Positions 1-64,000 of a stretch of 64,000 nucleotides of DNA are shown here, piece after piece; the first letter of the stretch is position 1; each line of letters opens with the position of its first letter. Below the pieces are notes generated by a model that was given only the letters and a program-made list of their open reading frames with translations, was not told the origin of the DNA and did not search any database. Source of the DNA: an uncultured Acetatifactor sp. (GTDB lineage Bacteria > Bacillota > Clostridia > Lachnospirales > Lachnospiraceae); assembly GCA_947595925.1 (NCBI GenBank), contig CANQEV010000001.1:62001-126000 (forward strand), given 5' to 3'. Both the position numbers and the translations under genes were made by a program.

Positions 1-1
1 C

Positions 2-292
2 GAGTTTATGCACAAGGAGCAGAAGGTGGTGTCCGCTATCAACCGTCTGACAAAGCCGGACACCATCGATATCGAGTCGGATCTGGCCCTGATCGCGGTG
101 GTGGGACGGGGCATGAAGTCCACCCGGGGAACCGCCGGACGAATCTTTTCCGCGCTGGCCCACGCCAACGTGAACGTGAAGATGATCGACCAGGGATCTT
201 CGGAGCTTAACATTATCATCGGCGTGGAAAACGCAGATTTTGAGACGGCTATCAAGGCAATCTACGATATTTTTGTTCTCACGGCTTTATAA
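2..292 (+). CDS. Aspartate kinase, C-terminal ACT-domain portion (5' end outside window)
   Basis: Frame open from the window edge; ...IAVVGRGMKSTRGTAGRIFSALAHANVNVKMIDQGSSELNIIIGV is the typical aspartokinase ACT tail. Confidence 0.85.
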   Translation, partial: EFMHKEQKVVSAINRLTKPDTIDIESDLALIAVVGRGMKSTRGTAGRIFSALAHANVNVKMIDQGSSELNIIIGVENADFETAIKAIYDIFVLTAL

Positions 293-325
293 TGGCAGAA
301 CAGCGAGAGATAAGGGGGTACGGAT

Positions 326-1831
326 ATGCTGTTTAACTCATATGTGTTTATATTCGTGTTTCTGCCCGCTGCCCTGATAGGATATTTTTTGCTGAACCAT
401 TTCAAATGTTACCGTGGAGGCAAGTTTTTTCTTGTCGCGATGTCCTTGTGGTTCTATGCTTATTTTCATGTTTCTTACCTCTGGATCCTGTTGTGCAGCA
501 TCTGCGTCAATTATATTTGTCATCTGTTGATGCTGCAAAGACGCCATGTAAGACTGACTGCCACTCTAGGGATCTGCCTGAATATCGGGATCTTGTTTTA
601 CTTTAAATATTTCAATTTTGTAATGGAAAACCTGGATCGTATCTTTCGAGCCGGGTTTACTTTTGCGGAAGTGCTGCTTCCCTTGGGAATCAGTTTTTTT
701 ACCTTCCAGCAGATCGCATTTCTGGTGGATACGGCTAAGGGAACGGTTGAGAGGCAGAGCTTTTTGGATTATGCTTTGTTTGTGACTTTTTTCCCGCAGC
801 TGATCGCCGGACCGATAGTCAGTCACGAGGAAATGCTGCCCCAGTTTAAGGATCCTGCGAGGAAACGGCTCTCAGCGGAAAACGTTTATTGGGGACTGCG
901 TATTTTTATACTTGGACTGGCGAAAAAAGTATTGCTGGCGGATATCTTTGGACAGGCGGTCAACTGGGGATTTCAAAATTATACCGTCCTGGACGGGCTC
1001 AATACGTTTCTGACGGCGCTGTTTTACACGTTGCAGCTTTATTTTGACTTCAGCGGTTATTGCGACATGGCCAGAGGGATCGGATATCTGTTCCAGATCC
1101 AGCTTCCCGTCAATTTCCTGTCTCCTTATAAATCTGCAAATATTCTGGAATTCTGGGAGAGGTGGCATATTACCCTGACGCGTTTTTTCACCAGGTATGT
1201 ATATATTCCCCTGGGTGGGAGCAGAAAGGGGAGTCTGCGAACCTATCTCAACGTCTTCCTTGTGTTCTGTATCAGCGGAATCTGGCACGGAGCGGGCTGG
1301 ACCTTCCTGGTGTGGGGGATGCTCCACGGCGGCCTGTCCGTGCTGACCCGTATGTGGCACCGTGGAAAACAGAAATTGCTTTCGGCAGGCTCTCTCCAAA
1401 TATTTTTTGAAAAAAGAGTGGTAAAGAAACTTTTGAGAGGGATCAGCGTTATCCTTACTTTCCTCTTTTTTATCGCAAGCCTGGTTGTATTTCGGGCGGA
1501 CTCACTGACGCAGGCCGGATATATGTTGAAAAACATGTTCTCCCTGAGCGGCAGATCTGTCTATTTGGAATTTACTGGCTTTTTCCAGGTGCCTGAACTA
1601 TGGTATGCCGTGAAACTGCTGAACCTGGATCTGTTTCCTGGTGGAGCGTATTATTGCATGGCGGTGTTTTTGATCGTGTCACTGGTTCTGATCTTTTGCT
1701 GCAGAAACCTCTATGAGAGTGAAAAAAAGAGCCGTCCCGGAATTTTTGGAACCTGCTGTTTGTCGGTGCTGGCGGTATGGTGCGTGGTATCCTTGTCGGG
1801 AGTCAGCACGTTTCTGTATTTTAATTTCTGA
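326..1831 (+). CDS. MBOAT family O-acyltransferase (AlgI/DltB-like)
   Basis: 501 aa multi-TM protein; LPLGISFFTFQQIAFLVD, SGYCDMARGIGYL, NILEFWERWHITLTRFFTRYVYIPLGGSRKG and SGIWHGAGWTFLVWGMLHG motifs with the MBOAT His. Confidence 0.93.
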   Translation: MLFNSYVFIFVFLPAALIGYFLLNHFKCYRGGKFFLVAMSLWFYAYFHVSYLWILLCSICVNYICHLLMLQRRHVRLTATLGICLNIGILFYFKYFNFVMENLDRIFRAGFTFAEVLLPLGISFFTFQQIAFLVDTAKGTVERQSFLDYALFVTFFPQLIAGPIVSHEEMLPQFKDPARKRLSAENVYWGLRIFILGLAKKVLLADIFGQAVNWGFQNYTVLDGLNTFLTALFYTLQLYFDFSGYCDMARGIGYLFQIQLPVNFLSPYKSANILEFWERWHITLTRFFTRYVYIPLGGSRKGSLRTYLNVFLVFCISGIWHGAGWTFLVWGMLHGGLSVLTRMWHRGKQKLLSAGSLQIFFEKRVVKKLLRGISVILTFLFFIASLVVFRADSLTQAGYMLKNMFSLSGRSVYLEFTGFFQVPELWYAVKLLNLDLFPGGAYYCMAVFLIVSLVLIFCCRNLYESEKKSRPGIFGTCCLSVLAVWCVVSLSGVSTFLYFNF

Positions 1832-1866
1832 CGGGTAATTTCGGGCGTGAGGAGTGTGATCGCGTA

Positions 1867-2916
1867 ATGAATAAAAGATATGGAAGGCATATCGCTATTC
1901 TGTTGTTCCTGGTTCTTGGGATGCTGGTCGGAGCGGCATCTCTCGTTGCCGTGGTGGATCCGTTTTTCCTTTATCATAAACCGCTGCAAGGCTTATATTA
2001 TACCATTGACAATCAGCTCAGCCAGAATCCCGGGATTGCCAGGAACTTCGATTACGACAGCGTCATCCTGGGATCATCTATGACCGTGAACTTTGATACG
2101 GCCCTTTTTGCGGAGAAAATGGGCCTGAATACAGTGAAACTTTCTTATAATGCAGCATTTCCAAAGGATAACGACAATATCCTGAAATTGGTGAAGCAGG
2201 AAGGCGGCGAGATCAAAGAGATCTTTCTGGGGATCGATATCTACAACTACGGAATGTCCCCGGGTCTTACGGCGTATCCAATACCGGAATATTTGTACGA
2301 CGATTCCTTGATCAATGATGTGAAGTATCTGCTGAATAAGGACGTTATCTTACAATATATTTTGATGCCGCAGTTCAAGAGGGAAAGCACTCCCTTAAAT
2401 GAAATTTATTGGTTTTGGGAGAATGTACCCTGTGGGAAAGAAATCGTACTGGCATCTTATCAGCGACCTGAAAAAATAGAAGAAATGCTGCCGAGGGATT
2501 TTTACAGGGAAAATATAGAGGAGAATATGCGCTCCTACATCCTCCCCTATGTGGAATCTATGCCTGAGACGCAATTTACGGTTTTTTTCCCGCCCTATAG
2601 CATCCTGTATTGGTACGACATGTACGGGGACGGCACCCTTTCTGCGGAATTGGCCGGGGAGAAGCAGATCATAGAACAGCTTCTGTCTTATCCAAACGTG
2701 AGAATTTTCTATTTTCAAAATGATTTGGAATTTATCACGGATCTGAATAATTACAGCGATTATACCCACTACCGCCATGAGATGAACGATCAAATGACAG
2801 AATGGTTTTCAAAAGAGGACTGCCCGTATCGACTGACAGAGGAAAACTATGAACAGGTCCTGGATGAAATGGAGGAATGGCTGCTTCAGTGTGATTTTGA
2901 TCTGTTTTTGGATTAA
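1867..2916 (+). CDS. SGNH/AlgJ-like membrane-anchored protein paired with the MBOAT
   Basis: N-terminal TM segment, VILGSSMT serine block, late DYTHYRHEMN (DxxH), directly downstream of the MBOAT gene. Confidence 0.7.
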   Translation: MNKRYGRHIAILLFLVLGMLVGAASLVAVVDPFFLYHKPLQGLYYTIDNQLSQNPGIARNFDYDSVILGSSMTVNFDTALFAEKMGLNTVKLSYNAAFPKDNDNILKLVKQEGGEIKEIFLGIDIYNYGMSPGLTAYPIPEYLYDDSLINDVKYLLNKDVILQYILMPQFKRESTPLNEIYWFWENVPCGKEIVLASYQRPEKIEEMLPRDFYRENIEENMRSYILPYVESMPETQFTVFFPPYSILYWYDMYGDGTLSAELAGEKQIIEQLLSYPNVRIFYFQNDLEFITDLNNYSDYTHYRHEMNDQMTEWFSKEDCPYRLTEENYEQVLDEMEEWLLQCDFDLFLD

Positions 2917-3012
2917 AACGCATTGATCTATTCTGATAGTTCCAAAAATATGTAAAATTAAGTCGGGAAAATGGGAAAAATTAGAAAATTTATCTTTTTG
3001 TGAAAAAATGTG

Positions 3013-3041
3013 TTGACAAATCGTGAAACATGCGATACAAT
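3013..3041 (+). promoter_or_regulatory. Sigma-A promoter TTGACA-N17-TACAAT
   Basis: TTGACA 3013-3018, 17 nt spacer, TACAAT 3036-3041. Confidence 0.75.
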
Positions 3042-3047
3042 AAACTC

Positions 3048-3275
3048 AACAAAAGAAAAAACAAGAGATACAAAAGCAAAGATAGTAAGATACGGAAGAT
3101 CTGAAGAGTACGAAAGATTTATTACATAACAGCGGATGAACAACAGTAGAGATACAAGGGAGAAAGGTAGGTAAAGTACGAAAGACAAAATTACTACCGG
3201 GAGGTAAGGTCCAATGGAGAGTATAGTTTGAAGGGAGCGTGTTGACGGTAAATGTCGATACGCTCCCTTTCATTT
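3048..3275 (+). ncRNA. Candidate non-coding transcript or long leader (purine-rich, ends in an intrinsic terminator)
   Basis: Starts about 7 nt after the -10 box, no substantial plus-strand ORF, ends at GGGAGCGT...ACGCTCCC followed by TTTCATTTT. Confidence 0.45.
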
Positions 3276-3278
3276 TGG
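3232..3278 (+). terminator. Intrinsic terminator
   Basis: AAGGGAGCGTgttgacggtaaatgtcgatACGCTCCCTTTCATTTT. Confidence 0.7.
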
Positions 3279-3549
3279 GCTGATTTTGGACAAACGCTCA
3301 TTTGGGCGGGCGCTGGCCCGGATATATGCTCCGGTTTGAAACAAGTTTCCGGCCGGCAGACGAGAGGGCGGCAGAAAAAAGGTTTTAAAAGGATAAATTT
3401 TATGTATCCAAGAGAAGGAAAGTATGATATGATTTGTTAGGAATATGTTATTATGTGCACTTCGGGATCGAAGGGGCTTAACATAATGACGGTGATGACG
3501 GAAGAGAATGTAAGCGGGGAATGCCCCTGTATATAGATGAGGACGAGAG

Positions 3550-4887
3550 ATGGCGGACGAAAAGGCAAAGCAGGAAGAACTGGAGGCAAAGAGAGAGGCC
3601 AGGAGAAGAAGACGGATCCACAGCCAGGTTCTGGCGTATCTGGCAGTGATCGTAGTTATCATTTTGGTGGCTGGAGGGGTTGTCTTTGGAGTGAATTACC
3701 TTTCAAAGATGGCTGCAGAGAGAGAAGACAACTATCAGCAACAACAGCAGAGCGCCGTAAATGACCTGCTGCAGACGGAGGAAACCCTGGAGACTCCTGT
3801 GGAAACATCGGAAGAAGAGCCGGTGGTGGAGCTGACCTATGAGCAGAAACTGGATCAGATTGTCAATGCGGCTATTGAGGTGATGCCGCTGGAGGACAAA
3901 GTTGCGGGGCTGTTTCTCGTGACCCCGGAGTCCATTACCGGAGTGACTACCGTGACCCAGGCGGGAGATGCCACCAGGGAAATCCTCACAAAATATGCTG
4001 TGGGCGGTTTGATCTATTCCTCGCCTAACATGCTGAATGCCGACGGGTTTCGCCAGATGCTGGATTCCACGGAACTCTACAGTAAGTACCCCGTGTTCCT
4101 CGCCGTTGAGGAGGAGTGTGGAAAGAGCATGCAGGCGGCAGGTGGAATGTTGGGCGTGGAGACCGAGGATGCAAAAGCGATTGCTGAGTCAGGGGATCCG
4201 TCCAGAGCGTATCAGGCGGGTGTGACGATCGGAACCTATCTGAAGGACCTTGGGGTGAATCTGGATCTGGCGCCGGCAGCGGATCTGGCTGTGGTTGAGG
4301 GCAGCGTCATGGAGAATCGCAGCTTTGGAGACAATGTGGAGACGGTTTCGGAGTTTGCCGGCAACATGTTGAAGGGACTGGAGGAGCAAGGAATTACAAG
4401 CTGTGTCAAACATTTCCCTGGACTTGGCAGCGTGACGACAGACCCTTCAGCTGGCATTGCTGTGACCGAGAGACAGGAAGAAGAGTTCCGGGCAAACGAA
4501 TTTCAGGTGTTCCAAAGCCTGATTGACGAAGGGGTTTCCATGATCATGGTCAGCAATCTTTCCGCGCCAAGTCTCACCGGGGATAATACCCCCTGCGCTT
4601 TGTCGGAGAAGGTTGTCACAGATATCCTGCGCAAAGAGTTGAATTACAAGGGGCTGATCATTACGGACGCTTTGAATGAGAAGGCGGTTTCGGATTATTA
4701 CACTGCGGATGTGGCGGCGATTACCGCGCTGAAAGCGGGATGCGATATGATATTGATGCCGGAGGATTTTGAACTGGCATATCAGGGAGTGCTGGACGCT
4801 GTGAAACAGGGCACGATCTCCGAGGAGAGAATTAACGACGCCCTGCGGAGAGTGTACCGGATCAAATTTGCAGACCGCGTAGAATAA
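3550..4887 (+). CDS. Glycoside hydrolase family 3 N-terminal domain protein (NagZ-like), membrane anchored
   Basis: N-terminal TM anchor; LGVNLDLAPAADL, KHFPGLGSV, GLIITDALN blocks of the GH3 barrel. Confidence 0.85.
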   Translation: MADEKAKQEELEAKREARRRRRIHSQVLAYLAVIVVIILVAGGVVFGVNYLSKMAAEREDNYQQQQQSAVNDLLQTEETLETPVETSEEEPVVELTYEQKLDQIVNAAIEVMPLEDKVAGLFLVTPESITGVTTVTQAGDATREILTKYAVGGLIYSSPNMLNADGFRQMLDSTELYSKYPVFLAVEEECGKSMQAAGGMLGVETEDAKAIAESGDPSRAYQAGVTIGTYLKDLGVNLDLAPAADLAVVEGSVMENRSFGDNVETVSEFAGNMLKGLEEQGITSCVKHFPGLGSVTTDPSAGIAVTERQEEEFRANEFQVFQSLIDEGVSMIMVSNLSAPSLTGDNTPCALSEKVVTDILRKELNYKGLIITDALNEKAVSDYYTADVAAITALKAGCDMILMPEDFELAYQGVLDAVKQGTISEERINDALRRVYRIKFADRVE

Positions 4888-4895
4888 GGGTAAAA

Positions 4896-5088
4896 GACAA
4901 TCGAACCTCCAAACCCCGGCGGAAAACAAAAACCAAGAGGAATCAGGGCGCGAGACGGCGCACGGTGTCCGGGGGACACCGGCCCTGCGCGGACCGGAGC
5001 GAAGCGGAGACAATCGAACCTTCGAGCCCCGGCGGGGCTCGAATAAAACAAAGGAGACATCCTTTGGATGCCTCCTTTGTTTTATCAG

Positions 5089-5100
<12 letters not shown>
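4896..5100. repeat. Degenerate tandem repeat adjacent to and including the 3' end of tRNA-Gly
   Basis: GACAATCGAACCT(C/T)C(A/G)A(A/G)CCCCGGCGG at ~4896 and ~5009 (period 113); ATCAG(G/A)GCGCGAGACGG at 4942-4958 and 5084-5100. Confidence 0.6.
5045..5083 (-). terminator. Terminator downstream of tRNA-Gly
   Basis: AAAACAAAGGAGACATCC-TTT-GGATGCCTCCTTTGTTTT, one mismatch in the stem, U-tract on the minus strand. Confidence 0.75.
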
Positions 5101-5160
<60 letters not shown>

Positions 5161-5240
5161 ATGTCACAACTGACAAATGCTAATATACTATATCTTTTTT
5201 GAATTGTCAATATTAAATTATTAAATTTAAAATTTTTTGT

Positions 5241-5328
5241 AACAGTTCAGCCAACGCCATTCGCCGTTTCCAGGAAAAAATTTGTGCAAGCGCGATTTTT
5301 CCTAAAACTCGCGGCTGGCTGAACTGTT
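5241..5328. repeat. Palindromic element AACAGTTCAGCCA...TGGCTGAACTGTT (copy 1)
   Basis: 13 bp perfect terminal inverted repeats at 5241-5253 and 5316-5328, with inner AGGAAAAA/TTTTTCCT. Confidence 0.75.
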
Positions 5329-5355
5329 GCATATAATCAACAAGGAGGATGGCAT

Positions 5356-6951
5356 ATGAGACTGGAATTTATCGGGGCGGACCACGAGGTGACGGGAAGC
5401 TGTCACTATCTGGAGGCCGCCGGGAAGCACATGCTGGTGGATTATGGAATGGAGCAGGGTGTAAATGTGTTTGAAAACGCGGAGCTTCCGGTCCAGGAGG
5501 CGATGATCGACTATGTCTTTCTGACCCACGCTCATGTGGACCATTCCGGGCTTCTGCCCCTTCTCTACGCAAAGGGTTTCCGGGGGCAGGTCTATACGAC
5601 GGACGCCACCGCGGATCTGTGCAGCATCATGCTCCGCGATTGTGCGCACATCCAGATGATGGAGGCGGAGTGGAAAAACCGGAAGGCAAAGCGGAGTTCC
5701 AGCGTAGCGGCCGTGGAGCCCCTTTACACCATGGAGGATGCGGAAGGGGTGATCAATCGCATTGTGCCCTGCCATTACGATCAGGAGATCCAGGTCTGCG
5801 AGGGCGTGAAGATCCGCTTTACCGACGTGGGGCATCTTCTGGGTTCCGCCAGCATTGAAGTCTGGCTCACGGAGGATGGAAGGACAAAGAAGATTGTGTT
5901 CTCCGGGGATATCGGCAATAAGAACCAGCCCCTCTTAAGGGATCCCTCCTACACAAAAGAGGCGGATTACGTGGTCATGGAGTCCACTTACGGCGACCGG
6001 CTGCACTCCCAGGAGCGCCCGGATTATGTGAGAGAGCTGGCGCAGATCCTTCAGGAGACCTTTGACCGGGGCGGGAACGTGGTGATTCCCTCCTTTGCCG
6101 TGGGCCGTACCCAGGAGATGCTGTACTTCCTGCGCAAGATAAAGGTGGATAAATTAGTACAGGGCCACGACGGGTTCCAGGTCTTTGTGGATTCCCCCCT
6201 TGCGGTGGAGGCCACGGGAATCTTTCAGGAGAACCGCTGGGAGTGTTTTGACGAAGAAGCCCTGGAACTGGTGAGGGCGAAGATCAATCCCATCTCCTTT
6301 GCGGGGCTGAAGCTCTCCATTACCAGCGAGGAGTCCAAGGCCATCAATTTCGACGAGAAGCCGAAGGTCATTCTCTCGGCCTCCGGCATGTGCGACGCAG
6401 GCCGGATACGCCACCACTTAAAGCACAATCTCTGGAGGCCCGAGTGCACGATCCTTTTCGTCGGGTACCAGTCTGTCGGCACGCTGGGACGGAGCCTGAT
6501 AGAGGGCGCCCAGGAGGTAAAGCTCTTTGGGGAACCCATTCAGGTGAAGGCGAAGATCCGCCAGCTCTCCGGGATCAGCGGACACGCGGACAAAAACGGC
6601 CTGATCGAGTGGATCAGCGCCTTTGAGGAAAAGCCGAAGAAAGTGTTCATAGTGCACGGCGAGGACCGGGTGTGCATGACCTTTGCGGAATGCCTGAAGA
6701 TGGAGTACGGTCAGAGGGCCTATGCCCCTTACAGCGGCACTGTGTTTAACCTGCTCAGCAATGAGTTTGAGTATGAGGGCCAGCCCATTCCCGTCAAGAA
6801 GAAGGCGAAACCTGCCAGCGGCGTATTTGCAAGGCTCCTGGCTGCAGGACAGCGCCTGATGGCCCTGATCGGCCGCAGCGACGGGCTGGCAAACAAGGAT
6901 ATGGCGAAGTTTGCGGATCAGATCAACTCCCTCTGCGACAAGTGGGAGTAA
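5356..6951 (+). CDS. MBL-fold/beta-CASP metallo-hydrolase (RNA-processing exonuclease-like)
   Basis: THAHVDHSGLLP, FSGDIGN, SFAVGRTQEMLYFL, ILSASGMCDAGRIRHHLKHNLW, SGISGHAD motifs. Confidence 0.93.
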   Translation: MRLEFIGADHEVTGSCHYLEAAGKHMLVDYGMEQGVNVFENAELPVQEAMIDYVFLTHAHVDHSGLLPLLYAKGFRGQVYTTDATADLCSIMLRDCAHIQMMEAEWKNRKAKRSSSVAAVEPLYTMEDAEGVINRIVPCHYDQEIQVCEGVKIRFTDVGHLLGSASIEVWLTEDGRTKKIVFSGDIGNKNQPLLRDPSYTKEADYVVMESTYGDRLHSQERPDYVRELAQILQETFDRGGNVVIPSFAVGRTQEMLYFLRKIKVDKLVQGHDGFQVFVDSPLAVEATGIFQENRWECFDEEALELVRAKINPISFAGLKLSITSEESKAINFDEKPKVILSASGMCDAGRIRHHLKHNLWRPECTILFVGYQSVGTLGRSLIEGAQEVKLFGEPIQVKAKIRQLSGISGHADKNGLIEWISAFEEKPKKVFIVHGEDRVCMTFAECLKMEYGQRAYAPYSGTVFNLLSNEFEYEGQPIPVKKKAKPASGVFARLLAAGQRLMALIGRSDGLANKDMAKFADQINSLCDKWE

Positions 6952-6976
6952 AGCGTGAAAGAAGGAAAGCAGAAGC

Positions 6977-7468
6977 ATGAATTTTATTGTGGCGGCGGAC
7001 AACAACTGGGCTATCGGCAGTCATAACAGGCTGCTTGTGAAGATCCCGAACGATATGAAGCGTTTCCGGGAGGAGACGGTGGGAAAAGTGGTGGTGTTGG
7101 GGCGGAAGACTCTGGAGACCTTTCCCCAGGGCCAGCCCCTGCAGGACCGGACGAATATCGTCCTCTCCGCGAATCCCCGATGCAGCGTGAAGGGCGCAAA
7201 GGTGGTTCACTCCCTGGAGGAGCTTCTGGAGGAGTTAAAGCAGTATAGGGATGAAGACATCTACATCATAGGAGGCGAAAGCCTCTACCGCCAGATGCTT
7301 CCCTATTGCAATGTGGCTCATGTCACGAAGATCGACCGGGAGTACGAGGCGGACGCCTATTTTCCGAATCTGGACGAGGACCCGGAGTGGGAGATCACGG
7401 CCTGCAGCGAGGAACAGACTTATTTTGACATCGCCTATGAGTTTTTAAAATATGAGAGAAAGTCCTGA
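6977..7468 (+). CDS. folA: Dihydrofolate reductase
   Basis: FIVAADNNWAIGSHNRLLVKIPNDMKRFREET, VVLGRKTLETFP, YIIGGESLYRQMLPYC, DAYFPNLD. Confidence 0.93.
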   Translation: MNFIVAADNNWAIGSHNRLLVKIPNDMKRFREETVGKVVVLGRKTLETFPQGQPLQDRTNIVLSANPRCSVKGAKVVHSLEELLEELKQYRDEDIYIIGGESLYRQMLPYCNVAHVTKIDREYEADAYFPNLDEDPEWEITACSEEQTYFDIAYEFLKYERKS

Positions 7469-7548
7469 AATGGTTTTTTATGCGGTTCTGGATACGGGCG
7501 CATAAAAAACATGCCAGGAAAACTGGGTGGAGATACGAAATCATGAGA

Positions 7549-7587
7549 AACGCCGGCTGAAGTGAAAGCATCAGTCGGCGTTTTTTT
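7549..7587 (+). terminator. Intrinsic terminator
   Basis: AACGCCGGCTGAagtgaaagcaTCAGTCGGCGTTTTTTT. Confidence 0.85.
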
Positions 7588-7677
7588 GACCTTCGCTTAT
7601 AGTTCTTTGGGGCGGGGAACGGCGGCAGATCAGACTGTGGATAGTCTTTTTTGGATATTCTGATAATAGATGTCAAA

Positions 7678-7745
7678 AATCGGTTCAAAATCGGTTCATA
7701 ATTGACTCGATACGGGTTGACACGATTGAACTGATTCGATATAAT
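7678..7745 (+). promoter_or_regulatory. Consensus sigma-A promoter with AATCRGTTCA repeats
   Basis: TTGACA 7717-7722, N17, TATAAT 7740-7745; AATCGGTTCA at 7678-7687 and 7689-7698, inverted AATCAGTTCA at 7727-7736. Confidence 0.75.
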
Positions 7746-7781
7746 GAGTATATCAATGAAAGAGGAAGGAGCGGTGTCTGG

Positions 7782-9131
7782 ATGCTTTTTCGGGAGAGCG
7801 AGACTGTTGAACTGAAGGAAATCGTTGTAGACGAGATCAAAAAGGAAATCGTAGCGTTTGCGAACTGTGACGGCGGTAAACTGTATATAGGCGTGCGGGA
7901 CGACGGTACAGTGGCCGGGGTTGACGACGCCGACGGCGTATCTCTGCGGATCAGCAATATGGTCAGGGATGCGATCCGGCCGGATATAACGATGTTTCTG
8001 CATTACAGGACCATCGAGGAAGAGGGGAAGGAAATCGTCGAAGTGGAGATCCAGCGCGGAACGGACCGTCCGTATTATCTTGCAAAACAGGGGATGCGCC
8101 CGGAGGGCGTATATGTCCGGCAGGGGTATTCCACCGTCCCTGCCACGGACACGGCGATCCGCCGTATGATCAAGGAGACGGACGGAGACCGCTTTGAGGC
8201 CATGCGCTGCTTAAATCAGGATTTGACGTTCGAAGCTGTGGAAAAGGAATTTGCGATTCGAAAGATAGAATTTGGCCCTCAGCAGATGCGGACCCTGAAA
8301 CTGATCGACCGGGATAACCTTTACACGAATCTGGGGCAGCTTCTTTCCGACCAGTGCGTCCATACGATCAAGGCTGCCGTCTTTCAGGGGACGGATCAGA
8401 CGGTTTTCAAGGACCGTCGGGAGTTTACCGGATCGCTGATGCGGCAGATGAATGAAGCGTATGACTTTATCGATTTTCACAATCAAACCCGCGCGACTAT
8501 AGAAAAGCTGCTGCGGATAGACGTCCGGGACTACCCGGAGATCGCAGTCAGGGAGGCGCTTTTGAACCTGTTGGTCCACCGGGATTATTCTTTCAGCTCC
8601 AGCGCGCTTGTCAGTATCTATTCGGACCGGATCGAATTTGTGTCCATCGGTGGATTGGTGCCGGGGATCGACCGGGAAGATATTCTGGTAGGGATTTCCG
8701 TGTGCAGAAATCAGGAGCTTGCGAATGTATTTTACAGGCTGCACTTAATAGAAGCTTACGGCACCGGGATCAGCAAGATCATGAAGGCCTATGAAGGATC
8801 AGTGAAAAAGCCTGTGATCGAAACTACGAAAAACGCCTTTAAGATCATACTGCCGAACAGCAACGCAGAACAGGAGAGGAAACAGGAGCCGTATTTCCTG
8901 GCGGAACAGCCGGTAAATTATAAGGCAGGGCCCGGAAAGCCTTTTGGCAGGGAGGAAGAAAAGGTACTGGAGTATGTCCACGCTCACGGGGCTGTCACAA
9001 GAAGCGATGTGGTCGGACTGCTGGATGTGAGTATCTCCACCGCCGCCAGGGTGCTCAAAAGATTGGTGCAGAGCGGCCTGTTAGAGCAAAACGGAAGGGC
9101 AAGGAACACCTATTATACGATCAGATTTTAA
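7782..9131 (+). CDS. AlbA_2 (Schlafen-like) domain protein with C-terminal winged helix; putative transcriptional regulator
   Basis: ESETVELKEIVVDEIKKEIVAFANCDGGKLYIGVRDDGTVAGV; RDYPEIAVREALLNLLVHRDYS; C-terminal wHTH SDVVGLLDVSISTAARVLKRLVQSGLL. Confidence 0.88.
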   Translation: MLFRESETVELKEIVVDEIKKEIVAFANCDGGKLYIGVRDDGTVAGVDDADGVSLRISNMVRDAIRPDITMFLHYRTIEEEGKEIVEVEIQRGTDRPYYLAKQGMRPEGVYVRQGYSTVPATDTAIRRMIKETDGDRFEAMRCLNQDLTFEAVEKEFAIRKIEFGPQQMRTLKLIDRDNLYTNLGQLLSDQCVHTIKAAVFQGTDQTVFKDRREFTGSLMRQMNEAYDFIDFHNQTRATIEKLLRIDVRDYPEIAVREALLNLLVHRDYSFSSSALVSIYSDRIEFVSIGGLVPGIDREDILVGISVCRNQELANVFYRLHLIEAYGTGISKIMKAYEGSVKKPVIETTKNAFKIILPNSNAEQERKQEPYFLAEQPVNYKAGPGKPFGREEEKVLEYVHAHGAVTRSDVVGLLDVSISTAARVLKRLVQSGLLEQNGRARNTYYTIRF

Positions 9132-9206
9132 AAATCCCCCTGCGTAAGGGCTTGCTCGTTACGCTGCGTAATGAAGTACTGTGAGGAGTGAAAGGAGGCG
9201 AAAGCT

Positions 9207-9938
9207 ATGCCGAAGTACACGACTGGAGAAATTGCGAAGCTCTGCGGCGTATCCGTCCGGACAGTGCAGTATTACGATACCCGCGGTATCCTGATGCCCA
9301 GTGAACTGACCGAAGGCGGCAGGCGGCTTTATTCGGAAGACGATCTCAGACGAATGAAGATCATCTGCTTTCTTCGCGACGCCGGTATCTCCATCAACAG
9401 CATAGGAGAGCTTTTGGCCGGTGAGAATCCCGGAAGCATCATCTCTGTCCTTTTGGACCAACAGGAACAGACGCTCGTCGGGGAGATCAGGGAGCGGCAG
9501 ACAAAGCTCGATCTGCTGGGCGGGATCAGGCGGGAACTGAAAAGCGTGGAAAATTTCTCCGTCGAATCCATCGGTGACATAGCATATGCAATGGAGAATA
9601 AAAAGGAAATGAGACGCCTGCATGGTATTTTGCTGCTCACGGGAATTCCCATCAATATTTTTCAATGGGTATCGATCATCCTCTGGATTGTTGCGGGGAT
9701 CTGGCAGCCCTTTGTCCTCTATGTCCTGCTGGCCATTCCCTATGGGGTCTGGGTAACAAGGTACTACTATGCAAGGACCGTCTACATCTGTCCACAGTGT
9801 CATGGGGTATTTAAGCCCAATTTCAAAGAGTTCTTTTGGTCAAGGCATACCCCGACCTTAAGGAAGCTTACCTGTACCTGCTGCGGCCAGAAGGGCTTTT
9901 GCGTGGAGACATATGGAATGGAGGCCCAAAATGGATAA
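9207..9938 (+). CDS. MerR family regulator fused to TM segments and a C-terminal zinc-ribbon-like motif
   Basis: YTTGEIAKLCGVSVRTVQYYDTRGILMPS; two hydrophobic segments; CPQC...CTCC. Confidence 0.88.
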   Translation: MPKYTTGEIAKLCGVSVRTVQYYDTRGILMPSELTEGGRRLYSEDDLRRMKIICFLRDAGISINSIGELLAGENPGSIISVLLDQQEQTLVGEIRERQTKLDLLGGIRRELKSVENFSVESIGDIAYAMENKKEMRRLHGILLLTGIPINIFQWVSIILWIVAGIWQPFVLYVLLAIPYGVWVTRYYYARTVYICPQCHGVFKPNFKEFFWSRHTPTLRKLTCTCCGQKGFCVETYGMEAQNG

Positions 9939-10134
9939 GATCAGAGAACTGCTTCCCTTTATCATACCGCTGGCAATCGCTGAATTTGCCCTTCTGGGCT
10001 ATACGCTGCACCACATTCTGACTCACAAGAATTATAAGAGGGGGAATCGCACTTTATGGCTCGTTGTGGTGATCGTCGGCATGGAGTTTATCGGGCCGGT
10101 TTTATACTTCCTGCTTGGAAAAGAGGATGTCTGA
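9931..10134 (+). CDS. PLDc_N-domain small membrane protein
   Basis: MDKIRELLPFIIPLAIAEFALLGYTLHHILTHKNYKRGNRTLWLVVVIVGMEFIGPVLYFLLGKEDV; start overlaps the MerR gene end. Confidence 0.75.
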   Translation: MDKIRELLPFIIPLAIAEFALLGYTLHHILTHKNYKRGNRTLWLVVVIVGMEFIGPVLYFLLGKEDV

Positions 10135-11032
10135 CATGGAAGTGCTGAAGATACATAATCTGGAAAAGCGCTTTGGCGGGAAAGAAGTGCTCTGCGGACT
10201 GGACCTGTCCGTGCCGGAGCACAGCATATTTGGCTTTATCGGCAGGAACGGCGCAGGGAAAACCACCACAATGAAGGCGGTTCTTGGACTGCTGAAACCG
10301 GATGGCGGGCAGATCTATGTCATGAACGAAAAGGTGCGCTTCGGTCAGACCCCCACAAACCGGTATATCGGTTATCTGCCCGATGTGCCGGAATTTTATT
10401 CCTATATGACGCCGTTGGAATACCTGCATTTCTGCGGGAAGATAAGCGGGATGGATCGATCCGATACTGCGCTTAGAAGCAAAGAGCTGCTGGAGCTGGT
10501 CGGTCTTGGGCAGGAGAGCTGCCGCATAAAGGGCTTTTCCCGGGGCATGAAACAACGCCTGGGAATAGCACAGGCGCTGCTGAACCGTCCGAAGCTTTTG
10601 ATCTGTGACGAGCCAACGTCGGCGCTTGATCCTGCCGGCCGCAAGGAAATCCTGGATATACTCCTCGCGGCAAAGGAACAGATTACGATACTTTTTTCCA
10701 CGCATATTCTTTCCGACGTGGAGCGCATCTGTACGGAAGCGGCGTTTCTGAAAGAGGGGAGGGTCGCCGTGCAGGGGACCATCGCAGAGCTGAAAAATAT
10801 GCGGCGGTCTGACGAATTTGTCATTGAAACGGCAAAAAAAGAAGCTGCCGACGGACTTGTAAAAATGTTTGGCGATCTCAGGGCCGACGAGTGCAATCCT
10901 CTTACTTTGCATGGCAGTGAAGAGCACTTCTTTGCCGTCATGAGATATGCCGCGGAAAACAGAATCCCGGTGCAGCGGATCGAGCGGATAGAGCCGACGC
11001 TGGAATCGCTTTTCCTGGAGGTGACAAAATGA
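10115..11032 (+). CDS. ABC transporter ATP-binding protein (true start probably ATG at 10136)
   Basis: GRNGAGKTTTMKAVLGLL, SRGMKQRLGIAQALL, LLICDEPTSALDPAGR. Confidence 0.93.
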   Translation: MEKRMSDMEVLKIHNLEKRFGGKEVLCGLDLSVPEHSIFGFIGRNGAGKTTTMKAVLGLLKPDGGQIYVMNEKVRFGQTPTNRYIGYLPDVPEFYSYMTPLEYLHFCGKISGMDRSDTALRSKELLELVGLGQESCRIKGFSRGMKQRLGIAQALLNRPKLLICDEPTSALDPAGRKEILDILLAAKEQITILFSTHILSDVERICTEAAFLKEGRVAVQGTIAELKNMRRSDEFVIETAKKEAADGLVKMFGDLRADECNPLTLHGSEEHFFAVMRYAAENRIPVQRIERIEPTLESLFLEVTK

Positions 11033-11799
11033 AGGCGCTGTTTGCTTTTTTGCAAAAGGAATGTCTGGAGATCGCCCGGACAGGTAAACTCATTATTCTC
11101 ATACTGCTGTTTGTGCTGTTCGGCATCATGAATCCTGCGGTGGCAAAACTGACACCGTGGATGCTGGAAATGCTCTCGGAACAACTGGCGGAAAGCGGAT
11201 TCGCCGTCCTGGATGTTACGGTGGATGCCATGACTTCTTGGACACAATTTTATAAGAACATCCCCCTGGCCCTGATCGCTTATGTGCTGATCTTCAGCGA
11301 CAGTTTTACCGGGGAATACCGATCCGGGACTTTACTGCTTGCGCTGACAAAGGGGCTGCCCGGATACAAAGTCGTACTGGCAAAGACGATGATGCTTTTA
11401 TCCCTCTGGACACTGGGCTACGGACTCTGCTTTGCCATTACCTGGGGATACAACGCTTACTTCTGGGACAACGGCATCGCGGCGCATCTGCTGCAGTCGG
11501 CAGTCCTGTGGTGGCTGTTCGGCGTGTGGGTGATATGCCTGCTGGTACTTTTTTCGGCGCTGATGCAAAATAACACGGGCGTTGTCCTGAGTACCGGCGG
11601 GGCCGTGCTGCTCCTGTATGGATTGAGCGCCATACCAAAGGTCAAAGCCTATCTGCCGGTGCTGCTGATGAACAGCGGTTCCCTGCTGTCCGGCACCGCA
11701 GAACCGGACGCATATGGAAAGGCGGTCCTGGCCGCCGTGGCTTCCGTCGTGGGATCCGTGACTGCCGGCATTTTGATCATGAATAAAAAACAGATGTAG
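11029..11799 (+). CDS. ABC transporter permease (ABC-2 type)
   Basis: Multi-TM, SFTGEYRSGTLLLALTKGL, 4 bp overlap with the ATPase gene. Confidence 0.85.
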   Translation: MKALFAFLQKECLEIARTGKLIILILLFVLFGIMNPAVAKLTPWMLEMLSEQLAESGFAVLDVTVDAMTSWTQFYKNIPLALIAYVLIFSDSFTGEYRSGTLLLALTKGLPGYKVVLAKTMMLLSLWTLGYGLCFAITWGYNAYFWDNGIAAHLLQSAVLWWLFGVWVICLLVLFSALMQNNTGVVLSTGGAVLLLYGLSAIPKVKAYLPVLLMNSGSLLSGTAEPDAYGKAVLAAVASVVGSVTAGILIMNKKQM

Positions 11800-11808
11800 C
11801 TGAGATGG

Positions 11809-11836
11809 ACGCGCCCCCGGCAGGGGGGCGTTTTTT
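11809..11836 (+). terminator. Intrinsic terminator
   Basis: ACGCGCCCCCGGCAGGGGGGCGTTTTTT. Confidence 0.8.
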
Positions 11837-11894
11837 GTTGGCTTTTCATAGAAAGAGGGACATATTAACATTTTGAACTCGCTGAACGGAACTA

Positions 11895-11923
11895 TTGACT
11901 TTTCGCGGAAAAAGTATGATAAT
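11895..11923 (+). promoter_or_regulatory. Promoter upstream of ilvE
   Basis: TTGACT-N17-GATAAT. Confidence 0.6.
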
Positions 11924-11986
11924 GAATAACAAAAATGAGCGTGTATCGCCCGATATTTTCAGAAAAAGCGAAAAGAGGTAGATCAC

Positions 11987-13012
11987 ATGGAGAAGAAAAA
12001 TATCGATTGGGGCAACCTGGGGTTTGGATACATTCAGACGGATTACCGCTATGTGTCCAATTACAAGGACGGCGCGTGGGACGACGGAGCGATCGTCACC
12101 GACGCCAACATCGTGCTGAACGAGTGCGCGGGCGTTCTGCAGTACGCGCAGACCGTATTCGAGGGCCTGAAGGCTTACAGCACGGACGGCGGACATATCG
12201 TGACCTTCCGCCCGGATCTGAACGCGGCGCGGCTGGAGGCTTCCGCGAAGAGGCTGGAGATGCCCGTGTTCCCTCAGGATCGTTTTATCGACGCGGTGGA
12301 GAAGGTCGTTGCGGCAAATGAGGCCTTCGTTCCCCCTTACGGCAGCGGGGCGACCCTGTATATCCGCCCTTATATGTTCGGCAGCAATTCTGTGATCGGC
12401 GTAAAGCCTGCGGATGAATATCAGTTCCGCATCTTCTGTACGCCGGTGGGTCCTTACTTCAAGGGCGGCGTGAAGCCCCTTACCATCCGCGTCAGCGATT
12501 TCGACCGGGCGGCTCCTCACGGCACCGGCCATATCAAGGCGGGGCTGAACTATGCCATGAGCCTTCATGCCATCGTGAGCGCCCATGAAGAGGGCTATGA
12601 CGAAAATATGTATCTGGATCCCGCGACCCGCACGAAAGTGGAGGAGACCGGCGGCGCGAACTTCCTGTTTGTGACGAAGGACGGCAAGATCGTGACGCCG
12701 AAGTCCGACAGCATCCTGCCCTCCATCACCCGCCGTTCGCTGGTACATGTGGCGAAAGAATACCTGGGTCTTGAGGTGGAGGAGAGAGAGGTCTTCCTCT
12801 CCGAGGTTCCGGATATGGCGGAGTGCGGTCTTTGCGGCACTGCGGCGGTCATCTCCCCCGTTGGAAAGATCGTGGATCACGGCAAGGAGATCTGCCTGCC
12901 CAGCGGCATGACCGAGATGGGGCCTGTCACCAAGAAGCTTTACGACACCCTGACCGGTATCCAGATGGGCCGGATCGATGCTCCCGAGGGCTGGATCCAT
13001 GTGATCAAATAA
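11987..13012 (+). CDS. ilvE: Branched-chain amino acid aminotransferase
   Basis: Fold-type IV PLP enzyme: CAGVLQYAQTVFEGLKAYST, RPDLNAARLEASAKRL, YIRPYMFG, VEETGGANFLFV, CGTAAVISPVGKI. Confidence 0.95.
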   Translation: MEKKNIDWGNLGFGYIQTDYRYVSNYKDGAWDDGAIVTDANIVLNECAGVLQYAQTVFEGLKAYSTDGGHIVTFRPDLNAARLEASAKRLEMPVFPQDRFIDAVEKVVAANEAFVPPYGSGATLYIRPYMFGSNSVIGVKPADEYQFRIFCTPVGPYFKGGVKPLTIRVSDFDRAAPHGTGHIKAGLNYAMSLHAIVSAHEEGYDENMYLDPATRTKVEETGGANFLFVTKDGKIVTPKSDSILPSITRRSLVHVAKEYLGLEVEEREVFLSEVPDMAECGLCGTAAVISPVGKIVDHGKEICLPSGMTEMGPVTKKLYDTLTGIQMGRIDAPEGWIHVIK

Positions 13013-13136
13013 AGAATTGTCTGAGTAATATTACAAGAAAAAGAACTGTGAAGCGGCGTGGGACCTGGCGCGCCGCTTTCCAGGCAGAGGGCGCGGGCTG
13101 AGCGGTTGCATTTCAGCTCGCGCTTTTCTAAAATGT

Positions 13137-13165
13137 TTGCCTTTCCGCGCTTTTTGCGATACAAT
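13137..13165 (+). promoter_or_regulatory. Promoter upstream of GH43 gene
   Basis: TTGCCT-N17-TACAAT. Confidence 0.5.
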
Positions 13166-13303
13166 AAGACCGTGAACAGGCAGCAGGCCGTTTAGCCCCG
13201 GAAAGACGGTTTTTTGACCGGAAAAAGGCAGGCGGCGGAACAAACGTCCGGCGGACAGCATGTCTTTTTCAGGCAGCGCGCCGGAATGGAAGGGAGAAAA
13301 AAT

Positions 13304-14638
13304 ATGGCGAATCCGATCTTACCGCTTTGGGAGTGCATACCGGACGGGGAACCCCGTCAGTTCGGGGACAGAGTGTACCTTTACGGTTCCCATGACAGAT
13401 ACGGCTATCACGATTTTTGCGACTATAAATTGAAAGTGTGGAGCGCCTCCGTGGACGATCTGGAGCACTGGACCTGCCACGGGCACTGTTTTCACACGGC
13501 GCCGGATACGGATCATCCTTCCAGCGTGCCCCACACGGACCATCCGCTCTATGCGCCGGATGTCGTGGAGAAAGACGGGAAATACTATCTCTACACTTAT
13601 ATTGTGGGGGCAAAGGGCTGTGTCAGCGTGAGCGATAAGCCGGAGGGACCCTTTACGTTTCTCTCCACTTACGACTATGCCCCTGAGGATGCCGGGGACG
13701 ACGGCATTTACAATGATCCCGGCGTATTGGTGGACGACGACGGACGGGTCTATGTCTATTACGGTTTCACATATTCCCACATGAATGAGCTGGATCCGAA
13801 GACCATGTACGGTGTGATCCCGGGGAGCCTGAAGAGCCATGTGATCGACGACCGGGAAGAAATTCCGGAGGAGAGGCGGTTTTTTGAGGCCAGCTCTCCG
13901 AGGAAGATTGGGGACACTTATTACCTGATCTATTCCCCCAGGAAGGGCAGCCGCCTGGCGTACGCCACGTCGGATTCTCCCACGGGCCCTTTCACTTACC
14001 GGGGCTATATCATCGACAACGGCGTGGACTACCCTGCGGGGAACGATCACGGTTCCCTTTGCAAGATAAAGGACCAGTGGTATATCTTTTATCACCGGAT
14101 GACCAATAATTCCATTACCTCCCGCCGGGCCTGCGTGGAGAAAGTACAGATCCTGCCGGACGGCAGCATCCCGCCTGTGGAGATGACCTCCCTGGGATTT
14201 TCAGAGTATCTGTCGCCCTATGAACCCGTGAAGGCGGAGCTGGCATGTGTACTAAAGGGCGGCTGCTTTGTCACGGAGAAGGATCTGTTCACCAGGGTCG
14301 TGACCCGGATCACGGACGGCTGCGTCCTGGGCTACAAGTATTTTGAGTTCGGCGAGGACGACGCTACGAAGACCATGGAGCTGGCGGTGAAGGTCCGCGG
14401 CATGGGCTGCACCGGACGGCTGCACGTCCTTTTGGACGACCCGGAGAAGGGACGGGAGATCGGGACGGTGGAGATCGGCCTGGGAGACGGCGTCTGCCGG
14501 GGGAGAGTGTCCAATGTCACGGGAAGACACGCCCTGTATTTCCGGGCGGAGCTGGGCGTGGAGCCGGATAACTGGATGCGCGGCTTTTTTGAGGGCAGGG
14601 TGATCTGCGAGATGGAGGAGTTTGTGTTCCTGAAGTGA
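13304..14638 (+). CDS. Glycoside hydrolase family 43 protein (ORF extends 5' to 13214)
   Basis: ATG at 13304; VYLYGSHDRYG, YAPDVVEKDGKYYLYTYI, DPGVLVDDDGRVYVYYG, FFEASSPRKIGDTYYLIYS; five-bladed propeller pattern. Confidence 0.88.
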   Translation: MANPILPLWECIPDGEPRQFGDRVYLYGSHDRYGYHDFCDYKLKVWSASVDDLEHWTCHGHCFHTAPDTDHPSSVPHTDHPLYAPDVVEKDGKYYLYTYIVGAKGCVSVSDKPEGPFTFLSTYDYAPEDAGDDGIYNDPGVLVDDDGRVYVYYGFTYSHMNELDPKTMYGVIPGSLKSHVIDDREEIPEERRFFEASSPRKIGDTYYLIYSPRKGSRLAYATSDSPTGPFTYRGYIIDNGVDYPAGNDHGSLCKIKDQWYIFYHRMTNNSITSRRACVEKVQILPDGSIPPVEMTSLGFSEYLSPYEPVKAELACVLKGGCFVTEKDLFTRVVTRITDGCVLGYKYFEFGEDDATKTMELAVKVRGMGCTGRLHVLLDDPEKGREIGTVEIGLGDGVCRGRVSNVTGRHALYFRAELGVEPDNWMRGFFEGRVICEMEEFVFLK

Positions 14639-14660
14639 GAAAACGCCGCGCTTATGCGCT

Positions 14661-15839
14661 TTGCGGCACTTTGAAGGAAAAGGAATTAAGGAAAAGGGAT
14701 TGAGGAAGATAATGACCGGCTGGATCGGGTCCGCGGGAAGCGGGTGGAGGAAAAACAAAAAAAACAGAGGGACAACAGGCCTCCTGGACAGGTTCCTGAC
14801 ATGGTTTCTGGCGGTTTCTTGTGCGCTGAGCCTCTCCGTGCTCTGCGGCTGCGGGGACGGGGAGGGTTCCAGGGTGGTGTTTACCGCCGGCCTGGAAAAA
14901 GACGAGGTGTTTCGAATCGGAGACGAGATCTGCCGGACGCCGGAGATGATGGTTTATCTCACAACCACACAGGAACAGTACGAGAGCGTGTACGGCGAAA
15001 AAATCTGGAACACCGCTCTGGACGGCGTGACCCTGGAGGAGAGCGTGAAGGAGATCGTGCTGGAAAAGGTGGCCCAGATCAAAACCATGAATCTTCTCGG
15101 CAGGGAGCGGGGCCTGGAGCTGGACGATACGGATAAGGTCCGGGCGAAAGCGGCGGCGAAGGAATATATGGCGGGACTCACCGAAGCGCAGGCGGAAAGC
15201 CTGGGCATCACGGAGGAGATGACAGCGGAGCTGTATGAGGAATACGCCATGGCCAATCAGGTGTATCAGGACGTCATACAGGACTTGAATCCGGAGATCA
15301 GCGACGACGAGGCCAGGATCATCACCGTGCAGCACATTCTGATCCGCACTTACAGCAGGGATCCGGATGGAAACCGCGTGGAATTTCTGACTGCGGAGAA
15401 GCAGGCGGCTTACGAGGAGGCCAGCGACGTCCGCGACCAGGCGGTGGCGGGGGAAAAGACTTTTGAGGAACTGGCGTCCCGTTACAGCCAGGACAGCACG
15501 TTGACCTATTCCTTTGGAAAGGGAGAGATGGATCCCGCCTTTGAGGAGGCGGCGTTCCGGCTTGAGACGGACGAGATCAGCCCGGTGGTGGAGAGCGACA
15601 GCGGCTACCACATCATCAAGTGTATCAGTTCCCAGAACCCGGAGGAGACCGCCGCGAATAAGATTAAGCTTCTGGAGGAAAGAAAGAACGAGGTTTTCGG
15701 GGAAGAGTATGAAGCCTTTTTAAAAAGCCAGGCTAGAAAGCTGAACCAAGAGGCCTGGGACGGGATCGGACTGGTTTTGGACGGCACGGCGCCGGATGTG
15801 GATTTTTTTGAAATTTACGAAAAACATTTTGGACAGTGA
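14661..15839 (+). CDS. Peptidyl-prolyl cis-trans isomerase (PrsA/parvulin-like lipoprotein; start uncertain)
   Basis: Lipobox-like LSVLCGCG; VQHILIRTYS...FEELASRYSQD...FGKGEMDPAFEEAAFRL...SDSGYHIIK. Confidence 0.9.
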   Translation: MRHFEGKGIKEKGLRKIMTGWIGSAGSGWRKNKKNRGTTGLLDRFLTWFLAVSCALSLSVLCGCGDGEGSRVVFTAGLEKDEVFRIGDEICRTPEMMVYLTTTQEQYESVYGEKIWNTALDGVTLEESVKEIVLEKVAQIKTMNLLGRERGLELDDTDKVRAKAAAKEYMAGLTEAQAESLGITEEMTAELYEEYAMANQVYQDVIQDLNPEISDDEARIITVQHILIRTYSRDPDGNRVEFLTAEKQAAYEEASDVRDQAVAGEKTFEELASRYSQDSTLTYSFGKGEMDPAFEEAAFRLETDEISPVVESDSGYHIIKCISSQNPEETAANKIKLLEERKNEVFGEEYEAFLKSQARKLNQEAWDGIGLVLDGTAPDVDFFEIYEKHFGQ

Positions 15840-15907
15840 CAAAGAAACGATTGCAGGAATCCCATACGGCGATTTTATAATTTTTTTAGAAATACTTTAT
15901 AGAATTA

Positions 15908-15934
15908 TTAGCGCTCACTTTGAATGAGTGCTAA
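15908..15934 (+). promoter_or_regulatory. CIRCE element (HrcA operator)
   Basis: TTAGCGCTC-N9-GAGTGCTAA, one mismatch from TTAGCACTC-N9-GAGTGCTAA. Confidence 0.9.
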
Positions 15935-15941
15935 TTTTCTC

Positions 15942-15970
15942 TTGACTTTTTTTCTTATTGGGACTAAACT
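15942..15970 (+). promoter_or_regulatory. Candidate htpG promoter
   Basis: TTGACT 15942-15947, N17, TAAACT 15965-15970. Confidence 0.5.
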
Positions 15971-16050
15971 CTGAATATGAGGTTTTCAGAGGGGCGGTCC
16001 GATCCGTGACAGACGCGCCCGATAGAAGAAAGAAAAGAGGTTATGTAAAA

Positions 16051-18195
16051 ATGGCAGCGAAAAGCGGTAGTTTATCTATCAACAGCGAAAACATTTTTCC
16101 GATCATCAAGAAATGGCTTTATTCCGACCACGATATCTTTTACAGGGAGCTGATCTCCAACGGATGCGATGCGGTGACGAAGCTCAAGAAACTGGATATG
16201 ATGGGCGAGTACAGTCTGCCCGAGGGCTTTAAGCCGAGGATCGACGTGATCGTGGATCCGGAGAAGAAGACTCTGACCTTTCAGGACAACGGCCTCGGCA
16301 TGACGGCGGACGAGGTGGAGGAGTACATCAACCAGATCGCTTTTTCCGGCGCGACGGACTTTATCGAGAAGTATAAGGACAAGAGCAGTTCCGATCAGAT
16401 CATTGGTCATTTTGGATTGGGCTTTTATTCCGCGTTCATGGTGGCGGATGAGGTGCACATCGATACCCTCTCCTATAAGCAGGACGCAAAGCCCGTGCAC
16501 TGGGAATGCGACGGCGGAACGGAATTCCACATGGAGGAGGGAACCCGTTCGGAGGTCGGAACGACGATCACGCTGTTCCTGAACGAGGACTGCCTGGAGT
16601 TCTGCAATGAATATAAGGCCCGGGAAGTGGTAAAGAAGTACTGTTCCTTCATGCCTACGGAGATCTATCTCTCCAAGGCGGACACGAAGGAAACCCAGAT
16701 TGTGAAGGAGAGCGAGCTGCTTCCTGACGATCAGGTGATCGAGGAGATCCAGCCGGAGAAAAAGGAAGAGGAAAAGAAAGAGGACAAGGAAGAAGAGGCA
16801 AAGGAGCCGGAGGAAAAGAAGTTCAAGATCCGGAAGCGCCCCGAGCTGATGAACGAGACCCAGCCCCTCTGGACGAAGCATCCTAACGACTGCACGAAGG
16901 AGCAGTATCAGGAGTTTTACCGCAAGGTGTTCCAGGACTACAAGGAGCCCCTGTTCTGGATTCACCTGAACATGGATTATCCCTTTAACTTAAAGGGTAT
17001 CCTCTACTTCCCGAAGATCAATATGGAGTATGAGTCCATCGAGGGGACCATCAAGCTCTACAACAACCAGGTGTTCATCGCGGACAACATCAAGGAAGTG
17101 ATCCCGGAGTTTCTGCTTCTGTTAAAGGGCGTCATCGACTGCCCGGACCTGCCTTTGAACGTGTCCAGGAGCGCGCTGCAGAACGATGGGTTTGTAAAGA
17201 AGATCGCAGAGTATATCACAAAGAAGGTGGCGGACAAGCTGGCCGGCATGTGCAAGACCGAGAAGGAGGAGTACGACAAGTACTGGGACGATATCAGCCC
17301 CTTCATCAAGTTTGGCTGCCTGAAGGACGATAAGTTCTGCGAGAAGATGAACGACTATATTCTCTTTAAGAACCTGGACGGAAAATATCTCACCCTGCCG
17401 GAGTGCCTTGAAGTGAAGCCCACGGATTCGGATGAGAAAGAGGATGCGGACGGTGCAGAGGCAAAGGAAGCGGGGAGCGCCACCGACGAGAACGGCGAGA
17501 AGGTGGAGGCCGAGATCGTGGAGGAGCCCGCGGAGAATGACGCGGACGCGGAGGAAGAGACGGACCAGGAGCCCGAGAAGAAGGAAAAGATCGTATATTA
17601 CGTCACCGACGAACAGCAGCAGAGCCAGTACATCAACATGTTCAAGGCCGCTAAGATGGACGCCGTGTTCCTGACCCACAATATCGACCAGCCCTTTATC
17701 TCTCAGCTGGAGAGCAAGAACGAGGGCGTGAAGTTCCTGCGCATCGACGCGGACGTCACCGACGCCATGAAGGCAAAGACCTCCAAGAAGGCGGAGAAGG
17801 AACTGGAGGAGCAGAGCGAGGCCCTTGGAAAGCTGATCAAGAAAGTTCTGAAGAAGGATAAGCTTGCCGTCAAGGTGGAGAAGCTGAAGAACAAGAAGAT
17901 CTCATCTGTGCTCACCCTTTCTGAAGAGAGCCGCCGGATGCAGGATATGATGAAGATGTATTCCATGCCGGGCATGAGTATGCCGGGCTTCGGGGAGGAA
18001 GGGGAGACCCTGATCCTCAACGCCAACCACCCTCTGGTGCAGTATGTGACTGAGAACCAGGAGGGCGAGAATGCGAAGATGATCTGCGAGCAGCTCTACG
18101 ATCTGGCAAAGCTGCAGCAGTCGCCCCTCTCCGCAGAGGAAATGACGAAGTTTATCGCAAGGAGCAACGATATCATGATGCTGCTGGCAAAGTAA
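16051..18195 (+). CDS. htpG: Chaperone protein HtpG (Hsp90)
   Basis: FYRELISNGCDAVTKLKKL, FQDNGLGMTADEVEEYI, GHFGLGFYSAFMVAD, LPLNVSRSALQND; ATG at 16051 (ORF extends to 15958). Confidence 0.97.
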   Translation: MAAKSGSLSINSENIFPIIKKWLYSDHDIFYRELISNGCDAVTKLKKLDMMGEYSLPEGFKPRIDVIVDPEKKTLTFQDNGLGMTADEVEEYINQIAFSGATDFIEKYKDKSSSDQIIGHFGLGFYSAFMVADEVHIDTLSYKQDAKPVHWECDGGTEFHMEEGTRSEVGTTITLFLNEDCLEFCNEYKAREVVKKYCSFMPTEIYLSKADTKETQIVKESELLPDDQVIEEIQPEKKEEEKKEDKEEEAKEPEEKKFKIRKRPELMNETQPLWTKHPNDCTKEQYQEFYRKVFQDYKEPLFWIHLNMDYPFNLKGILYFPKINMEYESIEGTIKLYNNQVFIADNIKEVIPEFLLLLKGVIDCPDLPLNVSRSALQNDGFVKKIAEYITKKVADKLAGMCKTEKEEYDKYWDDISPFIKFGCLKDDKFCEKMNDYILFKNLDGKYLTLPECLEVKPTDSDEKEDADGAEAKEAGSATDENGEKVEAEIVEEPAENDADAEEETDQEPEKKEKIVYYVTDEQQQSQYINMFKAAKMDAVFLTHNIDQPFISQLESKNEGVKFLRIDADVTDAMKAKTSKKAEKELEEQSEALGKLIKKVLKKDKLAVKVEKLKNKKISSVLTLSEESRRMQDMMKMYSMPGMSMPGFGEEGETLILNANHPLVQYVTENQEGENAKMICEQLYDLAKLQQSPLSAEEMTKFIARSNDIMMLLAK

Positions 18196-18220
18196 AAATG
18201 TCAAAAGTAAAAAATAACAT

Positions 18221-18260
18221 AAAAAACCCTGCGCGGAGCGAAATCGCGCAGGGTTTTTTT
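18221..18260. terminator. Bidirectional terminator between convergent htpG and ABC exporter genes
   Basis: AAAAAACCCTGCGCGgagcgaaatCGCGCAGGGTTTTTTT. Confidence 0.9.
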
Positions 18261-19995
18261 AGTTTGTGACAAGCTGCAGATCATAGAGTTTTTTATACAG
18301 ACCGTCTTTGGTAAGCAGTTCCTGGTGCGTACCGCTCTCCGCGATGCGGCCGCCCTGCATGACAAGGATCTGGTCGGCGTGCTGTATGGTGGAGAGCCGA
18401 TGAGCTACCATGATGGTAGTGCGTCCCTCCATCAGTTTTTCCAGGGCTTTTGTGATCAGACTCTCGGTCTCCGTGTCGATGTTGGCGGTGGCCTCGTCCA
18501 GGACCAGGATAGCGGGCTTGTATGCCAGGGTCCGGGCGAAGGAGATGAGCTGCCGCTGGCCGGCGCTCAGGGTGCTGCCCCGCTCGGTCACCGGCGTATC
18601 GTAGCCCTGGGGCAGTTTTTCGATAAAGGTGTCCGCGCAGACGGTCTTTGCGGCGGCGATCACATCCTCCCGGGAAATCGTTTCATTTCCCAGATCGATA
18701 TTGGACCGGATATCCCCCGTGAACAGGAAGACGTCCTGCTGGACCTGTCCGATGGCGGAGCGCAGGGCGCTCTTATCCAGCTGTCGGATGTCCACGCCGT
18801 CGATGAGGATCTCTCCCTTCTGAATGTCGAAATACCGTCCGATGAGATTCAGGATGGAGGATTTCCCGGCCCCGGTGGCGCCCACGAATGCGGTCTTCTG
18901 GCCGGGCTCTATGACGAAGCTGACGTCTTTCAGGATATAGTCCTCTTTCTCATAGGCAAACCAGACATGGCGGAATTCGATGCGGCCGCGGATTTCCGGC
19001 TGGACGGGGACGGGAGGATTCTGGATGCCGGGCTTCACGTCCAGGATGCTGAAGATCTTGTCCGCGCTGGCCAGGGAGGACTGAAGGGTCCCGAATTGTT
19101 CGGCCAGATCCTGGATGGGATCGAAGAAGGACGTGATGTACGTGATAAAGACAAAGAGGGTGCCCAGGGAGAGCGTGCCGTCCAGGACGCCCCGGGAGCC
19201 CACGCCGATGACCAGCGCCATCGCCAGGATGGAGATAAAATAGATGGAAGGGCGGAAGACGGCGAAGGTCATGACCTCCCGCCAGTTCGCCTGATACAGT
19301 TTCCGGGATTTTTCTTCAAATTCCCCGTATTTTTTTTCTTCCCTGGAGAAAGCCTGGATCACGCTCATGCCGGAGAGGTGCTCGGAGAGAAAGGTGTTGA
19401 TGTCCGTGATCCGGTTCCGGGTAAGCTCGTAGGCCCTCCTGGAATAAAAGCGGAAGATGAAGGTCAGCACGGTCACCAGGGGCAGCAGCGCGAAGGAGAC
19501 GAGCGCCATCTTCGGGCTGAAATACAGCATGATCAACGCGTACCCCAGGATCTTGACGGTATTCTTAAAGAGCTTCACCAGGACGGAGGTGAAGAGCTCG
19601 TTGACCGCCTCGGTGTCGTTCACCACACGGGTGACCAGCTTTCCCACGGGGGTCTCGTTAAAAAAGCCCAGGGAGAGACTGTGGATATGGGTGAATACCT
19701 CTTCCCGCAGGGTGTAGATGATCTTCTGGCCCATCTTCTGAAGCAGCCAGGTATGGGCGGCGTTCAGGACAAAGCCGGACAGGAGCAGGCAGAGATACAA
19801 CGCGGCCGCCTGGAGGATCCCGCGGAAGGCCGCCTCAACGCTGCCGATGGCTTCATAGCCTTCGATATAATTGTCGATGGCGTCCCCGATGACGATGGGC
19901 CGCCAGAGCTCCACCCCGATCAGGAGCAGCACCAGGACGGTGGCCGCCGCCAGCGTCAGGATATGGGGTTTTAGATATCTGAGGATTCGTTTCAT
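18259..19995 (-). CDS. ABC exporter half-transporter (TMD-NBD), subunit 2
   Basis: TMD plus FVGATGAGKSSILNLIGRYF, STLSAGQRQLISFARTL, ILVLDEATANIDTETE. Confidence 0.95.
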   Translation of the reverse strand: MKRILRYLKPHILTLAAATVLVLLLIGVELWRPIVIGDAIDNYIEGYEAIGSVEAAFRGILQAAALYLCLLLSGFVLNAAHTWLLQKMGQKIIYTLREEVFTHIHSLSLGFFNETPVGKLVTRVVNDTEAVNELFTSVLVKLFKNTVKILGYALIMLYFSPKMALVSFALLPLVTVLTFIFRFYSRRAYELTRNRITDINTFLSEHLSGMSVIQAFSREEKKYGEFEEKSRKLYQANWREVMTFAVFRPSIYFISILAMALVIGVGSRGVLDGTLSLGTLFVFITYITSFFDPIQDLAEQFGTLQSSLASADKIFSILDVKPGIQNPPVPVQPEIRGRIEFRHVWFAYEKEDYILKDVSFVIEPGQKTAFVGATGAGKSSILNLIGRYFDIQKGEILIDGVDIRQLDKSALRSAIGQVQQDVFLFTGDIRSNIDLGNETISREDVIAAAKTVCADTFIEKLPQGYDTPVTERGSTLSAGQRQLISFARTLAYKPAILVLDEATANIDTETESLITKALEKLMEGRTTIMVAHRLSTIQHADQILVMQGGRIAESGTHQELLTKDGLYKKLYDLQLVTN

Positions 19996-21806
19996 GCGTT
20001 CATACCTCCCATCTCGCCGATGGCGGCTTCCAGCTGCTGTTTTTCAAACATATCCCGGTAGATGCCGCCCAGGGCCAGAAGCTCCTCGTGGTTCCCGTAC
20101 TCGGCGGACTGCCCGTTCTCCAGCACAAGGATCTTGTCGGCGTGCTGGATGGTGGAGATCCGGTGGGCGATGATGATGGTGGTCTTTCCCGCCCGGTTCC
20201 TCCGGAGATTCTGCAGAAGCTGCCTCTCCGTGTCCGTGTCCACGGCGGAGAGGGAATCGTCCAGGATCAGGATCGGCGCGTTCTTCATCAGGGCCCTGGC
20301 GATGGAACTCCGCTGCTTCTGACCGCCGGAAAGGGTCACGCCCCGCTCGCCCACCACAGTCTCATATTTCTCCGGGAAGGAGAGGATGTTGTCGTGGATA
20401 CAGGCGGTTTTCGCGGCTTCCTCGATGGCGGCCTGGTCTCCCTGATCCGCGCCAAAGGCAATGTTGTTTGCCAGGGTGTCCGAGAAGAGGAAATTTTCCT
20501 GGGGGACATAGGCGATGCTGCCCCGCAGGGCTTTCAGCGGAATATCGTTGATGTCCCGCCGGTCAAAAAAGAGCATGCCCTCCGGGATCTGATACATGTG
20601 CAAAAGCAGGGATGCCAGGGTGGACTTGCCGCTGCCGGTGCGTCCGATGACGGCGAGAGTCGTCCCGGCGGGGATCTCTAAAGAGATATTCTGAAGGGCA
20701 GGAAAGGCCTGCCCGGGGTAGGTAAAGGTGAGCCCTCTGACCGAGATCGAGGTGAGAGGACGGAAGGAAGGGAAGGCTGACGCGCCGGAAAGCAGATCCC
20801 CACCGGACATCAGCGCCTCCGCAGTCCCCTCGGCAAGATCCCGGATCTCCGGCTCCGTCTCCAAAGTCTCCCGGACTCTGGCGGCGCTGGCCGCGCCCTG
20901 GGAGAAGAGGTTGATGGCTTCGCCGCAGGCCATCATAGGCCAGATCAGCATGTTGATGTACTGGTTAAAGGCCACGAAGCGTCCCAGGGAGATCCCGCCG
21001 GTCAGGGTGAGATAGCCGCCGTAGACCAGGGTGATCAGGGAGCCGAAGCCGATGACCACGTCCAGAAGGGGCATGAAGATAGTCTGCAGGAGAATGACCC
21101 GGAGGCTCTTTTGCATGGTGTTGCCGTTGGAACGCAGGAAAGCGCGGACTTGGGAGCGCTCCCGGACGAAAGCCTTGATCACCCTGACGCCGGAAAAACT
21201 CTCCTGAACATAATCCGTCAGGTCGGAGAGGGCCTCCTGCCGGGCCAGGTAGCGGGGCTTGATCAGTTTCCCGTAATAGATTTCGCCCAGAGCGATGACC
21301 GCCATGGGAATCAGGACCAGCAGCGTCAGCTTCAGGTCTACATAGAACACCATCTGAAAGAGCACCATGGCGGACATCACCACCGCGTCAAACAGGGAGA
21401 TCACCGCCATGCCGATGGCCATGCGGATGGCGTTCAAGTCGCTGGTAAAGCGGGTCATCAGATCCCCGATCTTGTGCGTGTGAAAGAAATTCACGCTCAG
21501 GGTCTCCAGATGCCCAAAGAGATCGTCCCGCATCTCCTTTTCGATCTTTCTGGCGGTTCCAAACAGAAAGAAACGCCAGAAAAAGCGTCCCAGCGCAATG
21601 GTGGCGCTGACCAGCAGAATCAGGAGGAGATAGTGGAGCACTTCCGGCATGCCGAAGGTTTGATCCGTGAGGCCGTCGGTGATAAAACCGGTAAACTTCG
21701 GAATGTAGATGTTTGCAAAGTCCACGATGAACAGCGTGAGGATACCGGCGGAATAGGCAAGCCAGTGTTTTTTCAGGTAGCGGAGAACAAATTTCAGATT
21801 TTTCAT
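19992..21806 (-). CDS. ABC exporter half-transporter (TMD-NBD), subunit 1
   Basis: TMD plus VIGRTGSGKSTLASLLLHMY, VTLSGGQKQRSSIARALM, ILILDDSLSAVDTDTE; 4 bp overlap with subunit 2. Confidence 0.95.
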   Translation of the reverse strand: MKNLKFVLRYLKKHWLAYSAGILTLFIVDFANIYIPKFTGFITDGLTDQTFGMPEVLHYLLLILLVSATIALGRFFWRFFLFGTARKIEKEMRDDLFGHLETLSVNFFHTHKIGDLMTRFTSDLNAIRMAIGMAVISLFDAVVMSAMVLFQMVFYVDLKLTLLVLIPMAVIALGEIYYGKLIKPRYLARQEALSDLTDYVQESFSGVRVIKAFVRERSQVRAFLRSNGNTMQKSLRVILLQTIFMPLLDVVIGFGSLITLVYGGYLTLTGGISLGRFVAFNQYINMLIWPMMACGEAINLFSQGAASAARVRETLETEPEIRDLAEGTAEALMSGGDLLSGASAFPSFRPLTSISVRGLTFTYPGQAFPALQNISLEIPAGTTLAVIGRTGSGKSTLASLLLHMYQIPEGMLFFDRRDINDIPLKALRGSIAYVPQENFLFSDTLANNIAFGADQGDQAAIEEAAKTACIHDNILSFPEKYETVVGERGVTLSGGQKQRSSIARALMKNAPILILDDSLSAVDTDTERQLLQNLRRNRAGKTTIIIAHRISTIQHADKILVLENGQSAEYGNHEELLALGGIYRDMFEKQQLEAAIGEMGGMNA

Positions 21807-22030
21807 GACGTCTGTCCTAATCTATTTGATACGGCTAATGGAAAGTCAAGGGTCCGATCCGGATTCGCGAAGGGGCCGGGTTGAGCAGTTACCTCTGACA
21901 AAAGGGGATTTCCCGGGATTGGGCCCGGAGGTTTCTCACTTCTGACAGTGATACTATCATAGTCTCTCCGGAGGATTCTGTCAACTGACCACCTGGAATA
22001 GTTTGAGGAAAATAATTGATATATTGTCAC

Positions 22031-22121
22031 TTTTCACGGGGAATGAACGGCATCCTGCCAGAGCGATACGGCAGAAACCACACCGCCGGATATGCAGCCA
22101 TACAATTTTGGCTGAAAAAAC
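22031..22121. repeat. Left arm of ~90 bp inverted repeat
   Basis: ttttcacggggaatgaacggcatcctgccagagcgatacggcagaaaccacaccgccggatatgcagccatacaattttggctgaaaaaac matches the reverse complement of 24391-24482. Confidence 0.85.
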
Positions 22122-22152
22122 GCAGGGGACAGTAACGCTATTAAGAAGGCGG

Positions 22153-22181
22153 TTTACACGCTTAAGTTTGTGTGATACGAT
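22153..22181 (+). promoter_or_regulatory. Promoter of duplication copy A
   Basis: TTTACA-N17-TACGAT; copy B has TTTACA-N17-TACAAT. Confidence 0.55.
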
Positions 22182-22290
22182 AGTAACATGTTTGGGGCAT
22201 CCTTGCATCAGTATCTGATGAATTCCTTCGTTTAGTTATTGATGTGCAGGTGTCTCCTTCTATAAAGGCAGAAATACGGAAAGGCGCGGG

Positions 22291-23040
22291 ATGATTATGG
22301 TGGAATTGAAGAAAGTTTCCATTAAAAAAGTCTTTGAATCGGTATTTGGCATTCCTCTTTCCGAAAGAGGGTTTGTCCTGTGTAAGAAAAATGGAATTTA
22401 TATGCGCCTTGTGGACGATGAGGTTCTTAAATTTGTCCTGCTTACCAATGATCGGGCTGACACAAGGGATAAAAAGGCGTTTTATATTCAGGCAGGAATG
22501 ATTTCTCTGTATAACGATCGCTTGGATAAAGTCAGATTTCTGCAGCATGGACAAAGAGCGTATAGTATAGCCCAAAAGATAGGGTATCCATATCGTTATC
22601 GTTATGAATACGATCCTTATGATAGAAACGATGCGGAGAAACGAATGAAAGATGCCCTGAAAGAAGCCAGCGACTTATTCTTTCCTGTCATGGATTCAGT
22701 ACAGGGACTGAGTGATTATGTGGATTTTTGTAAAATATATGACGAAGGTCGGCTGTACTTTGCGACTAGGTTTTTATACGATTCTTTGGCGCTTATTATT
22801 CTTGATGATCATGATGATTTTACGGGAATTTTGCAAAGGATAAAAAAAGAGTATGAGCAAGACGGAAGAATGGATAAATATGATGAAGAACGATTGAAGG
22901 AGTGCTTATTTGGCATGGGCACGGGAGAGAGGGATAAGGTGTATGCTGATTCTGAGCTTTACAAAGCTGCTCTTGAAGAAGCGAAACGACGCAGGGAGGC
23001 ATATCTTCAGCAACTAAAAGAGTGGAAAGTAATTGACTGA
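22291..23040 (+). CDS. Hypothetical protein, paralogue A
   Basis: 249 aa; N-terminal ~79 aa identical to paralogue B; promoter and leader present. Confidence 0.85.
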   Translation: MIMVELKKVSIKKVFESVFGIPLSERGFVLCKKNGIYMRLVDDEVLKFVLLTNDRADTRDKKAFYIQAGMISLYNDRLDKVRFLQHGQRAYSIAQKIGYPYRYRYEYDPYDRNDAEKRMKDALKEASDLFFPVMDSVQGLSDYVDFCKIYDEGRLYFATRFLYDSLALIILDDHDDFTGILQRIKKEYEQDGRMDKYDEERLKECLFGMGTGERDKVYADSELYKAALEEAKRRREAYLQQLKEWKVID

Positions 23041-23175
23041 TGAGCCTTGGGAAAAGCACAATTTGTGATGCTGCATTTTCTTTCTTCCGACACTTTTTAA
23101 TGTGAAAGGGACACCGAAACTGGCCTGAATAGTGAGACATTTAAAAAGGTGGAGATCCAGCTATGAAGAAGACGG

Positions 23176-23204
23176 TTTACACGCTTAAGTTTGTTTGATA
23201 CAAT
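23176..23204 (+). promoter_or_regulatory. Promoter of duplication copy B
   Basis: TTTACA-N17-TACAAT. Confidence 0.6.
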
Positions 23205-23314
23205 AGTAACATGTTTGAGGCATCCTTGCATCAGTATCTGATGAATTCCTTCAGCTTTGTTATTGATGTGCAGGTGTCTCCTTCTATAAAGGCAGAAATA
23301 CGGAAAGGCGCGGG

Positions 23315-24064
23315 ATGATTATGGTGGAATTGAAGAAAGTTTCCATTAAAAAAGTCTTTGAATCGGTATTTGGCATTCCTCTTTCCGAAAGAGGGTTTGT
23401 CCTGTGTAAGAAAAATGGAATTTATATGCGCCTTGTGGACGATGAGGTTCTTAAATTTGTCCTGCTTACCAATGATCGGGCTGACACAAGGGATAAAAAG
23501 GCGTTTTATATTCAGGCAGGAATGATTTCTTTGTATAATGATCGGTTGGATAAAGTCAAATTTTTACAGTATGGACTAAGAGCGGGTACATTAGCTAAAC
23601 AGCTGGGGTATCCATATCGACATCGTTATGAATACGATCCTTATGATAGAAACGATGCAGAAAAACAAATGAAAGCCGCATTAGAAGAATCCTGCAGCAT
23701 ATTTTTCCCTATAATGGATTCGGTACAGGGTTTGAGTGACTATGTGGATTATTGTAAAATGTATAGAATACATCACCTTTACTTTGCAACCAGGTTTGCA
23801 AATGATTCTCTGGCACTCGTACTTCTTGATGATCATGATGATTTTACAGGCATTTTGCAACGAGAAAAAAAGGGATATGAGCAAAATGGGAGAATGGATC
23901 AATTTGATGAAGAACGGTTAAAGGAATGTCTATTTGAATTTGGTACGGGAGAGAGGGATAAGGTGTATGCTGATTCAGAGCTTTACAAAGCTGCTCTTGA
24001 AGAAGCGAAACGACGCAGGGAGGCATATCTTCAGCAACTAAAAGAGTGGAAAGTAATTGACTGA
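23315..24064 (+). CDS. Hypothetical protein, paralogue B
   Basis: 249 aa; same N and C termini as paralogue A, diverged centre. Confidence 0.85.
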   Translation: MIMVELKKVSIKKVFESVFGIPLSERGFVLCKKNGIYMRLVDDEVLKFVLLTNDRADTRDKKAFYIQAGMISLYNDRLDKVKFLQYGLRAGTLAKQLGYPYRHRYEYDPYDRNDAEKQMKAALEESCSIFFPIMDSVQGLSDYVDYCKMYRIHHLYFATRFANDSLALVLLDDHDDFTGILQREKKGYEQNGRMDQFDEERLKECLFEFGTGERDKVYADSELYKAALEEAKRRREAYLQQLKEWKVID

Positions 24065-24390
24065 TGAGCCTGGGGAAAAGCACAATTTGTGATGCTGCAT
24101 TTTCTTTCTTCCGACACTTTTTGGAGCAAGCCTTGTAAGCTTGCTCCACTTTTTCAAAACTCCTTCTGGGTGGGAATCTCCGGGCAGTCTAAGAGCAAAA
24201 TGAGTGCAGTTACAACGCCTGAATCGATGTCAGTTAGTTAAGCTAGTGGGTTAGATCCCTTCAAACGATTACAGACCGCCCACTTCAGAAGACCGAAACA
24301 CTGTGCCTACAGGGCAGCGCAACCACCGGACAGCTGTTAACAGCATACCGCCGTTTTGCAGCGGGTGCAATCCCCGTTTGTTTGCCATAT

Positions 24391-24482
24391 GTTTTTTTAG
24401 CCAAAAGTGCATGGCTGCATATCCGGCGGTGTGGTTTCTGCCGTATCGCACGGGCAGGGTGTCGTTCATTCCCCGTGAAAAA
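24391..24482. repeat. Right arm of ~90 bp inverted repeat
   Basis: gtttttttagccaaaagtgcatggctgcatatccggcggtgtggtttctgccgtatcgcacgggcagggtgtcgttcattccccgtgaaaaa. Confidence 0.85.
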
Positions 24483-24718
24483 TGGGTTTACGCCTTTTGG
24501 ACGATAGGTCAACTTCCTTAACTAATTGACATTGACGAGTGAACTGTAAAAAATTTTCCGAAACCGTTTTTTCAGCCGCCAATCTCGTTGACAAGTTCTG
24601 TCGAAATAATGTAACATAAAGTTAGAATCTCGGAAAAATGATTGCTCGAGGGGAAAAGAATCGCTGTGAGCCAAAGAAAACAAGCGGGATATGTGAATCG
24701 GGACAAGGAATCAAAAAG

Positions 24719-25444
24719 ATGATATTGATCGGCATCTGTGATGATGAAAAATTGCATCGCCAAACCATCACGCAGCTTTGTGAACAATTTTTTGAGGAAT
24801 TTGAACAGGAGCATACATACATTGAATTTGCTTCGGGAGAGGAAGTCCTTGCGTATCAGGGCGATCAGCTTCATTTGCTTTTTTTGGATATTGAAATGGG
24901 CGATGTCAGCGGCTTGGACGTGCTTGACAGTCTGAGGGAGAGCGATAAAATCTGGAGGATCGCCTTCGCTTCCAGCCACGGTGAACAGCGTCTTGACACC
25001 ATAGACATGAAGACGCTTGCCTTTTTAGATAAACCATTAAGTTATGAGGGCGTAAAAAAATGCCTGGAGATCGCCATTGCGGAAAATGCGCGAAACATAA
25101 GCGCCACATTCACCTTATTGGATGGAAAGAAAGATTTTAAACTGAGCGAGATCGTATATATTCGGGCAGAAAAGCACTATATGAGCGTATGTGCCAAACA
25201 ATGTGACTTTATGGGATATGACAGCATGAAGCAGGTTGAAGAACAGCTTCAAGGAACTACCATGATACGCATTCATAAGTCATACCTGGCAAATATGCAG
25301 TACATAAAGAAACTGACAGCGGAGGAAGTGCTGATGTCAAATGGGAAGAGGCTGCCGATTGGCCGAAAGTATAAATCTGTTGTGAAAGAAGCTTTTTATC
25401 AATTTGTAAGATCGGTCACAATTGGAAGGAATGGTGCAAAGTGA
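24719..25444 (+). CDS. LytTR family response regulator
   Basis: MILIGICDDEKLHRQTI, LLFLDIEMGDVSGLDVL, C-terminal LytTR domain (IVYIRAEKHYMSV...MIRIHKSYLANMQYI...LPIGRKYK). Confidence 0.92.
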   Translation: MILIGICDDEKLHRQTITQLCEQFFEEFEQEHTYIEFASGEEVLAYQGDQLHLLFLDIEMGDVSGLDVLDSLRESDKIWRIAFASSHGEQRLDTIDMKTLAFLDKPLSYEGVKKCLEIAIAENARNISATFTLLDGKKDFKLSEIVYIRAEKHYMSVCAKQCDFMGYDSMKQVEEQLQGTTMIRIHKSYLANMQYIKKLTAEEVLMSNGKRLPIGRKYKSVVKEAFYQFVRSVTIGRNGAK

Positions 25445-26724
25445 TCTTTTTCGGGATAATGCAAGTCATTGATCTCCTGAATTACTGTTTCATTTATCGT
25501 GTGATCTTCCGCGCAAGGTTTATCAAGAGCACTGTGTGGAAGATTGTTGTATTGGTGGGAAGCCTTGCAATGACAGAGTTGCTGTTGTTCTTCAAGGTAT
25601 TTCATTTTGGAGAGAGGGCGGTGGCGTTGGCTTGCCTGATTGCTGTCGCCGTATTATTGCGTGAAGATCGCATTCGGGCATTGCTCCTTTTTCCGGTCGC
25701 GTTCATGCTTTCCGGATCGGTAAATGTGCTTTTTACATATATTTTCTCTTTTTTGCTTGAAATTCCATACGCGGAATTCCTGGATTCCCCTTTCCTGCAG
25801 ATTGTCTCGGAAATTCCCTTATTGCTTTTCCTTTCAGGGATGTATTTTTTCGTAAAGCCCCAAAAGTTAAACGGGCTGATCCGATTGAGTATCCCCAAGT
25901 ATTTGATCTTATTATTGGGAATTGGCTGCCTGTTCGTTCTGGTAGGCATTTCACAGGGGTTTATGCTTGGCAGGGTGGAAGCGGCTACGCTGATGCGTCC
26001 TATGGCGATCTGCTTTGTCATCGCGGTAAGTCTTTTTGTCCTGCTGATCCTATGGCAGGCTGTCATCGAAGGAAAGGCGCGCCAGTATCAAGTGGAGAAA
26101 GAACTTTACCGAAATTATCTGGATAAGCAGGAGACGCACATCCGGGATCTCATTGAGTCTGATGAGAAGCTGAGAAGCTTTCGGCATGATATACGTGCAC
26201 ATATTACTGCATTGGAGGCGGGAATTGAAGAAGGGGATCTCGACTTCCTAAAATCTTACGTGGCACGCATCAAAGAGGAGAACGAGAAAATTGCAGTTAT
26301 AAAATATACAGGGATTGCGGCGGTGGATGCTGTGATTGCAGAATGGCATCAAAAGGCGTTGGATGCCGGCGTAGAGTGGATTTGGGAAGGCGGTCTGTTG
26401 CCGTATGATCAGTTTGAAACATTTGATTTATGCGTGATCTTCTCCAATTTGCTCAGCAATGCTGTTGAGGCGGTAGAAAAGGTGGAAGGCGGACGGAAAA
26501 AAAGCATTACTGTCTACTGTGGAGCCTTTCAGGGAAACACCATCCTTCGGATAACAAATACATATCCCGGAGACGGCAACCTGAAGGAACTTAAGACCAC
26601 CAAAGCTGACAGATTAAATCATGGTTACGGATTGAAAAATGTAGAAGAAGTGGTAAAAAGGCCACAAGGCTCTTTTCAGATCACCGTGGAAGACGGAGAG
26701 TTTCAAGCGGAAATCATTCTGTGA
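25441..26724 (+). CDS. GHKL sensor histidine kinase (AgrC-like)
   Basis: 6-7 TM N-terminus, LRSFRHDIRAHITALEAGI H-box, DLCVIFSNLLSNAVEAVEK N-box, HGYGLKNVEEVV G-box; 4 bp overlap with RR. Confidence 0.92.
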   Translation: MIFFGIMQVIDLLNYCFIYRVIFRARFIKSTVWKIVVLVGSLAMTELLLFFKVFHFGERAVALACLIAVAVLLREDRIRALLLFPVAFMLSGSVNVLFTYIFSFLLEIPYAEFLDSPFLQIVSEIPLLLFLSGMYFFVKPQKLNGLIRLSIPKYLILLLGIGCLFVLVGISQGFMLGRVEAATLMRPMAICFVIAVSLFVLLILWQAVIEGKARQYQVEKELYRNYLDKQETHIRDLIESDEKLRSFRHDIRAHITALEAGIEEGDLDFLKSYVARIKEENEKIAVIKYTGIAAVDAVIAEWHQKALDAGVEWIWEGGLLPYDQFETFDLCVIFSNLLSNAVEAVEKVEGGRKKSITVYCGAFQGNTILRITNTYPGDGNLKELKTTKADRLNHGYGLKNVEEVVKRPQGSFQITVEDGEFQAEIIL

Positions 26725-26748
26725 CACCTTTATATGTTGTTTATATCA

Positions 26749-26816
26749 GCAAATGCCCTGCAAATTATGCAGTTTGTGCAAAAAACACGTAGTTCGTGCA
26801 AGGGCATTTGCCTTTT
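26749..26816 (+). terminator. Hairpin/terminator-like structure enclosing a ~20 bp-period direct repeat
   Basis: AGCAAATGCCCT...AGGGCATTTGCCTTTTT; interior GCAGTTTGTGCA (26769) and GTAGTTCGTGCA (26789). Confidence 0.6.
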
Positions 26817-26897
26817 TATGGACTAAAACGCATAATGTAAGAAAAGCGAGGGAGGACAGAAAGATGTTTGGGGCAACTGGCATGAGGGGGTAAAGTG

Positions 26898-27425
26898 ATG
26901 CTGAAGACGAATCTTATCTTTGTATTATTTTTATGGATGGTGTTAAGCTGTCTCAGATTTTCCGGCTCCGGCGAGAAATTCGTGCCACCGAAGGAGATTG
27001 CACAGCAGAAAAGCGACAGTATTATGACAGCATTCATGAACCATGATAAGGAGGCATTCAAAGAACTTCTATGTCCCGGACTGCAGGAAGAACATCCGGA
27101 TCTGGATCGTGAGATGGAAGAACTGTTTGCCTTTGTCGAGGGAGATATTATATCCTATGATTTGGATTATCCTACAGCCCGCGGTGGTTCTACTACAGAG
27201 TTAGGCTGGGTAAAACAGTTTATAACCACAAAAATTATTGATATTCAAACCAGCAGCGGTAAGTCATATAACATTCATTACACGTTCAATACAATATATA
27301 AAGGGCATCCTGAGCAATTAGGCATTACATATATTTGTATCTATAAAAGTGATGCTCCACACGATCCTGTAACCGGGTACCCTCCGGGAGAGAGTTATCT
27401 CATTGAATTTAAGGGTCGCTTGTAA
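26898..27425 (+). CDS. DUF5104-like secreted/lipoprotein, paralogue A
   Basis: N-terminal hydrophobic segment VLFLWMVLSCLRFSGSG (lipobox-like Cys), QKSDSIMTAFMNHDKEAFKELLCPGL; tandem paralogue downstream. Confidence 0.7.
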   Translation: MLKTNLIFVLFLWMVLSCLRFSGSGEKFVPPKEIAQQKSDSIMTAFMNHDKEAFKELLCPGLQEEHPDLDREMEELFAFVEGDIISYDLDYPTARGGSTTELGWVKQFITTKIIDIQTSSGKSYNIHYTFNTIYKGHPEQLGITYICIYKSDAPHDPVTGYPPGESYLIEFKGRL

Positions 27426-27493
27426 AAGGTGCTGCGGGCTGAGGCAAAAGAAAAATATACGGTTTGGGTTAACTGGCATAAAGGGGCAAAGTG

Positions 27494-28024
27494 ATGCTGA
27501 AGACGAATCTTATCTTTGTATTATTTTTATGGATGGTGTTAAGCTGTCTCAGATTCTCCGGCTCCGGCGAGAAATTCGTGCCACCGGAGGAGATTGCCCG
27601 GCAGAAAAGTGACGATATCATGGCAGCCTTCATGAACCATGACAAAGAGGCATTCAAAGAATTTCTATGTCCTGGCCTGAAGGAAGAACATCCGGATCTG
27701 GATCGTGAGATGGAAGAACTGTTTGCCTTTGTCGGTGGGGATATTATTTCTTACGATGAAAGTTATATTGTAAGCAGCGGTGGTACAACGAAGGGGATGC
27801 TGGGCTGGGTAGAAAAATATACCTCTTCAAGAATTGAAAACATTCAAACCAGCAACGGTAAGTCATATGGCATATACTACATGCTTTATACCATATATGA
27901 CGAGCATCCTGAGCAATTAGGAATTACACATATTTGTATTTACACAAGTGATGCTCCGTATGATCCGGTTACCGGGTACCCTCCGGGAGAGAGCTATCTC
28001 ATTGAATTTAAGGGCCGCTTGTAA
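27494..28024 (+). CDS. DUF5104-like secreted/lipoprotein, paralogue B
   Basis: Same leader and termini as paralogue A (596 bp period). Confidence 0.7.
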   Translation: MLKTNLIFVLFLWMVLSCLRFSGSGEKFVPPEEIARQKSDDIMAAFMNHDKEAFKEFLCPGLKEEHPDLDREMEELFAFVGGDIISYDESYIVSSGGTTKGMLGWVEKYTSSRIENIQTSNGKSYGIYYMLYTIYDEHPEQLGITHICIYTSDAPYDPVTGYPPGESYLIEFKGRL

Positions 28025-28068
28025 AAGGTGCTGCGGGTTGAGTGATCCGGGAAAGAGAAAAGGTTTCA

Positions 28069-28112
28069 GAATAAGCCTGCCCTGTATATCTTGGGGTGGG
28101 CTTATTAAATTT
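28069..28112 (+). terminator. Probable intrinsic terminator after the DUF5104 pair
   Basis: AATAAGCCtgCCCtgtatatcttggggtGGGCTTATT. Confidence 0.55.
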
Positions 28113-28127
28113 GAGCAGTGTTTCCTC

Positions 28128-28156
28128 TTGCCTGTCAGGGAAAAAAATGATAGAAT
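28128..28156 (+). promoter_or_regulatory. trpS promoter
   Basis: TTGCCT-N17-TAGAAT. Confidence 0.5.
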
Positions 28157-28233
28157 ACCCTATAAGGGTCGGATGCGGCTCGTGTTTTCGTGTGTTTTTT
28201 TGGAAAAATGTTTATTGATAGAATGGAGCGGAA

Positions 28234-29325
28234 ATGGATAAGATAATTTTGACAGGCGACAGACCCACCGGAAAACTGCATATCGGGCATTATGTGGGCT
28301 CCCTGCGCAGGCGCGTGGAGCTGCAGAATTCCGGGGAGTATAAAAAGACCTATATCATGATCGCGGACGCCCAGGCGCTGACGGACAATATCGAGAACCC
28401 GGAGAAGGTGCGGGAGAATATCATCGAGGTGGCGCTGGATTATCTGTCCTGCGGGCTGGACCCGGCGAAGGCCACGCTGTTCATCCAGTCCCAGATCCCG
28501 GAGCTCTGCGAGTTGACTTTCTATTACATGGATCTGGTGACCGTGGCCAGGCTCCAGAGGAACCCTACGGTAAAGAGCGAGATCCAGATGAGGAATTTCG
28601 AGGCCAGCATCCCGGTGGGATTTTTCACATATCCCATCAGCCAGGCTTCGGATATCACGGCATTTAAGGCCACCACGGTCCCCGTGGGAGAGGACCAGCT
28701 CCCCATGATCGAGCAGACCCGGGAGATCGTCCACAAGTTTAACACGGTTTACGCGCCGGTGCTGGTGGAGCCTGCGGCGCTGATCCCGGAGAACGAGGCC
28801 TGCCAGAGACTTCCCGGCACTGACGGGAAGGCGAAGATGAGCAAGTCCCTGGGGAACTGCATTTATCTCTCCGACAGCGCGGACGAGGTGCATACAAAGA
28901 TCATGAGCATGTATACGGATCCCCTGCATCTGCAGGTCAGCGATCCGGGGCACCTGGAGGGCAACACGGTTTTCACTTATCTGGACGCATTCTGCAGGCC
29001 GGAGCATTTTGAGCGCTATCTGCCGGAATATCCCAGCCTGGACGAACTGAAGGCCCATTATCAGAGGGGCGGCCTGGGAGACGTAAAGGTAAAGAAATTT
29101 TTGGAAAAGATCATGCAGGAGACGCTGGAGCCCATCCGCGCCCGCCGGAAGGAGCTGGAGAAGGATATCCCCGCCGTGTACGAGATCCTGAAAAAGGGCA
29201 GCGAGACGGCAAGGGAGACTGCGGCGCAGACCCTTTCGGAGGTGAAGAGCGCCATGCGGATCAATTATTTTGAGGATCAGGAACTGATTCAAAGACAGAG
29301 CGAGAAATACAATTCCGGCAATTAG
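28234..29325 (+). CDS. trpS: Tryptophanyl-tRNA synthetase
   Basis: [26 protein letters not shown] (HIGH), [20 protein letters not shown] (KMSKS). Confidence 0.97.
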
Positions 29326-29372
29326 GCGGCGCGTGGGAGAACGGTGCGGCACGACCCGCGGGAGGAGATAGT

Positions 29373-30164
29373 ATGGCTGGTGGTTATCGGGAAAACAAGG
29401 ACAGCTATTCGGATATGGAGGAGGAACAGGGAGGGATCCTGTCCATGCTGCTCACATTGGCGGCATTGATCGTGATGGCCGTCATAGTCTGTACGGTGGT
29501 GTGGATGGTGAGCCACAGAGAACCAAGGCAGGACGTGGGGGATCTGCAGATTCCGAACGATCCGCTGATCGTGGGAACCCTTGGAGAGACTTTGGGGTCC
29601 GAAGAGTCTTCGGTGCCGGAGGAAACGGAAGAGGATGTAGAACCGATCAACGGTGACGTCGATATGCCGTTTGACATCGTGGACGAGGAAGTTACGGCGA
29701 AGGACGTGACTACGCTCCGCTCTGTCCCCAGTACGGACGGCATCAACACGGTTGTGGGACAGTTGGTGAACGGGCAGACTTTGAAACGCGTCGGCATCAA
29801 CAAACAGACCGGGTGGTCAAAGCTGGTCTATCGGGATCAGGAAGTATATGCGGTGACTTATACGGTGACGAAGGATCTGGACTATAAGCCGGAGAGCTCG
29901 GACAGCGCGGAGAACAGGGTTTCCACGGAGGACGGCAGAGTGATCATCTTTATAGACTGCGATGATACGGTCACTGCAAAGGAAGTCGTAAATCTCAGGA
30001 CCGAACCCAGCACTACCCAGGGAACCGCTACGGTGAGAAGTCAGCTCAGCAGCGGCGAAGAGGCCCACAGGACTGGCATCAGCCCGGATTCCGGCTGGTC
30101 GAGGGTGGAGTACAACGGGATGACGCTCTATGTAGTGAGCAGCTATATACAGGCAGTGGATTGA
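29373..30164 (+). CDS. SH3-domain (bacterial SH3b) protein with N-terminal TM
   Basis: TM segment MLLTLAALIVMAVIVCTVVWMV; two SH3b-like repeats (VTAKDVTTLRSVPS..., VTAKEVVNLRTEPS...). Confidence 0.85.
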   Translation: MAGGYRENKDSYSDMEEEQGGILSMLLTLAALIVMAVIVCTVVWMVSHREPRQDVGDLQIPNDPLIVGTLGETLGSEESSVPEETEEDVEPINGDVDMPFDIVDEEVTAKDVTTLRSVPSTDGINTVVGQLVNGQTLKRVGINKQTGWSKLVYRDQEVYAVTYTVTKDLDYKPESSDSAENRVSTEDGRVIIFIDCDDTVTAKEVVNLRTEPSTTQGTATVRSQLSSGEEAHRTGISPDSGWSRVEYNGMTLYVVSSYIQAVD

Positions 30165-30208
30165 TCCCGGCAGGCTGCATATCCTGTAAACATATTTCTG
30201 AAGCAGAC

Positions 30209-30246
30209 AGGGCATACTACCATAAATGGCAGTATGCCCTATTTTT
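30209..30246 (+). terminator. Intrinsic terminator
   Basis: AGGGCATACTaccataaatggcAGTATGCCCTATTTTT. Confidence 0.85.
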
Positions 30247-30342
30247 GTGCAGGGATATAACGGATGCAATGTTTTCGTGCCTGCAGAAGCCGGGAAAGCT
30301 TAAGGGAAGTTTCCGGTCATGATTGAAATGAGGAGGATGAAT

Positions 30343-31359
30343 ATGAGTCAGAGTTTGGGAAAGTGCAGTATAAAGCTGGAAAGGCCGGTCTATATTGTCT
30401 CCAGCGGGAGCATCGTGGGAACAAAAGAGGGTGAGGGGCCGCTGGGACTGCTCTTCGACAGGGTCGGCGAGGACGATATGTTCGGGGCAAAGACCTGGGA
30501 GGAGGCGGAGAGCAATCTTCAGAAGGAGGCCCTGTACCTGGCAATGAGCAAGAAAGGTTTTAAGCCGGAGGACATCCGTTATCTGTTCGCGGGGGATCTC
30601 CTGGGGCAGTCCATCGCCAGTTCCTTCGGACTTAGCGTGTATCAGATCCCGCTCTTTGGCGTGTACGGCGCCTGCTCTACCTGCGGCGAGTCCCTGACAT
30701 TGGGAGCTATGACCGTGGCGGGCGGATATGCGGACCTGGTGGCCTGCGTCACTTCCAGCCACTTTGCCAGTGCGGAAAAGGAATTCCGGTTCCCGCTGGA
30801 ATACGGGAACCAGAGGCCCCTTTCCGCAAGCTGGACCGTCACGGGCAGCGGCGCGTTCCTCCTTGGCGGCAGCGGGGAGGGAGCGAGGGCGCAGATCTGC
30901 GGCATGACGGTGGGAAAGGTCGTGGACTACGGCCTGAAGGACTCCATGAACATGGGGGCCTGCATGGCTCCGGCAGCGGCGGACACCATCTGCCGTCATT
31001 TCGAGGACTGGAACCGGGGACCGGACGATTACGACAAGATCATCACGGGGGATCTTGGAAGCGTGGGGCAGATGGCTCTTCTGGACATCCTTCGGGAGAG
31101 AGGGTGCGATATCTCGACCCAGCACATGGACTGTGGGATGGAGATCTTTGACCCGGAAAGTCAGGACACCCATGCGGGCGGAAGCGGCTGCGGCTGCTGC
31201 GCGGTGACCCTCTCCGCCTATGTCCTGAAACAGCTGGAGGCTGGAAACTGGAAGAGAGTCCTCTTTCTGCCAACCGGCGCTCTCCTGTCAAAGACCAGCT
31301 TTAACGAAGGCCGCACGGTCCCGGGAATCTGCCACGGGGTAGTGATAGAGGCGGTGTAA
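30343..31359 (+). CDS. spoVAD: Stage V sporulation protein AD
   Basis: VYIVSSGSIVGTKEGEGPLG, YLFAGDLLGQ, FGVYGACSTCGESLTLGAMTVAGGYADLVACVTSSHFASAEKEFRFPLEYGNQRPLSASWTVTGSGA. Confidence 0.95.
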   Translation: MSQSLGKCSIKLERPVYIVSSGSIVGTKEGEGPLGLLFDRVGEDDMFGAKTWEEAESNLQKEALYLAMSKKGFKPEDIRYLFAGDLLGQSIASSFGLSVYQIPLFGVYGACSTCGESLTLGAMTVAGGYADLVACVTSSHFASAEKEFRFPLEYGNQRPLSASWTVTGSGAFLLGGSGEGARAQICGMTVGKVVDYGLKDSMNMGACMAPAAADTICRHFEDWNRGPDDYDKIITGDLGSVGQMALLDILRERGCDISTQHMDCGMEIFDPESQDTHAGGSGCGCCAVTLSAYVLKQLEAGNWKRVLFLPTGALLSKTSFNEGRTVPGICHGVVIEAV

Positions 31360-31474
31360 GAAGCGAATGTGTGGACGTTTATCACAGTAAAAAAGTGCTT
31401 CGTTTCATGTGATTAGAGCCGATGGATGGAAAGCGGCAGAATAAATGAAACTGTGGATGTAAAATAAGGCAAAA

Positions 31475-31505
31475 ACAGCGCCCTGGAAACAGGGCGCTGA
31501 TTTTT
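31475..31505 (+). terminator. Intrinsic terminator after spoVAD
   Basis: CAGCGCCCTGgaaaCAGGGCGCTGATTTTT. Confidence 0.9.
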
Positions 31506-31547
31506 CTTGGAAAAAATGGGTGATTTATTCTTTAAGCGAACCATGCC

Positions 31548-31889
31548 TCACTGCAAAATACGCCGGACATCAGGTTTCCAGTTCTCTTTTATTTGATCAA
31601 AACCGGCTTCCAGAATTGATAAAGTTGTGCAGGAGTAATCCCTGATAAGCTGTAAACAATCTGAGATTACGTCATCATCCTGACTGGTTATGATAAGCTC
31701 CTGTAATAAATCATATATTTCATTTTCGTAGGGAAGCGTGTTCTGGTAATAGGGATCCAAATAAAAATCAAGGCAGAGCAATAGGGATTTTATTTCGGCG
31801 GTATCATTTCCAAACAATACGTTTTTAATGGCAGAAATGCCGCTTTCCACAATTTTTTGATGGGAATCATCATAATAAACGGTTGCCAT
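31548..31889 (-). CDS. Small hypothetical protein
   Basis: 113 aa acidic helical ORF with ATG and upstream purine-rich RBS (ggagagaa); opposite strand to neighbours. Confidence 0.6.
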   Translation of the reverse strand: MATVYYDDSHQKIVESGISAIKNVLFGNDTAEIKSLLLCLDFYLDPYYQNTLPYENEIYDLLQELIITSQDDDVISDCLQLIRDYSCTTLSILEAGFDQIKENWKPDVRRILQ

Positions 31890-32429
31890 ATTTTCTCTCC
31901 ATTAAAGCACGACTCATGGGTGCAGAATAATATTTGTTCTGTATAAATTATTTATAGCAGGCTCTATTGAAAATGTCAATTGTTTACAAGCACTCTGCTA
32001 ATGCTAACTTGAAATTCGAAATTCCAGTGAAGAAGTAAATTCCACCAAGGGATTTGAGAGTGGAATTTAAAATTTCAATTTTGAATCATTTATTATTGTC
32101 CTCAATTGATTATTTTACATTTGAGCCGCATATTAGCAATCCAAATTCCAAGTATGGATATAAAAAAGAGAATATATATTATTTTTCAAATGGAAAGTTA
32201 GTTGAATTATAAGTTTAGACGGAATAACTGTAAAATCCAATTTGTCCAACCAATCTACCATATTCATAACTAAGTGGAAACTAATAAATATTCTTTAAGT
32301 TGATGACATTGCCTTTATGGTTGTTCTCGATTGTCAAACTGACAAAAAAGATATGCATAATAAGCGTATATACAGTTAATGCGGCAATTCCACATTCTTT
32401 CAAACAGCCTGTGTCGGAATGCCATCTCT

Positions 32430-32475
32430 AAAAAGTACGGATCAAGGCAGCCAAGCCTATGCCACGTACTTTTTT
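32430..32475. terminator. Inverted repeat/terminator-like hairpin
   Basis: AAAAAGTACGgatcaaggcagccaagcctatgccaCGTACTTTTTT. Confidence 0.6.
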
Positions 32476-32561
32476 GTTGCCCTAATCCGGTCTGAAAGAT
32501 GCTGTAATTCGATTTTGGTTTCAGAATTTACTTATGGACATCCTGTAAAAAGAGGGCGCTT

Positions 32562-32627
32562 TTTACAACAAAAGAGTGCCCGTTTACAACAACCTATATC
32601 AGCCCCGCCCTATTTTTCCGATATAAT
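32562..32627 (+). promoter_or_regulatory. Candidate LytTR-controlled promoter with 21 bp-period direct repeat
   Basis: TTTACAACAA at 32562-32571 and 32583-32592; TATAAT at 32622-32627 with no good -35. Confidence 0.55.
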
Positions 32628-32761
32628 GAAGGGGTCTGTTCTGCTGTTTTGCTATTTGGCCCAGATGTCGAAATGGAAGGGTAAAAAAAGACAAAATTAA
32701 AAAGGAAAACTCAAAGGCAAACTAAAAAGGTAAAACTAAAAAACAGGAATGGTGAAAGGAT

Positions 32762-33544
32762 GTGAAGCAGTTGAAGGATTTCATGGACGGGGCGGATGAT
32801 TCCCTGCTATTAGCGGGGGAACTCTTGCGCGTGGCGATCTGCGACGATAAAAAGCCCGTGCGGGATTTGTTGGAAGAAAAAATAAAGGAAATGTTCCCCT
32901 GCGCCGTGACGGAACAGTTTTCTTCCGGGAAAGAGCTGCTAGAGAGCGGAACCGGGGCGGACATTCTGCTCCTGGACATCCAGATGCCGGAGATGGACGG
33001 GATGGAGGCTGCGAGACTTTTCCGCGGAAAACGGGAGGATGCGCTGATCCTGTTTGTCACGGCGGCACCGGAATATGTTTTTGATGCTTTTGACGTGGGG
33101 GCGTTCCATTATCTGGTCAAGCCCCTGTCGGATGATCGTTTCCGGGAGGTGTTTGGAAAAGCGGTGCAGGAAGCGGAGAGCCGGAAGATCAAGGGCAGGA
33201 GAACGGATGAAAGATATATGATGATACAGGCGGGAGGCGTCCATACTAAAATCCTGTTCCGGGATATCGTCTATGCGGAGGTGTTCAACCGCAAGGTCGT
33301 CATCCATACTGTCAACGGCGACATGGAATACTATGGAAAACTGTCCGATCTGGAGAAAAAGGCGGGGGAGGATTTTTTTAGGCCGCACAGGTCCTATCTG
33401 ATCCACTTTCCGTATATACAGAAGTATGACGCGGAATCCATCGTCATGAAAAACGGGACGGCGCCGATCGCGAAGAAGAATTATCCCGAATTCGTAAAAC
33501 AATATCTGAAATACAATCAGAGGAAAGGCAGGGAGATCCGGTGA
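32762..33544 (+). CDS. LytTR family response regulator
   Basis: LRVAICDDKKPVRDLLEEKI, ILLLDIQMPEMDGMEAARLF, FHYLVKPL, C-terminal LytTR domain; start uncertain. Confidence 0.92.
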   Translation: MKQLKDFMDGADDSLLLAGELLRVAICDDKKPVRDLLEEKIKEMFPCAVTEQFSSGKELLESGTGADILLLDIQMPEMDGMEAARLFRGKREDALILFVTAAPEYVFDAFDVGAFHYLVKPLSDDRFREVFGKAVQEAESRKIKGRRTDERYMMIQAGGVHTKILFRDIVYAEVFNRKVVIHTVNGDMEYYGKLSDLEKKAGEDFFRPHRSYLIHFPYIQKYDAESIVMKNGTAPIAKKNYPEFVKQYLKYNQRKGREIR

Positions 33545-34884
33545 GTCAGTTGGAAATGTGCTGGACGGTCACGTCTTATGTGTCGGTTATTCTGCAGCTC
33601 GTCGCTGCGGGCGTCTGTCTCGGGATCCTGGCAGCGCCTTATCTGCCGGTCAAAGGCGCGGCGGTCAGAACGGGCTTTATGTACGGGGCGGTAATGACGG
33701 TCTTGTATGTCATGCCGCCCCAGATCGATAATATCCTCGCCTATGCTATCGGCACCCTGGCGGCGTTCGCGGTGATGTGCGCGGAGGACAGGAGGAACGT
33801 CAGTCAGAAGACTTTTTTGTCAGTCACATTCTTTTCCCTGCGCTGGCTGTCCGCTTCCATGGCGAGGATCTTTGAACATTTTTCCGATAGGATCCTCATC
33901 TGCCCGGAAATAGTGGCGAGGCCATGGCTCCAGTATGGCCTGTATGCGGCGGCGAGGCTCCTGGACATATTGTTTAGCACAGGGATCCTGCTTTTGGCTG
34001 TCCTGGTGATCAACAGAGCCTACGAGAGCAAAAGGGAAAACATGGGGAGCAGGGAGCTTTTGATGCTGGTAGTGCCCTCGCTCTCAGGGGTGGCCGGGTA
34101 TGTGGCCTATCATTTTTACCAGTTCAGGGACGAGCTGGCGGAAATTTATGACCTGATGTGCTTTTTCTATTATCTGATCTCCGTACTGGCGATCCTCGTC
34201 ATTATCGTGATCTTTCAGCGCTGGAAGACTTCCCGGGAGGAACAGGCGGGACAGGAACTGCTGGAAAGCCAGATCGACAACATCAAAACCCACATAGAAG
34301 GGGTGGAGAAACTGTACGGGGACATCCGGTCCCTGCGACACGACATGGGGGATCATATCCAGACGATCGAGCGCCTGGTGGCGGCGGGAAACAGCGCCGA
34401 GGCCTCCGCGTATCTGGCAAGGCTGAAAGACGAATGGCGGGAGATCGCGCCGGAGATCCGGACGGGAAACCCGGTCACGGACATGATCCTGCTGGAGAAG
34501 AAAAAGGAGGCCGGGACGCGGGGGATCCGGTTTGAATGTGATTTTCGGTATCCGGACGGCGTCGGACTGGACGCTTTTGACGTCAGCGTGCTGCTTTACA
34601 ATGCGCTGAATAATTGCCTGGAGTCGGTAAACGGGAAGGATCCCTATATCAGGATCCAGGCATTTCGCAAGAACAGCGTTTTTATGCTGATCATCAGCAA
34701 CAGTTTTACGGGAAAGCTGCGCGTCGATCCGGGGGACGGCTTTCCCCGCACCGTCAAGCAGGGCGCTGAGCACGGGATCGGGCTGAAAAACATGCGCAGG
34801 GTGGCGAGAAAGTACATGGGCGACCTGTCCTTTGAACAAAAGGGAGACGAGGTGACGGTAGGGATCATGCTTCAGATCGGGTAA
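33541..34884 (+). CDS. GHKL sensor histidine kinase
   Basis: Multi-TM, IRSLRHDMGDHIQTIERLV, DVSVLLYNALNNCLESV, HGIGLKNMRRVARKY; 4 bp overlap with RR. Confidence 0.92.
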   Translation: MSQLEMCWTVTSYVSVILQLVAAGVCLGILAAPYLPVKGAAVRTGFMYGAVMTVLYVMPPQIDNILAYAIGTLAAFAVMCAEDRRNVSQKTFLSVTFFSLRWLSASMARIFEHFSDRILICPEIVARPWLQYGLYAAARLLDILFSTGILLLAVLVINRAYESKRENMGSRELLMLVVPSLSGVAGYVAYHFYQFRDELAEIYDLMCFFYYLISVLAILVIIVIFQRWKTSREEQAGQELLESQIDNIKTHIEGVEKLYGDIRSLRHDMGDHIQTIERLVAAGNSAEASAYLARLKDEWREIAPEIRTGNPVTDMILLEKKKEAGTRGIRFECDFRYPDGVGLDAFDVSVLLYNALNNCLESVNGKDPYIRIQAFRKNSVFMLIISNSFTGKLRVDPGDGFPRTVKQGAEHGIGLKNMRRVARKYMGDLSFEQKGDEVTVGIMLQIG

Positions 34885-34973
34885 ATTGTAAAAATGCCGT
34901 ACACACACTTTTTTTCTCTTGTATTTCAGCGGAGAGACTGGTAAAATAACAAAAGGACAGGGAGGTGTTTTAG

Positions 34974-35216
34974 ATGCGCCGGATGGAGTTTAAGATGGAG
35001 CGCCCGGGGCTGCTCCAGGAGGGTCAGAAGATTACGGTGACGGAAGGTGTGCTTCCGAGCAATTATTACTATACCATCGATCCGTCCCTGGCCATGTCCG
35101 CGAACGTTCCTTTTCGAAATCGACTGAAATCGAAAGAGGGCGTGGTCATTGCAATCGTGGAAAATCCCCGGGGGTTCTATGTCACGGTGGAATTTGACGA
35201 GCCGGAGGTGGAATAA
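34974..35216 (+). CDS. Small hypothetical protein
   Basis: 80 aa with good RBS (acagggaggtg). Confidence 0.6.
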   Translation: MRRMEFKMERPGLLQEGQKITVTEGVLPSNYYYTIDPSLAMSANVPFRNRLKSKEGVVIAIVENPRGFYVTVEFDEPEVE

Positions 35217-35314
35217 CCGGTTTCAGGGATCGGCGGACGCTGCCATATGGTGAAACGGACGGAAGCTGGCATCAAAGAATCAGGCTGAAAATAGAAGACA
35301 GGGAGGAAAAGATT

Positions 35315-35686
35315 ATGAGAAAAATTGCAACGGAAAAGGCACCGGCGGCTATCGGCCCCTATTCTCAGGGGATCATCAGCGGAAATCTGCTGTTTGCATC
35401 GGGACAGATCGCCATCAATCCCGAGAACGGGCAGATCGACGGTACGGATATCGTGACGCAGACGGAGCGTGTGATGAAGAACATCGGCGCTCTGCTGGCC
35501 GAGGCGGGAACCGATTATACAAGGGTTGTGAAGACCACCTGTTTCCTGGCAGATATGAACGATTTCGGAACCTTTAACGAGATTTACGGAAAGTATTTTA
35601 CGGAGAAACCCGCCCGCAGCTGCGTTGCGGTGAAGGCGTTGCCGAAGAATGTTCTCTGTGAGGTGGAAGTGATCGCCGAGGTCTGA
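35315..35686 (+). CDS. ridA: RidA family enamine/imine deaminase
   Basis: KAPAAIGPYSQGIISGNLLFASGQIAINPENGQ...RSCVAVKALPKNVLCEVEVIAEV. Confidence 0.96.
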   Translation: MRKIATEKAPAAIGPYSQGIISGNLLFASGQIAINPENGQIDGTDIVTQTERVMKNIGALLAEAGTDYTRVVKTTCFLADMNDFGTFNEIYGKYFTEKPARSCVAVKALPKNVLCEVEVIAEV

Positions 35687-35739
35687 GATGGGGACAGCGG
35701 GATCCCGGGAGGATCTTCTGCCTGAGAGCAGCGAAAGGA

Positions 35740-36249
35740 ATGGATGAGGGCATGGGAAACATCGCGCTGATCGGCATGCCGGGAGCCGGAAAGAGCACCG
35801 TCGGCGTAGTGCTGGCAAAGCGCCTGGGTTACCGGTTCCTGGACAGCGACCTGGTGATTCAGGAAACTTACGGAAAGCTTTTACATGAGCTGATCGAGGA
35901 ACACGGCGTAGACGGTTTTTTAGAGATCGAGGAGTGGATCAACAGCGGCCTGAACTGCGACCGCTGTGTGATCGCCACCGGCGGCAGCGCCGTCTATGGA
36001 GAGAAGGCTATGCGGCACCTGGGCGAGATCGCGTCGGTGGTGTATCTGAAGCTGCCATATGCGGAGATCGAAGAACGGCTGGGCGATCTGAACGCCAGGG
36101 GCGTCACGGTGAGGCCGGGACAGACTCTGCGGGATCTCTACGACGAGAGAGCGCCGCTCTATGAAAAGTATGCCGATGTGACGGTGGAGTGCGGCGGTCT
36201 GCCGATCCGGGAGATCGTCGAACGGATTGAAAGAGCCTGCGGAAGATGA
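35740..36249 (+). CDS. aroK: Shikimate kinase
   Basis: NIALIGMPGAGKSTVGVVLAKRLGYRFLDSDLVIQE, CVIATGGSAVY, RPGQTLRDLYDERAPLYEKYAD. Confidence 0.9.
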   Translation: MDEGMGNIALIGMPGAGKSTVGVVLAKRLGYRFLDSDLVIQETYGKLLHELIEEHGVDGFLEIEEWINSGLNCDRCVIATGGSAVYGEKAMRHLGEIASVVYLKLPYAEIEERLGDLNARGVTVRPGQTLRDLYDERAPLYEKYADVTVECGGLPIREIVERIERACGR

Positions 36250-36350
36250 TCTTTATGACAATAGGCCGAATTCTTCGCGGCCGCATGATTTAATACATAT
36301 TTTTGGAAATCAGGCAGATACTAAGAAAAATATTTTCAGGGGGTATCTGC

Positions 36351-36707
36351 ATGGATTATATCAACGCATTCTGGGTGGGCGGGCTGATCTGCGCCCTGGT
36401 TCAGATCCTGATGGAAAAGACGAAGCTGATGCCGGGGCGGATCATGGTGCTTCTGGTAGTTACGGGGGCTGTGATCAGCGCGTTCGGCCTGTACGATCCG
36501 TTTCTGGAATTTGCGGGGGCGGGCGCCAGCGTGCCGCTTCTGGGCTTCGGGCATATCCTGATGAAAGGCGTGAAAGAGGCGGTGGACCAGCAGGGGATCC
36601 TGGGGCTCTTCGCCGGAGGGTTTAAGGCGGGAGCAGTGGGGACTTCGGCCGCGCTAATTTTCGGCTACCTTGCCAGTCTGGTCTTTCGCTCCAAGATGAA
36701 GAAATGA
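36351..36707 (+). CDS. spoVAE: Stage V sporulation protein AE
   Basis: MDYINAFWVGGLICALVQILMEKTKLMPGRIMVLLVVTGAVISAFGLYDPFLEFAGAGASVPLLGFGHILMKGV. Confidence 0.9.
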   Translation: MDYINAFWVGGLICALVQILMEKTKLMPGRIMVLLVVTGAVISAFGLYDPFLEFAGAGASVPLLGFGHILMKGVKEAVDQQGILGLFAGGFKAGAVGTSAALIFGYLASLVFRSKMKK

Positions 36708-36773
36708 CGCGCTGAAGGCTGCTCTTCAGGAGCCCGGCTGCAGGCGTGGAAAAGTACAGAGGAAGAAAACACG

Positions 36774-39029
36774 ATGCTGCTGTTGTGGGGAAGTCTTGCG
36801 GGACTTTTGTTCTATCTGGAAGTTGTGTATCATATCAGCGGATTCGGCTTTACACTGGGGAATCCGCTGTTTGTGTTTTTGGTGGTTCTCTCCTGGGCTT
36901 CCCTGGAGACCATGGTCGTCGGATGCCTGCGGGGAAAGGCAAAAAAGATTGTCTATCTGGTCTTTGTCTGGTTTTCCATTGTGTGGACGGGAGCCCAGAC
37001 AGTCTATCTTCACATTTTTAAGCAGCCCCTGCTCTGGGAGGCTGCCATTCAGGGAGGACAGGACGCGGTCACGAATTATTGGCGAGAGGCGCTGACAGGG
37101 ATCCTGGAGGTATCCCCTGTCCTTCTTCTGCTCCTGCTTCCGGGAGTTGTCCTCTGTATCCTGTTATATAAGAAAAAATGGACGCTTCCCCAGTTTGGAA
37201 CGCTCCAGGTCATGAGGGCCGCTGTGGCCATTACGGCTTCTCTGGCTGCCCTGGTGGTGGATCTGGAGGCGGGACGCCTTTTGAAAGCGAACTATTACGA
37301 AGATTACACGGAATTTTTTGATGGGCTGACGGTGGCGGAAAACCTGGGGGTTCACGCATGCCTGCAGAGGGATACGGCACTGCAGATCGGGGAACTGATG
37401 GCGGATGCAGGCAGCTGGATCAGGGCCGCAGTTGGATCCGGGAAGGATGCCATGCAGGCGGCTGGCCCGGCGGAGCCGGGAGGAAAATTGCCGGAAAGCG
37501 CCGGCGGGACCTTTGGGGACGGCGCGGCACAGGGGAAGGCGGAAGGCTCCGGGGACGGCAAAGGCCCGGAGGATATCGGCGGAGCAAACGGTGGAAACGC
37601 GGGAGATGGCCGCGGCGGGGAGGGTTCCGGCTCCGGAAACAATGCGGGCTTAGAGGAAGAAAACGGCGGTACCTCGGGCACCGATTCCGATCAGCAGGAA
37701 CCGGAGATCTTTGTGCCCGTCCCCCACGCTTTTGCCCTCGATTACGAGAGCCTGGAGGCAGCGGCGGAGAACAAGAAACAGCAGTGGCTTGCGGCTTATA
37801 TCCGGGATCAGGAGCCGACCATGACGAATGAATACACAGGGATCTTTGAGGGGTATAATCTGATCTTTCTGACGGCGGAGGGGTTTTCGCCTTACGCGGT
37901 GAGGGAGGATCTGACGCCGACCCTGTATCACCTGATCCACACAGGTTTTGTGTTTGACAATTATTATGTGCCCCTGTGGCAGACCAGCACCAGCGACGGA
38001 GAGTATATCAACTGTACGGGACTGATCCCGGACGGTCAGTTCAGCATGAAAAAGAGCGCAAGTAACCTTATGCCCTATACCCTGGCCGGATACTTTAACC
38101 GGGAGGGACTGCAGAGCCGGGCCTATCACAATAACAATCTGTCCTATTATTCCAGGCATCTCACGCACCCAAATCTGGGCTACCTCTTTAAGGCGTGCAA
38201 TCTGGGGGGACTGCCCGAGGCGGAGTACGGGCAGTATGTGTTCCAGATGGAGGGCGCGGACCAGTGGCCCGCCTCCGACTATGAGATGATGGTGAGCACC
38301 CTTCCGGAGTACCTGCAGGACGAGCGGTTCCACGCGTATTACATGACGGTGTCCGGACATATGAACTATAATTTCCTGGGAAATTCCATGGCTCGGAAAA
38401 ATCAGGACGCGGTGAGCGGGCTGGAGATGTCGGAGAATGCTCAGGCGTACATCGCCTGCAATATCGAGCTGGACAAAGCGCTGGAATATCTCCTGGAACA
38501 GCTTCGGGAGGCCGGAAAACTGGAGAATACGGTGATCGCCCTCAGCGCGGACCACTATCCCTATGCCATGAGCGAGGAACAGTATGAGGAACTTGCGGGA
38601 AGGGATCTGGATTACGGCAAGGACCGGTTCCGCAACAACCTGATCCTGTGGAACGCCGCTTATGAGGAGGAGCCGGTTTTGGTCCACAAGGCCTGCGGTT
38701 CCATGGATCTTCTCCCCACGCTCTTAAATCTGTTTGGGTTTGACTATGATTCCCGGATGTTTGCGGGAAGGGATATCTTCTCGGAAGAGGAGGGAATGGT
38801 CATCTTTAACGACAGGAGTTTTGTGACGGACGGGCTGATCTATGACAGAGGCAAAAAAGAGACGATCTGGCTTACGGATCCGGAGGGAAAGGAACTGGTT
38901 CCGGAGGAAGAGCGGGAGGCCTATCTGGAAGAAAAACAGCAGGAGGTAAAGGACCGCTATCAGTTCAGCGCCTATGTGCTGCAGGAGAATTACTATCAGG
39001 ACATTGAGGATGCCAGGATCCGGGACTAG
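36774..39029 (+). CDS. LTA synthase family protein / sulfatase-type phosphoglycerol transferase
   Basis: Multi-TM N-terminus; NLIFLTAEGFSPYAV, VPLWQTSTSDGEYINCTGL, YYMTVSGHMNY, VIALSADHYPYAM. Confidence 0.9.
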   Translation: MLLLWGSLAGLLFYLEVVYHISGFGFTLGNPLFVFLVVLSWASLETMVVGCLRGKAKKIVYLVFVWFSIVWTGAQTVYLHIFKQPLLWEAAIQGGQDAVTNYWREALTGILEVSPVLLLLLLPGVVLCILLYKKKWTLPQFGTLQVMRAAVAITASLAALVVDLEAGRLLKANYYEDYTEFFDGLTVAENLGVHACLQRDTALQIGELMADAGSWIRAAVGSGKDAMQAAGPAEPGGKLPESAGGTFGDGAAQGKAEGSGDGKGPEDIGGANGGNAGDGRGGEGSGSGNNAGLEEENGGTSGTDSDQQEPEIFVPVPHAFALDYESLEAAAENKKQQWLAAYIRDQEPTMTNEYTGIFEGYNLIFLTAEGFSPYAVREDLTPTLYHLIHTGFVFDNYYVPLWQTSTSDGEYINCTGLIPDGQFSMKKSASNLMPYTLAGYFNREGLQSRAYHNNNLSYYSRHLTHPNLGYLFKACNLGGLPEAEYGQYVFQMEGADQWPASDYEMMVSTLPEYLQDERFHAYYMTVSGHMNYNFLGNSMARKNQDAVSGLEMSENAQAYIACNIELDKALEYLLEQLREAGKLENTVIALSADHYPYAMSEEQYEELAGRDLDYGKDRFRNNLILWNAAYEEEPVLVHKACGSMDLLPTLLNLFGFDYDSRMFAGRDIFSEEEGMVIFNDRSFVTDGLIYDRGKKETIWLTDPEGKELVPEEEREAYLEEKQQEVKDRYQFSAYVLQENYYQDIEDARIRD

Positions 39030-39538
39030 AGGATCTCGTAACCCACGCCCTTTCCGGAGAGATATCTGCAGAGCTGTTTTTCCCAAAGCTCGTCGGCAGT
39101 CTTGTCCATGACAAAGGTGTTGTAGGAGGAGCCGGTGAGGAGGACCACATTTTCGCCGTCGTACTTCACGGTGAGGATCAGGCTTTTTAACTGTTCTCCC
39201 GCGGGGATCTCCGTTCCGGCGGACGCCGCCTTTTCCAGCATGGCGCGCATCTTTTCCGGCTTCAGCTGCATGACGAATTTGAAATTCAGGGGTGTGTTCC
39301 GGCCTTTGATCAGGTCGTAGCACAGCCCTTTTATTTCGCTCCAGGGCTGAAATTCGTAGGGGATCGATTCCGGCGTGCGCTCCTGCGGGGGGAAGAACTC
39401 CCTGTTGATGCGGCCGTTTATCTGAAAGGAGACGGCGGTGGCAAGGGACGCTTCTTCCAGGAGGAAGATGTCGAAGGCGTCTCCGGTCAGGAGCTGGGTC
39501 ATGAAATTTTTTAAGGATGTGATCTGTAATGCCAGCAT
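39026..39538 (-). CDS. DUF5721-like protein (start MLALQITSLKNFM; ORF extends to 39607)
   Basis: 170 aa ORF, convergent with and sharing CTAG with the sulfatase gene. Confidence 0.7.
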   Translation of the reverse strand: MLALQITSLKNFMTQLLTGDAFDIFLLEEASLATAVSFQINGRINREFFPPQERTPESIPYEFQPWSEIKGLCYDLIKGRNTPLNFKFVMQLKPEKMRAMLEKAASAGTEIPAGEQLKSLILTVKYDGENVVLLTGSSYNTFVMDKTADELWEKQLCRYLSGKGVGYEIL

Positions 39539-39563
39539 GGACGGCTCCTTTATAAAAAATGTG

Positions 39564-39600
39564 AGACCCCGGGGCGCTTTGATCTGGCCCCGGGGTTTCG
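39564..39600 (-). terminator. Terminator downstream of argG
   Basis: Minus strand AAACCCCGGGGCcagatcaaagcGCCCCGGGGTCTCACATTTTTT. Confidence 0.8.
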
Positions 39601-39609
39601 GATACAAGC

Positions 39610-40833
39610 TTACAGAAGATCTACGCCCTGCTCCTGCATCTTCATGGCTCTCACTTTGCAGGAGAGGCCGAACAGATTGATGAAGCCCTCCGCGTCGTGA
39701 TGGTCGTAGAGATCGCCGGTGGTGAAGGAGGCGATGCTCTCATTATACAGGGAGTAAGGAGAAGTGGTGCCGGCCTTGATGATGTTGCCCTTGTAAAGCT
39801 TGAACTTCACTTCGCCGGTGACATACTTCTGAGTCTCCTCGATGAAAGCCTGTTCCGCCTGGCGGAGAGGAGTGAACCACTTTCCTTCATAGACAAGGCT
39901 GGCAAAACGGCTGCCCATCTCTTTCTTCATGGCGTAGGTGTCGCGGTCCAGGATGAGCTCTTCCAACTGCTGATGGGCCTCCATGAGGATCGTGCCGCCG
40001 GGTGTCTCGTACACGCCCCGGGACTTCATGCCCACAACGCGGTTCTCCACGATGTCGATGATGCCGATGCCGTGCTTTCCGCCCAGCTCGTTCAGAGTGT
40101 GGATGATCTCCGAGACCTTCATCTTTTTCCCGTTTACGGAGGTGGGAACGCCCTTTTCAAAGGTCATGGTGACGTACTCCGCCTGATCGGGAGCTTTCTC
40201 CGGCGTGGTCCCCAGAACCAGCAGATGATCGTAGTTGGGCTCGTTTGCGGGATCCTCCAGCTCCAGCCCCTCATGGCTGATGTGCCAGATGTTGCGGTCC
40301 CGGCTGTAAGAGGAGTCCGCGGAGAAGGGCAGATTGATGCCGTGGGCCTTGCAGTACGCGATCTCGGATTCCCGGGAGTCCATGGTCCACTTGTCGTTTC
40401 TCCAGGCGGCGATGATCCGGATGTCCGGAGCCAGGGCCTTGATGCCCAGCTCAAAGCGGATCTGGTCGTTGCCCTTTCCGGTAGCGCCGTGGCAGATAGC
40501 GGAAGCGCCCTCCTTGCGGGCGATCTCCACCAGCTTCTTCGCGATCAGGGGACGGGCCATGGAAGTGCCCAGCAGGTACTTGTTCTCGTATATGGCGTTC
40601 GCCTGTACGCAGGGAACGATGTACTCGTCGCAGAACTCGTCGATCACGTTTTCAATATAGAGCTTGCAAGCGCCGCAGGACTTCGCCCTTTCCTCCAGCC
40701 CGTCCAGTTCCTCGGCCTGTCCGCAGTCCACGCAGACACAGATCACTTCGTAGTCGAAGTTTTCCTTCAGCCAGGGGATGATCGCCGTGGTGTCGAGGCC
40801 GCCGGAATATGCGAGTATTACTTTTTCCTTCAT
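39610..40833 (-). CDS. argG: Argininosuccinate synthase
   Basis: VILAYSGGLDTTAIIPWLKENFDYEVICVCVDCGQ, GATGKGNDQIRFELG. Confidence 0.98.
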   Translation of the reverse strand: MKEKVILAYSGGLDTTAIIPWLKENFDYEVICVCVDCGQAEELDGLEERAKSCGACKLYIENVIDEFCDEYIVPCVQANAIYENKYLLGTSMARPLIAKKLVEIARKEGASAICHGATGKGNDQIRFELGIKALAPDIRIIAAWRNDKWTMDSRESEIAYCKAHGINLPFSADSSYSRDRNIWHISHEGLELEDPANEPNYDHLLVLGTTPEKAPDQAEYVTMTFEKGVPTSVNGKKMKVSEIIHTLNELGGKHGIGIIDIVENRVVGMKSRGVYETPGGTILMEAHQQLEELILDRDTYAMKKEMGSRFASLVYEGKWFTPLRQAEQAFIEETQKYVTGEVKFKLYKGNIIKAGTTSPYSLYNESIASFTTGDLYDHHDAEGFINLFGLSCKVRAMKMQEQGVDLL

Positions 40834-41122
40834 GATGATTCCCTCCTGTTTGAATGATGTTGGAAGTAAGACTTGTGCTTACTATACAACAGTTTTTTTG
40901 GAAAAGCAATAGTGTTTCGGATAAAATATGACTATTTATACAGAAATATGCCAAATATGCAGAATTTAACGCATAAATATACAAATTAAAGAGAATATTT
41001 TGCATAAAACAAAAAAAGAACTGGACTTTTATGCAAAAAGTGGTATGATACATTTTGGGTGTTAATGCGATGCCTTTCTTTTTCGTACAAAAACGGCGCG
41101 GAAGCCGCAGCGAGGTAGGAAT

Positions 41123-42181
<1,059 letters not shown>

Positions 42182-42242
42182 GAAAGCGAGGGGCTGGAGC
42201 GGGATCCTTTGTTCTCGGATTCCCTAAAATTTAGGAGAAAAT

Positions 42243-42704
42243 ATGAAAAAAACATATACCATACATACTATGACCATAGAGCATTATCCGGGTCTGTACG
42301 ATCTCTGGATGACCATTCATGGCTTCGGCATCCGCAGCATTGACGACTCCCGGGAAGGCGTGGAGCGGTTTCTGTTGAGAAATCCCTCCACCAGCGTGGT
42401 GGCGGAGGCGGAGGACGGCTCCATCGTGGGGGGGATCCTCTGCGGCCATGACGGAAGGCGGGGCTGTCTGTATCACGTCTGCGTCAGGGAGGATTACAGG
42501 AGGCTCGGCATCGGCAAGGCCATGGTGGTGTACTGTATGAACGCTCTGAAAGCGGAGGGGATCAATAAAGTCAGCCTGATCGCGTTCACGAAGAACGACA
42601 TCGGAAACGCTTTCTGGAACTGCATCGGCTGGACGAAGAGGCTGGACCTGAACTATTACGATTTCACGCTGAACGAGGCCAATATCACGGCCTTTAACCA
42701 ATAG
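42243..42704 (+). CDS. GNAT family N-acetyltransferase
   Basis: GCLYHVCVREDYRRLGIGKAMVVYCMNALKAEGINKVSLIAFTKN. Confidence 0.93.
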   Translation: MKKTYTIHTMTIEHYPGLYDLWMTIHGFGIRSIDDSREGVERFLLRNPSTSVVAEAEDGSIVGGILCGHDGRRGCLYHVCVREDYRRLGIGKAMVVYCMNALKAEGINKVSLIAFTKNDIGNAFWNCIGWTKRLDLNYYDFTLNEANITAFNQ

Positions 42705-42732
42705 ACCGCCGGATCGTTTGGAAGGAGATACT

Positions 42733-43929
42733 ATGAACTTTTCCAAAAAATTGATCGAAGCCTTCCGGGAAGACGTCAACAAGACGATGGCGGCGGTGTG
42801 CAGGATCGGAGCGCTTTTGATGCTTCTGGCGATCGCCTTGAATCTGGCAGGAATCTTCAACCTGGATGTCAGGGCCTATCCTGTCCTGGCTGCCGCAGTG
42901 CTCGTCATGCTCATCCCCACGCTGTATTATGACATTATGCACCATGACAGTCTGGCGATGCGGTATGTGTTCCTGACCATGGTGACGTTGATGTGCGGGA
43001 TCCTCTACATGCTGCTTTCCTATCATGTGTCCATCCTGCTGGTGTTTCCCGTGGTGGTTTCCTGTCTGTTCTGCAACAAGAGGGACGTCCTCTATACGGA
43101 GATCCTTTCGGTGCCCGTGATCATCATGGCGCACCTGGCCGCATATTGGATGAGGTTTGTGCCGAACGATCCGCTGGACAGCCTTCGGGACGTCATCCTA
43201 TACGGCATGCTGCCCCGGCTGATCGAATTTTTCAGCATTTCCATCGTCTGTTACTGCATCACGGACCGGATCCAGAAACTGGTGGACCAGCTGGTGTGCA
43301 AGAACGACGAACTGGTGAACAATGAGCAGATGCTGATCGAATCCCTGACAAAGGTCATCGAGCTCCAGTCCCAGGAGACAGGGGGACATGTCAGGAGGGT
43401 TTCGGAATACACCAGGATCCTCTGCGAGGCCTGGGGCATGGAGCCGGATCTGGTCTGGAAGGTCTCCACGGCGGCGATGATGCACGACGTGGGAAAGCTC
43501 TACGTCCCCATGGAGGTCCAGGAAAAGCCGGATAAGCTCACGGACGCCGAGTACGAGGAGATGAAAAAGCACGTGCTGTACGGGGAAAAGCTCTTTGAAA
43601 ATTCCTCCGGTGAGATGATGGAGATCGCGAAGGCCATCGCCCTGCAGCATCACGAGAGATATGACGGCAAGGGATATCTGGGCATCAAGGGGGAGCAGAT
43701 CGATTTCTACGCCCGCTGCGTAGCCATTGCGGACGTGTTCGACGCGCTGGTCTCCCGCAGGGCCTACAAGAAGGCGTGGAAACCGGAGGAGGCAAAGAGG
43801 CAGATCTTATCCCAGAAGGGCAGACAGTTCGACCCGGAGCTGGTGGATCTCTTTGCGGCGCATTTCGATGAATTTTTAGAGGTGTTCCGGAAGTACCCTG
43901 ACGCGCAGGAACCGGAGAACCCATCATAG
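42733..43929 (+). CDS. Membrane HD-GYP (HD-GYL variant) domain protein
   Basis: Multi-TM N-terminus; TGGHVRRVSEYTRIL, AAMMHDVGKLYVPMEV, ALQHHERYDGKGYLGIKGEQID, AIADVFDALVSRRAYKKAW. Confidence 0.93.
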   Translation: MNFSKKLIEAFREDVNKTMAAVCRIGALLMLLAIALNLAGIFNLDVRAYPVLAAAVLVMLIPTLYYDIMHHDSLAMRYVFLTMVTLMCGILYMLLSYHVSILLVFPVVVSCLFCNKRDVLYTEILSVPVIIMAHLAAYWMRFVPNDPLDSLRDVILYGMLPRLIEFFSISIVCYCITDRIQKLVDQLVCKNDELVNNEQMLIESLTKVIELQSQETGGHVRRVSEYTRILCEAWGMEPDLVWKVSTAAMMHDVGKLYVPMEVQEKPDKLTDAEYEEMKKHVLYGEKLFENSSGEMMEIAKAIALQHHERYDGKGYLGIKGEQIDFYARCVAIADVFDALVSRRAYKKAWKPEEAKRQILSQKGRQFDPELVDLFAAHFDEFLEVFRKYPDAQEPENPS

Positions 43930-43951
43930 ACGGAAAGGCGGATGATTTGAT

Positions 43952-45175
43952 ATGAGACAGATCGAAGGCGGTATTACCGCGGCAAAAGGCTTTGAGGCGG
44001 CCGGCGTGGAGGCCGGCGTAAAATATCAGAACCGGAAGGACATGGCGCTGATCTATTCCGAAGCGCCCTGCAGGGCGGCGGGCACGTTTACCTCAAACGT
44101 CGTGAAGGCCGCGCCGGTCCTCTGGGACAAAAAAATTGTAGAAGAATCCCCCTTCGTCCAGGCGGTGGTGGTCAATTCCGGCATTGCCAACGCCTGCACG
44201 GGAAAGCAGGGCATGGACGCCTGCGCGGCGGAGGCCGACTGCGCGGCGAAGCTCCTGCAGATCCCCAGGGAGGCGGTGCTCATCGGCTCTACCGGCGTCA
44301 TCGGCATGCAGATGCCTGTGGACAGGCTTTGCGCGGGCATTGAAAAGCTGGCGGCGGAGAAAGCGGGCACGCCGGAGGCAGGGCTTTCGGCCGCCCAGGC
44401 CATCATGACCACCGATACCGTTCACAAGCAGGTGGCGGTGGAGTTTACGGCCGGGGGAAAGAGGGCCGTCATAGGCGCCATGTGCAAGGGCTCCGGCATG
44501 ATCCACCCCAATATGTGTACCATGCTGGGGTATGTCACTACGGACGTAAATATCTCAAAAGAATTGTTGCAGAAGGCGCTCCGCGCCGTGGTGGAGGATT
44601 CCTTTAACATGATCAGCGTGGACGGGGATACCTCAACCAATGATACGCTGCTGGTTCTGGCAAACGGGCTGGCGGGCAACGAGGAGATCCGGGAGGAAGG
44701 CGAGGATTACGCGGCCTTTTATGAGGCCCTGGAGTATGTGGCAAAATTCCTGGCCAGGAAGATGGCCGGGGACGGCGAAGGGGCCACCTGCCTCTTTGAG
44801 ACGAAGGTGGTGAACGCCGCTACAAAACAGGATGCCAGGACGCTGGCAAAGTCCGTGATCTGTTCCTCCCTGTGCAAGGCGGCGATCTACGGGCATGACT
44901 GTAATTTCGGGCGCTTCCTCTGCGCCCTGGGCTACAGCGGCGTGACCTTCGATCCGGACCGCGTGGATCTGTTCTTTGAGGGGAACGGCAGCCGCATCCA
45001 GGTGTACGGGGACGGCGCGCCTAAGGAATACAGCGAGGAAGAGGCGACAAAGCTTCTCTCCGCGCCGGAGGTCACGGTCTATGTGGATATGCACAGCGGA
45101 AGCGAGACGGCCACGGCCTGGGGGTGCGACCTGAGCTATGATTATGTGAAGATCAACGCGGACTACCGCAGCTGA
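43952..45175 (+). CDS. argJ: Bifunctional glutamate N-acetyltransferase/N-acetylglutamate synthase
   Basis: IEGGITAAKGFEAAGVEAG, VNSGIANACTGKQG, IGSTGVIGMQMP, GSGMIHPNMCTMLGYVTTD, SVDGDTSTNDT. Confidence 0.98.
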   Translation: MRQIEGGITAAKGFEAAGVEAGVKYQNRKDMALIYSEAPCRAAGTFTSNVVKAAPVLWDKKIVEESPFVQAVVVNSGIANACTGKQGMDACAAEADCAAKLLQIPREAVLIGSTGVIGMQMPVDRLCAGIEKLAAEKAGTPEAGLSAAQAIMTTDTVHKQVAVEFTAGGKRAVIGAMCKGSGMIHPNMCTMLGYVTTDVNISKELLQKALRAVVEDSFNMISVDGDTSTNDTLLVLANGLAGNEEIREEGEDYAAFYEALEYVAKFLARKMAGDGEGATCLFETKVVNAATKQDARTLAKSVICSSLCKAAIYGHDCNFGRFLCALGYSGVTFDPDRVDLFFEGNGSRIQVYGDGAPKEYSEEEATKLLSAPEVTVYVDMHSGSETATAWGCDLSYDYVKINADYRS

Positions 45176-45190
45176 TCTAAGCAGGATTTT

Positions 45191-46150
45191 ATGAGGAAGG
45201 GTGGAGGGATGCTGCCGCCTGGGCCGCTTTTGGGCGGCGGAATGGAGAGCGATATGGAAAAGGATATGCAGGAAGTTTTACAGAAGGCGGAGGTCCTGAT
45301 CGAGGCCCTTCCCTATATTCAGAAATTTAACCGAAAGATCATCGTTGTAAAGTATGGCGGCAGCGCCATGAGCAACGAAGAACTTCAAAAAAACGTCATT
45401 AAGGACGTGACCCTCTTAAAGCTGGTGGGATTTAAGCCCATCATCGTCCACGGCGGCGGCAAGGACATCAGCAGATGGGTGGAGAAGGTCGGCAAGGAAG
45501 CGAAGTTCGTGAACGGTCTGCGCGTCACCGACGAGGAGACCATGGAGATCGCGGAGATGGTGCTGGGAAAGGTGAACAAGCGCCTGGTGACCATGGTGCA
45601 GGAGCTGGGCGTCAAGGCCATCGGCATCAGCGGCAAGGACGGAGGACTGCTCCATGTGGAGAAGAAGTATTCCGGCGGAAAGGACATCGGATTTGTGGGA
45701 GAGATCACCAGGGTGGATCCCAAGGTGCTCTACGATATGCTGGAGAAGGATTTTCTCCCCATCGTCTCCCCCATCGGACTGGACGATCAGTTCCAGACTT
45801 ACAATATCAACGCAGACGACGCGGCCTGCGCCATCGCCAAGGCGGTGGGCGCGGACAAGCTGGTCTTCCTCACGGACATCGAGGGGCTTTACCGGGATAT
45901 CGACGACAAGAGCTCCTTTATCAACAGGCTGACCGCGGCGGAGGCGGAGGAACTGATCAACGGCGGCTATATCGGCGGCGGCATGCTGCCGAAGCTGGCG
46001 AACTGCACCTCGGCCATCCGCAGCGGCGTGAGACGCGTGCACATCCTGGACGGACGGATCCCCCACTGCCTCCTTCTGGAGATCTTTACCAGAAAGGGTA
46101 TCGGAACGGCCATCGTGGACGAAGGGGAAGTCAAGGAGATGGAGAGCTGA
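45191..46150 (+). CDS. argB: Acetylglutamate kinase (start possibly 45243/45255)
   Basis: [65 protein letters not shown]. Confidence 0.97.
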
Positions 46151-46288
46151 GAGAGCGCTGCTTTCTAAGTGGAAAACGCGAGGCGGCAAAAAGTGAGATG
46201 GTGAAGTCTCGGTTTTGAGGGAGCCGGAACCGATTCCACTTGAACTCCTTTAGAAAAGACAAGAAAGACCGCGCAGGCGGCGGAAAGA

Positions 46289-47488
46289 GTGATGAAGATG
46301 GATATGAAGACCTATATCGAGGAGGCGGAAAGCGTCCTCCTGCACACCTACAACCGTTACCAGATCGTCCTGGACAAGGGAGAGGGCGTTCATCTCTATG
46401 ACCAGAACGGCAGGGAGTATCTGGATTTTGTGGCGGGTATAGCGGTGTTTGCCCTGGGATATCATCATAAGGAGTACAACGACGCGCTGAAGGCGCAGAT
46501 CGACAAGCTGATCCACACTTCCAACTACTATTACAACGCGCCCGCCATCGAGGCGGCGAAGAAGTTAAAGAAGGTCTCCGGCATGGACCGGGTCTTCTTT
46601 ACCAATTCGGGGGCTGAGGCCATGGAGGGCGCCATCAAGGCGGCCCGGAAGTACGCCTGGCTGAAAGACGGGGCCCACGATCACGAGATCATCGCCATGG
46701 AGCATTCTTTCCACGGGAGGACCATGGGCGCTCTGGCCGTGACCGGCAATCCCAAATACCGGGAGCCCTTTGAGCCTCTGATCGGCAATGTGAAGTTCGC
46801 GAAGCTGAACGATATCGACAGCGTTCTGTCCCAGATCACCGAAAAGACCTGTGCCATTATCCTGGAGCCCGTCCAGGGGGAGGGCGGCCTTACCCCCGCG
46901 ACGGAAGAATTTTTGAAAGCGCTCCGCAAGGTCTGCGATGAGAAAGATATTCTTCTGATCTTTGACGAGGTGCAGTGCGGCATGGGCCGCACGGGATACA
47001 TGTTTGCCTGGCAGCGCTTCGGCGTAAAGCCGGATATCATGACCTGTGCAAAGGCCCTGGGCTGCGGCGTTCCCATCGGCGCTTTCCTGCTGACGGAAAA
47101 GACTGCCCAGCACTCCCTGACCAGCGGCGACCACGGCACGACCTACGGCGGAAATCCCCTGGCCTGCGCCGCGGCGGACAAAGTGCTGGAGCTCTTTGAA
47201 AAGGAGCATGTGATCGACAATGTGCGGAGAGTGGCCCCCTATCTGGAGAAGAGGCTGAAGGAGCTCATGAGCCGCCATGCCTGCATCCTGGAGCACCGGG
47301 GCGTCGGCCTTATGCAGGGACTTGTCTTCCGGCAGCCGGTGGGACCTATCATCAATCGGGCGGTGGAGAAGGGATTGCTTTTGATCAATGCGGGCCCCGA
47401 CATCATCCGCTTTGTACCGCCCCTGGTGATCCGGGAGGAAGACGTGGATCGGATGATCGGTATTTTAGAAGAGTGTATTGAGGAATAG
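46289..47488 (+). CDS. argD: Acetylornithine aminotransferase
   Basis: FFTNSGAEAMEGAIKAARKYA, SFHGRTMGALAVTGNPKYREPF, LIFDEVQCGMGRTGYMFA, GDHGTTYGGNPLACAAA. Confidence 0.97.
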   Translation: MMKMDMKTYIEEAESVLLHTYNRYQIVLDKGEGVHLYDQNGREYLDFVAGIAVFALGYHHKEYNDALKAQIDKLIHTSNYYYNAPAIEAAKKLKKVSGMDRVFFTNSGAEAMEGAIKAARKYAWLKDGAHDHEIIAMEHSFHGRTMGALAVTGNPKYREPFEPLIGNVKFAKLNDIDSVLSQITEKTCAIILEPVQGEGGLTPATEEFLKALRKVCDEKDILLIFDEVQCGMGRTGYMFAWQRFGVKPDIMTCAKALGCGVPIGAFLLTEKTAQHSLTSGDHGTTYGGNPLACAAADKVLELFEKEHVIDNVRRVAPYLEKRLKELMSRHACILEHRGVGLMQGLVFRQPVGPIINRAVEKGLLLINAGPDIIRFVPPLVIREEDVDRMIGILEECIEE

Positions 47489-47490
47489 TC

Positions 47491-48912
47491 ATGCATATTG
47501 AAAAGAAATTGTTTTCCGTTCTTCTGGTGTTTTTGCTTTTGGCGGGAGCGATCCTGGGGAGCCGTTTGGAGATCCGCCAGCCGGCGGAGGAAGGGCAGGG
47601 GGAATCCTGGTCCAGCATCAAGGAGACAATTTATGTCTGGTATTCGGACGAGGCGCTTTCCGGCTATATCGGCACGGCGGCCGTGAACTTCAGCGAGGCG
47701 GAGGGCGTCAGGGTGATCCCCGTGCTGCAGTCCGCCGACCGCTTTCTGGAGGAAATCAACGAGGCAACCCTGGATCCGGAGGAACAGATGCCGGATGCTT
47801 ATGTGATCAACAACGACGAACTGGAAAAGGCTTATCTCGCGGGACTTGCCACGCCCATCCAGGATCCGGAGGGGATTGTTTCGGAGAGAGAGCTTCCGGG
47901 AACGGCCCTGTCTGCGGTCTCTTATAATGGAAACACGGCGGCATACCCCTTTTTCTTTGACACCAGCGTCCTGGTGTATAATAAGGATTATCTGCAGATG
48001 TGGTTAGAACAGCAGGCGCAGAGGGCGGCCCAGGGAGAAGAAGATCTGCCCGAGGGAGAGGAGCCTGCTCCGGAGGACGGCGGCACCGGTGTCTCTGAGG
48101 ATGGCAGCATCGTGTCGGAGGATGTCCCGCTGGAGAGCATTATCCAGCCGGACGGACTGCCCCTTACGGTAGATGGCATCCTGCATTTTGCGGATACTTT
48201 TGATGCGCCGGAGAATGTGGACGGCGTCATGAAGTGGGATGTGTCCGACATCTTTTACAATTACTGGATCGTAGGGGATTATCTGACTGTAGGCGGCGAC
48301 AGCGGGGATGATTACACCAACATCGACATTTACAATGACGAAGTCATTTCCTGCCTGAAGGTTTATCAGGCGCTGAATCAGTTCTTTTATATTGAGGCGG
48401 ATAAGGTAAACTATGAGTCCGCAGTGCAGGACTTTGTGGATGGAAAGATCGTGTTCACCATCGGATCCGCAGATATCCTTCAGAGATTGAACGCAGCGAA
48501 GGAGGACGGCAGCTTTGCCTATGAGTATGGGATCGTGACGCTTCCCCAGGTCAGCACGCAGCTGGGCAGCAGGCCCCTTTCCGTGACGAACGCCGTGGCA
48601 GTCAACGGCTACTCCCAGCACAAGGAGCTTGCCAATCGTTTTGCGGAATACCTGACCCGGGATTTCGCGGGGGATCTCTACAGCCGCGCCGGAAAGATCT
48701 CCGTCTATGACTCCGCATATCCGGAGGACGAGCTGCTGCAGATGTTCCACAAACAATACGAAGAGAGCGTTTCCCTGCCGAAGATGATGGAGATCGGAAA
48801 CCTCTGGCTCAGCCTGGAAGCGCTGTTTGCAAAAGTGTGGAACGGCGAGGAGGTCATGCCCCTGGTACAGGAGCTGGAAAACCAGATATCCACCCAGATT
48901 ATCATAGAGTGA
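47491..48912 (+). CDS. Extracellular solute-binding protein-like, N-terminally anchored
   Basis: N-terminal hydrophobic segment, IYVWYSDEALSGYIGTAAVNFSEAEGVRVIPVLQ..., SBP-like C-terminus. Confidence 0.75.
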   Translation: MHIEKKLFSVLLVFLLLAGAILGSRLEIRQPAEEGQGESWSSIKETIYVWYSDEALSGYIGTAAVNFSEAEGVRVIPVLQSADRFLEEINEATLDPEEQMPDAYVINNDELEKAYLAGLATPIQDPEGIVSERELPGTALSAVSYNGNTAAYPFFFDTSVLVYNKDYLQMWLEQQAQRAAQGEEDLPEGEEPAPEDGGTGVSEDGSIVSEDVPLESIIQPDGLPLTVDGILHFADTFDAPENVDGVMKWDVSDIFYNYWIVGDYLTVGGDSGDDYTNIDIYNDEVISCLKVYQALNQFFYIEADKVNYESAVQDFVDGKIVFTIGSADILQRLNAAKEDGSFAYEYGIVTLPQVSTQLGSRPLSVTNAVAVNGYSQHKELANRFAEYLTRDFAGDLYSRAGKISVYDSAYPEDELLQMFHKQYEESVSLPKMMEIGNLWLSLEALFAKVWNGEEVMPLVQELENQISTQIIIE

Positions 48913-49015
48913 AGAATCTACGGCATGAAATTGTTAGTTTTTGTTAATTGAATTATCGTCGTATAAAGAAAACCGGCCATGACATACTATCCAAAAAGAA
49001 AGGGAGGTATTCGTC

Positions 49016-49447
49016 ATGGTCGGTTTTTTTATCGCGCTCCTCTCCGGGGCGCTTATGAGCATACAGGGTGTGTTTAATTCACAGGTGACAAAGGCGTCCG
49101 GGATCTGGTCCGCCAGCTCCTTTGTGCAGCTTTCCGCGTTTATCGTATGTATCGGGGCCTGGCTTGCCACAGACCGGAGCAATCTTTTGAAGGTCTTCAG
49201 CGTACAGCCCAAGTATATGCTGCTGGGAGGCGTCATCGGCGCGTTCATCACCTACACGGTGATCAAGAGCATGGATCTCCTCGGCCCCGCCAGGGCCGTA
49301 ATGCTGATCGTCACCGCGCAGTTGATCGTCGCCTACGGCATTGAACTGTTCGGCCTGTTCCAGGTGGAAAAGCAGCCCTGGGAGTGGAGAAAGGCCATCG
49401 GCATGGCGGTGGTGATCGGCGGGATCATTCTGTTTAAGTGGAAGTGA
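49016..49447 (+). CDS. DMT family transporter, YdcZ/DUF606-like
   Basis: Four TM segments; LLSGALMSIQGVFNSQVTKASGIWSASSFVQL. Confidence 0.85.
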   Translation: MVGFFIALLSGALMSIQGVFNSQVTKASGIWSASSFVQLSAFIVCIGAWLATDRSNLLKVFSVQPKYMLLGGVIGAFITYTVIKSMDLLGPARAVMLIVTAQLIVAYGIELFGLFQVEKQPWEWRKAIGMAVVIGGIILFKWK

Positions 49448-49493
49448 TCGGCTCTACAAGTGAAGCTAAATAGTAGGAGAAAAGAGGATATAC

Positions 49494-49523
49494 TTGACAA
49501 AACTGTCTATGAAATAGTATATT
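49494..49523 (+). promoter_or_regulatory. Promoter of ABC-F leader
   Basis: TTGACA-N18-TATATT, ~340 nt upstream of the ABC-F start. Confidence 0.6.
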
Positions 49524-49860
49524 AAATATGTTGAATTAGGGAAAGTATAGTCTGTATAAGGAGAGGAAATGATCAACAGATAACTTGATTTAAGTGAAGC
49601 ACATAGTTGGAAAGGATCTGTACGGACAGGCTCCTTGTTGTGATGTTTCCCCGGAATTTCCGGGGAGGCAGACAGATTGTGTACGCTTAAATTAGAAGAT
49701 CGCGTGGATGGTTTCCTTTTTTCTTTGGCTAAAAAGGTTTCTTTTTGCGGGTCTGCTCTGCGTATGCAAGGCAGGCCTGTTTTGATGCGCGGACCTGCGC
49801 AAAGAAATTGGCTGCGCGTGGGGAAGGGAGAGGATCTTTTCGGTTCGAGGAAGGGAGGAA

Positions 49861-51420
49861 ATGATGTTACAGATAAACGGACTTACCATCACCCACAGAA
49901 AAGATCTGCGCGTGATACTGGAAGATTTCAATCTGGTGTTGAACGACGGGGACAAGGCGGTGATCATAGGGGAGGAGGGAAACGGCAAATCGACCCTGAT
50001 GAAGTGGCTTTATGACCCGGCGCTGACGGAAGGATACGCCGAGGCAAGAGGAACCCGCGTACTGGGAAACGAAAAGCTGGGCTATCTGCCTCAGGAGCTG
50101 CCGGAGCAGGACAGGGAAAAAACATTGTACGAATTCTTCACGGAGGAAGAAGGTTTCTGGAACCGGACGCCGAAAGAGCTGGCGGAGCTGGCCGGGAAGT
50201 TTGGCGTCGCTTCGGAATTTTTTTACCGGGAGCAGAGGATGGACAGCCTTTCCGGCGGGGAAAAGGTAAAGGCCCAGCTGATGAAGCTGTTGATACAGGA
50301 GCCCACGGTGCTGCTTCTGGACGAACCGTCTAATGATATTGACCTCGCTTCTATAAAACTGCTGGAGACGGTGATCAACGACTGGAAAAAGATCGTGCTG
50401 TTTATTTCCCATGATGAGACGCTGATTGAAAATACCGCCAATATGGTGGTGCATCTCGAGCAGATCAGACGGAAAACAAAGTGCAGATATACGGTTGCGA
50501 AAATGCCGTACCGTGAGTATGTGCAAAAGCGGCTTCACAGCTTCGAAAGACAGGAACAGCAGGCGCTGAATGAACGCAGGGAAAAGAAACTGCGGGACGA
50601 GAAATTTCGGAAAATATACCAGAGCGTAGACCATGCTCAGGCGGTGGTCTCAAGGCAGAACCCGGGCGAGGCCAAGAATCTGAAGGACAAGATGCATACT
50701 GTCAAGGCGATGGGCAGACGGTTTGCGCGGCAGGACGAAGAGATGACCGAATTGCCGGAGCAGGAGGAAGCCATCTTTTTTAAGCTGGGCGGGCAGGAGT
50801 CGAACATGCCTTCCGGCAAGACGGTCCTTGAGTATTCCCTGGATGAGCTGTGGACGCCGGGCGATGCGCAGAGCGCAAGGCTTTTGGCGAGAAATATCTT
50901 ACTTAGGATCCGGGGACCGGAGAAGGTCTGCATTGTCGGGCCAAACGGCGCCGGGAAGACCACCCTGCTGAAAAAGATAGCCGATGAACTCATGGAGAGG
51001 AAGGATGTCCGGGTGGAATACATGCCGCAAAACTACGAGGAACTTTTAGATCCGGCCATGACGCCGGTGGACTTCCTTGACAGATCCGGCAGAAAGGAAG
51101 AGCGCACGAGGATCAGAACCTACCTCGGCTCGCTGAAATTCACTGTGGAGGAAATGGAGCATCCCATCCGCGAGCTGTCCGGCGGTCAGAAAGCGAAAGT
51201 GTTCCTGTTGAAAATGAGCATGTTCGGTGCGAATGTCCTGATCCTGGACGAGCCCACAAGAAATTTTTCGCCGCTGTCCGGGCCGGTGATCCGAAAGATG
51301 GTGCGGGAATTTCCCGGAGCGGTGATCAGCATATCCCACGACAGAAAATACATTGAGGAGGTCTGCAGCGTGGTATACCGGCTCACGCCGGAGGGACTTG
51401 TGCGTGAGACTGAAAGATGA
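49861..51420 (+). CDS. ABC-F family ATPase (possible ribosome-protection type)
   Basis: Two NBDs (GEEGNGKSTLMKWLY / GPNGAGKTTLLKKIA), no TMD, LSGGEKVKAQLMKLL, LLLDEPSNDIDL, second NBD LILDEPTRNFSPLSGPVIRKM, charged interdomain linker. Confidence 0.92.
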   Translation: MMLQINGLTITHRKDLRVILEDFNLVLNDGDKAVIIGEEGNGKSTLMKWLYDPALTEGYAEARGTRVLGNEKLGYLPQELPEQDREKTLYEFFTEEEGFWNRTPKELAELAGKFGVASEFFYREQRMDSLSGGEKVKAQLMKLLIQEPTVLLLDEPSNDIDLASIKLLETVINDWKKIVLFISHDETLIENTANMVVHLEQIRRKTKCRYTVAKMPYREYVQKRLHSFERQEQQALNERREKKLRDEKFRKIYQSVDHAQAVVSRQNPGEAKNLKDKMHTVKAMGRRFARQDEEMTELPEQEEAIFFKLGGQESNMPSGKTVLEYSLDELWTPGDAQSARLLARNILLRIRGPEKVCIVGPNGAGKTTLLKKIADELMERKDVRVEYMPQNYEELLDPAMTPVDFLDRSGRKEERTRIRTYLGSLKFTVEEMEHPIRELSGGQKAKVFLLKMSMFGANVLILDEPTRNFSPLSGPVIRKMVREFPGAVISISHDRKYIEEVCSVVYRLTPEGLVRETER

Positions 51421-51657
51421 CGGATCGGAACCGATTATGGCAAAGAACACAGTGGGCGGGTAACGGACCCAACGCCCGTTTCCGGAGGCTGGAATGTATC
51501 AGCTATATCGGAGACGGGCATTTGATTTTGACTGGCTATGCGGGACGGAATCAACCGGCAGTTGAATAGTAAACAACTAATTGATAATTGAACGCTTCAA
51601 AAGTGCCCTGTATAATGAAATTACACCGGTGAAAAAGAAAGAATGTGAGGTATAGAC

Positions 51658-52821
51658 ATGAAAATAACAATAGGTGAAAAAATCAGGGAACTGCGGCTGC
51701 GTGATGCGAGGAGACAAGATGATCTGGCCGCTGCGGTAGGGGTCACCGCTCAGGCTGTTTCGCGTTGGGAGGCCAACGGCAGTTATCCGGATTTGGAACT
51801 CATTCCAAGCATTGCCAATTATTTTGGAGTGTCCATTGATGAGCTGTTTGGCTACCAAAACGACCGTGAGAAAAAGATCGATGCTATTATTCAGAAAATC
51901 GAAGCGTTTCACATAAAGGGACGCGGCGATGACGAATGGGTGGACGAATGTCTGTCTGTTTTAAGGGATGGTCTTGCTGAATTTCCGCAAAACGAGAGGC
52001 TTATGATCACACTTGCCGATACGCTTTCCGAAGCCGGATGGAGAAGGCATCATGAATGGCTGTATTATGATGACGAGGGCTATATCCGGCATGACTATGA
52101 TGCTCACAGGCAAAACCCATACTGGGACGAAGCAGTCAAACTCTGTGAGACATTGGCGGATTCGGCACATGATTTTGATATTGTCACGGAAGCGGTCTCC
52201 CTATTGGTGCTTCTCTATCGAAATATCGGAGAAAATGAAAAAGCGGCCGCTTGTGCTGTTCGGATGCCGGAACTCAGCAAGAGTCGGGAAGTTTTGCTTG
52301 CGGGAGCGGAGGACGGAAAAGAGGAGGCGAAATATATCGGCGAGTTACTGCTTAAAATGGCGGATATCTTTTCTGAGCAGGTGGTATATGGACTGATTGC
52401 CAACAAAAATCATTATACGAGTGATCTGCCAGTTCAAAAAGTGAAGGGCGTCATCGCGCTTTGGGGACTCCTCTGTGAGGATGGAAATTTTGGCGCTTAT
52501 CATGGCAGTCTCATCAAGCTCTATCTGTATTTATCACGGCTGGAATGGGAACGCGGGATGCATGATGAAGCTTTCGTCTCTCTGGATGAGGCGCTCCGTC
52601 ATGCAAGGGCGCTCGAATCGCTCGGCGACGGAAAGGAACACGCTTACACCGCGCCTCTCGTGTCACGCGTGACCTATAAAACAGAGTTATGCAGCGGGAT
52701 CGCGAGGACGCTGCCGGATGATTGGCCGTTCTGGTGCAAACCGGATTATGATCAGGTCGAAAAAGAAATAAAGGAAGATCCCCGTTGGGAAAGATGGGTG
52801 AAGCAATGTCGGGCTGAATGA
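51658..52821 (+). CDS. XRE family HTH regulator with long C-terminal region
   Basis: GEKIRELRLRDARRQDDLAAAVGVTAQAVSRWEANGSYPDLELIPSIANYFGVSIDELFGY. Confidence 0.93.
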   Translation: MKITIGEKIRELRLRDARRQDDLAAAVGVTAQAVSRWEANGSYPDLELIPSIANYFGVSIDELFGYQNDREKKIDAIIQKIEAFHIKGRGDDEWVDECLSVLRDGLAEFPQNERLMITLADTLSEAGWRRHHEWLYYDDEGYIRHDYDAHRQNPYWDEAVKLCETLADSAHDFDIVTEAVSLLVLLYRNIGENEKAAACAVRMPELSKSREVLLAGAEDGKEEAKYIGELLLKMADIFSEQVVYGLIANKNHYTSDLPVQKVKGVIALWGLLCEDGNFGAYHGSLIKLYLYLSRLEWERGMHDEAFVSLDEALRHARALESLGDGKEHAYTAPLVSRVTYKTELCSGIARTLPDDWPFWCKPDYDQVEKEIKEDPRWERWVKQCRAE

Positions 52822-52882
52822 ATAGTGAAGCCAGCGGTCTTTCATGAGAAGCAAAACCCAAAAAGGTGTAGGAGTTTTCCGA

Positions 52883-52970
52883 AAAAAGCAGGTGGGTACA
52901 CACCGGATCTGCCTGCTGTCCCTCCGGGGGCAGCGGGCAAAAATCCGAGGTGTGGGCACACCTGCTTTTT
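52883..52970. repeat. Imperfect inverted repeat, terminator-like in both directions
   Basis: AAAAAGCAGGTGGGTACACACC ... GGTGTGGGCACACCTGCTTTTT. Confidence 0.65.
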
Positions 52971-53266
52971 CTGCTGTTTCCAAAACTCTGTGAAGGAATG
53001 GCAGGCAGCTTTCTCCGCATGTATATATCGGATCTGCTTGCCGTTCAGCGGAAGGACAACTTGCTGACATGGTTAAAGACATATGCTTTTTCTTGAAGGA
53101 AAACGGATTGTCCTGCCTTAAGAAATTTTTAAGATTTTTTCTCACATTTTTCCTTGTCAATGAAGTTTTTACTGCTTACAATAGAACTATCAGCGTGATC
53201 CGGGCCCATGAAACAAAAGACCGTTTCATCCATTTGCGGAGTGCAGAGCAGATAAAGGACGGTTGC

Positions 53267-54025
53267 ATGGGAAAGGGAAAAATAAGTGGGTTTTTCAGAC
53301 GGTGTGGGACAGGTTCTGCCGGGAGGGGGATCCTGACTGTACTGTTTGTGTGCGTAATTTCCGGCTTCTGTCTGGCCGGCTGCGGGCCCCAGTGGGAGGC
53401 GGATTTCTTCCTGGAGCAGGAGGAAGGGGAAGGCGGCTCTGGCACGCTTCCGGGGAATGGAACGGCAGCAGTGGGGTCGCAGTCGGACGCTCCCGGGGAG
53501 AGGGATACTGTCGCGTCAGCGGGGCGGGATACCGGCCGGGGTCCGGATATAGGAATGGGAGTCGGTTCAGGCGCTGAAGCAGACTCTTTCAGGGAGGAAC
53601 CGGAGAACGTCATCTATGTGCATGTCTGCGGAGCGGTGAACAGTCCGGGACTGAAAAAACTGCCGGAGGGAAGCCGCGCTTTTGACGCGCTGGAGATGGC
53701 AGAGGGTTTTACGGAGGATGCGGATGCGGACGCGGTAAACCTGGCGGCCCTGCTGACGGACGGCCAGCAGCTCTATTTTCCGGCAGAGGGAGAAAGCGCT
53801 GACCCGGGATCGGGAATGGGCGGGAGCACCGGGAAGGTGAATCTGAACACGGCGAATGTGAAGGAGCTCTGCACCCTGAAGGGGATCGGTGAGAGCCGGG
53901 CAGAGGCCATCTTGAAATACCGTGAGGAAAAAGGCGGATTTTCGAATGTCGAGGAGCTGATGCAGGTGCCCGGGATCAAGGAGAGCATTTTTCAAAAGAT
54001 CTGTGACCAGGTCACAGTAAAATAA
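53267..54025 (+). CDS. comEA: ComEA family DNA-binding protein (SLBB + helix-hairpin-helix); ORF extends to 53069
   Basis: Lipobox-like GFCLAGCG, VIYVHVCGAVNSPGLKKLPEGSRAFDALEMAEG, VNLNTANVKELCTLKGIGESRAEAILKYREEKGGFSNVEELMQVPGI. Confidence 0.93.
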   Translation: MGKGKISGFFRRCGTGSAGRGILTVLFVCVISGFCLAGCGPQWEADFFLEQEEGEGGSGTLPGNGTAAVGSQSDAPGERDTVASAGRDTGRGPDIGMGVGSGAEADSFREEPENVIYVHVCGAVNSPGLKKLPEGSRAFDALEMAEGFTEDADADAVNLAALLTDGQQLYFPAEGESADPGSGMGGSTGKVNLNTANVKELCTLKGIGESRAEAILKYREEKGGFSNVEELMQVPGIKESIFQKICDQVTVK

Positions 54026-54029
54026 GAGA

Positions 54030-54159
54030 AACAGTTCAGCCTGCCGTCAGGTTTCGAAAAGCGGCATCGGCACAGCTCCCTCCGGAACGGAGAGAGCACA
54101 TGACAGCGTAAGAGCGTGAAGGCGCGGCTGCGCAGATGAAAGGCATGATCTGAACTGTT
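54030..54159. repeat. Palindromic element AACAGTTCAG...CTGAACTGTT (copy 2)
   Basis: 10 bp terminal inverted repeats identical to those at 5241/5328. Confidence 0.7.
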
Positions 54160-54189
54160 ATGAATAAAGAGGGAGAGAGGATAAAGAGA

Positions 54190-54879
54190 ATGGCGAGAAG
54201 AGTTTTGGTGGTGGATGATGAGAAGCTGATCGTGAAGGGGATCCGGTTCAGTCTGGAACAGGATGGGATGGAAGTGGACTGCGCTTATGACGGCGAGGAA
54301 GCGCTGGAGTATGCGAAAAATCAGTCATACGACATTATTCTATTGGACGTGATGCTGCCAAAGCTCGGAGGGTTTGAAGTATGTCAACAGATTCGGGAGT
54401 TTTCCAATGTGCCGGTGGTGATGCTGACGGCCCGGGGGGAGGATATGGACAAGATCCTGGGGCTGGAGTACGGCGCGGACGACTATATCACGAAACCCTT
54501 TAACATTCTTGAGGTAAAGGCCAGGATCAAGGCGATCATGCGCCGGGTGGAGAGCCGCAAGGCGGAGGAGAGCCACAGCCGGATCATCGAGAGCGGCGAC
54601 ATGCGCCTGGACTGCGAGGGAAGAAGGGCGTATATCGCGGACAAAGAGGTAGGGCTGACCGCCAAGGAGTTTGAAGTGCTGGAGCTTTTGATGACTAACC
54701 CCAATAAGGTCTACAGCCGGGAGAGCCTTCTGAAACTGGTGTGGGGGACGGATTATCCCGGAGACGCCCGCACGGTGGATGTACATATCCGGAGACTTCG
54801 GGAGAAGATCGAGTCCAATCCCAGCGAGCCCCGCTATGTGCACACCAAGTGGGGCGTGGGGTATTATTTCTTAAACTGA
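54190..54879 (+). CDS. OmpR/PhoB-family response regulator (ORF extends to 54160)
   Basis: RVLVVDDEKLIVKGIRFSLEQDG, DIILLDVMLPKLGG, GADDYITKPFN, winged helix TVDVHIRRLREKIE. Confidence 0.95.
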   Translation: MARRVLVVDDEKLIVKGIRFSLEQDGMEVDCAYDGEEALEYAKNQSYDIILLDVMLPKLGGFEVCQQIREFSNVPVVMLTARGEDMDKILGLEYGADDYITKPFNILEVKARIKAIMRRVESRKAEESHSRIIESGDMRLDCEGRRAYIADKEVGLTAKEFEVLELLMTNPNKVYSRESLLKLVWGTDYPGDARTVDVHIRRLREKIESNPSEPRYVHTKWGVGYYFLN

Positions 54880-54998
54880 CGGCGCTGCCGCGGCGCCTGG
54901 AGAGGATGTTATGATGCAGGGCGCAGCAGTTGTGGTGCCAGGGATATTGCGGATGTGTGGCAGTCCGAATACAAATGGAATCAACAGATTCATAGAAC

Positions 54999-56528
54999 TT
55001 GAACCTGAAAGGGAGGAGGGGCGTCGAAGCGGTGTCTATAAAACTGCCGGAGAATGTGCGAAAGAGAATAAAACAGATCGTTTATGTGCGCAGTTTCCGG
55101 GCCAGGATCTGCCTCTTGATCCTCCTGGTGGGCATCGTTCCCAGCGTGCTTCTGCGCTACGGTATCCTGCAGGCTTATGAGAACCGCGCGGTGGAACAGA
55201 GGTCGGCCACGGTGCAGAACCAGCTGTTAGTCGTGGCAAAGCAGCTTCTCAGCAACAATTATTTCGCGACTTACCACTCCGACGATGTGAGCCTGTCGGC
55301 GTCCAGGCAGGTGATCAATGCGGAGCTGGAGACCATCTCCAATCTGTATGAGGGTCGGGTCATGATCATAGGTCAGGGCTGCAAGGTCCTGAAAGATACT
55401 TACGGCATCAGCGAGGGGAAGACCATGATCTCCGAGGAAGTGATCAAGTGTTTTCTCGGGGAGAATACCTCTCACTACGATGCGGAGAACGGTTACATAG
55501 AGATGACCACCCCGGTGGTGGCCACGGCGGCGGACGGCAGTTCCGCGGTTGTGGGCGTCATGCTGACCAGCGTGTCCAACGCCAGCATCGTGGGAATCCT
55601 GGATGTGCTGAATCAGAAGGCCATCAATCTGGAAGCCATTATGATTATGGTGATCGTGGCGATGGCGCTGTTCCTCTCCGGGGTGCTGACAAAGCCCTTT
55701 AAGAAAGTGACGGAGGAGATTCAGAAGGTAAAGGACGAGACCAGCGAGAAGGCGCTCTCCGTGCCGGATTATGTGGAGACGGCGCATATCGTGGACGCCT
55801 TTAACGAGATCCTGGGGCGGATGAACACGCTGAATGATTCCCGGCAGGAATTTGTGGCGAATGTGTCCCACGAGCTGAAGACCCCCATGACCTCCGTGAA
55901 GGTCCTGGCGGATTCCCTGCTGGCACAGGAAAACGCCCCGGCGGAGCTGTACCGGGAATTTATGGAGGACATGGTCTCGGAGATCGACAGGGAGAATCGG
56001 ATCATCACGGACCTGCTGGCTCTGGTGAGGATGGAGAACAAGACCCAGGAGCTGAATATCGTCTCGCTGAATATCAACGATCTTGCGGAACTCACGCTGA
56101 AGCGTCTGCGCCCCATCGCCCGGAAAAAGGATGTGGAAGTGGTCCTGGAGAGCATGCGGCCCGTGACAGCGGAAGTGGACGAGGTGAAGATGACCCTGAT
56201 CATGGCCAATCTGGTGGAGAATGCCATAAAATACAACCGGGAACACGGCTGGGTGAAGGTGATCCTGGATGCGGACCATCAGTTTTTTACTTTTCAGGTG
56301 GACGACAGCGGCATTGGGATCCCGGAGGAATCCCTGCCCCATATTTTTGAGAGGTTTTATCGGGCGGACAAGTCCCACTCCCGGGAGATGGGGGGGACCG
56401 GCCTGGGCCTGGCGATCACGAAGCGGGCGGTGCTGATGCACAAGGGCTCTATCACGGTGACCAGCACCGAGGGCGAGGGCAGCAGTTTTACGGTGAAAAT
56501 ACCGCTGAATTACATTGCGGATACCTGA
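54999..56528 (+). CDS. Sensor histidine kinase
   Basis: FVANVSHELKTPMTSVKVLADSLL, NLVENAIKYNREHG, DDSGIGIPEESLPHIFERFYRADKSHSREMGGTGLGLAI. Confidence 0.95.
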   Translation: MNLKGRRGVEAVSIKLPENVRKRIKQIVYVRSFRARICLLILLVGIVPSVLLRYGILQAYENRAVEQRSATVQNQLLVVAKQLLSNNYFATYHSDDVSLSASRQVINAELETISNLYEGRVMIIGQGCKVLKDTYGISEGKTMISEEVIKCFLGENTSHYDAENGYIEMTTPVVATAADGSSAVVGVMLTSVSNASIVGILDVLNQKAINLEAIMIMVIVAMALFLSGVLTKPFKKVTEEIQKVKDETSEKALSVPDYVETAHIVDAFNEILGRMNTLNDSRQEFVANVSHELKTPMTSVKVLADSLLAQENAPAELYREFMEDMVSEIDRENRIITDLLALVRMENKTQELNIVSLNINDLAELTLKRLRPIARKKDVEVVLESMRPVTAEVDEVKMTLIMANLVENAIKYNREHGWVKVILDADHQFFTFQVDDSGIGIPEESLPHIFERFYRADKSHSREMGGTGLGLAITKRAVLMHKGSITVTSTEGEGSSFTVKIPLNYIADT

Positions 56529-56542
56529 CGGGGTGAGGAAGG

Positions 56543-57493
56543 ATGAAGGAACGCTCTTTACGAAAAAACAGAATAGCGGCGGTCTGGATTTCCCTGCTTT
56601 TGTGTCTGGCGTTTCTGATGGGGCTCTCCGCCTGCGGGGAGGAAGAGCCGCCGAAGGAGAACATGGTCCAGGTGTATTATCTCTCAAATGCGGAGACCAA
56701 GATAGAAGGCCACGAGATGGAGAGGCCCACGGGTCCTGCGGAGGAGCAGATCAGAAAGCTTCTGGCGTATCTTTCCGCAAATCCGGAAAAACTCACTTAT
56801 AAAGCGCCGTTGACCATGGGATTTTCCGTGCAGAACATGGAGTATTTTGAGGGGCAGCTTTTGCTGAATATGAGCGAGACCTATCGGGATCTGAAACCCA
56901 CTACCGAGGTGCTGGTGAGGGCGGCGCTGGTCCGCACCCTGACCCAGATCAGCGGAGTGGACCGGGTCCAGATCACCGTGGAGGGAAAGCAGCTCTTTGA
57001 CAGCGCCGGAGAGGCGGTGGGCTGGATGAACGCGGATCAGTTCATCCAGAACGACGGCAGTGAGATCAATACCTATGAGCAGGTCCGCGTAAAGCTTTAC
57101 TTTGCGAATGAGACGGGGGATAAGCTGATCGCGGCCTACCGGGAAAAGTTTTATTCCACAAATACGCCGCTGGAGCGCTTTGTGGTGGAGGAACTGATCA
57201 AGGGACCCAGCGGAAAGGTGGAAGGAATCTATCCGTCCGTCAACCCGAGCACGAAGATTCTCAGCGTCATGACAAAGGACGGGATCTGCTATGTCAATCT
57301 GGATTCCAGTTTCCTCACCGTCGTAAACAATGTATCCAGCGAGCTGTCGATCTATGCCATTGTCAACTCTCTGGCAGAGCTGAGCAATATCAACAAAGTG
57401 CAGATCCTGGTGGACGGCGAGGCCCCGGCAAATTTCGGGGACGCGGTCTTTGAGAGAAACATGGATTGTGTGACTGTGCTGGAGGGAACTTAA
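56543..57493 (+). CDS. GerMN domain lipoprotein
   Basis: Lipobox-like GLSACGEEE; repeated GerMN blocks (RAALVRTLTQISGVDRVQITVEGK; VEELIKGPSG...INKVQILVDGE). Confidence 0.9.
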   Translation: MKERSLRKNRIAAVWISLLLCLAFLMGLSACGEEEPPKENMVQVYYLSNAETKIEGHEMERPTGPAEEQIRKLLAYLSANPEKLTYKAPLTMGFSVQNMEYFEGQLLLNMSETYRDLKPTTEVLVRAALVRTLTQISGVDRVQITVEGKQLFDSAGEAVGWMNADQFIQNDGSEINTYEQVRVKLYFANETGDKLIAAYREKFYSTNTPLERFVVEELIKGPSGKVEGIYPSVNPSTKILSVMTKDGICYVNLDSSFLTVVNNVSSELSIYAIVNSLAELSNINKVQILVDGEAPANFGDAVFERNMDCVTVLEGT

Positions 57494-57522
57494 TCATATT
57501 TTTATGACAGAGGAGGAAAGGC

Positions 57523-60267
57523 ATGAGGAGACCCCTGTTTTGGGCCTGTCTGTTCCTGGTTATAACGGCGGCCATCCGCTTTCTGCTGACCGGCGGCTTC
57601 GCTCCCGGAGGGGGCGCGGAGGGGCCGCCGGAATGGGGGCAGGAGGTCGTTTTAGCCGGAAAGGTCTGCGGCCGGGAGACCGGGAACCAAAAGAATGTTT
57701 TTATACTTGAGATCGATATTCTAAAATCAAATCAGTTTGCTGCAGCGTCGCAGCAGATCACCAACTATCTGGAAAATATAGAAGCGACAAAACTCCGGTG
57801 TGAAATGGCGGGGGCTGGCGGAGCTATGCCTGAGATAGGCAGCCGTGTATCTGTCAGAGGAAAATTCTCAGCTTATGAGGGAGCGTCCAATCCGGGAGAA
57901 TTTGACTTTGCGGAATACTATCGCGCCAACGGCGTGGGCGGTCGGCTGAGAGATACTGTCATTCTGGAAAAAAGCGCCGGATACAGCAGGCTGGGAGAAG
58001 GACTTTTCCGCCTGCGGGAATTCCTCGGGAAGAGGCTGGACCGGGCGTTCCCGGAGAAAGAGGCGGGGGTGATGAAGACCATGCTTCTTGGGGATCGGTC
58101 CGGCCTGGATCCGGAGCTGAAGGAATTGTATCAGGAGGGCGGGATCATACATATCTTGAGCATCTCGGGGCTGCACATTACCCTGCTGGGGATGGGCGTC
58201 TATCGTCTGCTCAGAAAGCTGGGGGCTCCGAACGGTGCTTCCGCCCTGACCGGCGGCCTGTTTCTGCTCTTTTACGGCGTGATGACCGGGATGAGCGTCT
58301 CCGCCTGCCGTGCCATCGGCATGTTCCTGCTGCGGATGCTGAGCCTGTCCCTGGGGAGGACTTATGATATGTTGACGGCCCTTGGGGTGATGGGGGCGGG
58401 GATGCTCTGCCTGTGCCCGGCCTATCTGCTGCACTCTGGATTCTGGCTTTCCTTCGGTTCGCTGTTCGGGGCGGGCTGCGTGCTGCCCGTTTTGGAGGAA
58501 CTGGCGGCGGGGGCTCCGGCGGAGTCTGAAAGCCGGGGCCTTCTGTCGCTGATACAAAAAGCGGAGAAAGGCCTGCAGCTGCAAAGCGGGGGCCGGAGGA
58601 AAGGAAGGGCCAAACTTTTGAGGAAGGTAGGGCTGGCTTTTTTACAAAAGATAGGTGGTTTCATAGGGGGATTGGCGGGCGGTCTCCGGGGCGGGGCGGC
58701 GATTCTGCTGGCGACGCTTCCCCTGCAGCTGCGCTTTTATTTCGAAGTCCCCGTGTTTTCCATGGCGGTCAATCTGCTGGTGCTGCCCTGTATGGGGGCG
58801 GTGGTGGGATGCGGTTTTTTGGCAATGCTGCTGCCGGGCTTTACGGTTTTTGGCGCTGTGGATGTCCTGGCGCTGAGAGGGTTTGAGGGGCTCTGCGCCC
58901 TGACGGGGGGACTGCCCTTCCACACCTGGAATCCCGGCTGCCCGGCGCTCTGGCAGATGGGGCTCTATTACCTATGCCTTGCCGGGGCTTTGCTTTTGCT
59001 GCAGGACAGAAAGCGGCGGGCGGAAATCACGGAGCGGGGGATCCCGGCAGGATATCGGTTGGCGGGGACAAAGAGTACGGCGGTATTTGTTGTAGGGAGA
59101 CATACAGCAAACCGACGCCTACCTCTAAAAGATAAGTTGTCGGGGCACCGTGGAGTGATGAAAAGACTGTCGGGAACAACAATGGGGTGCGGAGATATCT
59201 CTGAAGAAATATCGGGAAAAGCGCCGACGGGCCGTGAAAATCAAGGATGGCTGCGGGGAGAGGGGCAGGAAAGCAGCGGATTTCAGGGAGGGCTGCGGGG
59301 AGAGAGTCCGGGATGCAGCAGGACACAGGGAGGACTGCGGGAAGAAAAACCGGAGTTTTGTGAGATAAGATGGTGGGAGAAATGCGCTGCGTTTGCGGTC
59401 AAGTGGCTGGTGGTCTTTCTCCCTGTCGCGCTGTTTGCGCTGCCCGTTCACCGGACGGCGGGGATCCTGTTTCTTGACGTGGGCCAGGGGGACGGCATCT
59501 GCCTGCGCGCGGAGAGCGGGGAGACCTGGCTTTACGACTGCGGCAGCTCCAGCAAGAAGCTGGTGGGGGAAAATATCCTGATCCCTTACTTAAAACACGA
59601 GGGGATCCGGCGGATCAGCGGGGTGATCCTCTCCCACGGCGACAAGGATCATGTCAGCGGTCTTCTGGAACTGTTCGCCCTGTCGGAAAAGGAGGGGATC
59701 CGGATCGACAGGGTGATCCTGCCCGCGCTGGCGGAGAACGGGGAAGAAGCGTTTTCCGAGATCCTGGACTATGAGAGCGAGAGGCTGTTTGATGTGATCC
59801 GGGTGAAGGCCGGGGACCGTTTCGGGGGGAAAGCGCTGTCCTTCGCCGTCCTGAACCCGGAGGGCGGGGAGAGGGAGAGCGACAACGCTTCCTCCCTCTG
59901 TCTCCTGGCACGGTTCCGGGAGCGGAAAACAAGCGCTGACATCCTGCTCACCGGGGATGTGGAAGGGCCGGGGGAGGAGGTTTTATTGGCGGAACTGGAA
60001 AAACTGGGCACAGGGAACGTGGATGTGTTAAAATGCGCCCATCACGGCTCAAAGAACGCCACTTCCCAGGCGTTTCTGGAGGCGGTGGACGCCCGGATCG
60101 CCGTGATCTCCTGCGGGAAAGACAACAGCTACGGGCATCCCCATCCGGAACTCCTGGAAAGGCTGGAGGGGGACGGCGCTGCGCTCTTCCGGACGGATCT
60201 AAGCGGAGCGGTGAGCATTGAGTTCTTAAATAACGGGTGCAGGGTGCGGACATTCCGGGGGAACTGA
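57523..60267 (+). CDS. comEC: ComEC/Rec2 DNA internalisation protein
   Basis: HILSISGLHITLLGMGVYRLL, SACRAIGMFLLRMLS, C-terminal MBL: LFLDVGQGDGICLRAESGETWLYDCGSS, ILSHGDKDHVSGLLEL, KCAHHGSKNATSQAFLEAV. Confidence 0.95.
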   Translation: MRRPLFWACLFLVITAAIRFLLTGGFAPGGGAEGPPEWGQEVVLAGKVCGRETGNQKNVFILEIDILKSNQFAAASQQITNYLENIEATKLRCEMAGAGGAMPEIGSRVSVRGKFSAYEGASNPGEFDFAEYYRANGVGGRLRDTVILEKSAGYSRLGEGLFRLREFLGKRLDRAFPEKEAGVMKTMLLGDRSGLDPELKELYQEGGIIHILSISGLHITLLGMGVYRLLRKLGAPNGASALTGGLFLLFYGVMTGMSVSACRAIGMFLLRMLSLSLGRTYDMLTALGVMGAGMLCLCPAYLLHSGFWLSFGSLFGAGCVLPVLEELAAGAPAESESRGLLSLIQKAEKGLQLQSGGRRKGRAKLLRKVGLAFLQKIGGFIGGLAGGLRGGAAILLATLPLQLRFYFEVPVFSMAVNLLVLPCMGAVVGCGFLAMLLPGFTVFGAVDVLALRGFEGLCALTGGLPFHTWNPGCPALWQMGLYYLCLAGALLLLQDRKRRAEITERGIPAGYRLAGTKSTAVFVVGRHTANRRLPLKDKLSGHRGVMKRLSGTTMGCGDISEEISGKAPTGRENQGWLRGEGQESSGFQGGLRGESPGCSRTQGGLREEKPEFCEIRWWEKCAAFAVKWLVVFLPVALFALPVHRTAGILFLDVGQGDGICLRAESGETWLYDCGSSSKKLVGENILIPYLKHEGIRRISGVILSHGDKDHVSGLLELFALSEKEGIRIDRVILPALAENGEEAFSEILDYESERLFDVIRVKAGDRFGGKALSFAVLNPEGGERESDNASSLCLLARFRERKTSADILLTGDVEGPGEEVLLAELEKLGTGNVDVLKCAHHGSKNATSQAFLEAVDARIAVISCGKDNSYGHPHPELLERLEGDGAALFRTDLSGAVSIEFLNNGCRVRTFRGN

Positions 60268-60292
60268 ATGAAATGGAAAGCTAGAATAATGT

Positions 60293-60366
60293 GATAAACA
60301 AACACGCCTGATTAGTGATAGATTTCTTCACATCTGGGTGGTATAATGTTAAATGTCGAGTGGGCG
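60293..60366 (+). repeat. Promoter/leader repeat copy A
   Basis: gattagtgatagatttcttcacatctgggtggtataatgttaaatgtcgagtgggcg; extended -10 TGGTATAAT. Confidence 0.8.
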
Positions 60367-60400
60367 TTCGACAAATCGACGTTTGTAAGGAGGGATTCCT

Positions 60401-61108
60401 GTGAAAATATTCTGTGTATGGGAGCACAACGGCGGTGACAGCCTTTTATTTGCAGATGCCTTTGTCGGAGCCTTTACACGCGGTGTCTCCAGGGACTCGG
60501 TTCTTGAGAAAATGCCGGCTGAAATAAGGTCTTATGTAAGCTGGAAAGGCGGCCTGATGCCCGATGCCTTTGAATGCGAGATCATCCAGGAAAAGCAATC
60601 TGATCTGACTGTTTCCGATGCCGATTCGGATGTCATCTTTGATTCGGAGAGGAAAGGACTAAGCCTGACCGAATATGCGGAATTGAAGGCGCTCGCCTTA
60701 AAATCAGCGCAGGATTTTTTGACACTGTATCAGGCCATTCCCGATAAAAGTAAAAGCTGTCTGCCGGGCCGAAAAACTTTTTACGGGCAGGTTCCGCGGA
60801 CAGCGCGGGAAATGTATGAGCACACAAAAAACGTCAACGCGTATTATTTTGGAGAAATTGGCGTTCCTGCGGATAATGAAGGTACGATTCTGGAATGCAG
60901 AGAACGCGGATTTGCGGCTCTTGAAAACCAGGCGGATTTTTTGAAATGTGCGGTTTGCCTTGGCAGCTATGACGAAGAATGGTCGTTGCGAAAGGTACTG
61001 AGACGTTTTGTCTGGCATGACAGGATCCATGCAAAGGCTATGTACCGAATGGCTGTAAAGACTTTTGGCGACAAATCTGTGCCAAACGTGTTTCGGTTTA
61101 CTATATAA
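60401..61108 (+). CDS. Hypothetical protein (DinB-like C-terminus possible)
   Basis: 235 aa, good RBS (aaggaggg), WHDRIHAKAMYRMA. Confidence 0.75.
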   Translation: MKIFCVWEHNGGDSLLFADAFVGAFTRGVSRDSVLEKMPAEIRSYVSWKGGLMPDAFECEIIQEKQSDLTVSDADSDVIFDSERKGLSLTEYAELKALALKSAQDFLTLYQAIPDKSKSCLPGRKTFYGQVPRTAREMYEHTKNVNAYYFGEIGVPADNEGTILECRERGFAALENQADFLKCAVCLGSYDEEWSLRKVLRRFVWHDRIHAKAMYRMAVKTFGDKSVPNVFRFTI

Positions 61109-61164
61109 TTAGACTCATGGGTTGAAATTATAGCTTCAAATTCTAATTTGAAAGGGAGTTTATT

Positions 61165-61821
61165 ATGAATGATAAAAAAGTAACAGGATTTGATTATTTA
61201 TGGTTATCAATGTATGCAGTGGCAGGATTTTGTTTTGAATTATTATTAGCATTTATCGAACAAGTAATTGGAATAGATATAAATAATAGTACATCTTTGC
61301 AAATGATTATTCATTGGGTTATAACAATTGTTGCCTGGGTATTAATAGGCGTAATGATTACTAAATTAGGAAAGAAAACTACTGACTTTGATATTTGGGA
61401 AAATCCAAATAATAAAGTAAAATTATGGCAGATAGTTGTAATTATTTTATGTTTTATTATAAATATTGCAGTAAAGTATATTGATTGGAATGGATTTAAA
61501 GTGATACAAGAATTTCAATCAAGAGGAACATTGCTTTTTATATTTCAATATATGTACTATATTGCCGAAGGTTTTTTAATTTCATTGGTTATAGTATATG
61601 GGCAAAAAGCGTGCGAAATATGGTTTAAAAAAGACAATATACCTTATGGCGGTATTATTTTAGGACTAACTTGGGGGCTGGGGCATATTTTATCTAAAGG
61701 AAGTATCACAGTTGGACTATTATCCGCTATTGCAGGCGTTTTATTCGGGGCTGTATATTTACTTGTTAATAGGGATTATAAAAAAGCATTTCCAATTATT
61801 ACACTATTGTTTATGCTATAA
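61165..61821 (+). CDS. AT-rich hypothetical membrane protein (possibly CPBP-like)
   Basis: 218 aa, ~7 TM segments, aaagggag RBS, much lower GC than neighbours. Confidence 0.75.
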   Translation: MNDKKVTGFDYLWLSMYAVAGFCFELLLAFIEQVIGIDINNSTSLQMIIHWVITIVAWVLIGVMITKLGKKTTDFDIWENPNNKVKLWQIVVIILCFIINIAVKYIDWNGFKVIQEFQSRGTLLFIFQYMYYIAEGFLISLVIVYGQKACEIWFKKDNIPYGGIILGLTWGLGHILSKGSITVGLLSAIAGVLFGAVYLLVNRDYKKAFPIITLLFML

Positions 61822-61868
61822 GCTAAAACTATAAACTTAACAATAGCGTTCAGTGAAATAAGACTTGC

Positions 61869-61923
61869 CATATATTTCAAAGTGTTCACAGACTATTTAT
61901 TGGGCTTGGAAAGGAATGATACT
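61869..61923 (+). pseudogene. Fragment of XRE regulator (homologous to part of the gene at 63140)
   Basis: tatatttcaaagtgttcacagactatttattgggcttggaaaggaatgata vs tatatttcagagtgaccacagactatttactgggcttggaaaggagtgata at ~63295. Confidence 0.75.
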
Positions 61924-62079
61924 CTATCACAGTTGCAACTAAGTAGAAACACAGCGCCAGGGCGGTTATGAACGTGAAGTTTGTAGCCGCCTTTTTTGTT
62001 TGGAAAGGAGCAGAGAATGAAGAAAGCAGACAGCACCAAGAGGGCGCAGGAAAAATAGCTGAATATGCGTATCGTGGGA

Positions 62080-62112
62080 GCGCCTGAAAATGCTGAATTT
62101 TCGGGCGTTTTC
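62080..62112 (+). terminator. Hairpin, terminator-like
   Basis: CGCCtGAAAATgctgAATTTTCgGGCGTTTTCT. Confidence 0.55.
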
Positions 62113-62145
62113 TATTCGATATACCCAGAGATTTAAAAAAATTTT

Positions 62146-62215
62146 GATAAACGCGCCTAATGAGTGATAGATTTCTTTACATTTGGGTGGTACAATGTTA
62201 AATGTCGAGTGGGCG
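62146..62215 (+). repeat. Promoter/leader repeat copy B
   Basis: gatagatttctttacatttgggtggtacaatgttaaatgtcgagtgggcg, near-identical to 60293-60366. Confidence 0.8.
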
Positions 62216-62246
62216 ACGGTTCAATCGGAGTTTAACGAGGTATGAT

Positions 62247-62774
62247 ATGAAACTATTTGTTTCTTTCTCAGCAAGAAAAACTGGTAATTGCGCTCAGATT
62301 ATTGATTTTATAAAGACACCGCAAGATAAAGTGATATATTATAAGGATTTGAACACACACGGGTGTAGTAATTGCAGTTATGAGTGTTTCAAAACACAAT
62401 GCCGATATCGAGACGATGATGTTTATCGCCTATATAGCAGTTTTGAGAGCTACGAAAAAGTTATTCTGCTTGTTCCGATGTATTGCGGAAATCCTTCTTC
62501 CTTATATTTTTGCTTTAATGAAAGAAGCCAAGACTTTTTCATGCACCATGAAAATGAATATATATCTTTTGTGGAGAGACTTTTTATCATCGGCGTCTAT
62601 GGGAGCAAAAAAGAATCCCCAGATTTCATAAGGTGTTTTGAAAAATGGTTTGAGGGTACTCCTTATTCACATCATGTTCTGGGAATCGAACGCCACTTGT
62701 ACCAGCAAACAATGAAGGATAGCGTAATGGATATTGAGCCGGTTAAAATGGTACTACATGGGTTTATTCGATAA
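62247..62774 (+). CDS. Flavodoxin-like / NAD(P)H-dependent FMN reductase-like protein
   Basis: MKLFVSFSARKTGNCAQIIDFIK, CSNCSYECF, KVILLVPMYCGNPSSLYFCFNERS. Confidence 0.7.
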   Translation: MKLFVSFSARKTGNCAQIIDFIKTPQDKVIYYKDLNTHGCSNCSYECFKTQCRYRDDDVYRLYSSFESYEKVILLVPMYCGNPSSLYFCFNERSQDFFMHHENEYISFVERLFIIGVYGSKKESPDFIRCFEKWFEGTPYSHHVLGIERHLYQQTMKDSVMDIEPVKMVLHGFIR

Positions 62775-63139
62775 ATTCCCGTGTTGCAAACTCCTTTAGG
62801 AACTAAAGAGCGCACTTCTGTACATAGTCTCTCGACCATGTATCGTGTGCTCTGCAAGGCTTCCTCTCTGACAGCAGAAAGCTGCCGTTCGAGAGGTTTC
62901 GTCGCTTCGCGACCTCAAGGGGGCTACACCCCCCCTTGCGCCGCTAAAGCGGCTATTCTCTGTGTACTTGACGTCCGCGAACGGTTTTAGCAACCCGTTT
63001 GCCGCCAGCAAGTTTGAAAACTGCAAGCCAATCACTGTTTACCGCCTTAACAACAGTGTTGAGTTAAATACCGTTTTGCGTGTTGGTTTTTGAAATAATG
63101 CTGTGCTATCATAATGATACAAAGCTCAGGAGGTCATAT

Positions 63140-63541
63140 ATGGATATAGGAAAAGTTATAAAGGAGTTAAGGCAGAAACGAGGAATTACACAGGAAGAAT
63201 TCTCGGAAGCGCTACGAGTATCCGTCCAAACGATTTCTCGTTGGGAAAACGGAGTAAACGCCCCTGATCTGTCTATGCTTCCCCAACTGGCAGTATATTT
63301 CAGAGTGACCACAGACTATTTACTGGGCTTGGAAAGGAGTGATAATATGGCCAAGTTGATTAAAACCACAGAAACGTTTGAACTGGCGTCAGAACAGGAA
63401 GCCAAGGAAATGGTGCTGAAATTCAAAGGTGAGAAATTTCCTGTGCTTAAAGACCACAAGATTGCCACAGTTGGAGACAAGGTGATACTTGAGGTTACAA
63501 AGGAATTCAACAGTGAATTGGATAACATGAAGTTTAACTAA
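63140..63541 (+). CDS. XRE family HTH regulator
   Basis: ATG at 63140 with aggaggtc RBS; GKVIKELRQKRGITQEEFSEALRVSVQTISRWENGVNAPDLSMLPQLAVYFRVTTDYLLGLE. Confidence 0.93.
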   Translation: MDIGKVIKELRQKRGITQEEFSEALRVSVQTISRWENGVNAPDLSMLPQLAVYFRVTTDYLLGLERSDNMAKLIKTTETFELASEQEAKEMVLKFKGEKFPVLKDHKIATVGDKVILEVTKEFNSELDNMKFN

Positions 63542-63647
63542 TTCATAACAACTAAATACCGAAAGATTGACCGTTGACACACCGGCTCCCCGGTGAAAAA
63601 GCCAGCGGTCTTTTTTTATCCAAAATTCAAAAAGGAGGTCATGCAAA

Positions 63648-64000
63648 ATGGCAAAAACAATCGACCAGCTCCAAGCGGAAATTGAGAAAAAAGAAACCCA
63701 GCTTTCGCAGGAGCGCCACAAGGAACAGCGGCTCAAAAACCGCTTGAAGTATTACGAAAAGGGTGAGCGCGGCGGGAGCGGTCAGCTTGCATACAGCTTT
63801 GACATTGCCTTGCAGAACGAGTTTTCCCTTGAGGAAAATATCGCCCTTGAAAGACAGTTTTTATTCAGAGCGGTTTGTCAGCCGGAGCATGAGCAGTTCA
63901 ACGTAATTTACCAGACCGCCGAGGACGGACTGGGCGACACGGTGAAGCTCCGGCTGTCCGGTGCGGGCGGGAACACTGCCACCAAGATCGAGCAAGCCGA
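63648..64000 (+). CDS. Chimeric ORF open to window edge: DUF3847-like N-terminus joined to a MobA/MobL-like fragment
   Basis: aaaggagg RBS; MAKTIDQLQAEIEKKETQLSQERHKEQRLKNRLKYYEKGER then GGSGQLAYSFDIALQNEFSLEENIALERQFLF...; no stop before 64000; not in the supplied ORF track. Confidence 0.65.
   Translation, partial: MAKTIDQLQAEIEKKETQLSQERHKEQRLKNRLKYYEKGERGGSGQLAYSFDIALQNEFSLEENIALERQFLFRAVCQPEHEQFNVIYQTAEDGLGDTVKLRLSGAGGNTATKIEQA

What the first reader, a model, noticed from the sequence alone, without database searches (positions are those of the whole stretch)
22031..28112. LytTR/GHKL two-component system flanked by two unrelated tandem gene duplications
Order on one strand: unknown protein A / A' (22291, 23315), LytTR regulator + AgrC-like kinase (24719-26724), DUF5104-like secreted protein B / B' (26898, 27494). 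Two independent tandem duplications directly around one quorum-sensing-type regulatory pair is unusual. It resembles diversifying effector/immunity or peptide-sensing loci. No agrB/agrD-like gene was recognised. This is the best candidate in the window for an undescribed module; any function is inference.
Basis: partly seen in the sequence, partly recalled or inferred. Interest (0 to 1): 0.62.

Follow-up and report, generated by a model that had tools for sequence, protein, structure and literature searches.

The report
Orphan toxin-immunity genes beside unrelated sensor
Two pairs of duplicated genes in a gut bacterium are most likely leftover "antidote" genes against toxins that rival bacteria make, kept without the toxin genes themselves, and the signalling genes between them appear to be unrelated neighbours.

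Summary
In detail: two tandem gene pairs (A/A' 22291-24064, B/B' 26895-28024) flank a LytTR/GHKL two-component system (24719-26724). The proposed single TCS-centred module is not supported. A/A' belongs to an undescribed family outside Pfam. Two other genomes carry A homologues directly behind a secreted VWA toxin with a Tox-REase-9-like C-terminus (one intact, one decayed); in a third the toxin is deleted and A remains. So A is most likely an immunity protein, orphaned here. B/B' is DUF5104 (NTF2-like lipoprotein). Elsewhere DUF5104 genes lie directly behind DUF4474-type toxins on four delivery chassis (RHS, eCIS, LXG, and the same CBM2/VWA chassis in this genus), so B/B' is plausibly orphan immunity too, though its tree placement is unresolved. 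Neither toxin was found in this genome. Both pairs have near-identical ends and old, divergent middles, the signature of recombination reported for esaG/tipC immunity genes. Terminator-like hairpins separate A/A' | TCS | B/B'. A sister species has TCS+B/B' without A/A' at that site; no other A or DUF5104 locus carries this TCS. This is a small heterogeneous polyimmunity locus: a known kind, with one undescribed immunity family and a proposed function for DUF5104. Evidence is comparative only.

The parts
22028..22137 (+). left arm of the inverted repeat flanking A/A'; the orthologous copy lies at the A-less site in sister species G029
   Evidence: (I1, 86% complementary to 24375-24484)
22137..23098 (+). 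A unit 1: promoter-like site, gene A and conserved 3' tail; matches a unit elsewhere in G029
   Evidence: (L009 277-1244 = window 22137-23098, 87.5%)
22153..22181 (+). promoter-like TTTACA-17-TACGAT with TG before the -10, upstream of A
   Evidence: consensus match only
22291..23040 (+). gene A: probable orphan immunity protein (undescribed family; cognate toxin type = Tox-REase-9-like CTD on a VWA chassis)
23158..24131 (+). A unit 2
   Evidence: L009 275-1253 = window 23158-24131, 89.7%
23176..23204 (+). promoter-like TTTACA-17-TACAAT with TG before the -10, upstream of A'
   Evidence: consensus match only
23315..24064 (+). gene A': second orphan immunity paralogue, ends near-identical to A, middle divergent
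24122..24148 (+). intrinsic-terminator-like hairpin after A' (10-bp stem, then CTTTTTC)
24375..24484 (-). right arm of the inverted repeat, inside the segment absent from G029
24719..25444 (+). LytTR response regulator (independent neighbour)
   Evidence: LytTR 1.6e-18, Response_reg 4.3e-11
25441..26724 (+). GHKL histidine kinase, overlapping the RR by 4 nt (independent neighbour)
   Evidence: HATPase_c_5 2.2e-22
26749..26811 (+). terminator-like hairpin between HK and B, followed by CUUUUU
   Evidence: -27.8 kcal/mol, z -3.65
26895..27425 (+). gene B: DUF5104 lipoprotein (lipobox-like VLSC), plausible orphan immunity protein against DUF4474 toxins
27491..28024 (+). gene B': DUF5104 paralogue whose 5' end matches B in this lineage only (gene conversion)
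28070..28106 (+). terminator-like hairpin after B' (weak T-run)
   Evidence: -20.9 kcal/mol, z -4.83

Best explanation
The locus is a small heterogeneous polyimmunity locus, not one signalling module. A/A' are orphan copies of a cytoplasmic immunity protein whose cognate toxin is a secreted CBM2-VWA polymorphic toxin with a restriction-endonuclease-fold (Tox-REase-9-like) C-terminal domain. B/B' are surface-anchored, NTF2-like DUF5104 lipoproteins, plausibly immunity proteins against toxins with a DUF4474 C-terminal domain. Neither toxin was found in this genome, so the genes would protect against toxins delivered by neighbouring Lachnospiraceae by binding and blocking them. The paralogues diversify by recombination: near-identical 5' and 3' blocks act as crossover or conversion sites while the divergent middles carry specificity. 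A/A' is carried in about 1-kb units, each with a promoter-like site, found at different loci in different species. The LytTR/GHKL pair is an ordinary two-component system next door. Shown: anatomy, no toxin match in the assembly, toxin adjacency of both families elsewhere, mosaic identity, A/A' presence/absence between sister species. Inferred: immunity function, target specificity, cell-surface location of B, independent transcription.
For: (1) A family with toxins: in L010 (Lachnospiraceae SIG334) two tandem A homologues start 10 nt after a 1070-aa protein with CBM2 x2, VWA and a sub-threshold Tox-REase-9 match (E 0.0064) with a WEVKP motif. In L128 (G850) an A homologue lies about 0.2-0.3 kb behind a frameshifted VWA + REase toxin remnant (tblastn 2e-8). 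In L011 (RUI221) the toxin is deleted except its first 42 codons and a short 3' stub, and A is kept. (2) DUF5104 with toxins: 11 of 33 class-wide DUF5104 loci have a DUF4474-type CTD directly upstream on the same strand, on RHS (L134), eCIS-core (L138, L140) and LXG (L158, Lachnospiraceae) chassis. In same-genus G002 a CBM2-TSP3-VWA-DUF4474 toxin is followed immediately by a DUF5104 lipoprotein, read across a 51-bp exact contig overlap. (3) The own genome has no DUF4474 match and no homologue of the CBM2/VWA toxin at E<=1e-10. (4) Mosaic evolution: A 5' end dS=0, middle dS about 0.96; a 237-bp run is exact between species whose neighbouring DNA is 87-96% identical; B' codons 1-30 differ 34% from its G029 orthologue but 1% from B. 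This matches esaG/tipC (PMC9484751). (5) A and DUF5104 co-occur without a TCS, beside a resolvase, in L214. (6) The B model matches the NTF2-like structure 4r1k, E 3e-6.
Against: No experiment. Only two A loci have an adjacent toxin or remnant, plus one truncated toxin; several other A homologues are orphan. In the DUF5104 tree B groups with free-standing lipoproteins with weak support and the backbone is unresolved, and most DUF5104 genes in this genus lack a toxin neighbour, so B may do something else. The A model is mediocre (pLDDT 68) with no PDB match. Middle regions have dN<dS, so pairwise averages show no positive selection. The genome is a 77-contig assembly (96.9% complete), so a toxin in a gap cannot be excluded.
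Confidence: 0.7

Rival explanations
1. First reader's module: the LytTR/GHKL system senses a peptide or toxin signal and controls both flanking arrays, so the six genes form one competition-sensing immunity module.
For: All six genes are on one strand within 6 kb. TCS+B/B' is conserved in sister species G029 at about 93% DNA identity. Homologous kinases in G046, G066 and G028 lie near what read as RiPP or radical-SAM genes, so the TCS may sense a peptide.
Against: A/A' is absent from the orthologous site in G029. Terminator-like hairpins follow A' and HK, and A and A' have their own promoter-like sites. There is no recurrent association in 11 A loci, 51 DUF5104 loci or 8 TCS loci. The one shared upstream 12-mer (ATGTTTGGGGCA) is not conserved in G029.
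Confidence: 0.07
2. B/B' are free-standing NTF2-like lipoproteins with a housekeeping or sensory accessory role (perhaps linked to the TCS), not immunity; only A/A' are immunity genes.
For: B falls among toxin-less DUF5104 lipoproteins with weak support; most DUF5104 genes in the genus are solitary; B/B' stays beside the TCS in both sister species.
Against: DUF5104 lies directly behind DUF4474 toxins on four chassis, including the CBM2/VWA chassis in the same genus. Among the sequences of the hand alignment the closest one outside G029 is the G002 toxin-linked protein (34% identity). B/B' shows the same end-conversion pattern as immunity paralogues.
Confidence: 0.35
3. A/A' is not an immunity family but cargo of a small mobile element (inverted-repeat-flanked unit) with another function.
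For: A 110-nt inverted repeat flanks A/A'; about 1-kb units with a promoter-like site occur at different loci.
Against: Behind VWA/REase toxins the A gene occupies the immunity slot, intact in L010 and beside a decayed toxin in L128, and it outlives the toxin in L011. The repeat arm has only two copies in the genome, so it is not an active repeat family, and no recombinase was seen beside it.
Confidence: 0.1

Closest known systems
Heterogeneous/homogeneous polyimmunity loci of polymorphic toxin systems (Zhang et al. 2012, PMC3482391)
   Same: Tandem paralogues of one immunity family next to a structurally unrelated immunity family, without the toxins
   Different: Small (2+2 genes) and split by a two-component system; DUF5104 and DUF4474 have no hit at all in the open library searched, so neither is described there under these names
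esaG and tipC immunity arrays of the firmicute T7SS (PMC9484751)
   Same: Conserved blocks at or near gene ends, variable centre, recombination between tandem paralogues; TipC, like B, is an outward-facing lipoprotein
   Different: Unrelated protein families, only two copies each, toxin gene absent from the locus, partner toxins in relatives are CBM2/VWA or LXG/RHS/eCIS proteins
Imm54, the reported partner of Tox-REase-9 (PMC3482391)
   Same: Partner toxin is Tox-REase-9-like; alpha+beta; A has the invariant GF, and a Q in most members, reported as the Imm54 motif
   Different: A matches no relevant Pfam model and has a long C-terminal half; kinship untested beyond that
DUF5104 (PF17117) / NTF2-like protein EUBSIR_01394 (PDB 4r1k)
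   Same: B and B' score 66 bits against PF17117; predicted fold matches 4r1k at E 3e-6, probability 1.0
   Different: No function is recorded in the sources searched; the toxin linkage proposed here is an inference
Agr-type LytTR/GHKL quorum-sensing systems
   Same: RR = receiver + LytTR, HK = membrane domain + GHKL, overlapping genes
   Different: No agrB/agrD recognised; weak scores to the AgrA and AgrC equivalog models (25 and 27 bits against cut-offs of 400 and 500)

Membership tests
Polymorphic-toxin immunity family (gene A) | Family members lie immediately downstream of a polymorphic toxin on the same strand | tested here: met
   L010 (10 nt gap) and decayed L128; toxin deletion with A kept in L011. 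Not so in the window itself (orphan)
Polymorphic-toxin immunity family (gene A) | Neutralises the cognate toxin | not testable with these tools
   needs co-expression or binding assay
Imm54 | Profile match to a described immunity family | tested here: not met
   no relevant Pfam match for any of 6 aligned or 7 further A homologues
DUF5104 (PF17117) | Score above the curated cut-off | tested here: met
   66.2 and 66.4 bits vs 27
DUF5104 as immunity to DUF4474 toxins | Recurrent position directly downstream of one toxin domain on several delivery chassis | tested here: met
   11 of 33 class-wide loci; RHS, eCIS, LXG and CBM2/VWA chassis
DUF5104 as immunity to DUF4474 toxins | B itself belongs to the toxin-linked subset | tested here: inconclusive
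   backbone of the 66-sequence tree unresolved; B groups weakly with toxin-less members
Polyimmunity locus | Immunity genes of one or more families clustered without their toxin | tested here: met
   no DUF4474 and no CBM2/VWA toxin homologue found in G000; conditional on A and B being immunity genes; draft assembly
esaG/tipC-type recombining immunity paralogues | Conserved ends, variable centre, evidence of recombination between paralogues | tested here: met
   B' 5' conversion dated to after the split from G029. No formal recombination test (such as RDP) was run
Agr quorum-sensing locus | agrB processing protease and agrD pro-peptide linked to the TCS | tested here: inconclusive
   none recognised by eye in the ORF list of 18-32 kb, but no agrB/agrD profile was run on the small ORFs
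   only the sister species G029, and there only with B/B'

The most novel reading that the evidence does not exclude
A peptide- or toxin-sensing LytTR/GHKL system has captured two unrelated orphan immunity arrays on either side and switches them on when competitors are sensed: an inducible, toxin-free immunity island in gut Lachnospiraceae.
Probability: 0.06. Interest if true: 0.65.

Novelty: new member of a known kind. Interest (0 to 1): 0.42.

Why it matters
It turns a vague 'unknown module' into testable claims. Gene A defines an undescribed immunity family paired with Tox-REase-9-like toxins. DUF5104, a Pfam family without a function in the sources searched, is probably the immunity partner of DUF4474 toxin domains across RHS, eCIS, LXG and CBM2/VWA toxins. 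Gut Lachnospiraceae (Acetatifactor and relatives) carry a secreted CBM2-VWA polymorphic toxin chassis with swappable C-terminal domains, and keep toxin-free immunity genes that recombine like the staphylococcal esaG and streptococcal tipC arrays.

Tried and rejected
Shared regulation: a 12-mer upstream of A and B (ATGTTTGGGGCA) is not conserved in G029, so rejected. Known family for A: Pfam, NCBIfam, PADLOC and PDB sequence searches were negative; AlphaFold2 model of moderate quality with no PDB fold match. Herpesvirus PRTP, Thoc2 and DnaD hits are sub-threshold and discarded. RNA element: one Rfam hit in the window, a tRNA at 5089, nothing in the locus. Inverted repeat as a dispersed element: only two copies in this genome and one in the 116 relatives searched. 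Positive selection in the variable middles: pairwise dN/dS well below 1. Literature searches for DUF5104 and DUF4474 gave no papers in the open library.
Full report
Observation. All six genes exist as described. The regulator has receiver and LytTR domains, the kinase a GHKL ATPase domain, B and B' are DUF5104 (PF17117), and A and A' match no curated family above cut-off. The duplications are real but not simple recent copies. A and A' are identical over codons 1-70, differ at 21% of nucleotides over codons 71-205 (dS about 0.96), and are nearly identical again at the 3' end. B and B' are near-identical over codons 1-30 and differ by 28% in codons 81-155. A 110-nt inverted repeat flanks A/A'.

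The sister species. Genome G029 (its contig is titled 'uncultured Acetatifactor sp.') carries the ABC transporter genes, one arm of the repeat, and then directly the response regulator: the alignment jumps from window 22132 to 24587 with 7 bp between in G029, so A/A' is missing there. On another contig it carries the end of the regulator, the kinase (95% identical protein), B and B'. Its single A unit lies elsewhere, beside a methyltransferase gene and a trp operon. So A/A' is not a fixed partner of the TCS. Whether A/A' was inserted in one lineage or lost in the other is not settled. The trp-side unit and the window units share about 975 bp, including the upstream promoter-like site and the 3' tail.

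What A is. A homologues are rare: 3 of 117 relatives, 6 of 397 genomes of the family sample and 4 of 392 of the order sample, the own genome counted in each, plus three loci in the GTDB contig scan, two of which repeat genomes found in the first search. Context identifies them. In L010 two tandem A homologues begin 10 nt behind a 1070-aa secreted protein with two CBM2 domains, a VWA domain and a weak Tox-REase-9 match. In L128 an A homologue lies just behind a frameshifted VWA-REase toxin remnant. In L011, at the same pflB-mecA locus as L010, the toxin is reduced to its first 42 codons and a 3' stub while A is intact, which catches an immunity gene being orphaned. Zhang et al. list Imm54 (alpha+beta; motifs GF and Q) as the partner of Tox-REase-9 (PMC3482391). 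A has the invariant GF and, in most members, a Q, but no detectable profile match, so kinship to Imm54 is a lead only.

What B is. The B model matches the solved NTF2-like protein 4r1k (E 3e-6, probability 1.0). DUF5104 neighbourhoods from a class-wide sample show a DUF4474-type toxin domain directly upstream in 11 of 33 fetched loci (L138 is counted although its reading frames overlap), carried by RHS proteins, eCIS-core proteins and, in Lachnospiraceae, an LXG protein. The class-wide loci were picked from the best-scoring matches, so 11 of 33 is not an unbiased rate. In G002, the same genus as the window, a CBM2-TSP3-VWA protein ends in DUF4474 and is followed at once by a DUF5104 lipoprotein. 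The two contigs join through an exact 51-bp overlap, and a duplicate DUF4474 fragment follows; the join is inferred from that overlap. One toxin domain and one immunity family on four delivery chassis is the hallmark of a polymorphic toxin pair. For B itself the case is weaker: it falls among toxin-less DUF5104 lipoproteins in a tree whose backbone is unresolved, and it stays beside the TCS in both sister species.

Orphan status. The window's genome has no DUF4474 match and no homologue of the CBM2/VWA toxin at E<=1e-10, though 28 and 16 other genomes of its genus, respectively, have such matches. Most of the genus's DUF4474 matches are full-length domains in open frames of about 300 residues, and were not examined. 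The assembly is 96.9% complete in 77 contigs, so absence is probable, not proven.

How the paralogues evolve. A 237-bp run around the 5' end of A is exact between the window and G029, although neighbouring orthologous DNA differs by 4-13%; at 5% divergence the chance of no difference is about 5e-6. B' in the window has the 5' end of B (1% different) while its G029 orthologue differs by 34% there, a conversion dated after the species split. Garrett et al. describe the same pattern, conserved blocks with a variable centre and recombination between tandem paralogues, for esaG and tipC immunity genes, TipC being an outward-facing lipoprotein (PMC9484751).

The TCS. Hairpins with T-runs follow A' and the kinase, so the three blocks probably form separate transcription units. 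None of eight homologous TCS loci carries A or DUF5104, and apart from the sister species none of 51 DUF5104 or 11 A loci has the kinase. Near some homologous kinases the ORFs read by eye as radical-SAM/SPASM or leader-peptide genes, so peptide sensing is possible for the TCS, but that says nothing about A or B.

Independent co-occurrence. In L214 (G966, another family of the order) an A homologue and a DUF5104 lipoprotein lie 1.4 kb apart beside a resolvase and an integrase-core fragment, with no TCS. The two families can therefore meet in an immunity island without this regulator.

Verdict. The best reading is a small heterogeneous polyimmunity locus interrupted by an unrelated TCS. A as an immunity family: about 0.85. 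A/A' orphan here: about 0.8. B/B' as immunity: about 0.6. TCS independent: about 0.85. These are judgements, not computed values.

Noticed in passing
L010 5642-8854; L196 163-3942; L199 1915-5634; L200 2015-5440; L201 1086-4442; L203 2721-6254: Acetatifactor and relatives carry secreted proteins of about 1070-1260 aa with CBM2 and TSP3/VWA regions and differing C-termini, several followed by 2-4 tandem small lipoprotein or membrane genes: a polymorphic toxin chassis with immunity arrays in gut Lachnospiraceae.
   Followed up: partly
L066 6077-6412 (G002): A fragment almost identical to the DUF4474 C-terminal domain lies downstream of the toxin-immunity pair (98% over 44 aa), like the standalone CTD cassettes of polymorphic toxins.
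   Followed up: partly
L011 9389-10841 vs L010 5207-9704: Internal deletion of the toxin gene in RUI221 leaving 42 codons, a short 3' stub and an intact immunity gene.
   Followed up: yes
window 22028-22137 and 24375-24484: 110-nt inverted repeat flanking A/A', only two copies in this genome and one in the sister species; origin unknown.
   Followed up: partly
L214 3041-7157 (G966): Independent island with resolvase, integrase-core fragment, DUF5104 lipoprotein and a shortened A homologue.
   Followed up: partly
L083 3759-12538 (G046): Two LytTR/GHKL pairs surround a 93-aa protein with a GG-type leader-like stretch (VLKEEDLKDVSGG), with ABC transporter genes beyond: a possible RiPP locus with relatives of this kinase.
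   Followed up: no
L158 6516-8824 and L162 6513-8750: LXG (T7SS-type) DUF4474 toxin with a small upstream partner-like gene and a DUF5104 lipoprotein directly behind.
   Followed up: partly
L130 8042-9466 (G586): A 474-aa protein that matches the A profile, possibly a fusion of two domains.
   Followed up: no
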